Shown: piece after piece, positions 1-64,000 of the stretch | How the letters are laid out: each line of letters starts with the position of its first letter | How positions within the stretch are numbered: the first letter of the stretch is position 1 | Assembly (NCBI RefSeq): GCF_000151315.2 | Contig: NW_011887293.1 | Span: 2,216,917-2,280,916 of the forward strand | Reading direction: 5' to 3' | Source of the DNA: Capsaspora owczarzaki ATCC 30864 | Lineage: Eukaryota > Opisthokonta > Filasterea | Length of the DNA: 64,000 nucleotides | Notes under the pieces: model-generated | The model's input: the letters and a program-made list of their open reading frames with translations, nothing else | The model's database searches: none | What the model was told of the DNA's origin: nothing | Position numbers and translations under genes: made by a program

Positions 1-680
<680 letters not shown>

Positions 681-1549
681 GGATGGGTCCAAAAGCAAAT
701 ACAAAACAGGGAATGAGCAAATTCAAGTGCTTACAAGGATGAGATGAGAATGGGGGCAGGTGACTGGGAAAGGTCTGAGAATCGCGGCCTGTTTTGCTTT
801 GTGATTCAGTGAAAGCTTGCGATTGCGATCAAACCTCATCGCGTGCGTCTGCGTCAGTACTCGCGCAATACAAGACGAAAAGACGTGCAAACTATGGTGA
901 TCGAGTTCCAAAGCACTGCTGGGGTGACTGTTGCATTGAATCTCTCGCTGAACAAGCCGAGACAGAAACGAATCAACGCCCAAGCGAATCTACAATCTCA
1001 GTTCTTCAATTCTTCAATCCTTCAATTCTTCAATCCTTCAATTCTTCAATCCTTCATCAATCCTTCATCAATCCTTCATCAATCCTTCATCAATCCTTCA
1101 ATTCTTCACATTTAAAATCTTCACTCATTTTTTTTTTCTTTTTGACACTTTTTTTTTTTTTTTGCTTTTCAGCTGTCTTGTTTTTTGTTTTTCGGTCGAC
1201 CATTTTTCGAACAAGCAACGCACACTCAAGCAACAAAACAGCTCCAATCGACACGACACGAACATCCCCAACGCTCAACACTTTGCTTCATCGACAGCAG
1301 CACACACACACACACAAAAAGCGACAACACACAAAAAACACACCAAAAGCGACGAATCGCGAGTCGAGCATCACAAGCGACTCTTTCTGTTCCACTTTCA
1401 GACGCAGACACACTCGCACAGAGACACACGCAACCTCAACGTGGTGCTTGTGTGGTGTTGACGTCCGACAAACGCGGGAAGGCGAGGCGAGACGAGACGA
1501 GACGAGACGAGAGCGACAGAAAGAGGAGTAGTAGTCAAAAAAACACACA
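681..1549. promoter_or_regulatory. Divergent intergenic region with a pentamer/octamer minisatellite
   Basis: 869 bp separate two divergent start codons (680 minus, 1550 plus), so both promoters must lie here. Bases 1002-1107 hold an imperfect direct repeat built from TTCAATTC, TTCAATCC and TTCATCAATCC units. T-runs follow at 1129-1163, then CA-rich and GAGAC-repeat sequence just before the kinase ATG. No TATA box or other defined motif was identified. Confidence 0.6.
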
Positions 1550-4500
1550 ATGGAAGAGACTCGCTCGCGCGCTGGTCAGGCCAAGCAGCAATGCGAGGCT
1601 GCGCTGGACGAGGCCATCACGCAGCTGTCGACGGAGGTCGGCGAGGCACAGCTGGACGACCCCGACTTTATGGTGGCACTGACCACGCTGAACGAGCTGT
1701 CGCAGCGGGTGCTGGAGACGACACTTGACGCCTACACGCCAGACCTTGTCAAGCAGGTCTCCACCGCCATCCAGGACCTCAAGCGCTCGTGGAAGGCGTC
1801 CTGGGGCTTTGTCGACCGCATCACGAACGTCATGCTCAGCGTCAACCGGCTCACCCGCATCGTCACCCAGCTCATCGAGGCAAAAACTGCGCCGCCGGCA
1901 CCAGCAGCAGCACCAGCAGCAGCAGCAGCTCCTCCAAAGCCCCAAGCCCAGCAGCCGCCAGTCATCATTGCGCCGTTGCTTCCTTCAACGCCAAGCACGA
2001 CCGAGGTAACCACAACAGCACGTCACAAATCCATTCGTTGGCTTTTCTTTCTTTCACTTTGACCAGAGTGAGGATTTTCCCAACTGCTGCGTAGATTGAT
2101 TTTTTTTTTTTTTTGAGTTTTGTAAGGAGTTTTCCATTGAGATTTTTTTTTTTTTTTTTTTTAGGATGTGTGTTTCATTTCCCCCTTTTGTTCTCCTTTG
2201 CGTTTGCGATCGTGCTCGATTTGCAGATGCATTCAGATTCGAGATTGCATTCGTCGATGCTTCAACTTAATCGCTTTCATCATCATCATCATCATCATCA
2301 CTTGCTTTTCGAAACGATCTTTGCTTTGATTTTATTGACCAACAACACTCACAATGCGCGCTTTTTTTTTTTTGGTCTATGCATAGTTGAGCAAGCTGCC
2401 AACACTTCCAGTGGCAAAGGCGTTGACGTCAAGCCCTGCTCCTCAACTCACAAAGAATGCTCAAGGCGGAGCATCATTGCCACCAATCACCGTGGCCGCC
2501 GTGGGCGAGCAAACGTCAGTCATGTGCCGAATCTGCGAAAAGGAAATCCAAGCAGCTGTGATTGCCCAGCATTCGCCACAGTGTGCTCGACTGCACAAGT
2601 GCATCGAAACCCTCGAGTCGTGCGACGAAGAGCTCCTCACGATTCACAGCACGCTCGAGCGGAGCATGTACAATCTCTCGCACCAGGCTCCTTCTTCGGG
2701 CGCTGTCAGCACATCGGCACCTCGTTCGACCAAGGCAGAGATCGAAATGGTGGAACAGCTCCTCGGGTCGGTCAAGCAGCTGCTGGAGGTTGAAAGCAAG
2801 AAAGGGATTGACATTGACGAGGAAACGCAAATCATCCAGTCCAACATTAACCGTCTCCCAGACTTGAACAACTTTTTGGCCAAGCACAAGCGCGACCTCC
2901 TGAGCAACTGCGAGAAGCGCTCCGACGCCATCATCACCAAGGGCGAGGTGCTGCAGAAATACCACGCCATTCTCTACGCCTTCCCTTCCAACCCTTCCGG
3001 ATCCTCGCCAGTGGCCGGTACTTCGACGAACGCCCGCGTAGGAGCACTGCCGAGCATCAAGGAGTTCAACTTTCTCAAAACCATCTCGCGAGGCTCGTTT
3101 GGACACGTGTACCTGGCCAAGAAGCGCGCAACCGGCGACTACTATGCCATCAAGGTGTTGAAAAAGATGGATCTCGTCCGCAAAAACCAAGTGGAATACG
3201 TGCGACATGAGCGTGACATCCTCTCCAAGCTCAACAGCCCGTTCATTATCAAGCTCTACTACTGCTTCCAGACGGTCGACTTTCTCTACATGGTCATGGA
3301 GTATGCGAACGGCGGCGACGTCTTCTCTTTGCTGCGCTCCGTCTCTTGCCTGGACGAGTCGTGGGCGCGATTTTACGTGGCCGAGTTGGTGTTGGCCCTG
3401 GAGCACATCCACGAAATGGGCATTGTTCACCGCGACATCAAGCCCGACAATTTGCTCATCAACCGCGATGGTCATATCAAGCTGGCTGATTTCGGTCTTG
3501 CTCGGCACGGGCTCGAGTCGTGCCATGCAAAGTCCGTGCTGGCCGCGCAAGCGCGGCAGCAGGCCAGGAACGGGCGCAAGGCAAGTGCTGAGCATGCAGA
3601 TGGCGTCGTGGCCCACAAGCTTGGCCAGTCAGCGGCCACTTCTACCTCCAGCATGACTTCTCTCGGTTCGCCGGCAGCACTCTCTTCGAGTGGGCTTTCC
3701 CCGATTTCCTCGTCCTCGTCGTCATCGTCGGAGCTGAACGTTTTTGCCGTCAACCGCTCTGGAATGGTCGAATCCACCATCGAGGACGTGGGTAGGATGT
3801 TTGAACAGCCTGGATCAATGGCATCGGTGGCCATCGCCGCGGCCGCGCGCGCCGTTGCCGATCGCGGCAGCACCGCCATCCCGCGCAGTGCGCTCGAGTC
3901 TGTCATGCGTGCACATTCGATCGCCATTCCTGATGGGACCAAGGGCGATTCGGCCGTGGCTACTGCGCTGTTGGACGTGCGCTCTGCCGCAGCCAAGGCT
4001 GCAGCGCTTCACCCAGGTCCTGAGGGTGGCTCTGCTGGCGGGCTGCGCGACCGATTGTCTGTGCGACGAAGCATCTACCAAGAGCACATCTCGCGCGCCG
4101 CCCTGTTCAGCTATGTCGGCACGACCGACTATCTTGCACCAGAAGTCATCCTGGGCTCGGGCCACGACACGGCAGTCGATTGGTGGGCGCTGGGCGTGTG
4201 TCTGTTTGAGTTTATCGTGGGTGTCCCGCCATTCTACGAGCCAGTTCTCCAGGACACGTTTGAGAACATTCTCGAGCGCCGCATCGAGTGGCCATCCGAG
4301 CTGTCGCCCGAAGCACTCGATCTTGTCGACAAGCTGCTGCTCGTCAATGTGGACAATCGGCTGGGATCGAATGGCGCTGCCGAAATCAAGGCCCACCCCT
4401 TCTTCCATGGCATCGACTGGAACAACCTTGCCAAAGCCGAAGCCTCCTTCATTCCCCTTGTGCGCGACGCCGAGGACACGAACAACTTTGCTGGTGCACA

Positions 4501-5349
4501 TGCCGGTGCGGTCGGCGGGTCTATGATTGGCGGAAAGCCAGTTGTTCTCGCACCTGCCGTGCCTTATGGGTTTGGCATGCAGCAAGACGACGAGCCGGAA
4601 GACGGCCTCGAGGAGCTGACCGAGTTGACTGCCAATCAGCAGACGCTTCTCTCAGACCCAGAGAACTTTGGCGGCTTTGCTTTCAAAAACCATTCGTTGC
4701 TTCAAACAGTCAACCAAGACCTGGTCGAGCAGCAAAAGGCTGTCCTTCCCACGACGTCCATTGCTGGCCCTCGCGCGGCCGCCGCAAAGCCTGCTGCTGC
4801 CAGTGAATCCGTGATCGAACGCGCTTTGACCGTCCTGGTTGCAGAAGATAATCCCGTCACGCAGCGCATTGTTGAAGCACTTCTCAAGACAATGGGCACA
4901 AACCCAGTCAAGGCGTTGGATGGCAAGATTGCAGTAGAAAAGGCCAAAGAGGTCAAATTTGACATTATTTTTATGGACATCATGATGCCCGTGATGGACG
5001 GTATCGAGGCTGCTCGAATTATTCGGTAGGGATTTCGATCTTCGGTCAATCAGCTTGTTTGCGTTTGGTCGGGGCGGGCGGGGTGTCAGACGGAGTGATT
5101 TCTTACGAAATTTGTTGTGCGGTGTGCCTTTTGTTTTTCTTTTTCTTTTGTTTTTCTTTTTCTGTTTCTGCAATTGCTAGTACGGAGGACAACCCCAACA
5201 CCAAGACACCAATCATTGCTTTCACTGCCATGGGCGAATCCATTCAAGAATTCAGGTCGAAAGGGCTGGACGATTTGCTACCAAAACCGTTCACCAAGAC
5301 AGAGCTCTTTGGGATGGTTCAAAAGTGGGGCAAGCCTTCCACCGCATGA
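1550..5349 (+). CDS. RIM15/IRE/Greatwall-type AGC kinase with C-terminal response-regulator receiver domain
   Basis: Three exons: 1550-2005, 2387-5025 and 5181-5349, all GT-AG and frame-consistent, giving about 1087 aa. A CxxC...HxxxxC zinc-finger-like motif (CRICEKEI...H...C) sits near residue 197, as in plant IRE kinases. The kinase domain spans roughly residues 377-826. It has the glycine loop SRGSFGHV, the lysine in YAIKVLKK, HRDIKPDN and DFGLA, then an insert of ~195 residues before GTTDYLAPE. A long DFG-APE insert is typical of Greatwall/RIM15. Residues ~970-1087 form a receiver domain with acidic pocket ED, phospho-acceptor Asp in FMDIMMPVMDG, switch Thr in IIAFTA and Lys in LLPKPF. 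Fungal RIM15 shares this kinase-plus-receiver layout and acts in nutrient/quiescence signalling through endosulfines. A phosphorelay input here is inferred. Confidence 0.9.
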
Positions 5350-5548
5350 GCACAAGTACCCCCCTGTCAGGTTATTTCGGCATTTGTTTTTGTCAACCGT
5401 ATTTTTTGAGAGATCGTTTTTTTTTTTGGCTTTCCACTTTTTTTTTTTCTTGGGTTTGTTTTCTGTTCACAACAATATTAACACTATTGGATTCGCTTCT
5501 CGATCCGTCATTGCTGGAAGGCAACACTTCCCTATTGATTTGAATTCA

Positions 5549-6603
5549 TTATGATTTGCATGCTGGTGTGATGGCACGCAGCGTGGCAATTTCACGTTTG
5601 AGATTGTCCCGAGCCAGCTTTTCGAGTTCGCCCTTGTAGTGCGCTGTGGTAAAGATCGCAGGCGTCTCGAGGAACTTTTCGAGGAGTTGCGGGCGCTTGT
5701 CGTTGTAGATTTGCAGCGGCACATGAATGTACTCTTGCCGAATCTGGCTTGCGTACTTGTCATATTCTAACACCAAAGTCCGTGTGAGAGCGTCGTCCAA
5801 ATCAAAACCGCCATCCTCGAGGCCTTGGCCATACCTGCAGCAGGCCAAGATAGAACAGACATGTCAAAGTCCAAGAACTTGTGCAGATCCGAATGTCCCT
5901 GGACCCGCGACAAGTGCTCGGGAGTTGTGTGCAGCTTGGTTGCCAAAATCCATTCTGCCACTGCATCCACTTTGGCCAGTGGGAGATCCTAGATTGCAGC
6001 AAAAATCACCATTCATCAATAATGAGATACGTCGTTTTCCAAATGCCCAAATCACACACATGATGACATGGTGGGATGCGAAATACTCACTGGAAGGTGA
6101 ACCGCGACCTGAGACCGGAAGAGCTCTGCGCTTTGCTCTTCGTTGTCGTTCCGTGTCGGATCGTAGACAATGTCATGATACACGACTGCCAGCGCTACGA
6201 GATCGCCGTCTTTGAGTTCATTCGCATTGACTGCGGCAGTTGTCTGGTCATCAGAATTGGTCATTCGAACACACAGAGTGAGTTTTGTTTTTAGGAACGA
6301 GGCTGGCACTCCCAAACCCATTCCCGCTCAGACTCTCTCGAATGATGCGTCGGACAAGCACCAAAGTAGCGTTGCAGCTCGGCACTGGACAAGAGCAAGG
6401 CAGGTGGGTGGTGGTGGAAGGGGTTCAGTCGCGTTTACCAGTCTGAGCAAGTCTTCAATATGGGTCAGTGTATGGTAAAATCGCTGAGGCTCAGTGTAAC
6501 CCTGATGGACACGAGCCCAAAGCGCCTCGAGTGATACATTGCTGCCAAAGGTGGCTGGAAACTTGGCCGCGATGGACGAGAAGAGAAGAAACGCGCCTGA
6601 CAT
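5549..6603 (-). CDS. HD-domain metal-dependent phosphohydrolase
   Basis: Four exons: 6603-6439, 6243-6091, 5988-5835 and 5766-5549. Phases match and predict 229 aa. The conserved order is YHTLTHIEDLL (first metal His), YHDIVYD (HD pair) and FLDFDMSVL (last metal Asp), followed by YASQIRQEY. This is the pattern of the small predicted HD superfamily phosphohydrolases (COG4339-like), usually 200-220 aa and of unknown substrate. An in-frame ATG at 6696 would add 31 residues with no family resemblance, so 6603 is preferred. The gene is convergent with the kinase and lies just downstream of the first SPX-EXS gene. Confidence 0.82.
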
Positions 6604-6820
6604 CAGCCACCCAACGAAACGCTTGTTCTGAGCGAATGAGGACTGGCCATTTTTTTTGGTTGGAAATTTTGGGAATAGTTGAACAGCAACCAACAATCAT
6701 GTTGAATAAAACATACATCGACACTTCCCATGCAATGCAACACAAGCACACAAAACCAAACACACAAAAACCGAACACGCAAAACCAAACACGAAACGAG
6801 GAGCACAAGGCAATCACACG

Positions 6821-9800
6821 CTAGTCGTGATGTGTCACAGAGACGCTGATCTCCGCATCCTCGTCAGGGAGAGTGTCGTACTTGTAAGCGACCTTCGACA
6901 GCTCGGACTCGCGATTTTCCGAACGCTCAAATGGCAGAGGGATGTCGACGATGACACGCGACTGGCCGCAGTTGCTGACATGCTCGTTCTCGATACGGAA
7001 CAGGTTCCACATGCAACGACTACCCAAGAAGGCGAGGATGAGCGAGAACGCCAACAATGAAAGCCAAAGCCCAAACCCACCCCCCCATGAAACTTACCGC
7101 GCAACCTCCATAAACGCCAGGAATGACACGAAAATCTGCGACGACAGCACGCCTTCGAAGGCATGTTGGGGCGCGAGCGTGAACGTCCAAAACAGGCGAA
7201 GTACCAGATCGAAGAACATGGCGAGATAGTAAACCTAGGTCGGACATTGTTGTGAGTGACTGGCGAAACATCTGTTTGCCGAGCAGACAAGAAAAAAAAG
7301 CCGGTTCTTTGCACAAAAAAACACTTACAATCTTTGGGTGGAACGCAAGCTCCTTGCGCAGAAATCCGTGCGCGCGTTCGCCGAGGCTCCAATCCATCTT
7401 GATATCCCAAATGTACGAGTACATGGCACTAGCGACGGAGGCCAGCACCCACGTAGTGCGCCAGTCGGTCCAGGTGATTGTCGAGTCCTTTTCTGTTTTG
7501 CAGCGCAGTGAGATTCTCCCAGAGAACCAAAACAAAACAACAACAAGAACAAAAAACGAACATACCACGAATCGAACTGTCGACGGAGGAGAGAATGCTG
7601 ACCAGCAATGTGACACCGTACTTTCCAGCATTTACAAGGTGCGGGTTGACCGCACGAGTGTCGTAGTAGCGACGAAGACATTGCATGCAACGCCAGAATG
7701 CCGGGAGCACAGAAATGAAAGGGCGAATACCAGAGGACACGTGCACGCAGTCAGTCGCTGTCATCGGCGGCACGTCCAGTGAGAGTCGAGGAAAGCATGA
7801 CAAACCTCCCTCCAGAACAAATAAATTTTCGGAGCACAAAGTGCTTACAAGTGGTGGCCCCGGTAATGTAGTAACAGAACAAAAACTCCCAGTCGAGAAG
7901 AGCAGTCACTAGACTAATAAGCTGATCACCGAGCCAGAGATCCGCAAAGCGAACTTGGGTGAATGGCGAGAGAATAACACGGCCCTGCAGATGGAAAACC
8001 ACAATGACGCAAAAGTAAGCAACATACCAACAGTTTGCAAAATGGAGTTCATTTGCCAGCAATGATCTTACAAATATCCTCAATGTCCAATAGCGGGCAG
8101 ATCGCCGCAGGACGTTAAACGGATTCAACATGAACAGAACGTAAAACACGGCGAGAGCCAGCGGGTTGTACCGGCCTGGGATGAAGGTAATTGAGTCGGA
8201 AAACGTGTAGCACAGGAGACTGATGCACCAGGTGACTGTGAGGAATGCTGCCAGCTACAAAGTGTGTGTCGTCACCAACCAGAACCAGTGAGCGAATGTT
8301 CTTCAAAACGATGCCAGCGTTCTTCGACTTTCGTATTTGAAATGAATTTGGTACCTCCGCAATCTGCGCAAAGTTCAAGTGGTCGCGGGGGTTGAAATCG
8401 AAAATCAAGACAAAGTTGATTTTGCGTTTCTGGAAGACCCAAAAGTTACCAGCCACCAGCCAGAGCATAAAGATGGGCAGCATCATGCCTCGATACATGA
8501 GCCACATGGGGGTGAAATCTGCAAGAGCGGGGTTGCTGCTTCGAGCCGAGACTGTGTGCACACGAAAATAGTGTTGGCAGCGAAAAAAGGCAGACAAACC
8601 AACAACGACCAAGGGTTAACACAGGAGCAATCTCTCATCAAGGCAATCGCACACGACCGTCGTGGAACAAACCTGCGATGGCAACGAGGACGAGCAGCGG
8701 AAGACACATTCCCGTCCAAGAACCCAGACGAAATGCAGACGTGGGTCGCACTGTGGCTTTTCCGGCCAGGCGGAGCTCACCCATGGCTTGCTTGCGATTG
8801 CCACCAAACCTGATTGAAGAGTACATTTTCTGCAATTCAAGAACGTTTGTTAGTTCAACAAAGACGGGGGTGGTAGTGGACAAGCATCAGTTCTAAGGCC
8901 ATACCTCGCACTCGAGCGTGAGCGGAATCAACGCATCTAGCAGCGTCATGAATGGCTCCTGCTTCAATTTCTCGAGACAGACGTCACGGGACTGCAAGCC
9001 AGTTATCTGCGGGCGTTCGAGCGGAAGGTTTGGGTCACAAGTCATTCAAGTTGATCAGCTGCTACAAATTTGCTCGTTTCCGCCAATGTTCAGAGCAGGA
9101 TGCTCGTTTTCATCATACCTTGTCGTGCTTTTTCAAAATCTTGGAGCACGCAGTGTGGTTGAGCGTGTGGTATGCGCGGACGAGATCCAGGAAGCGATAG
9201 TACTCTCGGAATGCAGCGGCAAGCTGATCGCGCGCATACTTGTACTGGTTGGGAGGAGGACGCAAGGTGCGAAGCACTCGCTGACGCAGCGTGGGTGGGC
9301 CGTCATGGTTAATGGAGCCAGTGTCGGCGATGGCGCCGTAGCTGGCAGGCATTTTGGTCGAGGTCAGGCCAGTGCTGGTGGAGGGCATGCCTGCGGCAGT
9401 CGAGCGAGCGCGTTCGCTTCGCGGTACCCCGGGAGTTAGTGCAATCACAATGGGGCGATCGCGCTCCTCGCGTTCTTTCGCGGTGAACGCCTTGTAGTCG
9501 GCGTTCGGGTTGGGCAGGGTCTCGTCAACATCCCCAAGGGTCAAAGATGGTTCATTGCCTTCAGCTTGTGCAATAACGGTGGCAGCTGCCGCCAGAGTTT
9601 CCGAGTCCTCTGCGGACATGGCTGAGGGAATAACAGAGTGGATGGATTGCGAGCGCCCGCGGGGTTGTGCGACGGGTGCAGGGCGCGCCAAGCGGCGGTT
9701 GAGGATGTCCACCAGCGCACTGGCGGGCGCCGACGCCGGATGGGCCAGCTCTGGTCTGTGCGCGTCAAAGTCCAGTCGGAATGCCGAAATTGGCGTCGTG

Positions 9801-10357
9801 AGGTTTGCTGTGGTTGTTGGGTTGTTGCGCTCGACCGTCGCGGAATCTACAGCTGTGCTTTCCTCTGCCATCGTCTGGCGCAGCTCTTCAAGGAGATACA
9901 CTTGATGACGCAGAGCCTTGTAGTTGGTAAGCGCCTCTCTGACCTTGTCGGTGAAGCAGCCATTCAGTTTGACAACCTCGTCATCGAACAGGCGCACAAA
10001 CTCGGCCTCTGCAGCCAAAAACCTCGTCTGATCTGCCACAAGCTGCGCGTCATCCTCAACCGTGCTCAGCAGTCGAGTGGACGTGCTGTGCGACGAAAAA
10101 TTGGCGGTTGCGCTCGCGACCTTCTTGAGTTGTTGTTTCAGTTGCTATTCAATCCAATCCCATGTAAGAAAAAGCTGTCAGTCAAAAACGCGGCACCAAC
10201 CACACATCCAAGTGTTCAAAGCTGGATGTTCCGAGCCAGCCAGTAGGAGGACGGGGGGGGAGGTGGGAAGTTGATCGGGTGAACTCACCTTGTAATCCAG
10301 GTACTGGTGGTTCCATTCGCTCAGTGCCATGCGGCGAATGTGCTTGGAGAACTTCAT
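6821..10357 (-). CDS. SPX-EXS phosphate exporter, XPR1/SYG1 family (copy A)
   Basis: Many exons; the first three are 10357-10289, 10144-9119 and 9006-8905. The protein opens MKFSKHIRRMALSEWNHQYLDY, the first SPX helix. A long low-complexity linker interrupts SPX, which resumes to end in KILKKHDK, the inositol-pyrophosphate-binding lysine cluster. Multi-pass EXS sequence follows: [84 protein letters not shown] and CMWNLFRIENEHVSNCG. XPR1 exports phosphate at the plasma membrane or Golgi under SPX control. Introns are about 60-150 nt. Copy B lies directly upstream in the same orientation. Confidence 0.92.
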
Positions 10358-11048
10358 GGCTACTAAATGACGGCTTGCGCGAGACGTATGAGATATCCGA
10401 CTCTAATGTGTATGCTTGAAAGCTTTCCTCCTGAGAGTGACTGCGAGTTGAGCTCTGATCTTGGACTGAGAGTAGTCAGAGCGCGTGGCCTGGAGGCAGA
10501 ACGGGAAGCGGCCAAAATCCGAGCCAAACAATTCCTGCCATAAGCGAGGTCACACACACACACACTCGCAGAGTGAGTTCATGGAATGAAGCAGGGACTG
10601 CAACGAGTCAGAGGGTTGGTTGTGCGTTGGTTGGTTGCGGGGGTGGAAGGGAGGGGAGGGGGCAATTGGGTTTCAAAAAGAGCGGTTTTTGCGTTTGGGT
10701 GATTTGCTCTGCCGCCCCGCTGGACGCATAGGCGGGAGACGAATGGCATAGACTGCGAGACATCCATCAACGTGGGGCTTGGGGGGAGGGGAGCGAGGGA
10801 GACGCGCGGGGTCGGCGGGGGAATTCGACTGCAACAAAAGCCATGCATTGCGATGTTTTTGCATTGGGATTTTGCATAGGGATTTGGTGGGTGGCTCACG
10901 AATGTTCCAGCCACTGGAAATAGACGAATGGACTGGACATGGATGCAATGGACAAACGAGCAAGGATGAACGTAGAACTACAATTGTACATGTATACTTG
11001 GAATCACTGGCAGAACCCCCCCCCCACACACACAAACAAACAAAGTTC
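10358..11048. other. Intergenic spacer between the tandem SPX-EXS genes
   Basis: 691 bp between copy B's stop and copy A's start, so it must hold copy B's 3' end signals and copy A's promoter. It contains short CA and G/C-rich runs (for example around 10556, 10785 and 11017). No further gene was supported. Confidence 0.6.
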
Positions 11049-14000
11049 TCATTGAGCCTTCTTCTCCAAGGCCTTGAACGGATCGAGTGCATCATCGGGC
11101 GCAAGGGTGCTGTTAATGGACGGTACGGCCGCCAGGTGGGCGGGAGAAATGTCCTCAGGTATCACACTAGGTGCACGGGATGGGAGCTCACTCGCTGGTT
11201 CGGACGGAGCAGGGTTTCGCAGTTTTGCGGCTTGGAGCGGGACCTCTTCCTCGTCTTGTTTCAGTGGACGGAAGGGCAATGGCACGTCGTGAATAACGCG
11301 GAACTGACCGCAATTATTGAGGTGCTCATTCTCCAAGCGGAAGATATTCCACATGCAGCGTCTGTCGAGAAAGGCAGCACAACGTCAAAACAACGGCACC
11401 CGAGTACAAAGAACAAATAGCAAGCACAACCAAGCAAAGAAAACCAGAAAAACAACCCAACGACAAAAAAAAAAAAAAAAAAAAAAACAAGAACAAACTT
11501 ACCGCGAAACTTCCAAAAAGGCAAGAACGGACAAAAAGATTTGAGAACTCAAAAAGTTGCCGATATTCTGCTGCGGGGCGATGGTAAAAGTCCAGAGGAA
11601 ACGGAGTGCCAAGTCGAGAACCATGGCAAAATAATAGACCTAAGAAATTGGGTTTTTTTGTCCCGAACGGAATGTTAGAATGAACCATTCTGCAACAAGC
11701 GGCTAAAAACGAAACATCGAGGCTTTACGAATTTGGGATAGTAGACCAGCTCCTTGCGCAAAAACTTGTACTTGCGTTCCGTGAGACCCCAATCCATCTT
11801 GATATCCCACGTGTAAGAGTAAACTGCGCTAATGCTGGCACAAATAACCCAGATGGTTCGGAAGGCGTTCCACGACGATCCAGGATGGGATTCTGCATTC
11901 GAGCGAAAGAGTTGCGGAATGTGTAAGGTGTGCCGTCCCAGAGACGAATTTTAAGAAGATTTCAAGATGCCACTCACCTCGATAGTACGCATCCAATGAA
12001 GAGAAGATGCCGACCATGATCGTGGCAGAGTATTTGCCAGCGTTCACCAAGTGAGGGAACTTGGCCTTCGTATCGCGGTAACGTCGAAGGCACTGCATGA
12101 GACGCCAGAAGGCCGGCAGACAGGTAATGACAGGACGGACGCCGTACGATACACTGACGCATCGAGATGCTGCAAAAAGCCAAAATAACCAACCCCGGAA
12201 GCATGAGAGACAACAACCGCCGATGATTTTCCAACAAGCAATTCGGCGGCGTGGACCTACAGGACGTCGCACTCGTGATGTAGTAGCAAAACAGAAACTC
12301 CCAGTCCAAAAGGGCGACGACCAAGCTAATGAGTTGATCTCCAAACCAGAAATCGGCAAATCGGACCTTTGTTAACGGTGATACGATAACTCGACCCTAT
12401 TTTGGCAGCGGTTGTTTGTTGGTTGGTGAGCAATCAATCAAGAGCGGATTGAACAAGACCGAAGTGCGCTGCGTCTGAGACGTACAAATGTGCGAAGAGT
12501 CCAGTAGCGCGCCGAGCGACGGAAAATGGGGAAGGGATTGAACATGAAGAGAACGTAGAATGACGCAAGAGCCAAGGGATTCCACCGCGCCGGAATAAAA
12601 CTAATCGAGTCCGAAAAGGTGTAACACAGGATGCTGACGCACCAAAACACTGACAGAAAGCCCGCAACCTGGATGCATCGTCAAGATGAGTTTCAAACAA
12701 GACGAGCAAGGGTTTGTTGAGCAACAAACAAACAATCAAGGTCAAACAAAACAAAACAACACAAAAGAAAAATAGAACTTACTTCGGCAACCTCTACAAA
12801 GTTTAAGTGATCCCGAACATTAAAGTCGAAAATAAAGGCATAGTTGATCTTCCGCTTTTGCCAAATCCATATATCGCCAGCCACCAGCCAAAGCATGTAA
12901 ATGGGTAAAAGCATGCCACGGTACATGAGCCAAATCGACTGGAAGTCGTCCAAGGCGCCATCCGCGTATCGCGAGCTGACTGCAAAACGGCGCAGAAAGA
13001 AAACTTCCCATCGTGAGTACAAATCTGTGGCTGTAACACGCATGAATGGCAACGTTCTCTGACCAGCGATGATGACCAGAATGAATAAAGGAATGCACAT
13101 GCCACCCAGAAGTCCGAGTCGAAAAGCAGACCCTGCCTGAACCTATGAGTTGAAAACAATGACAAGGGTCGTCAACAAAAACGAAGTCAGTGGCAATGGT
13201 GCTGCACAGTCAAAGAAAACTGCTTCGACAGCCAGCGTGCCCTACCGTTTCTTCATCGACAAGCCGGAGACGACGCATAGCAGCTCGACGATCGCCGTCA
13301 CAGATGGCATCAGAATAGAGTTTCTGTTCAGCAAGATGGCAGAACCATTGAGCCTTGTTCTCACAACCAGCAAACGAGCAAGCTCGGAGAAACGCATTTG
13401 CGTTCATACCTCGCAGTCCTCCATCAAGCTGCTCAGCTTCTCTCGAAGCTTCATGAACGGCTCATTCTTGAGCTTGTCCATGCAAACCGCCAAAGTTCGG
13501 AAGCCCGTAGTCTAGAAGCGACAAAAAAAAAAAAAAAAAACGATCGTGAAACATCGCGAAATCAAAAGAAGCAATTTCGAGTTGGAGTGATTGCACGTCA
13601 CTTCGTTGAGAGAAAATTTTACCTTGTCATGCTTTTTCAAGATTTTCGCGAGTGCAGTGTGATTAAGAATATGGTAATTGCGCAGAATGTCCAGAAAGCG
13701 GTAGTGCTCGGCAATAGCGGCGGAAAGTTTGCGAAGCGCCACCTTGTACCGATTGGGAGAGTGCAGCACAGTTGCTAGACCAAGTCGGTGCTGCTTGGCT
13801 TGAACCGAGGGTGGTGAAGGCTCCACGGCAAGTGCAGCCGCAGATGCAGATTGCCGGGCCTTGTCTATCGGACTGTGAGAAACAGCGCCAGTTGGGAGCG
13901 AGGCAGGGGCTTTGAGCGAAAGTTGCTTTGGAGATGAGTCGACGTTTGACACTGCCACACCAGCGGCAATTGGAAGAAATGCCGATGCAAGAGCACTCTT

Positions 14001-15090
14001 GACGGCCGGACGCTTGCTCGATTCGGTGCTGATTTGCCGTATGAATGCTTTGTCCTCCCGGATAGCTGCGGCCTGCGCACGCGCTTCTGGAGAGCGCGGC
14101 ATGTAATCGCTGGTGCTGTGTAATGCGGCTGTGTCTTCCTCGGACGAGTCGTGCTTTTCTGGTTCACCCGTCGTTTCCATGTTGCTCGAAAGTCGGGCCG
14201 AGTTTGCGGCCACAATCTCTGGTGGCACGAGGGCTGTTTTGTATGAGGAAGGCCCTTCAGGGCGCGGTGGCTGAGGATGAGTGAGATGGTGGACATCGTC
14301 GTCTGCTTGATTGCTGAGGACTGCAGCCATGGCGCCCGCTGGCGATGTGTACGTCTCGGCAAGCGCTGCAAAAGTGGCGATCGCGTCGTGGTGACCTGCA
14401 TGAGGCTCGTTGGCAGCGCGAAGCATCTCTCCACGACTAATACCGCGTGCCACTCCGGGGTGGGCATTCTTGGGCAGAATTGTCTCGGGTGCGTGGGCCA
14501 GCTGTGTGAGTTGCTTGGCTTGGTTCTGGAGCTCCTTCTGCTGGGTGATGGCTTCCTGCATCTTTTTGCTGAAAAAGGCGTTGACTTTGCCCACTTCAGC
14601 GTCAAACATTTGGACAAAGACGGCCTCTTGCTGGTAAAACTGTTCCGCGTCCTGATCTGGCTGCAAAGCTGGCTGGCTATCCGTGTCATCATCGTGCGGC
14701 TCTGCAATACATTCCGTGGAGAAGACGTTTGAGTTTGATGTGAGTTTCTGCTCGTGCGCGCACCGCAACCAAGCTCGTGGCACTTTACTCGGGGCAGCAG
14801 ACTCGTCGCCCGACGAGTGCGGTGCAATGGTGGCGACCAATCCGATTCGCTTGAGCTGTTTCTTCATTTTCTGTGTTTGGGTGTGTGGGGGTGGGGGTGT
14901 GTGGGGTTGTGACATGGTTGACATGCAGAATGAGCAATGAATCCAAAAGCCCATCAACTCACCCTCAACCGCCGTAATGCAGGGGGGGGGGGAAGAGGGT
15001 TTGTGTTGCCTTGTGACTTACTCGGTATCCAACATACTGCGAGCTCCATTCGCCCAGCTTGGACTGGTCCAAGTACTTTGCGAACTTCAT
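11049..15090 (-). CDS. SPX-EXS phosphate exporter, XPR1/SYG1 family (copy B)
   Basis: A paralogue of copy A with the same plan. It starts [20 protein letters not shown] at 15090. SPX sequence is split by a long Ser/Ala/Pro-rich linker and ends [15 protein letters not shown] segments include [94 protein letters not shown] and [17 protein letters not shown]. The C-terminal tail is longer than in copy A and ends in a Pro/Ala-rich stretch. Intron positions look largely shared with copy A, consistent with tandem duplication. Its 5' end faces the FLVCR-like transporter across a shared promoter region. Confidence 0.92.
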
Positions 15091-15906
15091 CGAGTTCGGT
15101 TGTTGGCTATGCTACAGCTCGTTTATGGCTGGCGTTTGTTGAACAAGACCAACGAAATCTGCAACCTAGAGAGAGGGATTCAAAATAGACACATAAGGTC
15201 AGTATGACAATGTCGAAACAGCTGCTTTTGCTCGTGGATGGCGAGTGAGTGAAGTGAAGCCGGCAGAGGATGCGGCCAACGCCATGTCTCATGGTGGGAC
15301 TGTAGCAATGACAGAAGGAGCAGAGTTGAGAAGGGGGCCAATCCCCCCTTTGCTCATGCTCATGCTCATGCTTGTGCTATGGGAGGCGGCGGCGGCGGGG
15401 GGGGGGCAATGAGGACCACACACAGCAGACGGCTTCAGACTTGGAAGGCCTTTTCTTCTTCCCCTTTCCATTGGGCCAGCCACTTTCAGCCACTTTTTGT
15501 CTCAGTGCATCATGTGGTTTCTCAGTCAGATCGTTGCATGTTTTTTGCAACAATGAAAACAAGTCCACATGCTTCAAGCAATGAAAGTCCACAACAGTGT
15601 CACATTGGAAAAATAACTCAACTCTTACAGCGAACAAAACGACGAATGAGCTCGAATAAAGTGCTCGAATTCAGAGCAAATAGTAATAAGGGAATGTCGT
15701 GCTTCTTGATCCATTGCTTTGGGATACTGGAATGAGTGGAGTGAGTGAGTGAAGTGAGATGAGGATCAAGCAACGGTTGGTTTTGCCTTCCATTCAATTC
15801 ATTCAATCCGCAGTTCTCTTCGTCCAATTCACTCACTCAATTCATTCAATTTCACTCTTTCTTTTACCTTTATCTTCATTTTTTTCCCTCTTCTTTTACT
15901 TCTCAG
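15091..15906. promoter_or_regulatory. Divergent promoter region, SPX-EXS copy B / FLVCR-like transporter
   Basis: 816 bp between divergent ATGs. It includes a G-run at 15400-15406, a short GCTCAT tandem near 15353 and repeated TTCATTCAAT/CACTCAATTCATT units at 15793-15850, ending in a pyrimidine-rich tract before the transporter ATG. No coding feature was supported. Confidence 0.55.
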
Positions 15907-18526
15907 ATGTCAACGCACAACAATTACAACGCGCTTGAAAATGTGAGTTCTTTCAATTCTGCCAAAAACAGCCACACAGCGTCGATAGCAGGAACGAGCC
16001 ACAGACAGTCTGTGGTGTGATCAGATACCAAGCGAGAGAGAGGGAGAGGGAGAAAGAGAAGGAGGAGGAGAGGGAGGAGAGATGCGAACGGAAGCAGTAG
16101 CAGCAGCAGCAGTCACAAGGGTCATGAGAAGGGCAAATGGTCGGCCGACGGCTGAGCTTGCACACAACGAACTCGACGACGGCGCAGTCAAACAGCAGCC
16201 TCTCCCCCCTCGACGACTCACGACGGGGCTCACTCTCACCAAACCAATGAGCAATGGACGCAATTGAAGAAGGACGGAAGGACGTAAGGAAGGGAAAAGC
16301 CTCGCTCGGGCGAAGGTGGACAGAACAAATCAAGGGGTCGGCATTGCCGACATTGTCCGGCAGCCTCGAGGTTGGTGAAGGGAGAGGAGGGGGAGGGGGA
16401 GGGTGACGGTGCCCAAACACTCGACATACTGGCCTTGCATTCAATGCCACTCCTGGCGAGTCGTGTGGAAGCGAGTCGTTGGTGGGAACACAAAGTGGCT
16501 TGCGGTTGTACTTCAAAATTTTCATCCGCTTTTGCTCTCCTATCTCCTGCTTTGATCCCCTTGTGATGTGTTATGCACTGAATATGTGTTCAACTAACTC
16601 AAATCTCTGGCTTTTTTGGTCCATCCGAAACCAAACACAGACGCCAAGCGCAGTATCCATCCACCAACAGAACGGTGTCGGAGCGCACAAGGTCTACAAG
16701 CGACGCTGGCTGATGCTCACCGTTGTCTGCCTGCTCAATATCGTCAATGCGGCCCAATGGATTCAATATGCGCCGATTGCGGACACCGTCAAGCGCTACT
16801 ATGACGTCTCGAGCACCTGGGTCAACATGCTTTCGCAAATATTCATGATCCTCTACATCCCGTTCGGCTTTATGGCGTCCTGGGCACTCGATACCCGTGG
16901 ATTGCGCTACGCAGTACGTTGTTGCTTGTTTTGATTTGTTGCTTTGACTGTCGTCTTGTCTTTGTGCTCACGTCCTGTATTTTCCTCTCTTGTTTTTTTC
17001 CCCCTAATTTGCAGTGCGTTCTTGGAGCCGTGCTCAACGCAGTTGGCGCATTCATCAAGTACATGGCCAACTTTGTCGAAATTACTCCTTCCGCCGACCC
17101 CAACATCATGTTTGCTGTGGTCATGGTCGGCCAATTCTTTGCCGCTGCTGCCCAGCCGTTCATCCTGGGTGCTCCCACCATGCTGGCCGCCGTCTGGTTT
17201 AGCGACAGCGAGCGTGCCACTGCCAATATGCTTGCTTCCGTCGGTAAGGCAATGCAGAGCGTATGTCAGGGGAAACAACTTGTAGAGATTGATTTCAAAG
17301 TTTTGAGCTGACTTTTTTTTTTTTTTCTTTCGGGGTTTTGCTTGATAGCCAACCCGATCGGTATTGCTGCCGCGAACGTCCTCTCGCCCGCTATTGTTGA
17401 TACCACCGAGCCCTGGACGATCAACACGATGGTACTGCATTCATGTCTTTGTCTTTGTTTGTTGTCGAAACAACAACTCACGTCCAAACCCGCCCCCCTC
17501 TCTCTCTCTGAAACAGCACTGGATGATGATGATCCCGGCCGGCATCGTTGCAGTCATCACGATCGTGCTCATGCGTGCCAAGCCCCCGACGCCCCCGAGC
17601 CTGTCCGCAGCTACCCCTTCCGATCCATTCTTTGTTGGCTTGAAGAAGGTTGCGACCAACAAGTCCTACCTGCTCCTGCTCGTCTCTTTCGGCGTGGGTC
17701 TTGGCATTTTCAACGCCCTGTCCACCTTGTTGGAGCAGATTGTTCATCCTCAAGGCTACACTGACGTGAGTTTGGGTTGACCGCAGGTGTTGCGTGAATT
17801 GTTATTTTCGCGGCTGTTTGATGTGTCTAACTTTCATCTCTCTCTCACTTTCTCGTGCTTCTACAATTTCGCCCACGCTGCAGGACGATGCTGGCATTTT
17901 TGGAGCTGCCCTCATCGGTGCGGGTCTGGTCGGCGCTGGAATCAGCGGTCCTCTGATTGACAAGACCAAGGCGTACCGGCCCGTTCTTCGTGGCTGCTTT
18001 ATTCTTGCAACCGCATCGTTTGTGGGATTTGCGCTCTCTGCTCGCCCCGACGAGTACGTCCTGGTTGCCGTGACGTGCGGCTTGATTGGCTTCTTCTGCT
18101 TCCCGCTTCTCCCTACCTGCCTTGAGCTCGCCGTTGAGGTGACCTACCCTGTATCTGAGGGCACTAGCGCTTCTTTCATGTGGATGGCAGGGTAAGATTG
18201 GATTGTATTTTTTTTTGGAGTGATTGTGGTCAATTTTGCTGGGCTTTACGAGGAACGCGATTCTCATTTTTTGTTTTGGGCCTTTTGCAACAACCTCCAC
18301 ACACACATACAGTCAAGCGTTGGGTGTCGTGTTCATCTTTATCATGGACGCCATGCGGACGGGCGCCGAAGAAGACATGACAAACGCGCTCTGGTTTGCG
18401 GTCGGCGTCGTCGGTGCCACGCTCATCCCGGTCTTCCTGTTCAAGGGCGAGTATCGGCGGTTGAACATGGAGCGCGAGACCAAAGCCAACGCTTCCTCCG
18501 GCCTGAACGGCGATCTGCACATTTGA
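15907..18526 (+). CDS. FLVCR-like major facilitator (SLC49 family)
   Basis: Seven exons: 15907-15942, 16641-16913, 17015-17243, 17349-17431, 17517-17765, 17884-18191 and 18313-18526. All phases agree and give 463 aa. After a short hydrophilic N-terminus the first helix region reads YKRRWLMLTVVCLLNIVNA, followed by QWIQYAPIADTVKRYYDVS, the signature start of FLVCR1/2 and MFSD7. About 12 hydrophobic segments follow, with a charged central loop near SLSAATPSDPFFVGLKKV. Animal SLC49 proteins move haem, choline or related cations; the substrate here cannot be read from sequence. The first intron (about 700 nt) is unusually long for this locus and purine-rich. Confidence 0.88.
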
Positions 18527-19945
18527 GTGTCCTGCAAAGCAGGAGGCTGAAGCATTTGAGTGCTCCTTTCGTTGAATTTACCGTTTTGTTGAATTTTTTT
18601 GGCTTGTATTGAATTGACGTTTTTTTTTTTTTTTTTTTTTTTGTTTGTTCTTGATCCCCCGGCCGCTCGTTGGTTTGTTTTGTTTGTCTGCCTTTTATGC
18701 ACACAGTCATCACCGTTGCGCTCAGCAACAACCATGACGCTTTTCGGTATCAATCAATCGCTGAACGAAAGCCAAGTCGTTCACTTTTTTATTATGATTG
18801 GAATATATTTGTTGAGAGCCATTCTTTTTTTGGCTTTGCAATGCAGTCCCAGTGAGATTGTTCTGCAATGTCCAGCTCTTTTCGACAGGTACACCAAAGC
18901 AGGCGCGTTGTGCTTGAGGGTGATAGTGAAAGTGGGAGAGAGATAGAGATAGGGAGAGAGACCGAGAGTGAGCCCAACGGAGCAGCGGCGCACAGCGAGG
19001 GAGGTGCACGGTCTGGAGGTGGAAGCGACCAAGTTTTAACCATTAAAAGCTGGAACCGCTTTTTTTCAAAATGCACATGTTGTGTTTTTTGGCGCAGATG
19101 GAGCATTGGAGCAGAGAAGCTGCCCCGCATGCCAAGGAGGACAAGAGCGTGGATGGAGCATCGCAGGGACGGGGGATTGGTCGTTCGAAAGAAGCTGCCA
19201 AAGCGAGAGAGTGAGTGAGTGAAAATGGGGCGGGAAATGGCTGCGAACGAACTTCGCCCACTCAAATTGTTCGGATTTTATTGTTTTATTTTTATTTGTT
19301 CTCTTTCCCGCGCTCTCAAAGTGGGCGGTCCTTTCCCCCCCACCCCCGCCTCCCGTTTTTGTATCTCTCATTCACAAACTCGCTCTCTTTTGCTCTTCGT
19401 CGCGATCGTCGCTTGTCTTTGCTTTGATCAACAAAGCGATCGATTTGGCGTTCTTTTTTTTTTTTCTTTCCTTCTGTGCAAAAGATAATAAAATAATAAA
19501 AAAAAATCATAAAACTCGTGCAACTTTTAAAAACTGACTCCTTTGAATTTTTATTGAACACATAAAAAAAGCGTCGTTTTTCATTGCTTTTTTTTTTTGC
19601 TTCTTCTTTTTCGCTCTTCGCGTTCCATTCAACACAAAAAAAAAGACCATCTGTTGAGTGTTGCGCGAAGCAACGCAAAAGCAAGCGACAGTGTGTGCAC
19701 TTTGGCACTTGGAACGTGGAACTTTGAACTTTGAACTTTGGCTGGTTGCCCAAATTCGGGTTGATTCCCGCTCGATGTGCCCCCTCCACCTCCCTCGCCC
19801 TGACTCTCTCTCCACATTCCCCATCAATCATTCTCTCCATCAATCATATTCAACTCGATCATTCACTCTCTCTCATTCACTCTCTTCATTCGAACAACCC
19901 TTTTTTTTTTCGCCTTTCTCGCGGTTTTTTTTTTTTGTTTTTTGA
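18527..19945. other. 1.4-kb intergenic region, low complexity
   Basis: It lies between two plus-strand genes. Contents: T-runs (for example 18619-18642), GAGAGA-type purine tracts near 18935-18965, short AACTTTG tandem repeats near 19720-19740, and CATTCACTCTC repeats near 19850-19890 before the WD40 gene. Open frames here have no recognisable composition, and no gene was supported. Confidence 0.6.
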
Positions 19946-22004
19946 ATGAACAATTTCCATGCGGTCCAAGCAGCGGCCGCAGTCGCGCCACCCAGCGTGC
20001 CCGAGCTGGTAAACCTCATCCTACAAACACTTTCCCTCCTTCTCGCTATGCAGCGAAAGAACTAGAAGCTCGTCGTCATTGAAAACTCACCACAATTTTT
20101 TTCCCCGCTCGCTTCGCTTGCGTTGCTTGTCTTCGTAGTTGGTCCATACGACCGAGCGCATATTCACAGGGCACAAGAAGACAGTCACCTGCATAGACAT
20201 TCTCGACGATGTGCTGTTCACGGGCTCGGCGGACGGCAAGGCACGCGCGTTTGACATTCGCACGGGCGCCCTCAAGCACACGTTCGCTGCCAACGGCCAT
20301 TCCTCCGCAATCACATGTCTGGCGCTCGTAAGACATCCAGGGTTTGTCTTGAACCCACTCGCCGGGGGGACAACCACGCCGGCAGCGGCGGGCTCCACCT
20401 CCACCTCGTCATCTCAACCAGCGACCACTAGCTCCACCACAACATTTACCAGCTCATCCTCACCAACAATAACAACAGCAACAACAACAACAACAGCAAC
20501 ACCGAGCGCTGCCGCGAGCTCGAGTGCAGCTCCTACAACCTCCAGCTCAAAGGCACCAGCTCACTCATCATCCGCACCTGCATCCGGGTTGCCCGACTTT
20601 GCACCAACAGACACTACTACTACTACTGCTACTGCTGCTGCTATTGCTGCAGCGGCGTCGCCCGAAACAGCTCCACCACTCTTCCTCTTCACGGCAGGCA
20701 ACGACAAAACCGTTCGGGTTTGGAACGCGACAACAGGTCAGTGCTTGCGTGTGTTTCGAAAAGCCCACAGCGGCTACATTTACTGCCTCTGCGTCGACGT
20801 GGATCGAGGGCGCATGTACACTGGCGCAGGAGACCACCTCATTGTCGAGTGGAACTTGCTCGACGAAAGCAAATGGCGCGTGTTCAAGGGACATACAGAC
20901 TGGGTGCGCGACGTGAAGGTGCCCATGGGAACCCGCACCCTGTTCAGTGCCTCCAACGATGGCACCATTCGGCGCTGGAACCTGGAAACCGCCGTGCCAG
21001 ACGCCACCATCTGGTGCGAAGCGTCTCGTGCCTTTTGCCTGTGCTTTGGCGACGATCGCCTGTTTGCTGGCATGTCCGACAAGCTGGGTCGCTGCCTCGA
21101 CCCTCGCACGGGTGGCCTGTTCCAGCAGTATGTCGGTCACAAAGGCCCCTTGCTGTGCCTCGACGTATCCGGTGGGATTGTCGTCACCGGCTCGGGCGAC
21201 AAGAGCGTCCGCTGCTGGGACGCCGTCACGGGCGTTTGCTACTCTGCCTATGTCGGGCACTCTGACTGGGTGCGCTGTGTCAAAATCTATGGCAATTTGA
21301 TCTTCTCTGCAAGCGACGATTGCACCGTCCGCTGTTGGGCGCTCAGCTCGACCGACATGGACAGCGCGTTTGGCGGCAGCACCCTGCACGACCAAGACAC
21401 GCTTTCGTTGCGTTCGCGATTCTCTCACACAGAGCCCGCCGGCTTCCAACGGCGAATTGGAGCGTCCTTTCACAGCTCGCCCGGCCACTTCAATGATGGA
21501 GCAACAAGCATCCATCGCATGCACAATTACGATGGCGTCTCGCTGCATTCCGCAGCATCCCTCACAAGCGGGCTGGCGCCCGTGTCGTCTGGTCCCGTCA
21601 TTGACGCCATCACTCATAACAACGCAATGGAAGCAATGCGCAAGCGCCAGCTCGAGCTGGAGGCGACTGTCGCGCAGCAGACGTCTCTCATCGCGTCGTT
21701 GGAGCGGCGGCTCGAGACTGCGATCGCTGAAAAGCACACACTCGAGAGAACGCTTGAGTGCGCCTCAGCCTCGCATTCCGAGCGACTTTTCGCGGCGGTC
21801 GACGCTTGTGCCAGCGCGCCTCGCCAGTCCGACGCAGCTGCTTCCGGCGATGCATTCCGACACTTGGCCGACATCCGACAGTCGGTTCATCATCTGGAAC
21901 AAGCACTGACCGCCCGCCACCACGCAACCGCCACTCCGACCTCGGAACCGCGAGACTCGGCTCCGGGCTCCTGTGCTGCATCCTTGCACGAGACATCGAC
22001 TTGA
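19946..22004 (+). CDS. WD40-repeat protein with Ser/Thr-rich insert and C-terminal coiled coil
   Basis: Two exons: 19946-20008 (MNNFHAVQAAAAVAPP...) and 20139-22004, joined in phase 0 for 642 aa. Seven WD-type blades can be followed: FTGHKKTVTCIDIL, AANGHSSAITCLAL, FRKAHSGYIYCLCV, FKGHTDWVRDVKV, a degenerate blade around WCEASRAFCLCF, YVGHKGPLLCLDV and YVGHSDWVRCVKI. A ~110-residue Ser/Thr/Ala low-complexity loop (20380-20670) sits inside the second blade. The C-terminal third has a heptad-like segment (about 21625-21760), then disordered sequence. The propeller resembles those of TRAF7, myosin heavy chain kinase or F-box proteins, but no partner domain is present. A scaffold role is inferred. 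Confidence 0.85.
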
Positions 22005-22545
22005 AGTTGCCTACACCTGTTATTAGCTGCTTTGTTTTTTCGTCTGTTACTTTTTTTCTCCCGCCCTCTCCTCACTCCGCATAACATTACCTCATCCTTA
22101 TTCTTAACACCCTCATCAGACCTATTTTTTGTTTTGTTTATTCAGACTGTGTTGCTGCGCAATATGCCTTTTTTTTGGTGGTGGTTGTATCGTTCGACTG
22201 TTGTTGATATTAATGCAGAAACAACCATCGTATCCAAAACGTACAACAATCGACAGCGGCGAGAATCCGCATCTTTCAACCACCGGTGTGGCAAGCGGGG
22301 GGGGGGGGCGCGGGAAGACAGAAACAGAGCAATAGACGCACCCTGAAAAGCGAGATGGATTCAATTGTTGTATGTACTGTTTTTTTTTTTTTTTTGGGGG
22401 GGTGTGATATTTCAAAAACATGCGACTCCTATCAACAAAACAAATTCAACAGGAATGCAGGGCGCTTTGACACACCACAGCCTTTTGTGACCACAGCTTT
22501 TTTTGGTTTTCTGGGTGGATTGGCTTCCAAAACTGTCAAAGCCCT
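22005..22545. other. Convergent intergenic region with T- and G-runs
   Basis: 541 bp between the stop codons of the WD40 gene and the phosphatase. It carries a G-run at 22299-22308 and a T-run at 22380-22395 followed by Gs. It should contain both 3' ends; no gene was seen. Confidence 0.6.
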
Positions 22546-24687
22546 TTAGCGGCGACGCTTCGTTGCAACAACCACAGCAATCGTCGCAAATGCCACAGTC
22601 AACGCCGCGATGCCCCACCAGATCTTGGGGATGGACGCGGCGCTTCCTTCGCCGCTGCGAAACCTCTTCACATGTGGGCTATCAATGGGCACGGCCGAGC
22701 GCTTGCGCGAGGCATCGTGCTGGTTCTGGGCAGCAGCAGCAGTGGCGGCAGCAGCTTCGGCAGCTTCAGCAGCAGCCTTGGCAGCGGCGGCAGCAGCCTC
22801 GGCAAGCTCATCTTCCTCAGCAAACTTGATCTCGAGCTCACGCACGCCTTTGGTGACGGCAGTGTAGCAGAATTCGAGCTGATCGGCCGTTTGGACCAGC
22901 GTGGTGCGTTGCAGACGCGCCTCGCGAATGATGGTCAGAATCTCAATGTCGGTGGCACCACGCTTGCGCTCGAAAAGCTCTAGACAAACGTCAATCACCA
23001 AGAAAGTGCCAGTGCGGCCAATACCGGCGCTATTAAAGCAAGCAACAACCAGACAAGGTGCCATCGCAAGCGTTGAGTGAGCCCGAGATCAAAGAATCGC
23101 AATGTCTGTAAATCCAAGCAAAAAAGACAATAAAAACACATACCTGCAGTGAATTAGGATGGGCATTTCGGGTGCCAGTCGCTGGGCCGACAAACGAACT
23201 CGTCGCAAATAGTCGAGCACATGGTCTGCCGACTTGGGCACACCATGGTCGGGCCACGCGACAAAGTGATGGTGGACAATCTCTCGGGAAGCACCCGTCT
23301 ACGGGAAGTTGGAGGTAGTAGTGTGAAGGTGAGTTGAGGGCGGCATCAGCAAGTCCAAAACCCCCCATCACGGCAGAATATCATACCAGTTCGTTATGGA
23401 CACTCAGAGTGCGCGTCACGTCCGACTGTGACTCGGAAGTCTCGATGGCCACGAGCTTGATGTGGTACGGACCAACAACCAGCGTTTCGTCAACCGTGCT
23501 CGGGTAGTAGCAGTGGCATTTCGGGGCGCCCTTCTCGACGAGGTTGGAGGTCATGACAACGACTTGCACGCCCTGCTGCCAGATCATGTGCCAGAAATCA
23601 ATCTGGGTGGATGCAGTGGGGCCCTGGGCGGCAATGTAATGGCGGTTGACTTGCGGGAACTGACGAGACAGAGTGTTGTGAGCGAGGCTGCCACCAAAAA
23701 CAAATCGCAGTAAAACTGCAAGAAACGGACGGCACAAACAAACCTTGATATGGTTGGCGTTGATATAATCCGTGTTGTTGTCACCGGTCTCACGCTCAAT
23801 CTTAACGCGAGTCAGATCGACTGTGGCAGACGCACAACAACAAGAAGAAGATCAACTCAGAAACAACAAAAGTTGGTTGGTAAAGACGCAGCAAAAGCTT
23901 TGGCTTACAGGGCAGGACGTCCGAGTAGCGGTTTTTGCCATTGTTCGCACGATCGCGCGCTGCATTGAACGTGTGATGCGAAGCACTGCTACGCGTTGAC
24001 TGGGTGAGCTCCTGCGAGAACGAAACAGAGATCCATTGATTCAATCCTTTCGAAAGTGAGCGAATGCGGCCCAAGTTCGAGGAGCACACGACAAAATGAG
24101 CGACTTTGTCAAGCAAGCACTCGAAAATCCACGCATTGGCGACAGACGGAGCGCGTGCGAGAGAGTCAACGTATACAGCAAATGGTGCCTTTTGCTCAGA
24201 AGCATGGCGCTTCCATTGGTTCGACCACCCGCCCCCTCCCTCTTCCCCCCTCTTCGCCTCTTCCGCATCGGACGAAAAGAAAACAGCAGAAACATAGTGA
24301 GGAAGTAGCCCGTCGGAGGCGGGGGGGGGTGCCTCGGATTCGAGATTGGGAGAGGTCAAAGAAGAGCAATGGAAAACGATGATACAGCCAAAGCAGAGCG
24401 AGAGATCCAAGTGAAGCGAGAAACCGTACGCGGAAGGTCTCCTCGAGGCCGTTGTCGAGGATGTCTTCGAGGGCAAGCTCGAGCATCTGCGAGACACGGC
24501 GCGGCGCAGGCTCAGCAGCGGCAGCAGCAGCAGCGGACGACGACGACGACGACGAAGAGGCGTCCTTCCCAGTCGCACCGGCAGCAGACGCATCGGCGGC
24601 AGCGACGGTGGGGCTCTCAACAGCAGCAGCGTCTGATGAGGGCGTGAGCGTGAAACTCGCGCGCTTGTTGCTGGAAGTGGTGGACAT
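22546..24687 (-). CDS. Tail-anchored protein tyrosine phosphatase, PTP1B/TC-PTP type
   Basis: Multi-exon, starting MSTTSSNKRASFTLTP at 24687. Classical PTP motifs appear in order: NRYSDVLP-FDLTRVKI, DYINANHIK, YIAAQGPT, FWHMIWQQ, WPDHGVP (general acid loop) and the P-loop HCSAGIGRTGTF. The serine of HCSAG is assembled across an intron (exon ending ...CACTGCAG, next exon C-GCC-GGT). The Q-loop region reads QTADQLEFCY. After an Ala/Glu-rich linker and a basic stretch (RKRSAVP, VKRFRSG), the chain ends in one hydrophobic helix, PKIWWGIAALTVAFATIAVV, plus KRRR. That is the layout of an ER tail anchor, as in PTP1B. Substrates would be phosphotyrosine proteins facing the cytosol. Confidence 0.9.
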
Positions 24688-24887
24688 GATGGGGGGGGGG
24701 GAAACAAAAGACTGAGTTGCTTAGAAGTTAAGTTCAAATACGAAGGCAAACTAGCAACAACAGCAACAACAACAACAGAAGTTGACTTTAATCGGTGGAA
24801 AATTGATCAAAACAACAGTGTGCAAAGTGACGGGGTGGAGGAAAGTCGGAGGCAGAGTGCAAGGAGCATCTCGAACGGACAGGAAAC

Positions 24888-25988
24888 TCAGGAGGCAGAG
24901 GGAAGCTTCATGAACACGAGAATTTCGCGGTCGCGGGTGGTGAACACTGGATTAGCAGTACCTGAGTAGTAAAAGAAATCGTGGCAATCTTTGGAACGGC
25001 GCCAATGTTCCCCAGCAATGTCACTGCCGTCCCAGACGTGGTCCCGAACCCATACGAGTGGAATAAACACAATCTTGTCCCAAGCCTCTGCTGGCAAGTC
25101 CTGAAACCAGTCCAGCCAATCGCTTGCAGTCAGGTAGTTGCCTACCAGATTGACAAACCTCACGCTAGGCAGCATCACAAACCTGCGAATCTGCTCGACA
25201 ACAGTCTTGCGAGGATTGTTCGTCAGATCTGCACGCTCTGCCGCCGCACCAAATCGATTGAAGCTCAGGTTGATCACATTGCACTGGAGATGTTGGACGA
25301 TGGGAGCAATGAACTCGAGATCTTCGTCAGGCAGTTCGTTCGTGGACAAGTCGAGAGTTACGACTTCGCCAGAATCCAACTGCTTGAGTTGTAAGAACTC
25401 GAGAAGCTTGTCGACGTTGACAAGGGCATTGCTTTCGCGAAGGTGTTTCGCATACGACGGATTGACCCGACCACTGGACAAATTCAGGACGCCGTCCACC
25501 ACGTCCGAGCCGGAGGGGAAAGCCTTCCGAGCTTGCATGCTGTTTTGAGGAGGAAGGAACGGCGCGCCATACGAAGCATAGGGCTGGAAGAAGGGAAAAT
25601 AGCCAGTAGGGCCAGGGGGTGGGAGGAAGGGAAAATAGCCAGCAGGCCAAGAGGGCTGCGACCTGCCAGGCTGGTAGGGAGCATAGCCTGGCTGAGGCTC
25701 ATAGGGCTGAGGAAACACGCCCATGCCAGTTGCACCAAACGACGTAGCCATGCTCGCGCCAGCTGAGTTCGGCGGTATCAGCTCGTTGCTCAAGACTTGC
25801 GCATCCAAACGCGCGGCTTGGTCGTCTTCGCCTCCAATTTTGTCAATCGAACTCGTCAGAAGTGCAACAAGTCTGTCATACGAGAACCGACAGACCTGCT
25901 GAAGCGACATCGCTCGAACCGGGTGATTGTCCGAGATTGCCGCGTTGATGTGTCTGTACTTCGGAAGGAGATCTCCGATAGAACTCAT
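24888..25988 (-). CDS. Unrecognised 366-aa protein with LRR-like repeats
   Basis: A single intronless ORF, unusual in this window. The N-terminal ~85 residues are helical and polar. Residues ~90-160 are rich in Pro, Gly, Tyr and Phe, with a duplicated GYFPF segment matching a direct DNA repeat around 25588/25630. The C-terminal half has leucine-rich-repeat-like strands (VVTLDLSTNELPDEDLEFI, CNVINLSFNRFG, VRFVNLVGNYLT), then a conserved-looking aromatic tail (WDKIVFIPLVWVRDHVW, CHDFFYYSG). No family was recognised; there is no signal peptide or membrane helix. The intact frame and codon usage similar to its neighbours suggest a real gene. Confidence 0.7.
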   Translation of the reverse strand: MSSIGDLLPKYRHINAAISDNHPVRAMSLQQVCRFSYDRLVALLTSSIDKIGGEDDQAARLDAQVLSNELIPPNSAGASMATSFGATGMGVFPQPYEPQPGYAPYQPGRSQPSWPAGYFPFLPPPGPTGYFPFFQPYASYGAPFLPPQNSMQARKAFPSGSDVVDGVLNLSSGRVNPSYAKHLRESNALVNVDKLLEFLQLKQLDSGEVVTLDLSTNELPDEDLEFIAPIVQHLQCNVINLSFNRFGAAAERADLTNNPRKTVVEQIRRFVMLPSVRFVNLVGNYLTASDWLDWFQDLPAEAWDKIVFIPLVWVRDHVWDGSDIAGEHWRRSKDCHDFFYYSGTANPVFTTRDREILVFMKLPSAS

Positions 25989-26248
25989 TTTGAAGCGTCT
26001 CCTGTTTCGTGTTGTTGTCAGCTTCTTTTAACCCCAGACTTGCGGTTTGCAAAACAAAGCCTCTTATTCAGTGCAATGAACAATGGTTTTGTGCGTTCAA
26101 TGTATCACGAACTCTCCCTTCGGAGTCGAATCTTTGTTAACGGATGACTATATTTGTTTGTTTGTTTTCGTCCAAGCACAGTAGTGACAAATGATAGCTA
26201 TTTCACGCTACAGCTGTAGAATGAGCACATGAGGCGCTACCGTGGATC

Positions 26249-27501
26249 TCAGGGCTTTTCGTACAGGTCGTTGATGACTGAAGCAATATCTAGCAAGAAT
26301 CGAAAAACAAACAAACGAACAAAACAAAAACCAAGCCAACACGAAAGGAAATGAGCAAGCATAAAATCTCATCCTGTTTTTCTTCTCCTCTTTCGTTTCC
26401 TCTTCACGCGCACTTTCCTCTACCTTCGCCGCTTACCCCCCCCCCCCGCGAGCCACCCGCCTCCTTCCAAAACCAGAGCGAGGAATCACAAGTCAACAAC
26501 ACGCAAACACTTACATTGAATCAACTCTAGCGAGGGGGAAAGGTCGGCGTCGAGCAGCTTCCACCATGGCTCGCCGTTTGAGCCATTCGGCAGTTCTGCA
26601 CGCTGTGTGACCGCTGCGAGGTGCATGGCGGCTACCGCAATGAGTACGGGCTTGTAGCGGAGACACAGAGTGGTTCGCAAGCTGTCGTTGACGTAGTTCC
26701 AGACTAATTGTGCAAACGCTCCCTGACGTTTGAGCTTCTTGCAAAATTTCATCACGAACGGGTATGGATGCTCGACGGCGAGTTCGAACGCGATGGCCTG
26801 CAGCAGGATGCGCTCGTTGACGAGCATCTCTTCCTTGGCCTGGTAGTACTCGCGCGAGTCCCTGCCGAGCCGCTTGACGCCCTGTTCCGCCGAGACCACG
26901 CCGCCCGACTGCTTGATCTGCTCTGCCAGTTGCTGCGTCTGGCGGAAGACGTGCGCGCGGTCGAGAATGTCGTAGCACTTGCGATGCGACTCCTCGACCT
27001 TGCCGGCCAGCAGCAAACAGGTGCACGCCATCTTGCTCGCCTCAAAGTCCTTGAACGACTGGCACATGAAGAACCGATGGAAGAAGACAATGCCCGTCGC
27101 GATGGCCTGCTGCGACATTGGCCGCTGCTGGTGCTGCCCAATCTCCTTGATCAATGCAACGCCTTCCAGTCGGTAGCGCATCTCGGTCTCGGCGCTGATG
27201 CCGTCCTCGCGCGACGGGGTCTTGTCAAGCTCCTTAATTTACAAAACAAACACAAGCAAGGCCCCCCCCCCCACGACAAGCGAGAGTTAAGCTCCGAGTG
27301 GCTGCAGCATGGCTCAGCGACTCTCGCTCGCTCCGCTGATCATCCATTGAACCATGGAGACTCAAAGCTTCGTCGTACCTCGTCAGAGTAGTACCAGCGG
27401 GCGCCACTATCGCGGCTGTCGGCCGTGTCGAGGCTCGCAGGGTGCTGCACTTGCCCCGTCGGCGTCATCATTGGCGACGAGAAGGAAGTGGTCGCAGCCA
27501 T
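26249..27501 (-). CDS. Cyclin T/K-type transcriptional cyclin
   Basis: Three exons: 27501-27379, 27232-26515 and 26289-26249, giving 293 aa. The protein shows the T/K cyclin start RWYYSDEELDKTPS, then TEMRYRLEGVALIKEIGQ and ATGIVFFHRFFMCQSFKDF. The cyclin-box signature LLLAGKVEESHRKCYDI follows, then ERILLQAIAFELAVEHPYPFV and VNDSLRTTLCLRYKPVLIAVA. The 41-nt last exon completes the second fold with YIASVINDLYEKP. Such cyclins activate CDK9 or CDK12/13 for RNA polymerase II elongation. The protein lacks the long C-terminal region of animal cyclin T and K. A ~35-residue Gln/Gly-containing insert (around QQLAEQIKQSGGVV) lies between helices of the first box. Confidence 0.9.
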
Positions 27502-27774
27502 CGTGTGTGTGTAAGTAATGCGTATTAGAAGTGGAGTGACATTGTTGGATTGGGGAATTGTTTTTGGAGAAATAGGTGGGGGTATTGTTGGTGTGTGTGT
27601 TGACATGCTGTGTGCAGAGTGGACGAAAGCGTTCGCGTCGTTCATGAACGGTGAACAGAGTCGATCGTGACACACCACCACCATTGACAGAACGAAACAA
27701 ACACACACACACCAAACGCGCACTTGCAAAAACGCAAGCGCACAATACATCAAAATCCTTGTAACGTTGGAAAA

Positions 27775-28558
27775 TTACGCGACAAACGCTTCGGCCGGTA
27801 TTTGGTTTGCGGCCTGTCGTCGCATCGAGATGAGCAATAACAACAACAACAACAGCAGCAGCAACAACAACAACAGGTAAGCTTCATGGGCTTGATTGAG
27901 AAAGCAGATACGCGCCTTTCACCACAACACAGAACGAAACATACCTGCAACTGCAAAAACAACGACAGGGCAGAGTTGTAGTCGCCGTTGCACTGAGTAA
28001 TGAGTTGGGTAGATGCAGTCATGTTGAGACCCGAGGCCTGCGACAGCTGTTGAGCAAAGGCCTATCAAACAACAAAAACACGCAAAGTCGTCAGCTGGGC
28101 AGTTGCATTCGAGTTGCTGCTCGTTAGACCAGCTGCGCAAATACACACCAAAGCACTGGCGTCTTGCGCAGCTGCAGACTGAACTTGATCGTGTGCGGGG
28201 GCATCGGCAATGAACGACGTATCGCCAATACTGGCAGGCAGGCTCGCCATGTTGCCGCTTCGTGTGAGGTAGTTGGTCAGCTGCCACTGGTCGTTCATGA
28301 TGCATCCTGCCCATCCATCCGCAGCGGAGCTGTGGCAAGAGCGAGTACCAAAAAGACCAAGGACACGAGAGTGAGAGACGAGCGCGCGCACAGAGTCGAA
28401 GCGAAAGCGTTTCAGTCAACAAGCATACTCGGATGCCGGATCGGTCGCAGTCACGGTCATTGTGCGGCTAAAGACACGATGGTCGTTGTTATGGGCCCCT
28501 ATGAGCAGCAGTGGTAGTGAGCAAGGTGTTTGAAAAAACAAGCAAATAAAAACAAACA

Positions 28559-28596
<38 letters not shown>

Positions 28597-30594
28597 AACC
28601 CGCCCGCATGTACTCCAAAATCCACACTCACCATCAAGCAATTCGCCACTCAGTTGAATGATAATAACAGCAGGCTGTCATCAAGTAGCAAACAGCTGTA
28701 AGAACAATTTTATGCAGAACAAACCAACCGCTCCAATCCTCAACTCTTCCCCCCCCTCCCCTCCCGTCCCCCGCCGCCGCCGGCGCCGCCGCCTTACTGA
28801 AATAGACCAAGAATCCACAACAAGAGTCTCGGGTAAGAAATCAAACGGAAGCTGAGACAGAAAGGCAACAATGTTGGCTCGCCCGACATTGAGCAAGGCC
28901 TGCCGTCGGTTTGGCTCGTGCACAAAGCTCAGGTTTCGGCTGTGCTCACGATAGGCATGCACCGGAGGACCGACCGCTGGCTGGGCACCTTGGAACACGG
29001 CATCGGGATGTGGGCGATTTCCGCGCTGCGCTTGAGGGGCCACGCCTTGCACAAGTCCACTGGCAGCCGAGTAGGAGAGCAGGGCATCGGCGGAGTATGC
29101 ACATGTCAGCAACTGGCGCTGAGACCGGTCGGGGGCGTTGAATAGGTCCACAAAGGCTTGCAGAAACGGCATGACAAACTCCCGCAAGTTGGACGACTCA
29201 AAGTAGCTGCCTTGGTTGAGGGGAAGACTCGAGGCGTACACGCTCCCTGGACTGACGGAAAGGGGAACTCCATCAAGCTCGACGAGATTGGGGAATAGCG
29301 TTAACAACTGCGCTTCGTACGCCATTTGGTCATCAACGAATTGCGAGAAGGGGTTGCCGGCCAGCCCCAAGCTGCGGAGCTGGGACCAGCCAACGAATGC
29401 CTCCAGGTCGCCAATGTCTTGGATGTTGTTGTTGACCAATGAAACGACCTGAACGTTTGGCGCAGCTTCAGTGAGCGCGCCGTACGCTGCCGTGGCGCGA
29501 ATGTTGTTGTCGCTGAGTGACAGAGCGGTGATTTGAGGGCAGTTGCCGGCCACCAGCTGAACGATCGAATTGACCAATGGAACATAGTTGGCGCTCTGGA
29601 ATCCCGCAGAAGAGAGGGCCGAGAGATCAAGGAAGAGCTGGCTCGGGTTGAATCGCTGGGACATGAGCTGCAACAGCTGCTGCTGCTCAGCCTCGCCCAT
29701 GCCTTGACCATGCTCGTTGCCAGCAGCTGATGCACCATGGCGCGCGCCTCCCCGGAAGCCCGCCGCCGAGCCTGTACCGTCGGTCATGGCGTTGTCAGCG
29801 TCGTCTCCGAAAATGACAAAGATCTGGCGTCCATTAAACCGCATTGTCGCCGCAACACGGCGGAGGCCTCGAGCAACCGCAAACGTTGGCACAAAGAACT
29901 CGACGTTGCCACCTCGCGGCCTGAAGCGATCGTACACAAACTGCTCTGCAGCATTGTTACGGAAGAAGTTCATGAGTGGGGCCTCGCTCGCGTTGCCGAC
30001 GCCGCTGACAACGACGCGAACGCCGCCACCGCCGCCAGCATTCGCATGAGCATTGGCACCACCGTCAGACGGAGCGCGGGACTGCTGCTGGTAGCCACCA
30101 CGGCCTCCTCGCCAGCTGCCGCCGCCGCCGCCGCCTTGATCGCCTCCTGCTCCTGCTCCTCCTCGTTGGTAGCCGCCTCGACCCGCCTGGCCACCGCCAC
30201 GCCAGTTGTCGTTCATGTTGCGAGCACCGTTGCCGCCGGCCTGGGACGGATCGTGTCCGTAGCTGCGCGTGAAGCGACCGCCGGGCATCCCAGGACCAGC
30301 ACCAGCAGCAGCAGCTTGGCCTGCATTGCCGCCCGCGTCCATTGCGACATTGCTATAGTCTCTATCAACAGAGCAAAAAAGCAAGCGCAATGAGCGAGAT
30401 GCAATTGCCGAGTGAGTTCCGCGCGAGTGAGTGGGGGAAGACGATAAAATGACAATGATGGGTCTGAGAGGCTCAGAGTCCTGCACTGTCTGAGCGGCTC
30501 AGAGCCCCTGTCTGAGCGGCTGATCTGTATGTGAAGATTGCGTTTACCCTCGACCACGACCTCGACCGCGACCGCGACCGCCTGTCAAACTCAT
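27775..30594 (-). CDS. NXF1: mRNA export receptor NXF1/Mex67 (TAP)
   Basis: Seven exons: 30594-30548, 30361-28798, 28674-28632, 28498-28429, 28329-28149, 28061-27945 and 27813-27775. All phases close, giving 686 aa. Exon 1 encodes an RG-rich start and splices into DYSNVAMDAGG, echoing the GDVAMSDA motif of human NXF1. Next come a Gly/Arg-rich region, an RRM-like domain (VRVVVSGVGNA...RFRPRGGNVEFF), leucine-rich repeats (ITALSLSDNNIRAT, VVSLVNNNIQDIG, LRSLGLAGNPF, LVELDGVP) and an NTF2-like domain (FVMPFLQAFVDLFNAPDRSQ... SRTMTV). The final TAP-C/UBA domain (FAQQLSQASGLN...NGDYNSALSLFLQLQ) ends IPAEAFVA, matching the IPEVAF end of human NXF1. It carries mRNPs through FG nucleoporins with an NXT1 partner. 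Confidence 0.93.
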
Positions 30595-30771
30595 TTGGTG
30601 CAGAATTCGAATGGAAGCGAGGAGTGAGCCTCCGCTAAAATAGATGCACAGTGAATCGAATGAATACAATATGTCGAGGTGCCGCTTTATGAGGGAACAA
30701 ACTACATCAAAAAACAACAACAACATCACATTGCAACCGAGAACACGAAAAGCCGTGCTTGTTAAAACCCG

Positions 30772-33700
30772 TTGTCGTAGATCTGCGAGAGAGCCATCCC
30801 AACGCATAAAAGGTGAGCATGCATGGACAAAAACTCAACAACGAAGGGGCGGCGGTGGCGCAGACACTTACACGCTCGAGTAGCAACGCAGAGAGACCGA
30901 GATTGTCGTAGACGGCGGTGGTCGAGAGATGCAACGAGTCCATGTCGGACTCGGACAAAAAGTCAATAAATCCGTTCTCGTCCGCGGGCGACTTCTGTTG
31001 TGATTTCAGATTCAAGGAGAAGAAAATGCAATAGATGGTCAGAATAGGAAGGTTGGGGGGGGGGGCGCAACATATTCAATCAAAGAGTGTGTTCCTGCGC
31101 TTACTCGCTTCACACCGCCGGCAATGCGAGAAGCGTAGAGAGGATTGTCGTATGCACCAGCGATAGAGCCAGCCATCCGCGATTGTTGCATGCGAGAGCG
31201 CTGCATTGGATGCCGAACAGCCGCAGTCGAGTGCTGCAGAGGATGAGCGGACAAAGTCGGTGGCGCAGCGGCGACCGTGGGTTCTCGCAGCGGCCCATCA
31301 TTCTCTGATACCGGTGGTTCAACAATTGCTGGCGGCGAGGGCGTATCGTCCGACGATTTCGGCGCTGCAGCGGACGAGCTCGACAACTCGAACGGCGGCG
31401 GCTGAGATCGAAGTGTTGGTGAATGCAGCAAATCTTCCATGGCATGCTGGGGGTAAGGTGAGACTTCCGAGCTTGCGGCAGGAGGTGCTGCTGCCGCTGC
31501 TGCTGCAACTGTTGTTGTTGGTTGCTGTGCTGGGATGAAGACGCGAGGCAGGCCAGTAGTGTCGGACACGGGAGCCGCGGGACGAGACTGTGACATATTT
31601 ACTGGGATCATGACCGAGTTTGTCTGGAAGCGGATGCGTGGTGTGCTCGTAGCAGACTGAGCCATCGGGTTGTCGAGGGCGATTTGTGTCAAGTGGTCCA
31701 AGTAATGACGTGCAGACTTGCGTGGCTTCCAGTCCGCGTTGGTTGCCTTGAACGACAGGAAGGATTTTTCCATCTTGCCGTGCGACGAGATCTGCCGAGC
31801 ACCGACCGGCTGACTGGCGGCGCGATCTGACAGCGGGACGCCGTAATTCGCGTTGCCGTTCCGCTCAAAGTTGAACAGCGCAAAGCTGCACACGTAGCCA
31901 ACGCCATTCTCGTAGACAGTGACCTGCCGAATAAAGTCAATGATTTGCCGCGAGGTGCTCGGAAGCTTGAAGAAGAGCATGGCTGGCGTCAAAATAAAGC
32001 TAAAAACTTCTTGAGCAAACACGACCATGCGCATGTCGAAGAGGGTGGAAAACTCGCCGGCGACCTAGAGGTTGAGGGGGAAAACGATGTCGAGGGAATG
32101 AACGGAGCATGGCAGGGGGATGAGCAGTGAGCAAGCAGAAGAGCGTTTTAAGATGACGGAGCGAGCGCGCGACAACTCACTTCAAAAGTGTGCTCGCGGT
32201 TCTTCCAGTGGGCAGGAAACATGTGGATGTGGTAAACCACGTTGCGCATGAGAAGCGGGGGATCAAAGACGAGGTTTTCGTCGGGAATCAGCGTGCGAAC
32301 CACGCCCAAAATGGCAATCAAGACACCGAGAACCCAGAACATGGAGCGGCCTTCGACCAAGTGCACCTGCAGCAAAAAGTCCTCGTTGTAGATGGAGACG
32401 GCGATGATGATGGCGGCAAACGCACCCAGGACGAACGCGATGAAGCTGCAGAGGTGTCGGAAAGGTGAGCATCGAGAGCAGAACAAAGACGAGAGCACAA
32501 ACTTCTTTAAAACCCCCAACAAAAAAAAAAAAAAAAAAAAAAAACACAGAAGAGCGCTTGTACCGAGCAATAAGAGCAAGGAATTCAGAGTTGAACTTGG
32601 AGATGTACTTGGACGCGGGCTTGTAGCCATTGTTCAAGCTGTGCCAACGAACAAACAGACGATTGGAGATGAGGTCTACTGTTGAGAAAGGCCGCACAAA
32701 CACCGCCTTTCTATAGGCTACGCACCGAGCTTGGAAAATATGCGGCAACTCGTTAAACTCTCGAAGCCACCAGCGAGCATACGGAGTCCATTGTCGCGCA
32801 CCGACAGTTGTTGGCCGGTTACGGAACTCCTACACACACAAGACCGATGGAAGTGTGATGGCAAAAGCAATGAGTGGACCCACAACGTGCTGCTCACAGT
32901 TCACCACACTTGCCCTCAAACCTACCTCAGTGTAACGGAAGAAAAAGTACGTCAGCATAAACACCATGATAAATGGCGCAAAGAGGAGGTTGACCACCGC
33001 CATGAAAAAGAAACGCTTGCGCAGTCCTTTTGCGAGTCGCTCGGCGTGCTTTGCGTCCAGGAAGTGCTCCTTCATCGTCCCGTACCGCTTGTCAAACACA
33101 TAGTCGAGAATGCATCGAGCAATGTTCCACTCGAGCGCTTTTGGCAAGATGATGCGAGGACCCAAAAACGGAATGTTCACGCGCAAATTGAGCAAGTCCT
33201 TGTTCATGAGAGCGACCAGATAATTGTCCTTTCGCATGATGCGGTTTGCCACGTCTGTGTCAGCCAAACAACATAAGGGTGAGTGTTCGCAGTTGGCGAG
33301 TGGAAAACATGTTTGCTGCCGCTGCGAATTGTTGTTGTTGTTCTTTTGGCCCACTTGGTCACTTGATGGTTTGAAGGCAGCAAGGGTTTTACCTTGTGGA
33401 GTGATTTCCTTCTTGACAATGCAGATGTTGCGCTTCCGTTGCACTTGTTCAAGCTTTCGCAGCACCTCGTTCCATCGAACGGTTTCGATTTCGCTCTGAG
33501 GGACAACGTTCAACCCCAAAATGCAATTTTGAGTTTTTTTTTAAAAAAACCAAAGCGTTACAAGAGCACAAAGCCCACGACACACCACAGGGCCAGAAGC
33601 GGTGAACACTGTACCTCGGGGATTTGCAGCTCATCAACATAGAACGTTCGCATATCCAGCAGCGAGCGCATGTTTCGGAAGATGAGCATGAACTGGAACA

Positions 33701-34857
33701 GCCAGAACGTGCTGGACACGACCAAGCTCAGTATCAAGATTGGATGCAGCGACGAGAGTCTGCCCAAGTGAATGGCTTCGCCCAGCTCGTGCGTCTCAAA
33801 GATTTCGTCATAGTCGACGCAGGCAATCAAGAACACTGCAAAGCAGACTGTGAATGCGAGCACAAACAGCTTGAGAATTCGCGCCAGGACAATGTTCCGA
33901 AATCCTTTGCCTTCGTGGTACTTGTAGATCTGTATGCAGCAAGAGAAAGATAAAGAGAGAGAGAGATAGAGAAACAAGGGCAGACACAGCCAAAAACGCC
34001 GGCCAAGCAAAACCAGCCAGTCTCATTGTCAGCACATTATCAGAAACGGTGACTGCGAGTACAGAGCATCAAAACTCCATTGGAGGTGGAGGGGGGGGGG
34101 GAAAGGGTTCCAGAAGAGACCAAGCAGCCCTTACATCGTGGAAGAACTGGTCGAGATCCTGCACAGCATACCACTGACTGCTCGAGTCTGCGTCCGCCCA
34201 GCTGCCCTCGTTATTGCCACCACTGCGATGCTCGCCATGATCATCGGTCTCGGCATAGTCGTCTTCGTTGTCGTCGTCGTCGTCGTCATTGCCGTTGTTC
34301 GCATTGAAACGGTCATCATTCTCGAATCCGACGCGACGCCCGCCTTGCCTGCCCATCGCCGTCGCCAGCTGCTGCTGCTGCTGTCCATACCGCGACGATG
34401 CCTCTCCCATGGCAATGTGGACGCTGTCGGACGGATGTGCGTTCGAGTGCATTGCAGACAGTGGCTGCATTTCGAGCGCAGCCGCTGTTTTTGCATTGCC
34501 GCTCTTCTTCGTCCAGTGAGTGTTGGCTTCATCCCCTTGACGCCGACCACCGGCACCTGCACCTGCACCTGCGGCAAAGGCGCTTCCGAGCTGCTCTTGC
34601 GCCGCGAGCGACGAGGCTGCTGCCATGTACTGCGACGAGGCGACCGACGACGGCAGCGTTGGCGGGATGCCAAAGTCGTCATCACTCCGACGTCCTCCTC
34701 CTCCTTCTCGTCCTCCTCCCAGTGCTGATGCGGTTGCACCTCCGCGCGCATGCTGCTGAGGGTGCCGCCCGTCGTTGGGATGCGCATCGTCGTCCCCGTC
34801 AGAGTAGGCGTCGTCGCCAAGCGGCTGGTACCCAGGCGGCGTTGCGCGGTGAAACAT
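30772..34857 (-). CDS. ATG9: Autophagy lipid scramblase ATG9
   Basis: Multi-exon, starting MFHRATPPGYQPLGDD at 34857 with a long disordered acidic/Gln-rich N-terminus. The ATG9 core begins DLDQFFHDVYKYHEGKGFRN. It continues through several membrane helices, ENLV-type core sequence (DNYLVALMNKDLLNL, NIPFLGPRIILPKALEWNI), RLVLRW-like FVRWHSLNNGYKPASKYI, and FEVAGEFSTLFDMRM...EVFSFILTPAMLFF near the end of the core. The Ser/Pro-rich C-terminal tail includes PADENGFIDFL. The last exon was chosen by phase and a strong pyrimidine-rich acceptor at ~30783, ending IYDNGF at 30772; alternative acceptors would extend to ~30473. ATG9 vesicles seed autophagosomes, and the protein scrambles lipids. Confidence 0.9.
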
Positions 34858-35145
34858 TTTTTTGTGACGGAGCTGCTGAGACAGGAACAAAGTTGGAAAC
34901 AAAAAATGGAAAGTGAAGGACTGAGGGGTAATGTTCGAATCGAGACTACTGTAGTACGACACTGGACTCTGGTACAGTACAGTAAATCTCGGCGCGATGA
35001 TCACGCAATGCAAAACAAAGCAATCGGCTGTCGTAAATCGAGGTCTCTCTCAATCATGGATCTGAAGCGGTTCGATCGTGCTGTATTATGAAGATGATAT
35101 TATATTACAGCATAACCAGTCTTTTACTTTTGTGCTACATCGGAC
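34858..35145. promoter_or_regulatory. Divergent promoter region, ATG9 / PPAN
   Basis: 288 bp between two divergent ATGs. It contains GTAGTACGACACTGG...GTACAGTACAG-like short palindromic stretches but no recognised core promoter element. Confidence 0.5.
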
Positions 35146-37659
35146 ATGACCAAGCAGCATCGCAAGGTCAGCCATACAAAAGCACTTTCACTATTGGAGA
35201 TCCGAAGCGGAACTGGCTGACAAAGCACCACCACCCTCCCCACGACGCCGACTCTGAGCTTGTCAATGAGACACTGATTTGTAGCTGGAGGGTGCTCCCT
35301 AGCTACAGTTTGGGGGCTGGGTGTTGGATGAGCTGTTGAAGGTCGTCGCAGTCCATGCGTTTTGGGCGTTTGGTCCATGTGGTGCTGTGCCGATGCAACC
35401 GAGCTGTCAGATGCAGTTTCCCCGCCCCCCGCGGCAATATCCTCTCCAAATCTGCAACACAAAAACACAATGGACATCTCACTTTGATCTTTTGGTGCGG
35501 GTGTGTGTGACAGAAACGCACGCATGTCAAGCTGAGCGAGGAGGAGATTGCGGGCGTCCCGCGCTCGTTCGTCATGCGCAAGGGCCCTGTGGGCAAGGCA
35601 GTGACGCGGCTGATGCTCGACATGCGCCACGTCATGGAGCCGTACACTGCGCTCAACTTGCGAGTGCGCAAGCGGAACACGCTCAAGGACTTTGTCAGCG
35701 TCGCTGGTCCCATCGGCGTCACCCACTTTCTCATCTTCTCGTCGACCGACATTGGCACGTACCTGCGCGTCGTCCGTCTCCCGCGTGGCCCGACGCTGAG
35801 CTTCCGCATTCACGCCTACTCCCATGCGGCGGACGTCCTTGCGCTCCAGAAAAACCCCCATCCACCAGGAATGGAGTTCAAGACCTCTCCTCTGGTAATG
35901 TCGTCGAATGAATGGGCAGTTGTTGTTGTTGTTGCAGTTGAGCTTGCGGATGTGCAGGTGCTCGTTCCGTGGTCAATGTGAAGGAAGAGGCGCGCTGGCT
36001 TGAACGAACTCTGAAAACTGACTTGCTTTTTTTTTTCGTTGTTCATGCTTTTGTCTTCCACAGCTCGTGCTAAACAACTTCAATCACGATGGCATCCAGT
36101 ACAAACTCATGACGACCATGTTTCAAAACATGTTCCCATCCATCAACATCGAGACTGTACGTGCTCTTGCCCCCCCCCCAACCTCCCAAAGCTCCAACAC
36201 TTTCTCTCCCCCTCCTTCCTTTGCTCATCTGTCTGTCTTCGTTCCCATTGTGTCTTGAACGCCCGCGTCTGGCAGGTCAAGCTGTCCAACATTCGTCGAT
36301 GCGTCTTGCTCAGCTACATTCCGGAAACCAACCGCATCGAGTTCCGCCACTATGTGCTCACTACGCAACGGGTGGGCGTCAACTCTAGTGTCAAGAGCCT
36401 GCTGGAGGCCGATATTCCCGATTTGTCAAAGTTGGAAGACATCAGCGAGTTCCTTTTGCAACAAGTGTCTGCGCAAGACGGCGACGACGAGGCTGCGCAA
36501 AACCCCGCCGATCCGGCAGCCACCATTTCTCAAGAGCACACGACACGCAAAGGCGCAGTGGTTGCCACCCAGTCCAGCATCAAGCTGGTTGAAATCGGCC
36601 CGCGTATGACCATGTCGCTCTTGCGCGTCGAGCAAGGCGTGTGCGATGGCGACGTTATTTACCATCAACACAGTAAGTTTGGAAAGCTTTTGCGCTTTTC
36701 TTTGGTGTTTGTTTTTGTTTGGCACCCAGTTTGTTTGGCACCCTGTTTGGCACCCTATTTTGGCATTTGTCTCATCCGCTTGTTCTCCTCCCCCCCTCCA
36801 AATTTCAGTCAAGAAGACAGCCGCAGAACTCAAGCAGCTCAACCAACGACGCGCTCAGGCAAAGAAGCTCAAGGCCGACCGCAAAAAGCTACAAGAATCC
36901 AACGTCGAGCGCAAGAAGCAAGAGCGCCAAGAAAACCGAGACCGTTCCATGGCCGGCATCGAGCGCAAAAAGAAAGAGTGGGGCATCGCTAGCAAGAAGT
37001 CTGAGAATGACGACGAGTATGAGACCGACGACGATGTCGAAGCTGGTAGGTCGCTGAGTTCGTTTTTGTCCGCCGTCCGCAGTGGTTTGTTTTTTCTTGT
37101 CGAGGACGCTCATGCTCACCTCATTCTCTTCACTTCCCCTTCCCCCTCCCCGTTTCTCTCATCAGATGCTGCCATGGGCGACGACTCGATGGCCACCAGC
37201 ACGTACGAGGAGGACGAGGACGATGATGCAGCGTGGTTCCGCAAGGAGGTTGGCGTTGAGCCCGACGCAGACTTGTTTGGGCGAACAGCTCGCGGCCGCG
37301 GTGCAGGGCGCGGTGGCTCCAGAGGGCGCGGTGATGGCTTTGGCGGCCGTGGCGGCCGTGGCGGCTTCCAAGATCGCGGCATGAAGCGGCAAGCCGATGA
37401 CTTTGATCAATCAGACAGCAAACAGCAATTCAAGAAGCCACGCACGTCCGACTCTGGCGATCGCGAGCGTGACGGACCTCGCCGCGGTGGACGTGGCGGC
37501 GCAGGCGGCTCCTTCCGTGGTCGCGGTGGTGCTGGTGGCAGCAGCGGCAGCGGTGGTCGCGGCCGTGGTGGCTTTGGCGGACGTGGCCGAGGCGGCGCGG
37601 GCCGTGGCGGCAGCAGTCGCGGAGGAGGCCGTGGTCGTGGTTCTGGGCCAAGGCGATGA
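35146..37659 (+). CDS. PPAN: Brix-domain 60S biogenesis factor PPAN/SSF1
   Basis: Six exons: 35146-35166, 35514-35894, 36064-36156, 36276-36672, 36809-37045 and 37166-37659, giving 540 aa with all phases consistent. The first exon holds only seven codons (MTKQHRK), joined to KRTHVKLSEEE. Conserved Ssf1/PPAN strings follow: SFVMRKGPVGKAV, MRHVMEPYTALNLRVRK, LKDFVSVAGPIGVTHFLI, RLPRGPTLSF, LLVLNNF, LMTTMFQNMFPSINIE, RCVLLSYIPETNRIEFRHY, LEDISEFL and KLVEIGPRMTMSLLRVEQGV. A Lys/Glu-rich helix, an acidic patch and a long RGG-rich tail complete it. It acts in the nucleolus in pre-60S maturation (27S rRNA processing). Confidence 0.93.
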
Positions 37660-37866
37660 GCTCAAAGTGTGTTGTTGTTGCTGTTGTTGTTGTTGCTGTT
37701 TCAATGGAAATTTCGTACCCCAAATTTCAAACTCACGATTTGTCCATGACCAAAAATTACACTTGTACTAAAACAATGATGATTGACAACCAAACACGAT
37801 ATGGCCGCTGAATGCTTGGCATGTCACAGACTTTACAGAAATGCGCAGCAACCGCACCTTCGGGCA

Positions 37867-39109
37867 CTATTGCTTTGCTGCAGAGGGCTCACCCATGGCC
37901 TCGTAGCGGAGAAGATCCATTGCGTCCTTCTCCTCCTGATCGCCCTTGTGGTCGAATGGTGCAACTGCTGCCGAGGCAACCACAGCAGCCACAGTCAATC
38001 CTTGGGCGTAGACACGAGCGTGAATGAGCTTTTGCGATGGCTTGATGTTCGGATTGCGGAAGGAGAGGGCAAGCGAGCCGACCATGGATGCGGCCCAGAT
38101 GCCACCTACGCAACATCAAGATCAAATACCGAATGACGCAGCAAGTGATGAGCAACTCGGACGACAATTACACTTTTCCAAATCAGCCACCATGGCGCTT
38201 ACCAATGACGTAAAACTTGTTGACAATCAGCCAGCGGTTCCAGTCCATGGTGCGAACGGCCTCCCAGGTGGACATGTTGGCGAGATTTTCGTGCTCCTGC
38301 AGGCGCTTTGCCAGAACCGGGTTGTTGACCGTGTTGGCGGACAGCGCGGCGGCCTTGGCAGCGCGCGATTCAGAACGGAAGGCGAGCATGCGTCGCTCGG
38401 CGCACGACACGCCAACGCCCGTCGACAGCACTGTATTCAAGAAGGAACGAATCGAAGAAATTGGGGAAGGTGAGACGAAAAAACAAACAAAAAAAAAAAC
38501 GCGGATATTTTGTCAATGATGTTCAGACCCACGCCCCCTTTCAAAAAACCCTTCAAACCCCCTTCAAACTCTCGTCCAAGTCTCTGAGTTGCAGTTGCTG
38601 TTATTCATCCACACTCACACGCAGCATTGCGTTTTTTCATTTTTGCTCATTCTTTGATCTTTTGGCGAAAATGCATTCGCCGAATTCGTCATCAAACACG
38701 TTCCATGTCTTGGCGTTGTGAAAATCTGCGGGGAAGAAAACCGAAAAAAATCACCGCTTCTCACAGAAGTGCGACGAACGAACCAAAAACCATGTGCATC
38801 GACTGGACTTGCTCACTCTCACTCTCACTCTCTTCAACACACAAGCACACAAGCACACAAGCACACAAAGCACGACTCACTGGTGACGACAAAGACGCGG
38901 CTCGGAATGGTCGTCCGCGCAATGGCAGGCGACAGTCGGGACAGTGCGAAAATCGCACCCGACGTTGCAGCGACCGTCCACGCGCTGCCGACGACGCCGG
39001 CGCGGACAAGCTCGGAGCGCATGTTGCGCAGCTCGGACTGCGTGATTGAGTTGTACGCGGCGTTGGCGCGGCTGTCGAGGAGGTGGTCGTTCGAGCTAGT
39101 GTTCAGCAT
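37867..39109 (-). CDS. HIG1-domain mitochondrial protein (RCF2-like)
   Basis: Three exons: 39109-38881, 38430-38203 and 38105-37867, giving 231 aa. The first intron (~450 nt) is long for this locus. The N-terminal part has a hydrophobic stretch (VVGSAWTVAATSGAIFALSRL). The C-terminal part has a glycine/alanine membrane helix (GGIWAASMVGSLALSF), then NPNIKPSQKLIHARVYAQGLTVAAVVASAAV. The latter fits the HIG1 domain (SQ...ARVYAQG-type motif) found in respiratory supercomplex factors. A role in cytochrome c oxidase or supercomplex assembly in the inner mitochondrial membrane is inferred. The overall size and two-part layout resemble yeast Rcf2 more than the short HIGD1 proteins. Confidence 0.72.
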
Positions 39110-39443
39110 GTTGTCGGATGATTGCTGATTGATTGCTGAGAAAGAGAGTTGGAATTGATGACTGAGCTTGAATCATCTCAAATCAAGGGGGGAAAAATCG
39201 GAAATGCAAATCAAAGATCAGAGTGTTGGCAAAAAAATAGGCACAGTGCGCGTGTTTGTTTGTGAGTTGGGCTGAATCGAAATTGAACGAAAGAACGGCT
39301 GGACTTTGTTCTGATTGCGATCCGGTTGACGGTGTGCAGATCTCGAGAATGCCTGATGCATTGGTAGTTGTCAAAACTTCATTAAGAATGATAGTCCACA
39401 TCAGCAAAATCCACCAGGAAAACAACCATCAAAAAAAAAAAAA
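39110..39443. other. Intergenic spacer, BRD8 3' end to HIG1 gene
   Basis: 334 bp between two minus-strand genes. No feature was seen beyond an A-run at 39430-39443, which borders the BRD8 stop. Confidence 0.55.
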
Positions 39444-41186
39444 TCATGAACTCGGTGAAGATGTTGTGGCACTTCGACCACGACGACCCCCCGAAGGTGT
39501 CCCGGCTGATGCGCCAGAGCTCGCAGCGGCCGCTGTAGTAGAGGCCGCATGACCACCGCCAGACCCATCGTCCTGTTGCGACGCCTCTGTCTCCATAAAG
39601 TCCAGAATCTGCTCGCGGGCATCGTTGCGCATCTCGACCGCCATCAGGTAGACGTCGTGATCCGCGTCATTGTACATGAGCGCATTGGCAAACATCAGAT
39701 AAATGTCTCGCAGAAAATCTCGTGTCGATCGAATTGTCTGTGGATGCAGAGAGCAAAAACGAAAATGAGTGCAAAACGCGACCGCAACAACAAAAGCAAG
39801 CACCAGCAAAAAAAAGCTCAAGCGTACACCATCGTCGATACGCTTGCGAATCGTCGTTAAATCCATCGGTCGCTTGATCACGCTGCTATACCCTGGCACC
39901 TCGTCGTCGGTCACTGGCCGAAGAAACACATTTGCGTAGCGGTGGTTGGAAATGTTTCGCCAGACAATCATGATGGATTTCTTCCAAGCCGCATTGGTAG
40001 GTGGCGGCGGGTTTTGGAGATCAAGTCTGCGCGGCGGGGGGGGGAGGAGATGGTGGAATGTGAGCATTCAACAAACAACATCATCGAAGATTTTGATCTT
40101 GCAACACCAACAAACGATTGTCAGCAAAAGATCTCTCTACCTTGATCGCGTCTCGGTATCAACATGCATGCTGTCGCTCGAGGAAGCGACTGGATTTGGC
40201 GAGCTGGGAGTGTGGAGAGTACCGCCGGCGCTTCCAACCGCGACATCCAGAGAGAGCGACGGAGTTGATTTCCGCGTGCGAACAGAGCCTCGCGTGGGCC
40301 GACTGGAGCTAGATGGAGTGGGAGTTGCGACTGTCGAGGGACTGGCAGCGGCGCGCAGTGGCGTGACTGTGCCGCTGGGAGCGACCGATGGCAATGTCGA
40401 GTCCAAATCCATGGGCGAGTTGGCAGAGAGCGACGAAGACACGCTGGCGGCAGGAGGCTTGTTCCGTACGAGAGCAGCAAGGCCAGTCTGAATGTCCATG
40501 TCGGTAACATCGGTGGCAGGTGGTGGGATTGGCGCAGCAGCAGCAGCAGCAGTAAGTGGGACTGCCGCTGAAGTTGCAGCAGGAGTAGCAGCTCCCATTG
40601 CAGTCCCAGCAACTGCCGCTGCGGTTGTTGTTCCTGCAAGGCCATTTGTTCCAGACGTGTCCATAGCCACAGCAGTAGCAGCAGCAGCAGCAGCAACAGC
40701 AGCGGCGCGATTTCCGGACAGCTCGGCAATGATGTGCGGGAGCTGTGCATCGAGCTCGCCAGCCTCGATTCGCTGCATGTCCAAACGCAGCTTTCTGCAG
40801 TTGTTCGAGTCGTGGGTGATGGATTTCCGCAGCTCGTCTTGGCGATCCGCAAAGAGCCGCTTCTCAATGGTGATGGCTGGAAGCTCTGCGACGGCGCTCG
40901 CGTCTCCGCGTTTGCGCTTGGGCGTCCCGTGCGCCTCGACGAGCTCTGCATACTGCGCCTGGCATCGCTTGGGCGTAAACCACTCGGCCGAGCGCACGTT
41001 GGTGACGTTGTTCAGCGTCGTGCTGTATGGCACATCCGCAAAGCACAGCAGCGCCTGGCACACCGCGTCCCAGTTGTTCTCGCCGTGCGCCAGCACTGCC
41101 TGCGCCAGAATGAGCTGCTCGCGCACAGTCCACTTGGCAGCAGTGTTGTATTCGAACGGGGCAGCAGTCGAAGTCGTCGTCGCCAT
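39444..41186 (-). CDS. BRD8: BRD8-like bromodomain subunit of the TIP60/NuA4 complex
   Basis: Three exons: 41186-40141, 40026-39828 and 39737-39444, giving 512 aa. The N-terminus (AAKWTVREQLILAQAVLAHGENNWDAV...WFTPKRCQAQYAELVEAHGTPKRKRG) follows human BRD8's opening SANT-like region, including the TPKRKRG string. ITIEKRLFADRQDELRK...LDMQRIEAGELDAQL extends the match. After an Ala/Ser/Pro-rich linker, the C-terminal bromodomain reads WKKSIMIVWRNISNHRYANVF, PGYSSVIKRPMDLTTIRKRI, TRDFLRDIYLMFANALMYND (acetyl-lysine-binding Asn) and MRNDAREQIL. BRD8 sits in the EP400/TIP60 module and reads chromatin acetylation. It is divergent from MCM3 over 310 bp. Confidence 0.9.
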
Positions 41187-41496
41187 GACTGCTTCTTCGA
41201 AAGGGTCTGTCTGTGTTTGAGAAGGATCACAACGGAACGGAACGGAACTGAACTGGACTGAATCTGAGCTGAATCTGAAGGCCAATGTTGTACAAAGGGG
41301 TTTTGTTCGATGTTGCAGAAGTCAACGCCAAGCACTGACCATGAAGTTGCCGCCAGTTCAGCCTCAATGCAAAAACAGCCTCAATGCAATGCACGATCGC
41401 CGTTGTTTCTCAATCTGAGTTTATCATCATTCAAATCGTCTCAAGTTCTCAGTCTCATTCCTATTTTTTTCTTTCTTTCTCAGTCTCAACTCACGA
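41187..41496. promoter_or_regulatory. Divergent promoter region, BRD8 / MCM3
   Basis: 310 bp between divergent ATGs. It contains GGAACGGAACGGAACTGAACTG tandem pentamers at 41234-41260 and a pyrimidine-rich leader before MCM3. No defined binding site was recognised. Confidence 0.5.
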
Positions 41497-45219
<3,723 letters not shown>

Positions 45220-45460
45220 AAAACCACCGCCAGCACCATCGTAGAATGTCCATGTGACTGTTAAGACTCGATTCATAAAAGCCAAGTTTTCGTTTTTCCC
45301 TCCAAATCATCTGCCGAGTTCTAGCACCGTTCCCCCTCCCCCCACCCCAGCAAACGAAGCAAAAACAAGAAAGAAAAAAAGGACAAAGGCAAGTGTATTC
45401 ATGAAAAAATACTTCGAAAACACACAAACCGATCGCAACGAAATGGTGGGAACAATCGTT

Positions 45461-46386
45461 TTAGGCCTTGAGGGCGTACTTGCGGAGGGGGAAGTGAGTG
45501 CGCTTCTTGGCCTCGCGAATAGTCACTTGCGATCGCTCGTGCTGGTTGAGCTGGCGGCGGATGGCACGGGTCTTCTTGACGCGGAGGTCAGTGGGCAGGT
45601 ACTTCTTGCCGGCAAAGTGCTTGCGGAGGTGCTCGCGCTGGGTCTGGTTCATGACGGTGAGGACCGCAGCGACGCCCTTGCGGACGGCCGAGATGCGGCC
45701 AAGCTTGTTGGCAGCGCTGCCAGTGACCTTGGTCACACGGAGCGAAGCAAGCTCGGTCTTGAGGGACTTGAGTTGGTCCTCAAGCTCAGCCTTGCTCTTG
45801 GTGCGGAGCTCGTATGCACGAAGCTTAGTCTGGAGGAAGCGAGGAAGGGGGAAAAAACAGAGGGTTGAGAAGGTGAGTGTGGTGGTTGCAGAGAGGAGAG
45901 AAAGGGAGCGTGGAGTCGGAAGAGCGAGCGAAAAGTCGTCGCAGAGCGCTTCCGCAGGGGCGTCGGGTCGACCACGGGAGAAGCTGGAGATTTGTGCTCC
46001 CCGACGCAGCAGAGCGAGCGCGCTGGATGACGGGAACTGAAAGCGAAAGCAACGGTTCAGCCAGCCAAACGAGCGTTTGCTTTCGCTCGACCCCGCTTTC
46101 ATTCACAGGCCGACGCTTTCAACGACAGGGAAATGCCAAGCACATGCACCACAGAGAGTCGTGTTGCAAACAATTGCGCGCTGGTCATGGCGAGGAGCAG
46201 GCTGCGGCGCGCGAAAAACCAATGCCAAAAGGGCGCCGAGTCGCTCGATTGTCGTTCTCCACCTCCCCACTTTACTCCAGCCCCGCGGGTCCATCCGCCC
46301 TGCTATACAACCCCACCACCCTCTAATCCGATGTGTAGGACGGTTCTGCAACGGATTGAAGCACGATCGAGGCGGTTGCGTACCAT
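45461..46386 (-). CDS. RPL35: 60S ribosomal protein uL29 (RPL35)
   Basis: The main exon 45829-45461 encodes TKLRAYELRTKSKAELEDQL...LRVTKVTGSAANKLGRI, VRKGVAAVLTVMNQTQREHLRKHF, KKYLPTDLRVKKTRAIRRQLNQHE and PLRKYALKA. It aligns along its length with RPL35 (human 123 aa). The exon has no ATG at the expected N-terminus. The nearest suitable start is an ATG at 46386-46384 directly followed by GTACGC, so the first coding exon would be the ATG alone and the protein 123 aa. An ATG at 46102 in the extended open frame would add a long N-terminal piece unlike the family. It sits near the peptide exit tunnel of the large subunit. Confidence 0.9.
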
Positions 46387-47092
46387 TATGAGAGATAAAG
46401 AGAGAGAGCAAACCAGTGTCTGTTCCAAAATTGTTTGGCCGAGTTTTTGTAATTTCGAGTAAAATTCGTTCTTTGGTCGGACGCTGGCAACGCCACGGTC
46501 ATTTACACGAGCCGCATTCTTATGAGGAAATTTTGTACTAGTAATATTATTGGGAACTGGTGTGCTTTGGGAGGAGGAGAAGTGTGTGTGTGTGCGTGTG
46601 TGTGGGATCGTTCAATGCCCGAAGAGAACGCTCGGAGCTCTTTTCTGAGCCGTTCGTCATTCACAAGTGAAATGCCTTAAGTCTGATAATACAGCGAGCT
46701 GCCAACATTGCCCTTTGAGGTCGATAGCTGCGAGCGGGAGTTGTAACGAGCTGCTCAGATTAAAAAAATCCAGACCGCCGCAGCGTTGTTTACCCGCGCC
46801 CTCAAACGCGAGTTACCGCCGAATACGAGGACGACGGGCGATTCTCGTTTTGGTAGCATCAAAGAGCTTAACCCCAACTTGCACCAGAGTCGCTGGGTCG
46901 TGCTGCTCGTCGACGTTTTGAGCTGTTCTGCAGGGAGCAGGGTTTCGATTCAACAACACGACCACAACGCAATCATCTTCAGCCATGTTTCATTTTGACT
47001 TGCCATAATATCACTTCCCTTTATTTTCCCCGCATACTGTACCATCCAGTCTAAGTCTCAGCAGGCCAGTCCAATTCAACCCCATTTGAACA
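46387..47092. promoter_or_regulatory. Divergent intergenic region, RPL35 / syntaxin-16
   Basis: 706 bp between divergent starts. It includes a short GT-rich run at 46584-46602 and otherwise unique sequence. Small open frames here lack any recognisable product. Both promoters should lie here. Confidence 0.5.
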
Positions 47093-47444
47093 ATGGCCTT
47101 CAAGCCGAGGACGCAAGAGTTTCTGTCCTTGCGGCTGCACGCGCGCGAGCACCAACGGACACACGACATATCGCCGCACGGCTACGAGGACGACAATGCC
47201 AAGCTCCTCGGCCAGGTGAGTGAACTGACTGACTGACCTATCGCCTGGACTGACCTGACGAGAAAGAGACAAAAACGAAGCGAGAGAATCGAGTCAGCAC
47301 ATCCTTCCTCCCCCCCCCTCCCCTCGAGCCAGCTGTTTGCCAGGCTGCTGCTCTACGAGATGGATGGCTTGGCCTTCATCCCAGTATCCCCAGTCCGCCC
47401 TTCCCCGCTTCCCCTTCCCGCCTCTTGGTCGGTCATCGCTTCGA

Positions 47445-47476
<32 letters not shown>

Positions 47477-48245
47477 GAAATCTCGTTTTTTTCCATCTGC
47501 CTTGGTTTTTGGGGTTTTCTTGGTCTTCGATGCTTTTGTTTTACGCTGCGGATGCGAATTCGAGGACAAAGACGGGACTCTCGCTTGGTTGGATGAACGA
47601 CGACGAATGTGCCGCGAATTTTTGAGTTGTGGAGCATTTTGCTTGAGCTTGACACGAGAAGATGGGGGAAAATGACGGAAGCCAGCAACTCAAACTCAAT
47701 GGTTCCACAAAGACGCGAGCAAGACGCGAGATCACCTTTTCGAGTTGTTGTTGAGCTGTTGAAAGCATTGAAAAGCACTGACTTTTATGATTGTCGTTGC
47801 GGATGCGGTTTTTTTGGGAGCAGCGCGGAGGTCACGTCAAGTTGTCGATGGTGCCAGAGGCAGCGCCAGAGTGGATTGATCACGTCGACAGCATCAAGCT
47901 GCGGATGCGTGACATTGCTGCCAACATTCAAGACTTGATCAAGAAGCACGAGGAGCAGATGAGGCGCACGGATTTCGACGACGACAACAACGACGACGAG
48001 CATGCCATTGACATTTTGACAAAGAACATTTCCTCGGGCTTCTTTGAATGCCAGCGCGACATCAAGATGATTGCCGAGCGTGCCAAGCAGACTGGCCATC
48101 CTGACGAAATCAAAATGTCGCGCAATGTCGTCTCGGCACTTGCCCTCGAGCTCCAAAAAATGTCGACCGACTTCAGAAAGTCTCAAAACCAATACTTGCA
48201 GCGTACGTGAATCCTTCGCCTCTTGAGCCTAGTTGTTGTTGTTGT

Positions 48246-48305
<60 letters not shown>

Positions 48306-48977
48306 GATTGGCGACTTACGTCGTACTTTTCAACTTGTGCTGCCCAGGCCTTCGTGCTCGAGACAAAGGCATCCTGTTCCAGCCTGGCGAAGTCCCCCAA
48401 GACACTCTGGCTGATGAAGAGTACCATGTTGATAGCGGATTCACTGCTGAACAACTCCAGGTATGAATGGCGGTGGATTGCTTTTCTGTGGAAGAGAGTT
48501 TGTGCTTTTTCCGTCTTGCTCATCTTTTTCTCGCGGGTCGTGATGGCGATTGAACTGACCAGGCCACCCAAGCCGCGATCGAGTTTTCGCACCAGCGTGA
48601 AGCTGAAATTGAGCTGCTTGTTCAATCCATTAGCGAGCTTGCACAAATCTTTAAGGATTTGTCCGAGATGATTTATGACCAGGTAAATGCGCTCGCAAAG
48701 GCCCCCTTTGGACAATTGCTGAACACGTTAAATTGGATGGAAGATGTTGGCACATCTCGTTCACTTTTTTTTTCTTGATTGTGTTGCCTTTGATTAGGGC
48801 ACCATTCTTGATCGCATCGATCACAATCTCGATGTCACGTTGCAATGCATTGACGAGGCCGAGAAGCAACTCATCGATGCCAACAAGTATCACAAGAAGG
48901 CCACCAAGAAGATTATTATTTTGTGTCTGGTCGTGATTGTACTGGCTCTTGTCATTGCAGTGGCCAGCACAAAGTGA
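47093..48977 (+). CDS. STX16: Qa-SNARE syntaxin-16 (Tlg2 type)
   Basis: Five exons: 47093-47215, 47824-48202, 48348-48460, 48563-48682 and 48798-48977, giving 304 aa. The region GGHVKLSMVPEAAPEWIDHVDSIKLRM begins the Habc bundle as in STX16/Tlg2. QNQYLQRLRARDKG follows the bundle. The SNARE motif ([41 protein letters not shown]) has the central Gln at the expected place ([13 protein letters not shown]). One C-terminal anchor (IIILCLVVIVLALVIAVA) precedes a two-to-four-residue lumenal end. Syntaxin-16 drives endosome-to-TGN fusion. The first intron (~608 nt) contains a T-run and could harbour regulatory sequence. Confidence 0.93.
48232..48306. repeat. (GTTGCT)n/(GTT)n microsatellite in a syntaxin-16 intron
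   Basis: GTT repeats passing into CTGTTG hexamers and then CTG repeats. The tract ends ~42 bp before the acceptor at 48347. The poly-Cys/Gln frames across it are artefacts. Confidence 0.93.
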
Positions 48978-49388
48978 TTTTTGAGTTTTTTTTTTTCCAT
49001 TTTTTTTGTTCATGTCTTTTTTTGATCTCTTTTTGTTTTCCCTGTCTTCATTTCCCTGTTTCTTCGGGCTTTGCTGCGCTGTCTAGCAGTTCATCGTCCC
49101 CTATTGTGATAAACACGAATCGAGTTCTCGCTCTCTCTCTCTTTTTTTTTTTCCGCCTGGAGAGGTCGAGCACAAGTTTTGGTGTGTTTCGACCGTTTGA
49201 AAATCAACATCCCAAGAGAATCAGTGACTGTAAAGCACATCACTGTGTGTTGCACGATAACGACAGCGGACAAATGACAGCCTTTCGTTTTTGCACAAAA
49301 GCCACAAGAGCGAGGCAACGACAACACAACACACCAGAAGAAAACAGTCACACGCTCAACAACCCATCGCCCGGTGCGAGAACATAGT
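48978..49388. other. Convergent intergenic region, syntaxin-16 / SAC1
   Basis: 411 bp between two stop codons, with T-runs at 48985-48998 and 49141-49152. Both transcripts must end here; no gene was seen. Confidence 0.55.
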
Positions 49389-52300
49389 TTAAAAGATCTT
49401 CTCCTTGACCGAGAACGAGGTCAGCCGAGGGTGGTCGACAAACTCGTTGCCGTACGTGACGATCGTGCGAATCGACACCACAAGTGCCAGCACCCAGAAC
49501 AGGACGTACGCAACGTGCAGCACGCTGTCGTCGGCTGGATCAACGAGGGGATAACCGAGAGTGAGCGGGACAGAAGACAAAAACAATCGACACTAACCAA
49601 AACCAAAAACCAAAACAACCGAAATTCTTACTCGCAGGGAACATCAGGCTCAACACCAGCATTGCGAAAACAACCGCCGAAATCAACGGGAGCTAGAATG
49701 CGACAGTACAACATCATACGCAAGCAGCATCGATCAGTACATTGTCGTCGCTGCAAAAACAAACAGCTGCTCTACACAAATCCCACTTTCACGGTTACCA
49801 TTCGTAGGCGCTTTGCAACCTCGCGGAGAGGCGAATCCACCTGGGGGTCCACGCGGTAGGTGCCGAGGAAGAGCGCCACACCATCCTGACGGAAGCCATC
49901 GGCAAAATTGTTCTTGTAGTAGCGGATGGCCGAGTTGTAGCCGTCCTGCATCGCGCCAGCCAGGGAGCGCTTGCCAGTGCGAGTAAAGTCGGTCTTGAGG
50001 GCACCGGTGCCAGAGTACTGGAAGCTCACAGCATCGGCGTTGTCGGCCCAGACATTCTTGAAGCGGCGCTCGAGTTCGACCTGCTGCTCGACCAGCTCGC
50101 CCGGAGCAATGACGCCAAGCTCCTGCAACTGGCGCTGCAGCACAAGGCGCGCAATCATGGACTGCACGACGTTGGTGCGATCGAGGCAGTCGGCGCAGTT
50201 GGTGCGGAAGACGCCATTCTGGCGGTGGCGCACAGCCTTGTTGTTGTCAATGAAAAAGTAGCCCTGCTTCTCCATGTCGCCGGCGATCTGATCGAGCAGC
50301 TTTTTCAAGTTTTGGTACTTCATGTTCTTGCACTCCTTGTGGAAGTCAAAGCCGATGAATCGCAGCCCAGTGTCGCCTGCCATGACCACTTGCTGAGCAA
50401 AGCCCTCGTGCAGGCGCAGCTCGCCGCCCTTGTGATCGACCAAGCTCAGAAGGCCTTGGCTCTTGCCGTAGATTCGCTGCTGCTCGTCAAAGTGCTTGCG
50501 GAAGGCGGAGAAGTGATCGGCATCCGTGTTGACAACAATCGAGGGCTTGTACTTGATGTTGGCGCGCTGGGACCAGAACAGCGGCACAGAGCCTCGCGTC
50601 TGCACGTACGATGCCGCTTGGCCGTTGACCTCCACGATTTGCTCCGTCTCGACAAAGTTGGCGACGTGGCCGCTTTCGTCGATGCCTCGGACGTTAAAGC
50701 GCGTGCCTGCGATTTGCAGTGAGGAACGTGAGCAACGGGAATGCATCATTTTGAGCAATTGTTCAGTTTAATGAGCGCGCCACGTTACCCGATCGGTAGA
50801 CACTACGGCGCGAAATGAGGACAAACTGCAATGAGCGATCCTTGACGTTCAACTGGTTGATGCTGACAACTGAAGATTTTGGAAAAAAACGAAAAAAAAA
50901 AAACCGAATCGTGTCAGTGAATGCTCAATGTTGAGCAGACTGCTGCAAGCAACAAAAGCAGCAAAAAAAAAAACGACTTACATCCATGGATGACAGGAAC
51001 GAGGAAATCGCGGAGCTAATTGGAAATGCACAAGCGAGCGAAGGGACAAAAAGTCAGCGTTCGCGTACAAGCACAAGAATAACAGCAACCCACGAGCAAC
51101 ACATACATCGCGGGAATCGCGGAATGCCTGGTGCAAATACTTGTTCCAATAGAAGCGCTCATCAGCCTGCGCACAACAACAACAACACAAACCAAAAACC
51201 AACAACAACCCACAAAAAACAAAAACCAGCAGGTGAGCACTCCGTTTCGGGGAAGAGAGACTCCAGGCTGAAGTACTGCGACACATACACGCTCGTGCAT
51301 GGCTTGGTGCGCAAACTGCTTGTCGTCGGTGTAGAGGCGTTGCTGCGTGTGGGTCAGATCGTACGAGTACGAGAAGTGGAAGGCGCCCGAAGCCAGCATC
51401 GAGTTGATCATGGCAACATACGACTTTTCATCGGCGCTCTGCGTACGACAGAGAGAGTTCAAGGCAAGAGGTTTTGGTTTAAGTGAGCAGAGAGGAGACG
51501 AATCAAACATGTTTCGATAAAAATAATCGCGATTCCTACCTGGGCCTCGGACAAGTGGCGGTGCGAGCGTGCAAACGGAATCATCTCAATCTCGGTAGCC
51601 TTGAAAATGTCCGATCCAGCGAGGCGACCGACCAGCTGCTTCTTGGTGATGAGCAGAAGGTACGGGCCGGCGAGCAGGTGGATGACACCGAGCAATGCCG
51701 CGACCTCGCGCGTCACGCCGGCGTGCATCTGGGCCTCAACATCACGTGCAGCTGTTATTTTGTTCAGATACAAAGGGAGGAAGGGTGGACGACAAGACGC
51801 CATTGCGACAGTGAGTAGTGAGTGAAAGGCTATCGTCAAGCCAAGTGGTGTGCTGCAGCTCCCAACCCGAACCCCAACTCATGAATGGCTGGCATCTGTG
51901 CAGTGATGATGCCCGCTCAATCACTCGGACGAGCCCAGGCAGCCGTCTGCTAAAATGCATCGAGAGAACTGGTGAGGTGGCGCTGATCCGTAGTCGAAGG
52001 CAGAGCGGTTTGTTGCTCGGCTGCATCCCGCGCGCGCGAGCTCAAATGCGAAATGGCCAGCAGCTGAGCAGTTCCTCATCAGCCCGCCTTTGTGGGGCGT
52101 GGGGAGGGGTCGTGGAAGGCGGGGGGGGGGGGAGAGACGTCATGAAGTGATTGTCCCCTTACAGCGAGGTTGCATTGAGTGGTTGACGCGGTCGATGAAG
52201 AGCACAATGTCAGCGCCCGTCGCAGGCTGCAGCACAAACGCCTCGTCAGACGTGTACCTGTTGAACGACAGGCAAAAAAGCAAAGAACGAACACAAGGAA

Positions 52301-52404
52301 AGGGAAAAAAAAAAAAAAAAAGTCAGCTTTTCAATGGTTTTTCAATACAAGTTTTTTTTTTTTTTTGTTGGTTTTTACAGTCGAAGTTTATCGTAAGCTG
52401 GCAT
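49389..52404 (-). CDS. SACM1L: SAC1 phosphoinositide phosphatase
   Basis: Multi-exon. The first exon encodes only MPAYDKLR and part of the next codon (52404-52379), and joins YTSDEAFVLQPATGADIVLFID. Conserved SAC strings follow: VAALLGVIHLLAGPYLLLITKK, FHFSYSYDLTHTQQRL, FNVRGIDESGHVANFVETEQIV, YVQTRGSVPLFWSQ and RFIGFDFHKECKNMKY. The catalytic CX5R loop is RTNCADCLDRTN (50171-50208), then GTGALKTDFTRTGKRSLAGAMQDG and YYKNNFADGFRQDGVALFLG. Two C-terminal membrane helices lead to KEKIF, a KxKxx-type ER/Golgi retrieval signal like human SAC1's KEKID. It dephosphorylates PI4P at ER contact sites. Confidence 0.94.
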
Positions 52405-52708
52405 TTCGTATGGAAAGAGACTGAGAAACGAAATTCAGCCTTCATCATCACTCAACTCACAGCAAATCACAATGTCAAAATCAGAATCCGTAACATTTTG
52501 GCAATGGCTAGAGCGGGGAACACGCGCAGTAATCGATCTTGTCCGTTTGACAATCCCCTCAATGCACCTGGAAAGTCCCTCCAAATGCTCACCGTGTTGC
52601 TGCATTGGAAAATTGAACCTGCTCTGTTGTTGTTTTCTGGCTCTGAGAATTTTGACAGCTCAGTTCCTTTTTTTTGTTCGTTCTTGTTTCCAGAGTGAAT
52701 CGCACAGA
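52405..52708. promoter_or_regulatory. Divergent promoter region, SAC1 / PSMG4
   Basis: 304 bp between divergent starts; no recognised core element. Confidence 0.5.
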
Positions 52709-53468
52709 ATGGCAGCCGTCGCCGAGGACAATCCGCTCGCGTACCACATTCACGACTTTGTCGATACCTGCGTTGACACGTTGTTGACGTTTCGCGTCAT
52801 TCGAGCGGCAGGCACGCTGTTCATCTGGGTCGGATCGTCGGCAGGAGGGGCAGACGACGGTGCTGCATTGGCTGAGCAGCAGGTTCCCCAGCAGCAGCGC
52901 AAGCAGGCGCCAGTCTACTTTACCGATCTATCAGTGGCCATGCCAGCACGAGCATCACACGCGAGCACAGGGCCAGCGACCTCAACACTGAGCGTCGAGC
53001 CACAGGTTTGGCTTTTGTGACTTGTTTCACGCTCGCCTCCCACACAGCTGTGGCGTCGTCATGCATCACCCTGCACCCCAGGGGGTTGCAGTGTCACGCC
53101 TACTGCTATTGATAGAGAAAGTTGGTGCTGCGGCGAAATTCCTCACTTCCATTGCTTTGCTCAACGTTGTAGTCAACACCAATCCCTCCGGCAGTCGCCC
53201 ACCTCCTGGGCTCCGGAACGTCCTCTGCTTCGGAGGCTATGGCTGGGCGGTTGGGTAAGTCTGCGAAATGGGCACTTTTGACAAGCAACCACCGTATCTC
53301 TCACTGCATTGCCGCTGTTCTTTTTCGAATGATTTGTGAGCAGCGCTCAAAACCAAAAAGCAAGTGTTTGTGAGTTTGAGTCTGCCGTCGTCCAGCGGTG
53401 CCTCGACTTCCATGTTTATCGAGCGACGCATTGTCGAAGAGATGAAGCAACGACCCGAGCAATTCTGA
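52709..53468 (+). CDS. PSMG4: Proteasome assembly chaperone 4 (PSMG4/PAC4)
   Basis: Three exons: 52709-53005, 53173-53254 and 53344-53468, giving 167 aa with consistent phases. The match to PAC4 runs in order: IHDFVDTCVDTLLTFRVIRAAGTLFIWVG, then VYFTDLSVAMPA. The middle exon encodes TPIPPAVAHLLGSGTSSASEAMAGRLA and the last exon KTKKQVFVSLSL...FIERRIVEEMKQRPEQF. The KQVFVS strand and the final RI.EEM...PE.F are shared with human PSMG4. PAC3-PAC4 helps build the 20S alpha ring. A Gln/Gly-rich insertion between strands makes it longer than the human protein (123 aa). PSMD7 and akirin follow within 4 kb. Confidence 0.88.
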
Positions 53469-53710
53469 GAGTAGATTCGCCAATAAAATCCAAAATGCAG
53501 TCCTGATCACACTCCGCAGCCCAGGGTACCATGATTTTCACAGTACCAACCGCGGATCTGAACAAATGGTGGCAACATCCGTCACAATGCACAACTCGGG
53601 GTGAAAGGTTTTGGTGTTGTTTTTACAAGAATGACACCGAGCAAAAAAACGGATTTTTGAAGCATCACTGTCGTTAATCGATGGACTTTGCACGAACCAT
53701 TGCGAAAGTT

Positions 53711-54277
53711 TTACTGCTGGGTGTTCTTGAGGAACTCTGCAAAGACACAGGAAGGGAGGCAGAGTCGAAGGGATGGGGGTGAGAATCGTGTCAAACTCCA
53801 AACAAACGAGCAAAACACTCGCCAATCCAACAAGCTGTCAACAAACCACATACTGGCAGGGGTGGCCTTGCCGTTCTCATAGAGCGAGACACGGAGGTTG
53901 TGCTCCTCGCGCTTGAGGGCCTTGGCCTGGGGAGCCTCCTTGAGTGCTCGGCGCAGGTAGCGGGCAGCGAGGTTGGAGTACTCGAGGTAGCTGATTTTTA
54001 TTGATATGGTTTGTTGGACGAGTCAGCAACATCAACCAAAACGAGCACAACGAGGCAGCAGTAGTAGAGTGGAGTGGAAGAAGGGGAAACGAGGAGGGGG
54101 ATCAAAAGTCACTGCTGCTGTTCTCCGTCCGTCTCCCCGATGCATCCGTCCCCGTCCGTGCAATGATGATGATAGGACAGACGGCACAAAACCCAATGCG
54201 ATGGTGGTGGTGCGGATGGACGAACAAGGCGCCTGTTCCGCACAATGAGCACAATGGAAAGCCGGAGTGAATGCGAT

Positions 54278-54308
<31 letters not shown>

Positions 54309-54528
54309 TGGTTCTTGGCGCTCGGATTCCGCGTCGTTGTTGCCCCAGTCTCAAACGGAGGCAGATGCAACTCAACAGAGCAACGTGGAGGGAATGAAGA
54401 GAAGGGGGAAGAGGGAGAGCGAGGGTTAGAAGGGGGAGAGCGATGGGGGAACTCAAAAGGGGGAAAAAAACAAAAAAACATGGGGCGTACTTGAGACCAG
54501 CAGCTCGCCAGAAGGATCCCTTGCTCAT
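53711..54528 (-). CDS. ATP5F1E: Mitochondrial ATP synthase epsilon subunit
   Basis: Three exons: 54528-54491, 53990-53854 and 53736-53711, giving 66 aa. The sequence MSKGSFWRAAGLNYLEYSNLAARYLRRALKE matches the family start ([24 protein letters not shown] in human). The second intron-spanning join yields ATPAKFLKNTQQ. It is about 15 residues longer than the mammalian protein. It belongs to the F1 central stalk (gamma-delta-epsilon) in the matrix. Too small and split to be visible as one open frame, it was assembled from splice phases. The first intron (~500 nt) is long and contains a T-run of about 28. Confidence 0.9.
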
Positions 54529-55024
54529 TGTGTGTGTGAATGGAAAAACGAAGACTGGAGAATCAGGAAAAAAAAATGGTGAAAAGGTCTCTTAGATGAG
54601 TGTGAGGAAGCTGTTTGAGAATTTTGTGAGCTTTGTTTGTTGGAAAAGCGATCGCGTTGTGGCGATTTTCCAAAGTCTCTGAAATCAAACAACAGCCACC
54701 AGGCGATTACAGCAAGTTACATTGATCTGAAAATGTACGTCGTAAGGGCTGCAAGCCGTCGTGCTGACGAAGCGGCACAGAAGTGCTTGGATGGATGGAT
54801 GGATTGCTCAGAAGAATCCAAACTCGGCGTTTTTTTGTTTTTTTTTTGAGCGGGCACCTCCTTCTCCTCCTCCCCTTTGTCCTCTCTTGATCACTCACCT
54901 ACTAGACAGACCCTCTCATTGCATTCCGCTGAATGCAGCAACCCTGTAGATAAGTCCACCTCACTGAACACAAACCTCAGTCCAAGTCTTTACAACCGAA
55001 AACCTTCCCCCCCCCCTTGATTGA
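54529..55024. promoter_or_regulatory. Divergent promoter region, ATP5F1E / PSMD7
   Basis: 496 bp between divergent starts, with a C-run (55009-55017) just before the PSMD7 ATG. No other gene or defined element was seen. Confidence 0.5.
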
Positions 55025-56642
55025 ATGGCACCCACCCGCACAACCAAGGACGTGGCCAGCAGTGCCAAGGACAAGCCCATTGAGGATGTGCCTGCCTCTT
55101 CGGCATCGGCATCGGGCAGCGGCGCCGACGGAGCGAACGACTTGACTGTGCCTGCGCCGCTCGTTTCGGCGACGGCGCACCTGCCCAAGTCGGTGATTGT
55201 GCATCCGCTGGTGCTGCTGAGCGCCGTCGACCACTTCTACCGCGTGTCCAAGGACTCACGCAAGCGCGTTGTCGGCATCCTGCTCGGCCAGCGCACCGGC
55301 GACACGATCGACGTCTCGAACAGCTTTGCAGGTAACAGAAGAACAACCGAACGCGACGACCACCACTCACGATGCTGCTGCTACGAATGCGATTGCGCGT
55401 TCTCTGGCCAACGTGTTTCGTCGGATTCAACGTGCCCTCGCTGCTCTGTTGGGCGCTTTGTTTCGGGAGGCACAGAAAACGCAAGCCAGCCGAATGGCCC
55501 AAAAAAAAAAAAAAAAATTGAGATCGAGAAAAAAAAAAAGAAAAGAGTTCTCGAAACGCAACGCAGCGCACCGCAGCACAACTCAACAACGGATGACTCG
55601 ACTGCGTTGTTTTGGGCATTGTGTGTGAAGATGCTAAGCGACTCTGAGAAAACAGTCCATCGAAAGGAGGGAGGAAAGGAGAGCATCAGAAAACCAGTGA
55701 TTCAGAATCTGCTGTTGGGTCATCATCTTACGCTCAATTGTGTGTGTTTGTGTGTTGAAATTCAGTGCCATTCGAGGAGGACGAGCGCGATCCGAGTGTG
55801 TGGTTTTGCGATCACAACTTTATCGAGTCCATGCATCACATGTACAAGCGCATTGCTGGTAAGCCGCGAGACTGTGACATTTGTGTTTTTGTACTGGAGA
55901 TGGTTGATTGACGTTGTATGAACCTGTTCCACTGTTTGTTGCTGTGACTGCAGCCAAGGAACACATTGTCGGATGGTATCACACGGGGCCAAAGCTTCGG
56001 ACAAACGATCTGGCCATCAACGAGCTGCTCCAGCGGTTTGTGCCCCATCCCCTGCTTGTGATTATCGACGTCGAGCCAAAGGAGCTCGGCTTGCCAACGT
56101 CGGCGTACATGACGGTGGAGGAAATCCACAGCGACGGCTCGCCAACGTCCAAGACCTTTGAGCACATTGCCAGCGAAATCCAGGCCGAGGAGGCCGAGGA
56201 GGTCGGCGTGGAGCACTTGCTACGCGACGTCAAGAGCTCGACGGCAGGCACGTTGTCCGAGCGCATCACAAACCAGCTCGCATCGCTGCGCAGCTTGTTG
56301 TCGCACCTCAGCGACATTCACGGCTATCTGGACAAGGTGGCCACGGGAGCACTGCCCATGAACCACCAAATCACCTACCAATTGCAAGACATTTTCAACC
56401 TGCTGCCCAACGTCACCGTGGACGAGCTCGTCTCGGCCATCTCGGTCGAAACCAACGACCAAATGCTTGTTGTCTACGTCTCGTCGCTCGTTCGCGCCAT
56501 TATCGCCCTGCACAATCTGATCAGCAACAAGCTCGCAAATCGCGACGCTGAAAAGAAGACCGAGCAGTCCATTGCACGATCTCTCGAGGACACCATTTCT
56601 AGCGGCGGCAAGACAAAAGACGGCCCAACTGCCAAGGCATAA
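55025..56642 (+). CDS. PSMD7: 26S proteasome lid subunit Rpn8 (PSMD7)
   Basis: Three exons: 55025-55331, 55766-55858 and 55954-56642, giving 362 aa. The MPN domain begins [15 protein letters not shown] and continues [55 protein letters not shown]-like [19 protein letters not shown] and [29 protein letters not shown] and the C-terminal helices ([31 protein letters not shown]) complete the Rpn8 match. The JAMM zinc ligands are absent, as expected for this non-catalytic partner of Rpn11. A ~50-residue Ala/Ser-rich N-terminal extension is absent from human PSMD7. Confidence 0.96.
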
Positions 56643-56895
56643 AGGCAGCAAAAGTCAAGTGCCAAGAAAAAACAAGGGCGTGCAAAAAATGACTCACAGA
56701 ACGGACAAGGAGAATTGCTCAGTTTGTTTTGTTTTGTTTGTTTGTTTTTGTTCTTGTGTGTCGAGTGTTGTTTCTGTTTTCAATGTAGTATGGTTTTCTT
56801 TGCTTGTTTTCAAATTTGGTATTCTCTTCCAAATCCAATCCAAATCACTCTTAGTTTTTTTTCTCTTTCTTTCTTCTTCTTTGTAATTTCTTGCA

Positions 56896-57601
56896 ATGAG
56901 CACAGCGTTAGCATCCAAACGTCGCTTTGACGCCGTGGATGCATCGCCGCCGTCGTCGCCTTCGGGCTCGGCGGGTGGCTTTGGTGTCGCCTCGCATTAC
57001 CAGCACAACAGCTCGCCCACGTTGGGACGGCGCCTGGGCATGATGACGGCAGCGGCGACGACGATGCCCGCGGCGCTGCCATATGGGATCGATGACGTGT
57101 CGTCGTCCATGCTTGGCCACAGCCTGCCCCACACTTCCACACACATGCCACAAGGGCCACTGGGCGGCGGCATGGCGCTGACATCCTCGGCCTCGTCGTT
57201 GGCCATGGCGTCAGCAGCAGCTTCGCCGCTCTTCCGCCAAGCCAGCTCGCAGTACCTCTCCTCCTCATCCTCCCCTGCCGCCGCCGGCCAAGCACCCCAC
57301 CAGCAGCTCTCCAAGCGGTCACGGCAGATGGACGGGAGCAACAACGGCCCCGTCTCGCCCATGTTTGCCTCCATGCAGCTCATCTCGCGGCGGTCGCACG
57401 ACTCTGCCTTTGCCTCCTCCACCTCCAGCGGTACGTCTGTTCTTTTTCACAGAGTTGCTGGTTTTACTATTGTTCTATTGCTCGGAATTGAATTTTCCAC
57501 CACTCCGTCTCTCTTTTGCTCTCTTTGAACTTGAGCGGTTTTACGATTCGTTTTCAAAACCAAAAAAAAAAAAAAAAAAAAAAACTTCGAGAGAAAAACG
57601 G

Positions 57602-57659
<58 letters not shown>

Positions 57660-58582
57660 CGTGGGGTTGCTCTTTATTCACTTTCATTGGATTTTTTTGA
57701 CTGGTTGTCGTTGTTTCCATCCTTCTCTGCGAGTCCTGTTGGCACACTTTGCATGCTGTTTGTTTGTCGATTGCGAATGAGCACGCACTATGATCGGGAT
57801 GGTGGGGTGTCGTTCGAGATGAGCGGCTTTCGTCGCTTCTGGTCGGTCATCAGGTTGGAAGTGTTCGCTGCCGCCGCCGCCGCCTTGACAAAGCAAAATG
57901 GTTGCTTGGGATATGGTTTGAAGAAGGGCGAGAAAAAAAAACCAAACAGGCGGACGGCATTGCGCTGTCGTCGAGCTCAACCCTGAAACTGTTTCACATT
58001 TCACCTTCACGCTCTGATCAACGTCCTGACGCGTGAAACTCACAAACAACCATTGTGTACACCTTTTTTTTTGTTGTTGTTGTTGTTTGTTGCTCCAGAC
58101 CCAGTGGACAAATATATCGCCGGCTCAAAGCGGGTGCGGAATCACATTCAGGAAGACGCGTCCGTCATGCGTCCGCCACCAGAAGAGGAGCAGCAGTACT
58201 TTACACTTAGCGAGGTTAAATCTATTCTTGAGCGGGCGCTCGAGGATCGCGAGAATCAACTTCGAGCTGAATACGACATTACATTGCAGCAAAAGCTGAG
58301 TGGTACGTTCGCTAGTTGTTGGCACGGATGTGCTTGCTTTCCCCGTAAACCTTGGCACTCACTCTGCGTTGCTTTGCCATGCAGAGCAATTCAATTCGTT
58401 TTCAAAGTTCAACGAGGACCACATTCATCGGCAACTCAAAGAGTCGACTTGGTCTTGTGAGTTTGTTTTGACTTTTTTTGTGTGTGTGTTTGTGTTGTTG
58501 TGCTCCCGTCAATGTATGTCTGCAGCTCCAGTGCTCATGTCTCTTCCACTTGCTGTGTCAAATTTTCACAGACATGTCGTAA
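56896..58582 (+). CDS. AKIRIN: Akirin
   Basis: Four exons: 56896-57430, 58099-58302, 58385-58456 and an 11-nt terminal exon 58572-58582, giving 273 aa. The start has the akirin-like basic motif SKRRFDAVDASPPSS, followed by a Ser/Ala-rich disordered middle. The conserved C-terminal helical region reads QQYFTLSEVKSILERALEDREN, LRAEYDITLQQKLSEQFNSF and KFNEDHIHRQ. It ends STWSYMS, equivalent to the SYVS end of animal akirins, which is known to bind the proteasome for nuclear import. Akirins also link transcription factors to chromatin remodelling. The first intron holds facing A23 and T57 tracts. PSMD7 lies immediately upstream on the same strand. Confidence 0.93.
57562..57659. repeat. A23 and T57 homopolymer tracts in akirin intron 1
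   Basis: A23 at 57562-57584 and T57 at 57603-57659, 18 bp apart. On the transcript they are complementary and could fold into an A:U hairpin. Confidence 0.95.
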
Positions 58583-58965
58583 AATGGTTGGAGCGAACGT
58601 ATCTACCGCGCCTGCAGGTCGTTTCGCTTTGATTCTCTGTTGTTTGGTTGAACTGCTTTTTCGATCTCGTTGCTCTTCCCCCGTTTTTTTTTTCGGGCGG
58701 GGGGGGGGGCAACTCGTTTTCAATCTCCATTTTGTATCCATGAAGCACATACAATGAATTCGAACGCTCTCGCACAACGTCGGCTGAAATTACAAATAAC
58801 TTTGGACAACTTTGATCGTCAAAAATGCTGCCGTTGTTGGCATTGTGTGTATGTGTGTGTGCGTGTGTGTCGACTTTTCTCTCATTTTCACATGTACCAA
58901 GACGTAGTTCAATCAGACCAGTGCACACATCACGAAAGAATCAATGTTCATTGTCAACCACGATC
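58583..58965. other. Convergent intergenic region, akirin / amidase-like receptor
   Basis: 383 bp between stop codons. It holds a G-run (58699-58709) and GT-rich sequence at 58846-58869. No gene was seen. Confidence 0.55.
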
Positions 58966-61900
58966 TCAATTGCCGTCCGAAGTTATGCTGGCATACGTCA
59001 CAGCACCAACAGCCGGTGCTCCGCCGTTTCCAAGGACATCGTAAGTGTTCTCCTGCTGCTCATCAGAATGGTGCGGCGCTTCATACTGCGACGCCATCGT
59101 GACCTTCTCAGAGTCAAGGTCGCTGCCGCTGGCGAGCCCAGGGGCATTGAGCGTATCATAGACGCCATCCATTTCAGCGCCATGATCGAGCAGCGGGTTG
59201 GCAAAGAGCATCGTGGACTGCGGGGCGGGGGCTTCGGCGTTCGGCGCAGGTTTGCTGCGACGGCGACGAACGACAAGAAGCAGGATGAGCAAAAGAAGCA
59301 ACAGCAGGACGACACCGCCGCCAGCACCGCCAGCAATCGCTCCGATGGGCAAGGAATCATTGGGGACGGGCGCGCAAACATGATCAGCCTTGCTTGCATA
59401 GTCGATCGGGCAGGAGGCGACGCATCGGGCGCCAAACTTGAAGTGCGCGCAGGAAACGCATTCCGTGTCCGCTGGGCCAGTGCAGCCGCCTTGACATTCA
59501 ACGTGGCACGAGTATTGCGGGGTTTGAGTGGCTGACGCTGACGCTTCGGAGGCCACAGAGGCAGAAGCTGAGGCACGGGACGCTTCCGACGCTTCCGACG
59601 CAGCTGATTCTGATGATGCCGAGGCGATCGATGCAGACGATGCTGAGGCAATCGATTCTGACGATGCTGAGGCGATCGATGCAGACGATGCTGAGGCAAT
59701 CGATTCTGACGATTCTGAGGCGATTGACGCAGATGATGCTGAGGCGATTGACGCAGACGATTCTGAGGCGATCGATTCTGACGATGCCGAGGCAATCGAT
59801 TCTGACGATGCTGAAGCGATTGACGCAGACGATTCTGAGGCGATTGACGCAGACGATGCTGAGGCGACCGATTCTGACGATGCTGAGGCGATCGATTCTG
59901 ACGATGCCGAAGCGATCGATTTGGAAGATGCTGAGGCGATTGATGCAGACGACGCGGAAGCAAGCGAGGCAGAGACTGTGGAGGCGACAGATGCAACAGT
60001 GGCTGAGGCTGTGGAAGCGGCAGAAGCAATTGAGGCAACGCTTGCAGACACGGTGGTTGCAATCGAAGCAGAGCTTCGGGAAGCAACCGACGCTCGCGTG
60101 GCCATGCTGGCAGCCGAGCTGACGGACGGCAGCGCCAAGGGCAAGTCAGGAGCTGCGAACATGATGGTGGACAGGATCGAAGCCATCAACTTGTCGCGCT
60201 CGTCTCGCGAGTTGATCGTTTCAAAAGGGAAGGCAAGCAAGAAGGAAGCATAATATCCTGCCGTGCTGCGTGAGCTGACACCAGCGACATTCGTCCCAGA
60301 CGAAGGGCCGTAGTACAGCGCCGCTGTTCCTGTGCCTGCTGTGCCGATCTGATCCGGCGAGCTGACAGCGTATGGGTTCCCCAGTGCCACAATGCTGTTG
60401 AAGGCCACAGTGCCGCTCATGGTGAATCCAGCGTTCGGGCGAACAACGAAAGTGTTTGCATTGGCGTTGACAAAGGTGGACTTGAGTTGACTGTTGAGGA
60501 AGGTGAGGCTGGTACTGCCCGCAGCACTAAGGCCAGCAGCGACATTCGAGCCACTGACGAAAAGCGAGCGAGGGCTTGCAGAGGAGGCACCTGCAATCCA
60601 CGAGTTGATGGCGGTTTGCGCAACAGCAGGGAAGACATTGATGTTGGCGGCCGTATCACCCGACGCCCAGACAACCGCCTTGTACGCGGCGAGGTTGTTG
60701 GTAACCCATTGGGACTCAGAAAAGATGTCTGCAGATGCAGAATCAAACGAGTAACCGGCTCCAGCAATCGACAGGGCGTGCTCGACCACATACTCCCGCG
60801 TGTACCGACCCTCGATGTTGGTAGAAGTGTGCACAAAGCCTTCGACAAAGCAGTCGACGATGACAATTGGCGGACGAGTGACACCAACAGCAGGGTCGGT
60901 CACGCGCGCCGCTGCCGTCCATTTGGTCAACGCTTCGCCTCCTGCATTGAGACCGGCAACCTTGAAAAAGTAGACTTGCCCGACTGTCAAAGATGTAACG
61001 TCGTAGCACAAGCTGTTAAGGTACGTAAAAGCGGCGACGATGACTCCATCATCCCATCCGCGTCCATCGGTAGACCGGTAAATCTTGAACGCGGTCGCAG
61101 CGTCAGTGGACTCTTGGGTGTCGTCAGGTTGGCGCCAGCAGACTCGAACCACGTTGCCGCCTTGGTTGATGGTGTGCAGGTAGTTGACAGGGAGCGGAAT
61201 GATGGTGGCGGTCGATGAAAAGTACTTGGCAATGCCCTTGTAGTATGCGCGCCCGAGCTGTTTGATGGAGGAAGAAGATTCGTGTGAGATTCCATGCGCC
61301 AGCTCATGAAAGCAAAGACCACAGCGTACGTACATTCTCGCGACCCGCTTCGGACTGAGCCAGTAGCATGTCTACATTGTTGGAGGCGTAATAAGGAATG
61401 GCCATCATGGTGGGCATTCGTGAGGACGAATCAAGCGGCGCCCATTGATGAAGGTTGTTGGCTTTGTCTAAAAGACCCGTTGAAACTGCGGCCGCATGAA
61501 TGACGTCGCGGAAGCTATCCGAAGCGGCCTGCAATGAGGAGTTGTAGATCGCCGTACTGGTGATGCCCGTGTATGACGAGGTACGACCCTATCGAGCAAA
61601 ATCATTAATCAAAGAGTACCGCGAAAAGCACACATTCCGTTTCATGCACTTACGTTGCTGTAGCTGAAATCCTGGGTGCCACGAGTTGCGGAGTCGCTAG
61701 TAGCGGTGCTCACAAGGTAGAAAAGCGCCCAATTTTGCCAGTTGGCAGTTTCCAGATCGCCTTGAATCATCTGCTTGCTGAAATCAGCCATCGCTGTTGC
61801 CGAGCTCGTGCTGACAGTGTAGTTCATGTAGGTCAAAAAGCTGGACGTGCCGTAGTGGAAGCGAGGATAGCCGCCAAGGGAACCGCAACCGACGCGAACT

Positions 61901-62625
61901 GCATCCACAATGACATATCTGCCAGCGTCGACGGCAAAGTCAAGCTTGTTGGAAACTTCGACGCGAAAGCCTGTCTTGGTAAAGTAGTAGCGACCGGCAT
62001 ACATCCACTGCCTGCTGTACATGTTTTGATTCATGTACAGGGTAGTTGTGCCACCAGAATGGAAGATTCGAATGAGCGTGCGAGAGGCACGGTTTTGGCC
62101 GTCGCCCAAACCACGAATGTACACGGGATAGTACCCATCGGCGGCAAGGGTGGTCACGAAAGCTGCGACGGCTGTTTCTGCATTCAGGTTGCCAAATACG
62201 TACGAGTGGTAACCGAGGAACCCAACGCCGTAGGAAGTCCATCCACCAGTTTTGATGCAGTTGGCAGATTGATCGTCCAGAATCTGCTCGTCGGACGTGC
62301 CAAACCAGCGCTCGCGTGTCATGAACACGGTTGCACCCGCGTTGGCGAGGTACTCTTGAGTGTAACGAATCATGATCTCGTTATGATAGACATCGGGCAG
62401 CTGGGAATTGAGCCCCATGTTGTATTCGTAAGCATTTGAGATGGAGTTTCGTCCACCGTCAGGCGCCAACACGACACTGCGACCAGCAAGTTGCGGACGG
62501 GTGGTCTTGGCCGCGTTCATCCAGGGCGTCGGCAGACCGTGGATGTCTGCCAATGCGCTTTGAGGAGCGCAGCAAGCCAGGAGAAGCAGGGCGACAACAA
62601 TCCAACGAGGCTCCAGATTCGCCAT
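58966..62625 (-). CDS. Type I membrane protein: amidase-like/golvesin-like/FN3 ectodomain with tyrosine-motif tail
   Basis: Three exons: 62625-61654, 61588-61334 and 61257-58966, all phase 0, giving 1172 aa. A signal peptide (WIVVALLLLACC) opens the protein. An N-acetylmuramoyl-L-alanine-amidase-like fold follows (QEYLANAGATVFMTRER); the usual GHG zinc-histidine loop reads APDGGR, so catalysis is doubtful. A golvesin-like module (RIFHSGGTTTLYMNQ...QWMYAGRYYF...YVIVDAVRVG), MPTMMAIPYYASN, YKGIAKYF, an FN3 domain (VVRVCWRQP...FKIYRSTDGRGWDDG) and a ThuA/GATase-like region (KAVVWASGD) complete the bacterial-type part. Next come an 8-residue Ser/Ala repeat stalk, a furin-like Cys cluster (59380-59515), one membrane helix (GGVVLLLLLLLILLLVV) and RRRR. 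The ~95-residue tail carries YDTL, YEAP and YDVL-x12-YASI. Domain names come from recalled family patterns, not a search. Confidence 0.82.
59560..59960 (-). repeat. 24-bp coding repeat (8-residue SASSESIA unit)
   Basis: About 14 imperfect tandem copies of a 24-bp unit inside exon 3 of the membrane protein, encoding SIASASSE-type repeats. They probably form an extended, possibly O-glycosylated stalk. The same repeat leaves the opposite strand open as a DDAEAID frame. Confidence 0.9.
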
Positions 62626-63799
62626 TTTTGGACCTGGTTATCCTGTTCAAGTCAGGTCAGCAAAAACTGAAAAAGAAAAACAAAAACAAAATTAGCAGAC
62701 GAAATACAATGTGTCACACGCAAATCATGCGATGAGTATTTGGTCTTTCGATCGACAGACTCAGGCACACACTCATGCACTGACACGCACACACACACAC
62801 ACTTACACGCACACACACATACACACACACACTCACACACTCACACACACACACTCATTCACTGATATTGCGGTCGCTCACCCATCGCGAAAAGGCGCTT
62901 TGAGAATGGAAGCAGTGATTTGGATTTTGTCTGGTGAGCGTTTTTTGTGTCAGCTCATCTACCGGCTCTTTTTGTTTTCGCCCCATTCGAGGGTCGCTCC
63001 ATAGCCAAACAAGCTTGTGTCTTTACTTGTCGTATGACACAAGGGAACTGCGTGCGATACAATCATGCGAGGGCCTCGGCGTGGCATCCAAGCAAATCAA
63101 GGATGCAAAACGCACACGGGAACAACAACAAAATGAAGCAGATGTTGTTGTTTTCACCCGCCATCTACACTTTTCTCTCTCTCTCTCTCGCTCTCTCTCT
63201 CTCTCTTTCGTGCGCCCTTGCTCGTGTCATTCAATGTGCTTTTGGTTTGGTGCATGGCAAGGGCAAGTGCGCGATGCACATGCTCAAGCACCGATGTGTC
63301 AAACCGCATCAACAAAGCAAACAACAAACACAAAACAAAAAGCGCACACGAGAACAAAAACAGCAAGTTGTTTGTTTGTTTGCTTCCGTTTTGTTTTTGC
63401 CTGATGAGCTCTCACACAAAGTGCAAGGCTAGCTTTGTCATGCCCCAGTTGATCTCAAGAGTTTCGGGTTGCATGTTGAGATGGGGTCGAGGCGTGGAGT
63501 TTGATGTTACCGTTGCTTCAAATTGATTGAAAACGAAACAAAAGAGAAAAAACAAAAAGGGCACCTCAACAAAAGGATTCACCAAAAGAAGAAACCACAG
63601 AAGAAACCACAGAAGAAACCACAGAGGAAAAGAAGAAGAAGAAGGAAAAAAAAAAAAGAACAAGGAGAAGAAGAAGAAAAAAAAAAGAAAAAGCAAGAGT
63701 GGCACGCTCAAGCCTTCATCCACTTTCCAAAAATCGCAAATTCACAAGAGAGTCAAAGTACTGACGCGGCTTTTATTGACAAAGTGGCTTCCAACACTG
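62626..63799. other. Intergenic region with (CA)n repeat and purine/pyrimidine tracts
   Basis: 1.17 kb upstream of the membrane-protein gene, so it should include that promoter. It has an interrupted CA/CACT repeat at 62786-62855, a CT tract at 63174-63206, and GAAACCACA/AAGAAG tandem units at 63588-63692. A minus-strand AATAAA at 63777-63772 probably belongs to the next gene. No coding feature was supported. Confidence 0.6.
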
Positions 63800-64000
63800 C
63801 TATGCCCCGATTTGCTTTTGCAACCGCACGTGCGCAATTCGATCCAGTGCGCGCCTTCGAAGGAACATGGTTACTGCCGCTGCCATGCCAAACAGAAGGT
63901 TGAAGGTCTGAGAAAGGCAGCACAGACTGTGAGTTCAACCGTGCGAACGCTGTCCAACTACGCACACGCTGGCTGCGCTTACAAAGAACTTGTAAAACGC
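63800..64000 (-). CDS. 3' end of an unidentified gene (runs off the right edge)
   Basis: The last exon 63907-63800 follows a CTCAG acceptor and reads TFNLLFGMAAAVTMFLRRRALDRIAHVRL, then QKQIGA and a stop. The preceding exon reaches the window edge (64000-63983, AFYKFF) and ends at a GTAAGC donor in matching phase. An AATAAA signal lies 23 nt past the stop (63777-63772). The hydrophobic stretch followed by RRR suggests a small C-terminal membrane helix. The product cannot be named from 42 residues. Confidence 0.6.

Follow-up and report, generated by a model that had tools for sequence, protein, structure and literature searches.

A predicted kinase-less receptor gene of Capsaspora owczarzaki with an ectodomain of probable bacterial origin

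The receptor tyrosine kinases of Capsaspora were reportedly described by Suga in 2012. The golvesin C-terminal domain, also present in the gene treated here, is named after golvesin, a Golgi protein of Dictyostelium. The Bacteroides proteins Cbeg4 and Cbeg5 possess a signal peptide, FN3 and a CBM6-CBM35-CBM36_like_2 module and bind N-glycans (PMC9166713). The tails of MEGF10 and Draper combine NPxY and ITAM motifs, and CED-1 carries NPxY and YxxL (PMC8092387). Transfection and genome editing of Capsaspora have been published (PMC6001378 and PMC9170242).

The present gene is located in a window of 64,000 nucleotides of C. owczarzaki ATCC 30864 DNA. It may well encode, with a rough probability of 0.5, a kinase-less single-pass contact receptor which recognises glycans through an ectodomain of probable bacterial origin, signals by phosphotyrosine and carries uptake motifs.

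Gene model and domain layout

The predicted gene consists of three exons (Table 1); its ATG lies at 62625 and its stop codon ends at 58966. Intron 1 is present in six of seven gene models, this gene counted (L032 has no intron 1 and the acceptor in L033 is unclear), and the acceptor AG of intron 2 is found at the identical place in every family member. Because the introns recur across the paralogues, splicing of both is supported indirectly. Other frame-preserving splice pairs exist; the chosen ones have the better donors, are conserved among the paralogues and agree best with the bacterial alignment. The initial annotation had described a layout from signal peptide to tyrosine-rich tail within one gene; frames, splice sites and domains of the predicted gene are indeed found at the positions first noted.

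Table 1 Features of the predicted gene (window coordinates)
Feature	Position	Strand	Basis
Whole gene, 3 exons	58966..62625	-	1172 aa predicted, without internal stop
Exon 1	61654..62625	-	open frame and GTAAGT donor
Intron 1, 65 bases, GTAAGT...TAG	61589..61653	-	open frames, splice sites, paralogue models
Exon 2 (C-terminal half of dead amidase)	61334..61588	-	frame and paralogue comparison
Intron 2, 76 bases, GTACGT...CAG	61258..61333	-	acceptor at same place in 9/9 loci
Exon 3	58966..61257	-	open frame
Signal peptide, about aa 1-26	62548..62625	-	hydropathy
N-terminal half of amidase-like domain; APDGGR at the first His column, His replaced	62215..62547	-	bacterial collinearity, active-site table
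Golvesin/CBM-like domain, inserted in amidase	61882..62214	-	Pfam Golvesin_C 1.6e-15
C-terminal half of amidase-like domain, spans both introns; lacks second His and catalytic Glu	61213..61881	-	bacterial alignment, active-site table, solved amidases
FN3 domain	60898..61200	-	Pfam fn3 sub-threshold; collinear with fn3 of bacterial relatives
GATase-like C-terminal region of bacterial family	60154..60876	-	collinear alignment
Stalk of Ser/Ala-rich repeats (208 aa; period 8 strongest)	59530..60153	-	identity of copies breaks here
Furin-like Cys-rich module	59353..59529	-	Pfam Furin-like 4.1e-9
Membrane helix, then RRRR	59269..59346	-	hydropathy 3.15, protein maximum
Cytoplasmic tail, 100 residues: FANPLL, YDTL, YEAP, YDVL, YASI	58969..59268	-	motif reading

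The domains of the initial annotation fared unequally when the three exon pieces were searched against Pfam. Golvesin_C (PF25275) reaches 57.8 bits against a cut-off of 31.6, which is exceeded by each of the nine family loci introduced below; the Furin-like module reaches 36.9 bits (cut-off 26.8). The fn3 match stays at 13.9 bits, under the cut-off of 25, and the bacterial relatives give 18.5-24.9 bits. Amidase_3 gave no match in the exon pieces up to E 10 and none genome-wide at E 0.001, and was sub-threshold in all three bacterial relatives scanned. The basis of the amidase and FN3 assignments is the bacterial relatives, which show both, weakly in Pfam; in addition, the family profile can be aligned in its second amidase half to the solved amidases 7rag and 3ne8. 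For the C-terminal region of this gene and of the bacterial family we presume a GATase-like character.

The two strongest hydropathy stretches are the membrane helix and the signal peptide (2.06). A third, weaker one (1.53) at residue 767 falls into the GATase-like region and was taken for a buried segment. A MYXO-CTERM/GGIII sorting signal matched the helix below threshold; RRRR and the long tail favour an ordinary membrane anchor. A phage gp5-like match (Gp5_trimer_C, under its cut-off) lies on the Ser/Ala stalk and was taken as low-complexity.

Bacterial relatives and loss of the amidase site

The ectodomain is collinear with a family of Bacteroidota annotated as 'xanthan lyase' (e.g. WP_154395863.1, WP_195399325.1), whose amidase, golvesin, FN3 and GATase-like regions stand in the same order. 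The order had been called bacterial in type from the outset, and this family bears it out; in the predicted gene such an ectodomain is joined to a eukaryotic membrane segment and tyrosine tail. Identity is 22-25 % over 820-863 alignment columns in five of six bacterial proteins compared, the sixth aligning in two pieces; in blastp the present protein reached 3.7e-30 and its paralogue L030 4.4e-31 (database size set to 1e8). The match covers 107 of 116 bacterial ORFs, a number that includes genes fetched twice, essentially over full length. The sampled groups are those reached from Bacteroidota-type handles (G001 Flavobacteriales and G002 Ignavibacteriales, names inferred), and two draws overlapping almost wholly were counted as one sample. 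The six aligned members end after the GATase-like region, whereas the Capsaspora gene continues into stalk and tail. A real xanthan lyase shares only the CBM-like end: the significant match of the family profile, by its golvesin part, is confined to residues 944-1036 of the Paenibacillus enzyme 6f2p, and the polysaccharide-lyase catalytic domain was not matched.

Five copies with an uninterrupted ectodomain frame (this gene, L030, L032, L034 and L035) were used for a tree and for a table of active-site residues; L031 and L037 (frame interruption), L033 (uncertain intron-1 acceptor) and L036 (rearrangement) were left out. In the tree the Capsaspora copies form one clade with support 1.0 on a very long branch (1.36), and neighbouring splits are supported at 0.71-0.86. 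The phylogeny proposed for the ectodomain thus yielded a single clade, but neither a root nor a placement of the transfer among the bacterial sequences. Lateral transfer is likely, and its source was probably a Bacteroidota-type bacterium. Contamination or a bacterial insert is argued against because nine golvesin loci occur on five contigs (C2, C5, C9, C13, C19) with conserved introns and with eukaryotic modules in the same frames. One scan of viral contigs for homologues gave five loci; the two inspected (L159, L162) are FN3 repeats.

All 108 bacterial sequences (102 distinct ORFs and six from plasmid and phage records) retain both His and both Glu of the amidase site, a count biased upward for the catalytic Glu since one pattern of the scan that delivered about 80 of the loci sits just behind this residue; further loci were found without it. 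Both His and the catalytic Glu are missing in all five Capsaspora copies. The column of the zinc-ligand Glu, kept in L032 only, adjoins gaps, and its loss in the other four copies is less sure. The columns of the second His and the catalytic Glu agree with 3ne8; those of the first His and the zinc Glu we take from motif position. In comparison to the bacterial members, which have an intact site and mostly an N-terminal extension, the Capsaspora ectodomain is thus shown, at sequence level, to be a pseudo-amidase. An active peptidoglycan amidase is ruled out by the lost residues. The gene had been thought to contain a laterally acquired wall-binding module; the transfer stands as likely, but an amidase that has lost its catalytic residues gives no enzymological reason to expect wall binding.

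The nine-locus family and its cytoplasmic ends

The fusion does not stand alone: the gene is one of the nine loci, and the same ectodomain is also found on tyrosine kinases. L031 and L037 bear a tyrosine-kinase domain (9.9e-47 and 6.6e-47) with HRDLAARN and DFG motifs, both frame-interrupted in this assembly; no such domain was found by Pfam in the three exon pieces of the present gene. Compared with L030 and with L031 in turn, the ectodomain DNA of this gene shows 91-100 % identity per 100 bases, introns included, and the identity breaks at the stalk. By these alignments one genome combines the same ectodomain cassette with two kinds of cytoplasmic end, and the putative swap point is the stalk. 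Since two loci bear a kinase instead of a docking tail, the ectodomain may serve also as that of a receptor tyrosine kinase, a working form of which the interrupted frames put in question.

This proximity could also mean that the protein acts towards its kinase-bearing paralogues as a decoy or co-receptor, sharing their ligand, modulating them by hetero-clustering and serving as their substrate. The near-identical ectodomain of L031 fits, as do tail tyrosines in a protein without its own kinase, but both kinase copies are interrupted, L037 is a more distant copy and kinase-less loci outnumber kinase loci seven to two; we regard such a role as rather improbable.

Broken or rearranged copies are L036, L031, L037 and the tail of L035, so that a decaying duplicate without function could be considered for this gene as well. 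Against this very improbable case, its frame is open over 1172 codons and, on small numbers, dN/dS to L030 amounts to 0.45 for exon 1 and to 0.29 (7 synonymous, 6 nonsynonymous changes) for FN3 plus GATase-like region. Exon 2 shows 12 nonsynonymous and no synonymous changes in 85 codons between this gene and L031, 7 and 0 to L030, and 5 and 0 between L030 and L031, but dN/dS between L034 and L035 is 0.34 there. A fast-changing recognition exon is suggested by these counts, and only suggested.

The motif F[AD]NPL[FL] occurs at six of the seven kinase-less loci (six of nine overall; L034 has none) and at neither kinase locus. It is NPxF-like, without tyrosine, and ends in Leu in this gene (FANPLL). 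The four complete tails, two of which are near copies, contain repeated YxxPhi motifs, in each tail more than in shuffles (P 0.0156, 0.0354, 0.0006, 0.0004), covering 15 of 19 tyrosines; an acidic residue follows the tyrosine in 10 of the 15 motifs. The present tail fits what we take as the ITAM pattern, (D/E)xxYxxL-x12-YxxI; the strict spacing is restricted to this gene (L030 has x17, and the last residue is V in L032 and M in L033). As readers and writers of such motifs the genome offers 34 exons matching SH2, some of them interrupted by stops, and 115 matches to kinase queries, among which are the two from this family and probably also kinases not specific for tyrosine. PTB-type (PID) domains gave one weak match (E 0.0027), a search which intron-split domains could escape, and this single match weakens the NPxF part of the reading.

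The LDL receptor has a comparable motif, FDNPVY. Together with YxxPhi, F[AD]NPL[FL] could be a sorting signal; the protein would then be an endocytic or scavenger receptor that takes up lipoprotein or soluble glycoconjugates and is not engaged in phosphotyrosine signalling. The frequency of both motifs speaks for it; the lone PTB match speaks against, and phosphotyrosine use is suggested because of the acidic residues after tyrosine and the kinase-bearing sisters. A pure scavenger is in our estimation quite improbable. NPLF also resembles integrin beta tails, which makes an adhesion receptor conceivable, mediating cell-cell or cell-matrix contact in aggregation with its tail tied to the cytoskeleton. 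The long Ser/Ala stalk would suit a spacer. Aggregation does occur in Capsaspora, and it is accompanied by upregulation of two receptor kinases whose ectodomains are DERM and fibronectin_3 (PMC3870316). However, lectins are the closest bacterial look-alikes among those studied, and adhesion appears unlikely, though the least so of these alternatives.

Proposed role and comparison with known systems

For the glycan-recognising contact receptor the following course is proposed. A Bacteroidota-type ectodomain would have been acquired and then duplicated, and recombination between the stalk repeats would have swapped the cytoplasmic end. The ectodomain, kept away from the membrane by the stalk, would bind glycan chiefly via the golvesin/CBM domain, and receptors would cluster on a multivalent surface, be it prey (bacterial or otherwise), tissue of the host snail or of a schistosome, or a sister cell. 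A kinase acting in trans, either cytoplasmic or a receptor kinase of the same cluster, may then phosphorylate the tail tyrosines, to which SH2 proteins would be recruited, and the FxNPxL/F and YxxPhi motifs may drive uptake much as in CED-1, Draper and MEGF10. Bacteria, whose sensing was first proposed, thereby become just one of several conceivable ligand classes; the studied look-alikes are binders of N-glycans.

A bolder version, which we put forward tentatively as the less probable one, sees a whole bacterial surface lectin/amidase captured by a single-celled organism closely related to animals, enzymatically dead and now the ligand end of a small set of multigene receptors, to which stalk recombination would supply either a kinase or an ITAM/NPxF-type tail; with its fast-changing exon 2 the family would be a counterpart, dating from before animals, to the paired receptors of immunity and engulfment. 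If true, a pre-animal tyrosine-kinase receptor obtained its ligand-binding part whole from bacteria, via loss of catalysis, which bears on how microbe or host recognition was wired into tyrosine signalling before animals. The family offers concrete genes for testing ligand class (glycans) and output class (phosphotyrosine).

Among the known systems, Cbeg4 and Cbeg5 have a signal peptide, FN3 and golvesin-type CBM as in this gene, a likeness of make-up, and the Cbeg5 construct (residues 21-957) has the size of the bacterial relatives (PMC9166713). By analogy, the ectodomain may be a glycan-binding lectin; Cbeg4 and Cbeg5 are, however, secreted and not receptors, in contrast to the membrane receptor predicted here (PMC9166713). 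With MEGF10, Draper and CED-1 the protein would share a single pass and NPx(F/L)-like and YxxL tail motifs (PMC8092387); its NPx motif lacks the Tyr, their EMI/EGF ectodomain found no Pfam match in this gene, and resemblance does not imply homology. As for the Capsaspora receptor tyrosine kinases, two tyrosine-kinase loci of this genome, L031 and L037, carry an ectodomain of the present type, whereas the gene described here combines this bacterial-type ectodomain with a tail without kinase.

Gene model and its eight paralogous loci

The minus-strand gene lies on a 2.67-Mb contig of the Capsaspora assembly (27.46 Mb, 29 contigs), and its three exons join to a predicted protein of 1172 residues without an internal stop. 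According to the initial annotation, signal peptide, ectodomain, stalk, Cys-rich module, membrane helix and tyrosine-rich tail belong to one spliced gene, and the predicted model bears this out through its open frames and splice sites. Furthermore, a Pfam search on the separate exon pieces revealed Golvesin_C in exon 1 (1.6e-15) and Furin-like in exon 3 (4.1e-9), with an fn3 match under the cut-off, and hydropathy indicates an N-terminal signal and a single very strong membrane helix directly followed by RRRR. A weaker hydrophobic stretch at residue 767 is probably a buried segment. The neighbouring gene is convergent with the receptor gene and gave no Pfam match above the cut-off; its C-terminal exons look akirin-like.

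Coordinates of the features (window positions unless a contig is named; G000, Capsaspora genome; C2 to C19, its contigs, the window lying on C2)
Feature	Position	Strand	Basis or content
Whole gene	62625-58966	-	ATG at 62625, stop at 58966; open frames and splice sites
Intron 1	61653-61589	-	GTAAGT donor, TAG acceptor
Exon 2	61334-61588	-	
Intron 2	61333-61258	-	GTACGT donor, CAG acceptor
Exon 3	ends at stop 58966	-	open frame
Convergent neighbour	56887-58600	+	
L031	G000:C9:803000-812900		kinase copy
L036	G000:C13:823500-833400		partial duplication
L037	G000:C19:142500-152400		kinase copy
Cys-module/membrane match	C15:18700-18981		distant match
Kinase match	C15:19441-20058		
Two SH2 domains	G000:C2:2311766-2312305		

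The fusion is present as a predicted gene and does not stand alone: it represents one of nine golvesin loci found by whole-genome search on C2, C5, C9, C13 and C19, two of which carry a tyrosine kinase. The same nine are recovered by an exon 1 query and by an FN3+GATase query. All nine have the intron-2 acceptor at an identical position; intron 1 was found in six of seven gene models, is absent from L032 and has an unclear acceptor in L033. About 107 kb from this gene lies a near copy, L030, whose Cys module is the same and whose tail is similar. A membrane helix and a tyrosine tail are present in L032 and L033, where no Cys module was seen. Very long stalks characterise L034 and L035, whose open frames span 1736 and 1324 residues, respectively; the tail is short in the frame read for L034 and breaks off in L035. 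The Ser/Ala stalk of exon 3 differs greatly in length between copies, and that of L034 contains short stretches resembling another reading frame. At L036 the ectodomain gene is partially duplicated in tandem and its frames are broken; the first copy is cut inside the GATase-like region and the second is missing most of exon 1. The kinases of L031 and L037 (PK_Tyr_Ser-Thr, 9.9e-47 and 6.6e-47) contain the HRDLAARN and DFG motifs. In this assembly the reading frame of the ectodomain is interrupted once at each of the two loci, reflecting either real decay or an assembly error, so both are putative as working receptors. Past 6.5 kb in L037, read in the direction of the gene, a long N stretch lies downstream of the kinase copy.

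Bacterial relatives and loss of the amidase active site

Between this protein and its bacterial relatives the alignment runs collinearly, starting at the first amidase motif and reaching the end, with 22-25% identity over 820-863 columns in five of six cases; the sixth relative aligns in two pieces. The match to the nearest relative has an E of 3.7e-30, and with L030 in place of this protein the value is 4.4e-31. A pattern scan of prokaryote genomes, biased towards Bacteroidales, yielded at least 506 relatives, 80 of which were kept. When whole genomes were searched, 45 of 245 members of one class gave a match at 1e-10, as did 42 of 395 genomes sampled from the phylum at 1e-15, some of them with the FN3+GATase part only, and 107 of 116 hit ORFs cover the model at essentially full length. 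Frames of ~670-1050 aa matching only FN3 and the GATase-like part (positions about 468-770) occur in G002, G016, G026 and other bacterial genomes. In plasmid and phage collections, at E 1 or better, exon 1 matched one plasmid and three phage records and FN3+GATase four plasmid records; the plasmids are from Bacteroidota and the annotation under the match, where present, is 'xanthan lyase'. Two unverified faecal 'Bacteriophage sp.' records, L041 and L042 (MT835805.1, MT836053.1), hold full-length members of the bacterial family; their source could be contigs of bacteria or sequence next to prophages.

The amidase module had been described as bacterial-type. Its second half aligns, through the family profile, with the solved amidases 7rag (1.1e-5) and 3ne8 (4.7e-5), the SIHAD His and PSVLIE Glu of 3ne8 falling on the family motifs AFHxDAG and LLELLSHQ; these two residues have active-site roles in amidases. 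Both His, a first Glu and the catalytic Glu are present in all 108 bacterial sequences, but neither His nor the catalytic Glu survives in any of the five Capsaspora copies compared, and L032 alone keeps the first Glu column. Judged from these residues, the Capsaspora domain is a dead enzyme. The golvesin domain inserted in the amidase has its match (1.7e-17) in Paenibacillus xanthan lyase 6f2p, within the C-terminal residues 944-1036.

In a tree of 113 sequences these five Capsaspora copies group in a single clade (branch length 1.36) whose attachment point separates 21 bacterial sequences from the remaining 87 (supports 0.71 and 0.86). Because the family is broadly distributed in bacteria and the Capsaspora copies have lost the active site, we infer a probable transfer from bacteria to the eukaryote. 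The proposed lateral acquisition is supported in part: a collinear bacterial family exists and the direction is likely, but the long branch does not place the donor.

Exchanged cytoplasmic ends and selection

Paralogue DNA was compared in 100-base steps, introns included. Against L030 the ectodomain is 94-100% identical, starting just after the signal peptide; identity drops to 0-76% in the stalk, recovers to 95-100% over the Cys module and the membrane segment, and decreases once more in the tail. Against L031 the ectodomain is 91-100% identical and diverges permanently from the stalk on. Since identity breaks there in both comparisons, the repeat stalk is where a common ectodomain meets different outputs. 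On C15 a distant match to the Cys-module/membrane segment lies within a 948-residue open frame, and a kinase match follows in the same register and in an open frame of equal length, which suggests that this segment has also been joined to a kinase.

The dN/dS between this gene and L030 is 0.45 for exon 1, 0.29 for FN3+GATase and 0.52 for the tail; the Cys module, with one change of each kind, is uninformative. Exons 1 and 3 show both synonymous and nonsynonymous changes against L030. Exon 2 has 7 nonsynonymous and 0 synonymous changes against L030 and 12 and 0 against L031, and although these counts are small, it could be a fast-changing recognition surface.

Tyrosine tails, candidate ligands and known receptors

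Of the 19 tyrosines in four complete tails, 15 lie in YxxPhi motifs, a count above that in shuffled sequences (P 0.0156, 0.0354, 0.0006 and 0.0004, the first two tails being near copies). An F[AD]NPL[FL] motif follows the membrane helix in six of seven kinase-less loci and in neither kinase locus. The tail of this gene ends in ENTYDVL-x12-YASI, which fits a broad ITAM pattern; a strict fit is absent from the L030, L032 and L033 tails. As to potential readers, the genome contains a single weak PTB (PID) match, and SH2 matches are numerous (34 at exon level, part of them interrupted by stops). A kinase query gave 115 matches. About 31 kb past the window end two SH2 domains share one 807-residue open frame, possibly a tandem-SH2 reader.

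No paper joining Capsaspora with golvesin was found in the literature search. Among the matches listed on Capsaspora or filasterean tyrosine kinases, SH2, lateral transfer and phagocytosis or on choanoflagellate RTK transfer, a receptor of this design appeared in none of the titles and abstract openings. Receptor kinases of Capsaspora have been surveyed chiefly in Suga 2012, a work that may include L031 and L037. Premetazoan receptors with lineage-specific ectodomains are already known. In the literature searched, no description was found of one whose ectodomain derives from an entire, catalytically dead bacterial surface protein and is shared by kinase and docking-tail receptors.

Clues to ligands come from Cohen and co-workers (PMC9166713), who showed that Cbeg4 and Cbeg5, through their carbohydrate-binding domains, bind glycans with a common Galb1-3GlcNAcb1-2Mana1-3Man motif. 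Besides a signal peptide, both proteins have FN3 and a CBM6-CBM35-CBM36_like_2 domain, an architecture termed specific to commensal Bacteroides by these authors, who count golvesin as one of just two characterised proteins that carry this domain. The Cbeg5 construct (residues 21-957) has the same size as the bacterial relatives of the Capsaspora ectodomain, and by this analogy they would form one family. Capsaspora is a snail isolate able to sense and kill schistosomes (PMC13171883), so host and parasite glycans are candidate ligands, along with bacterial and sister-cell glycans.

Among known receptors, MEGF10 and Draper combine NPxY and ITAM in their tails and CED-1 combines NPxY and YxxL, as stated in PMC8092387. 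Compared with what is described there, the likeness lies in working parts and not in descent, because the Capsaspora ectodomain is wholly different and its NPx motif is without tyrosine.
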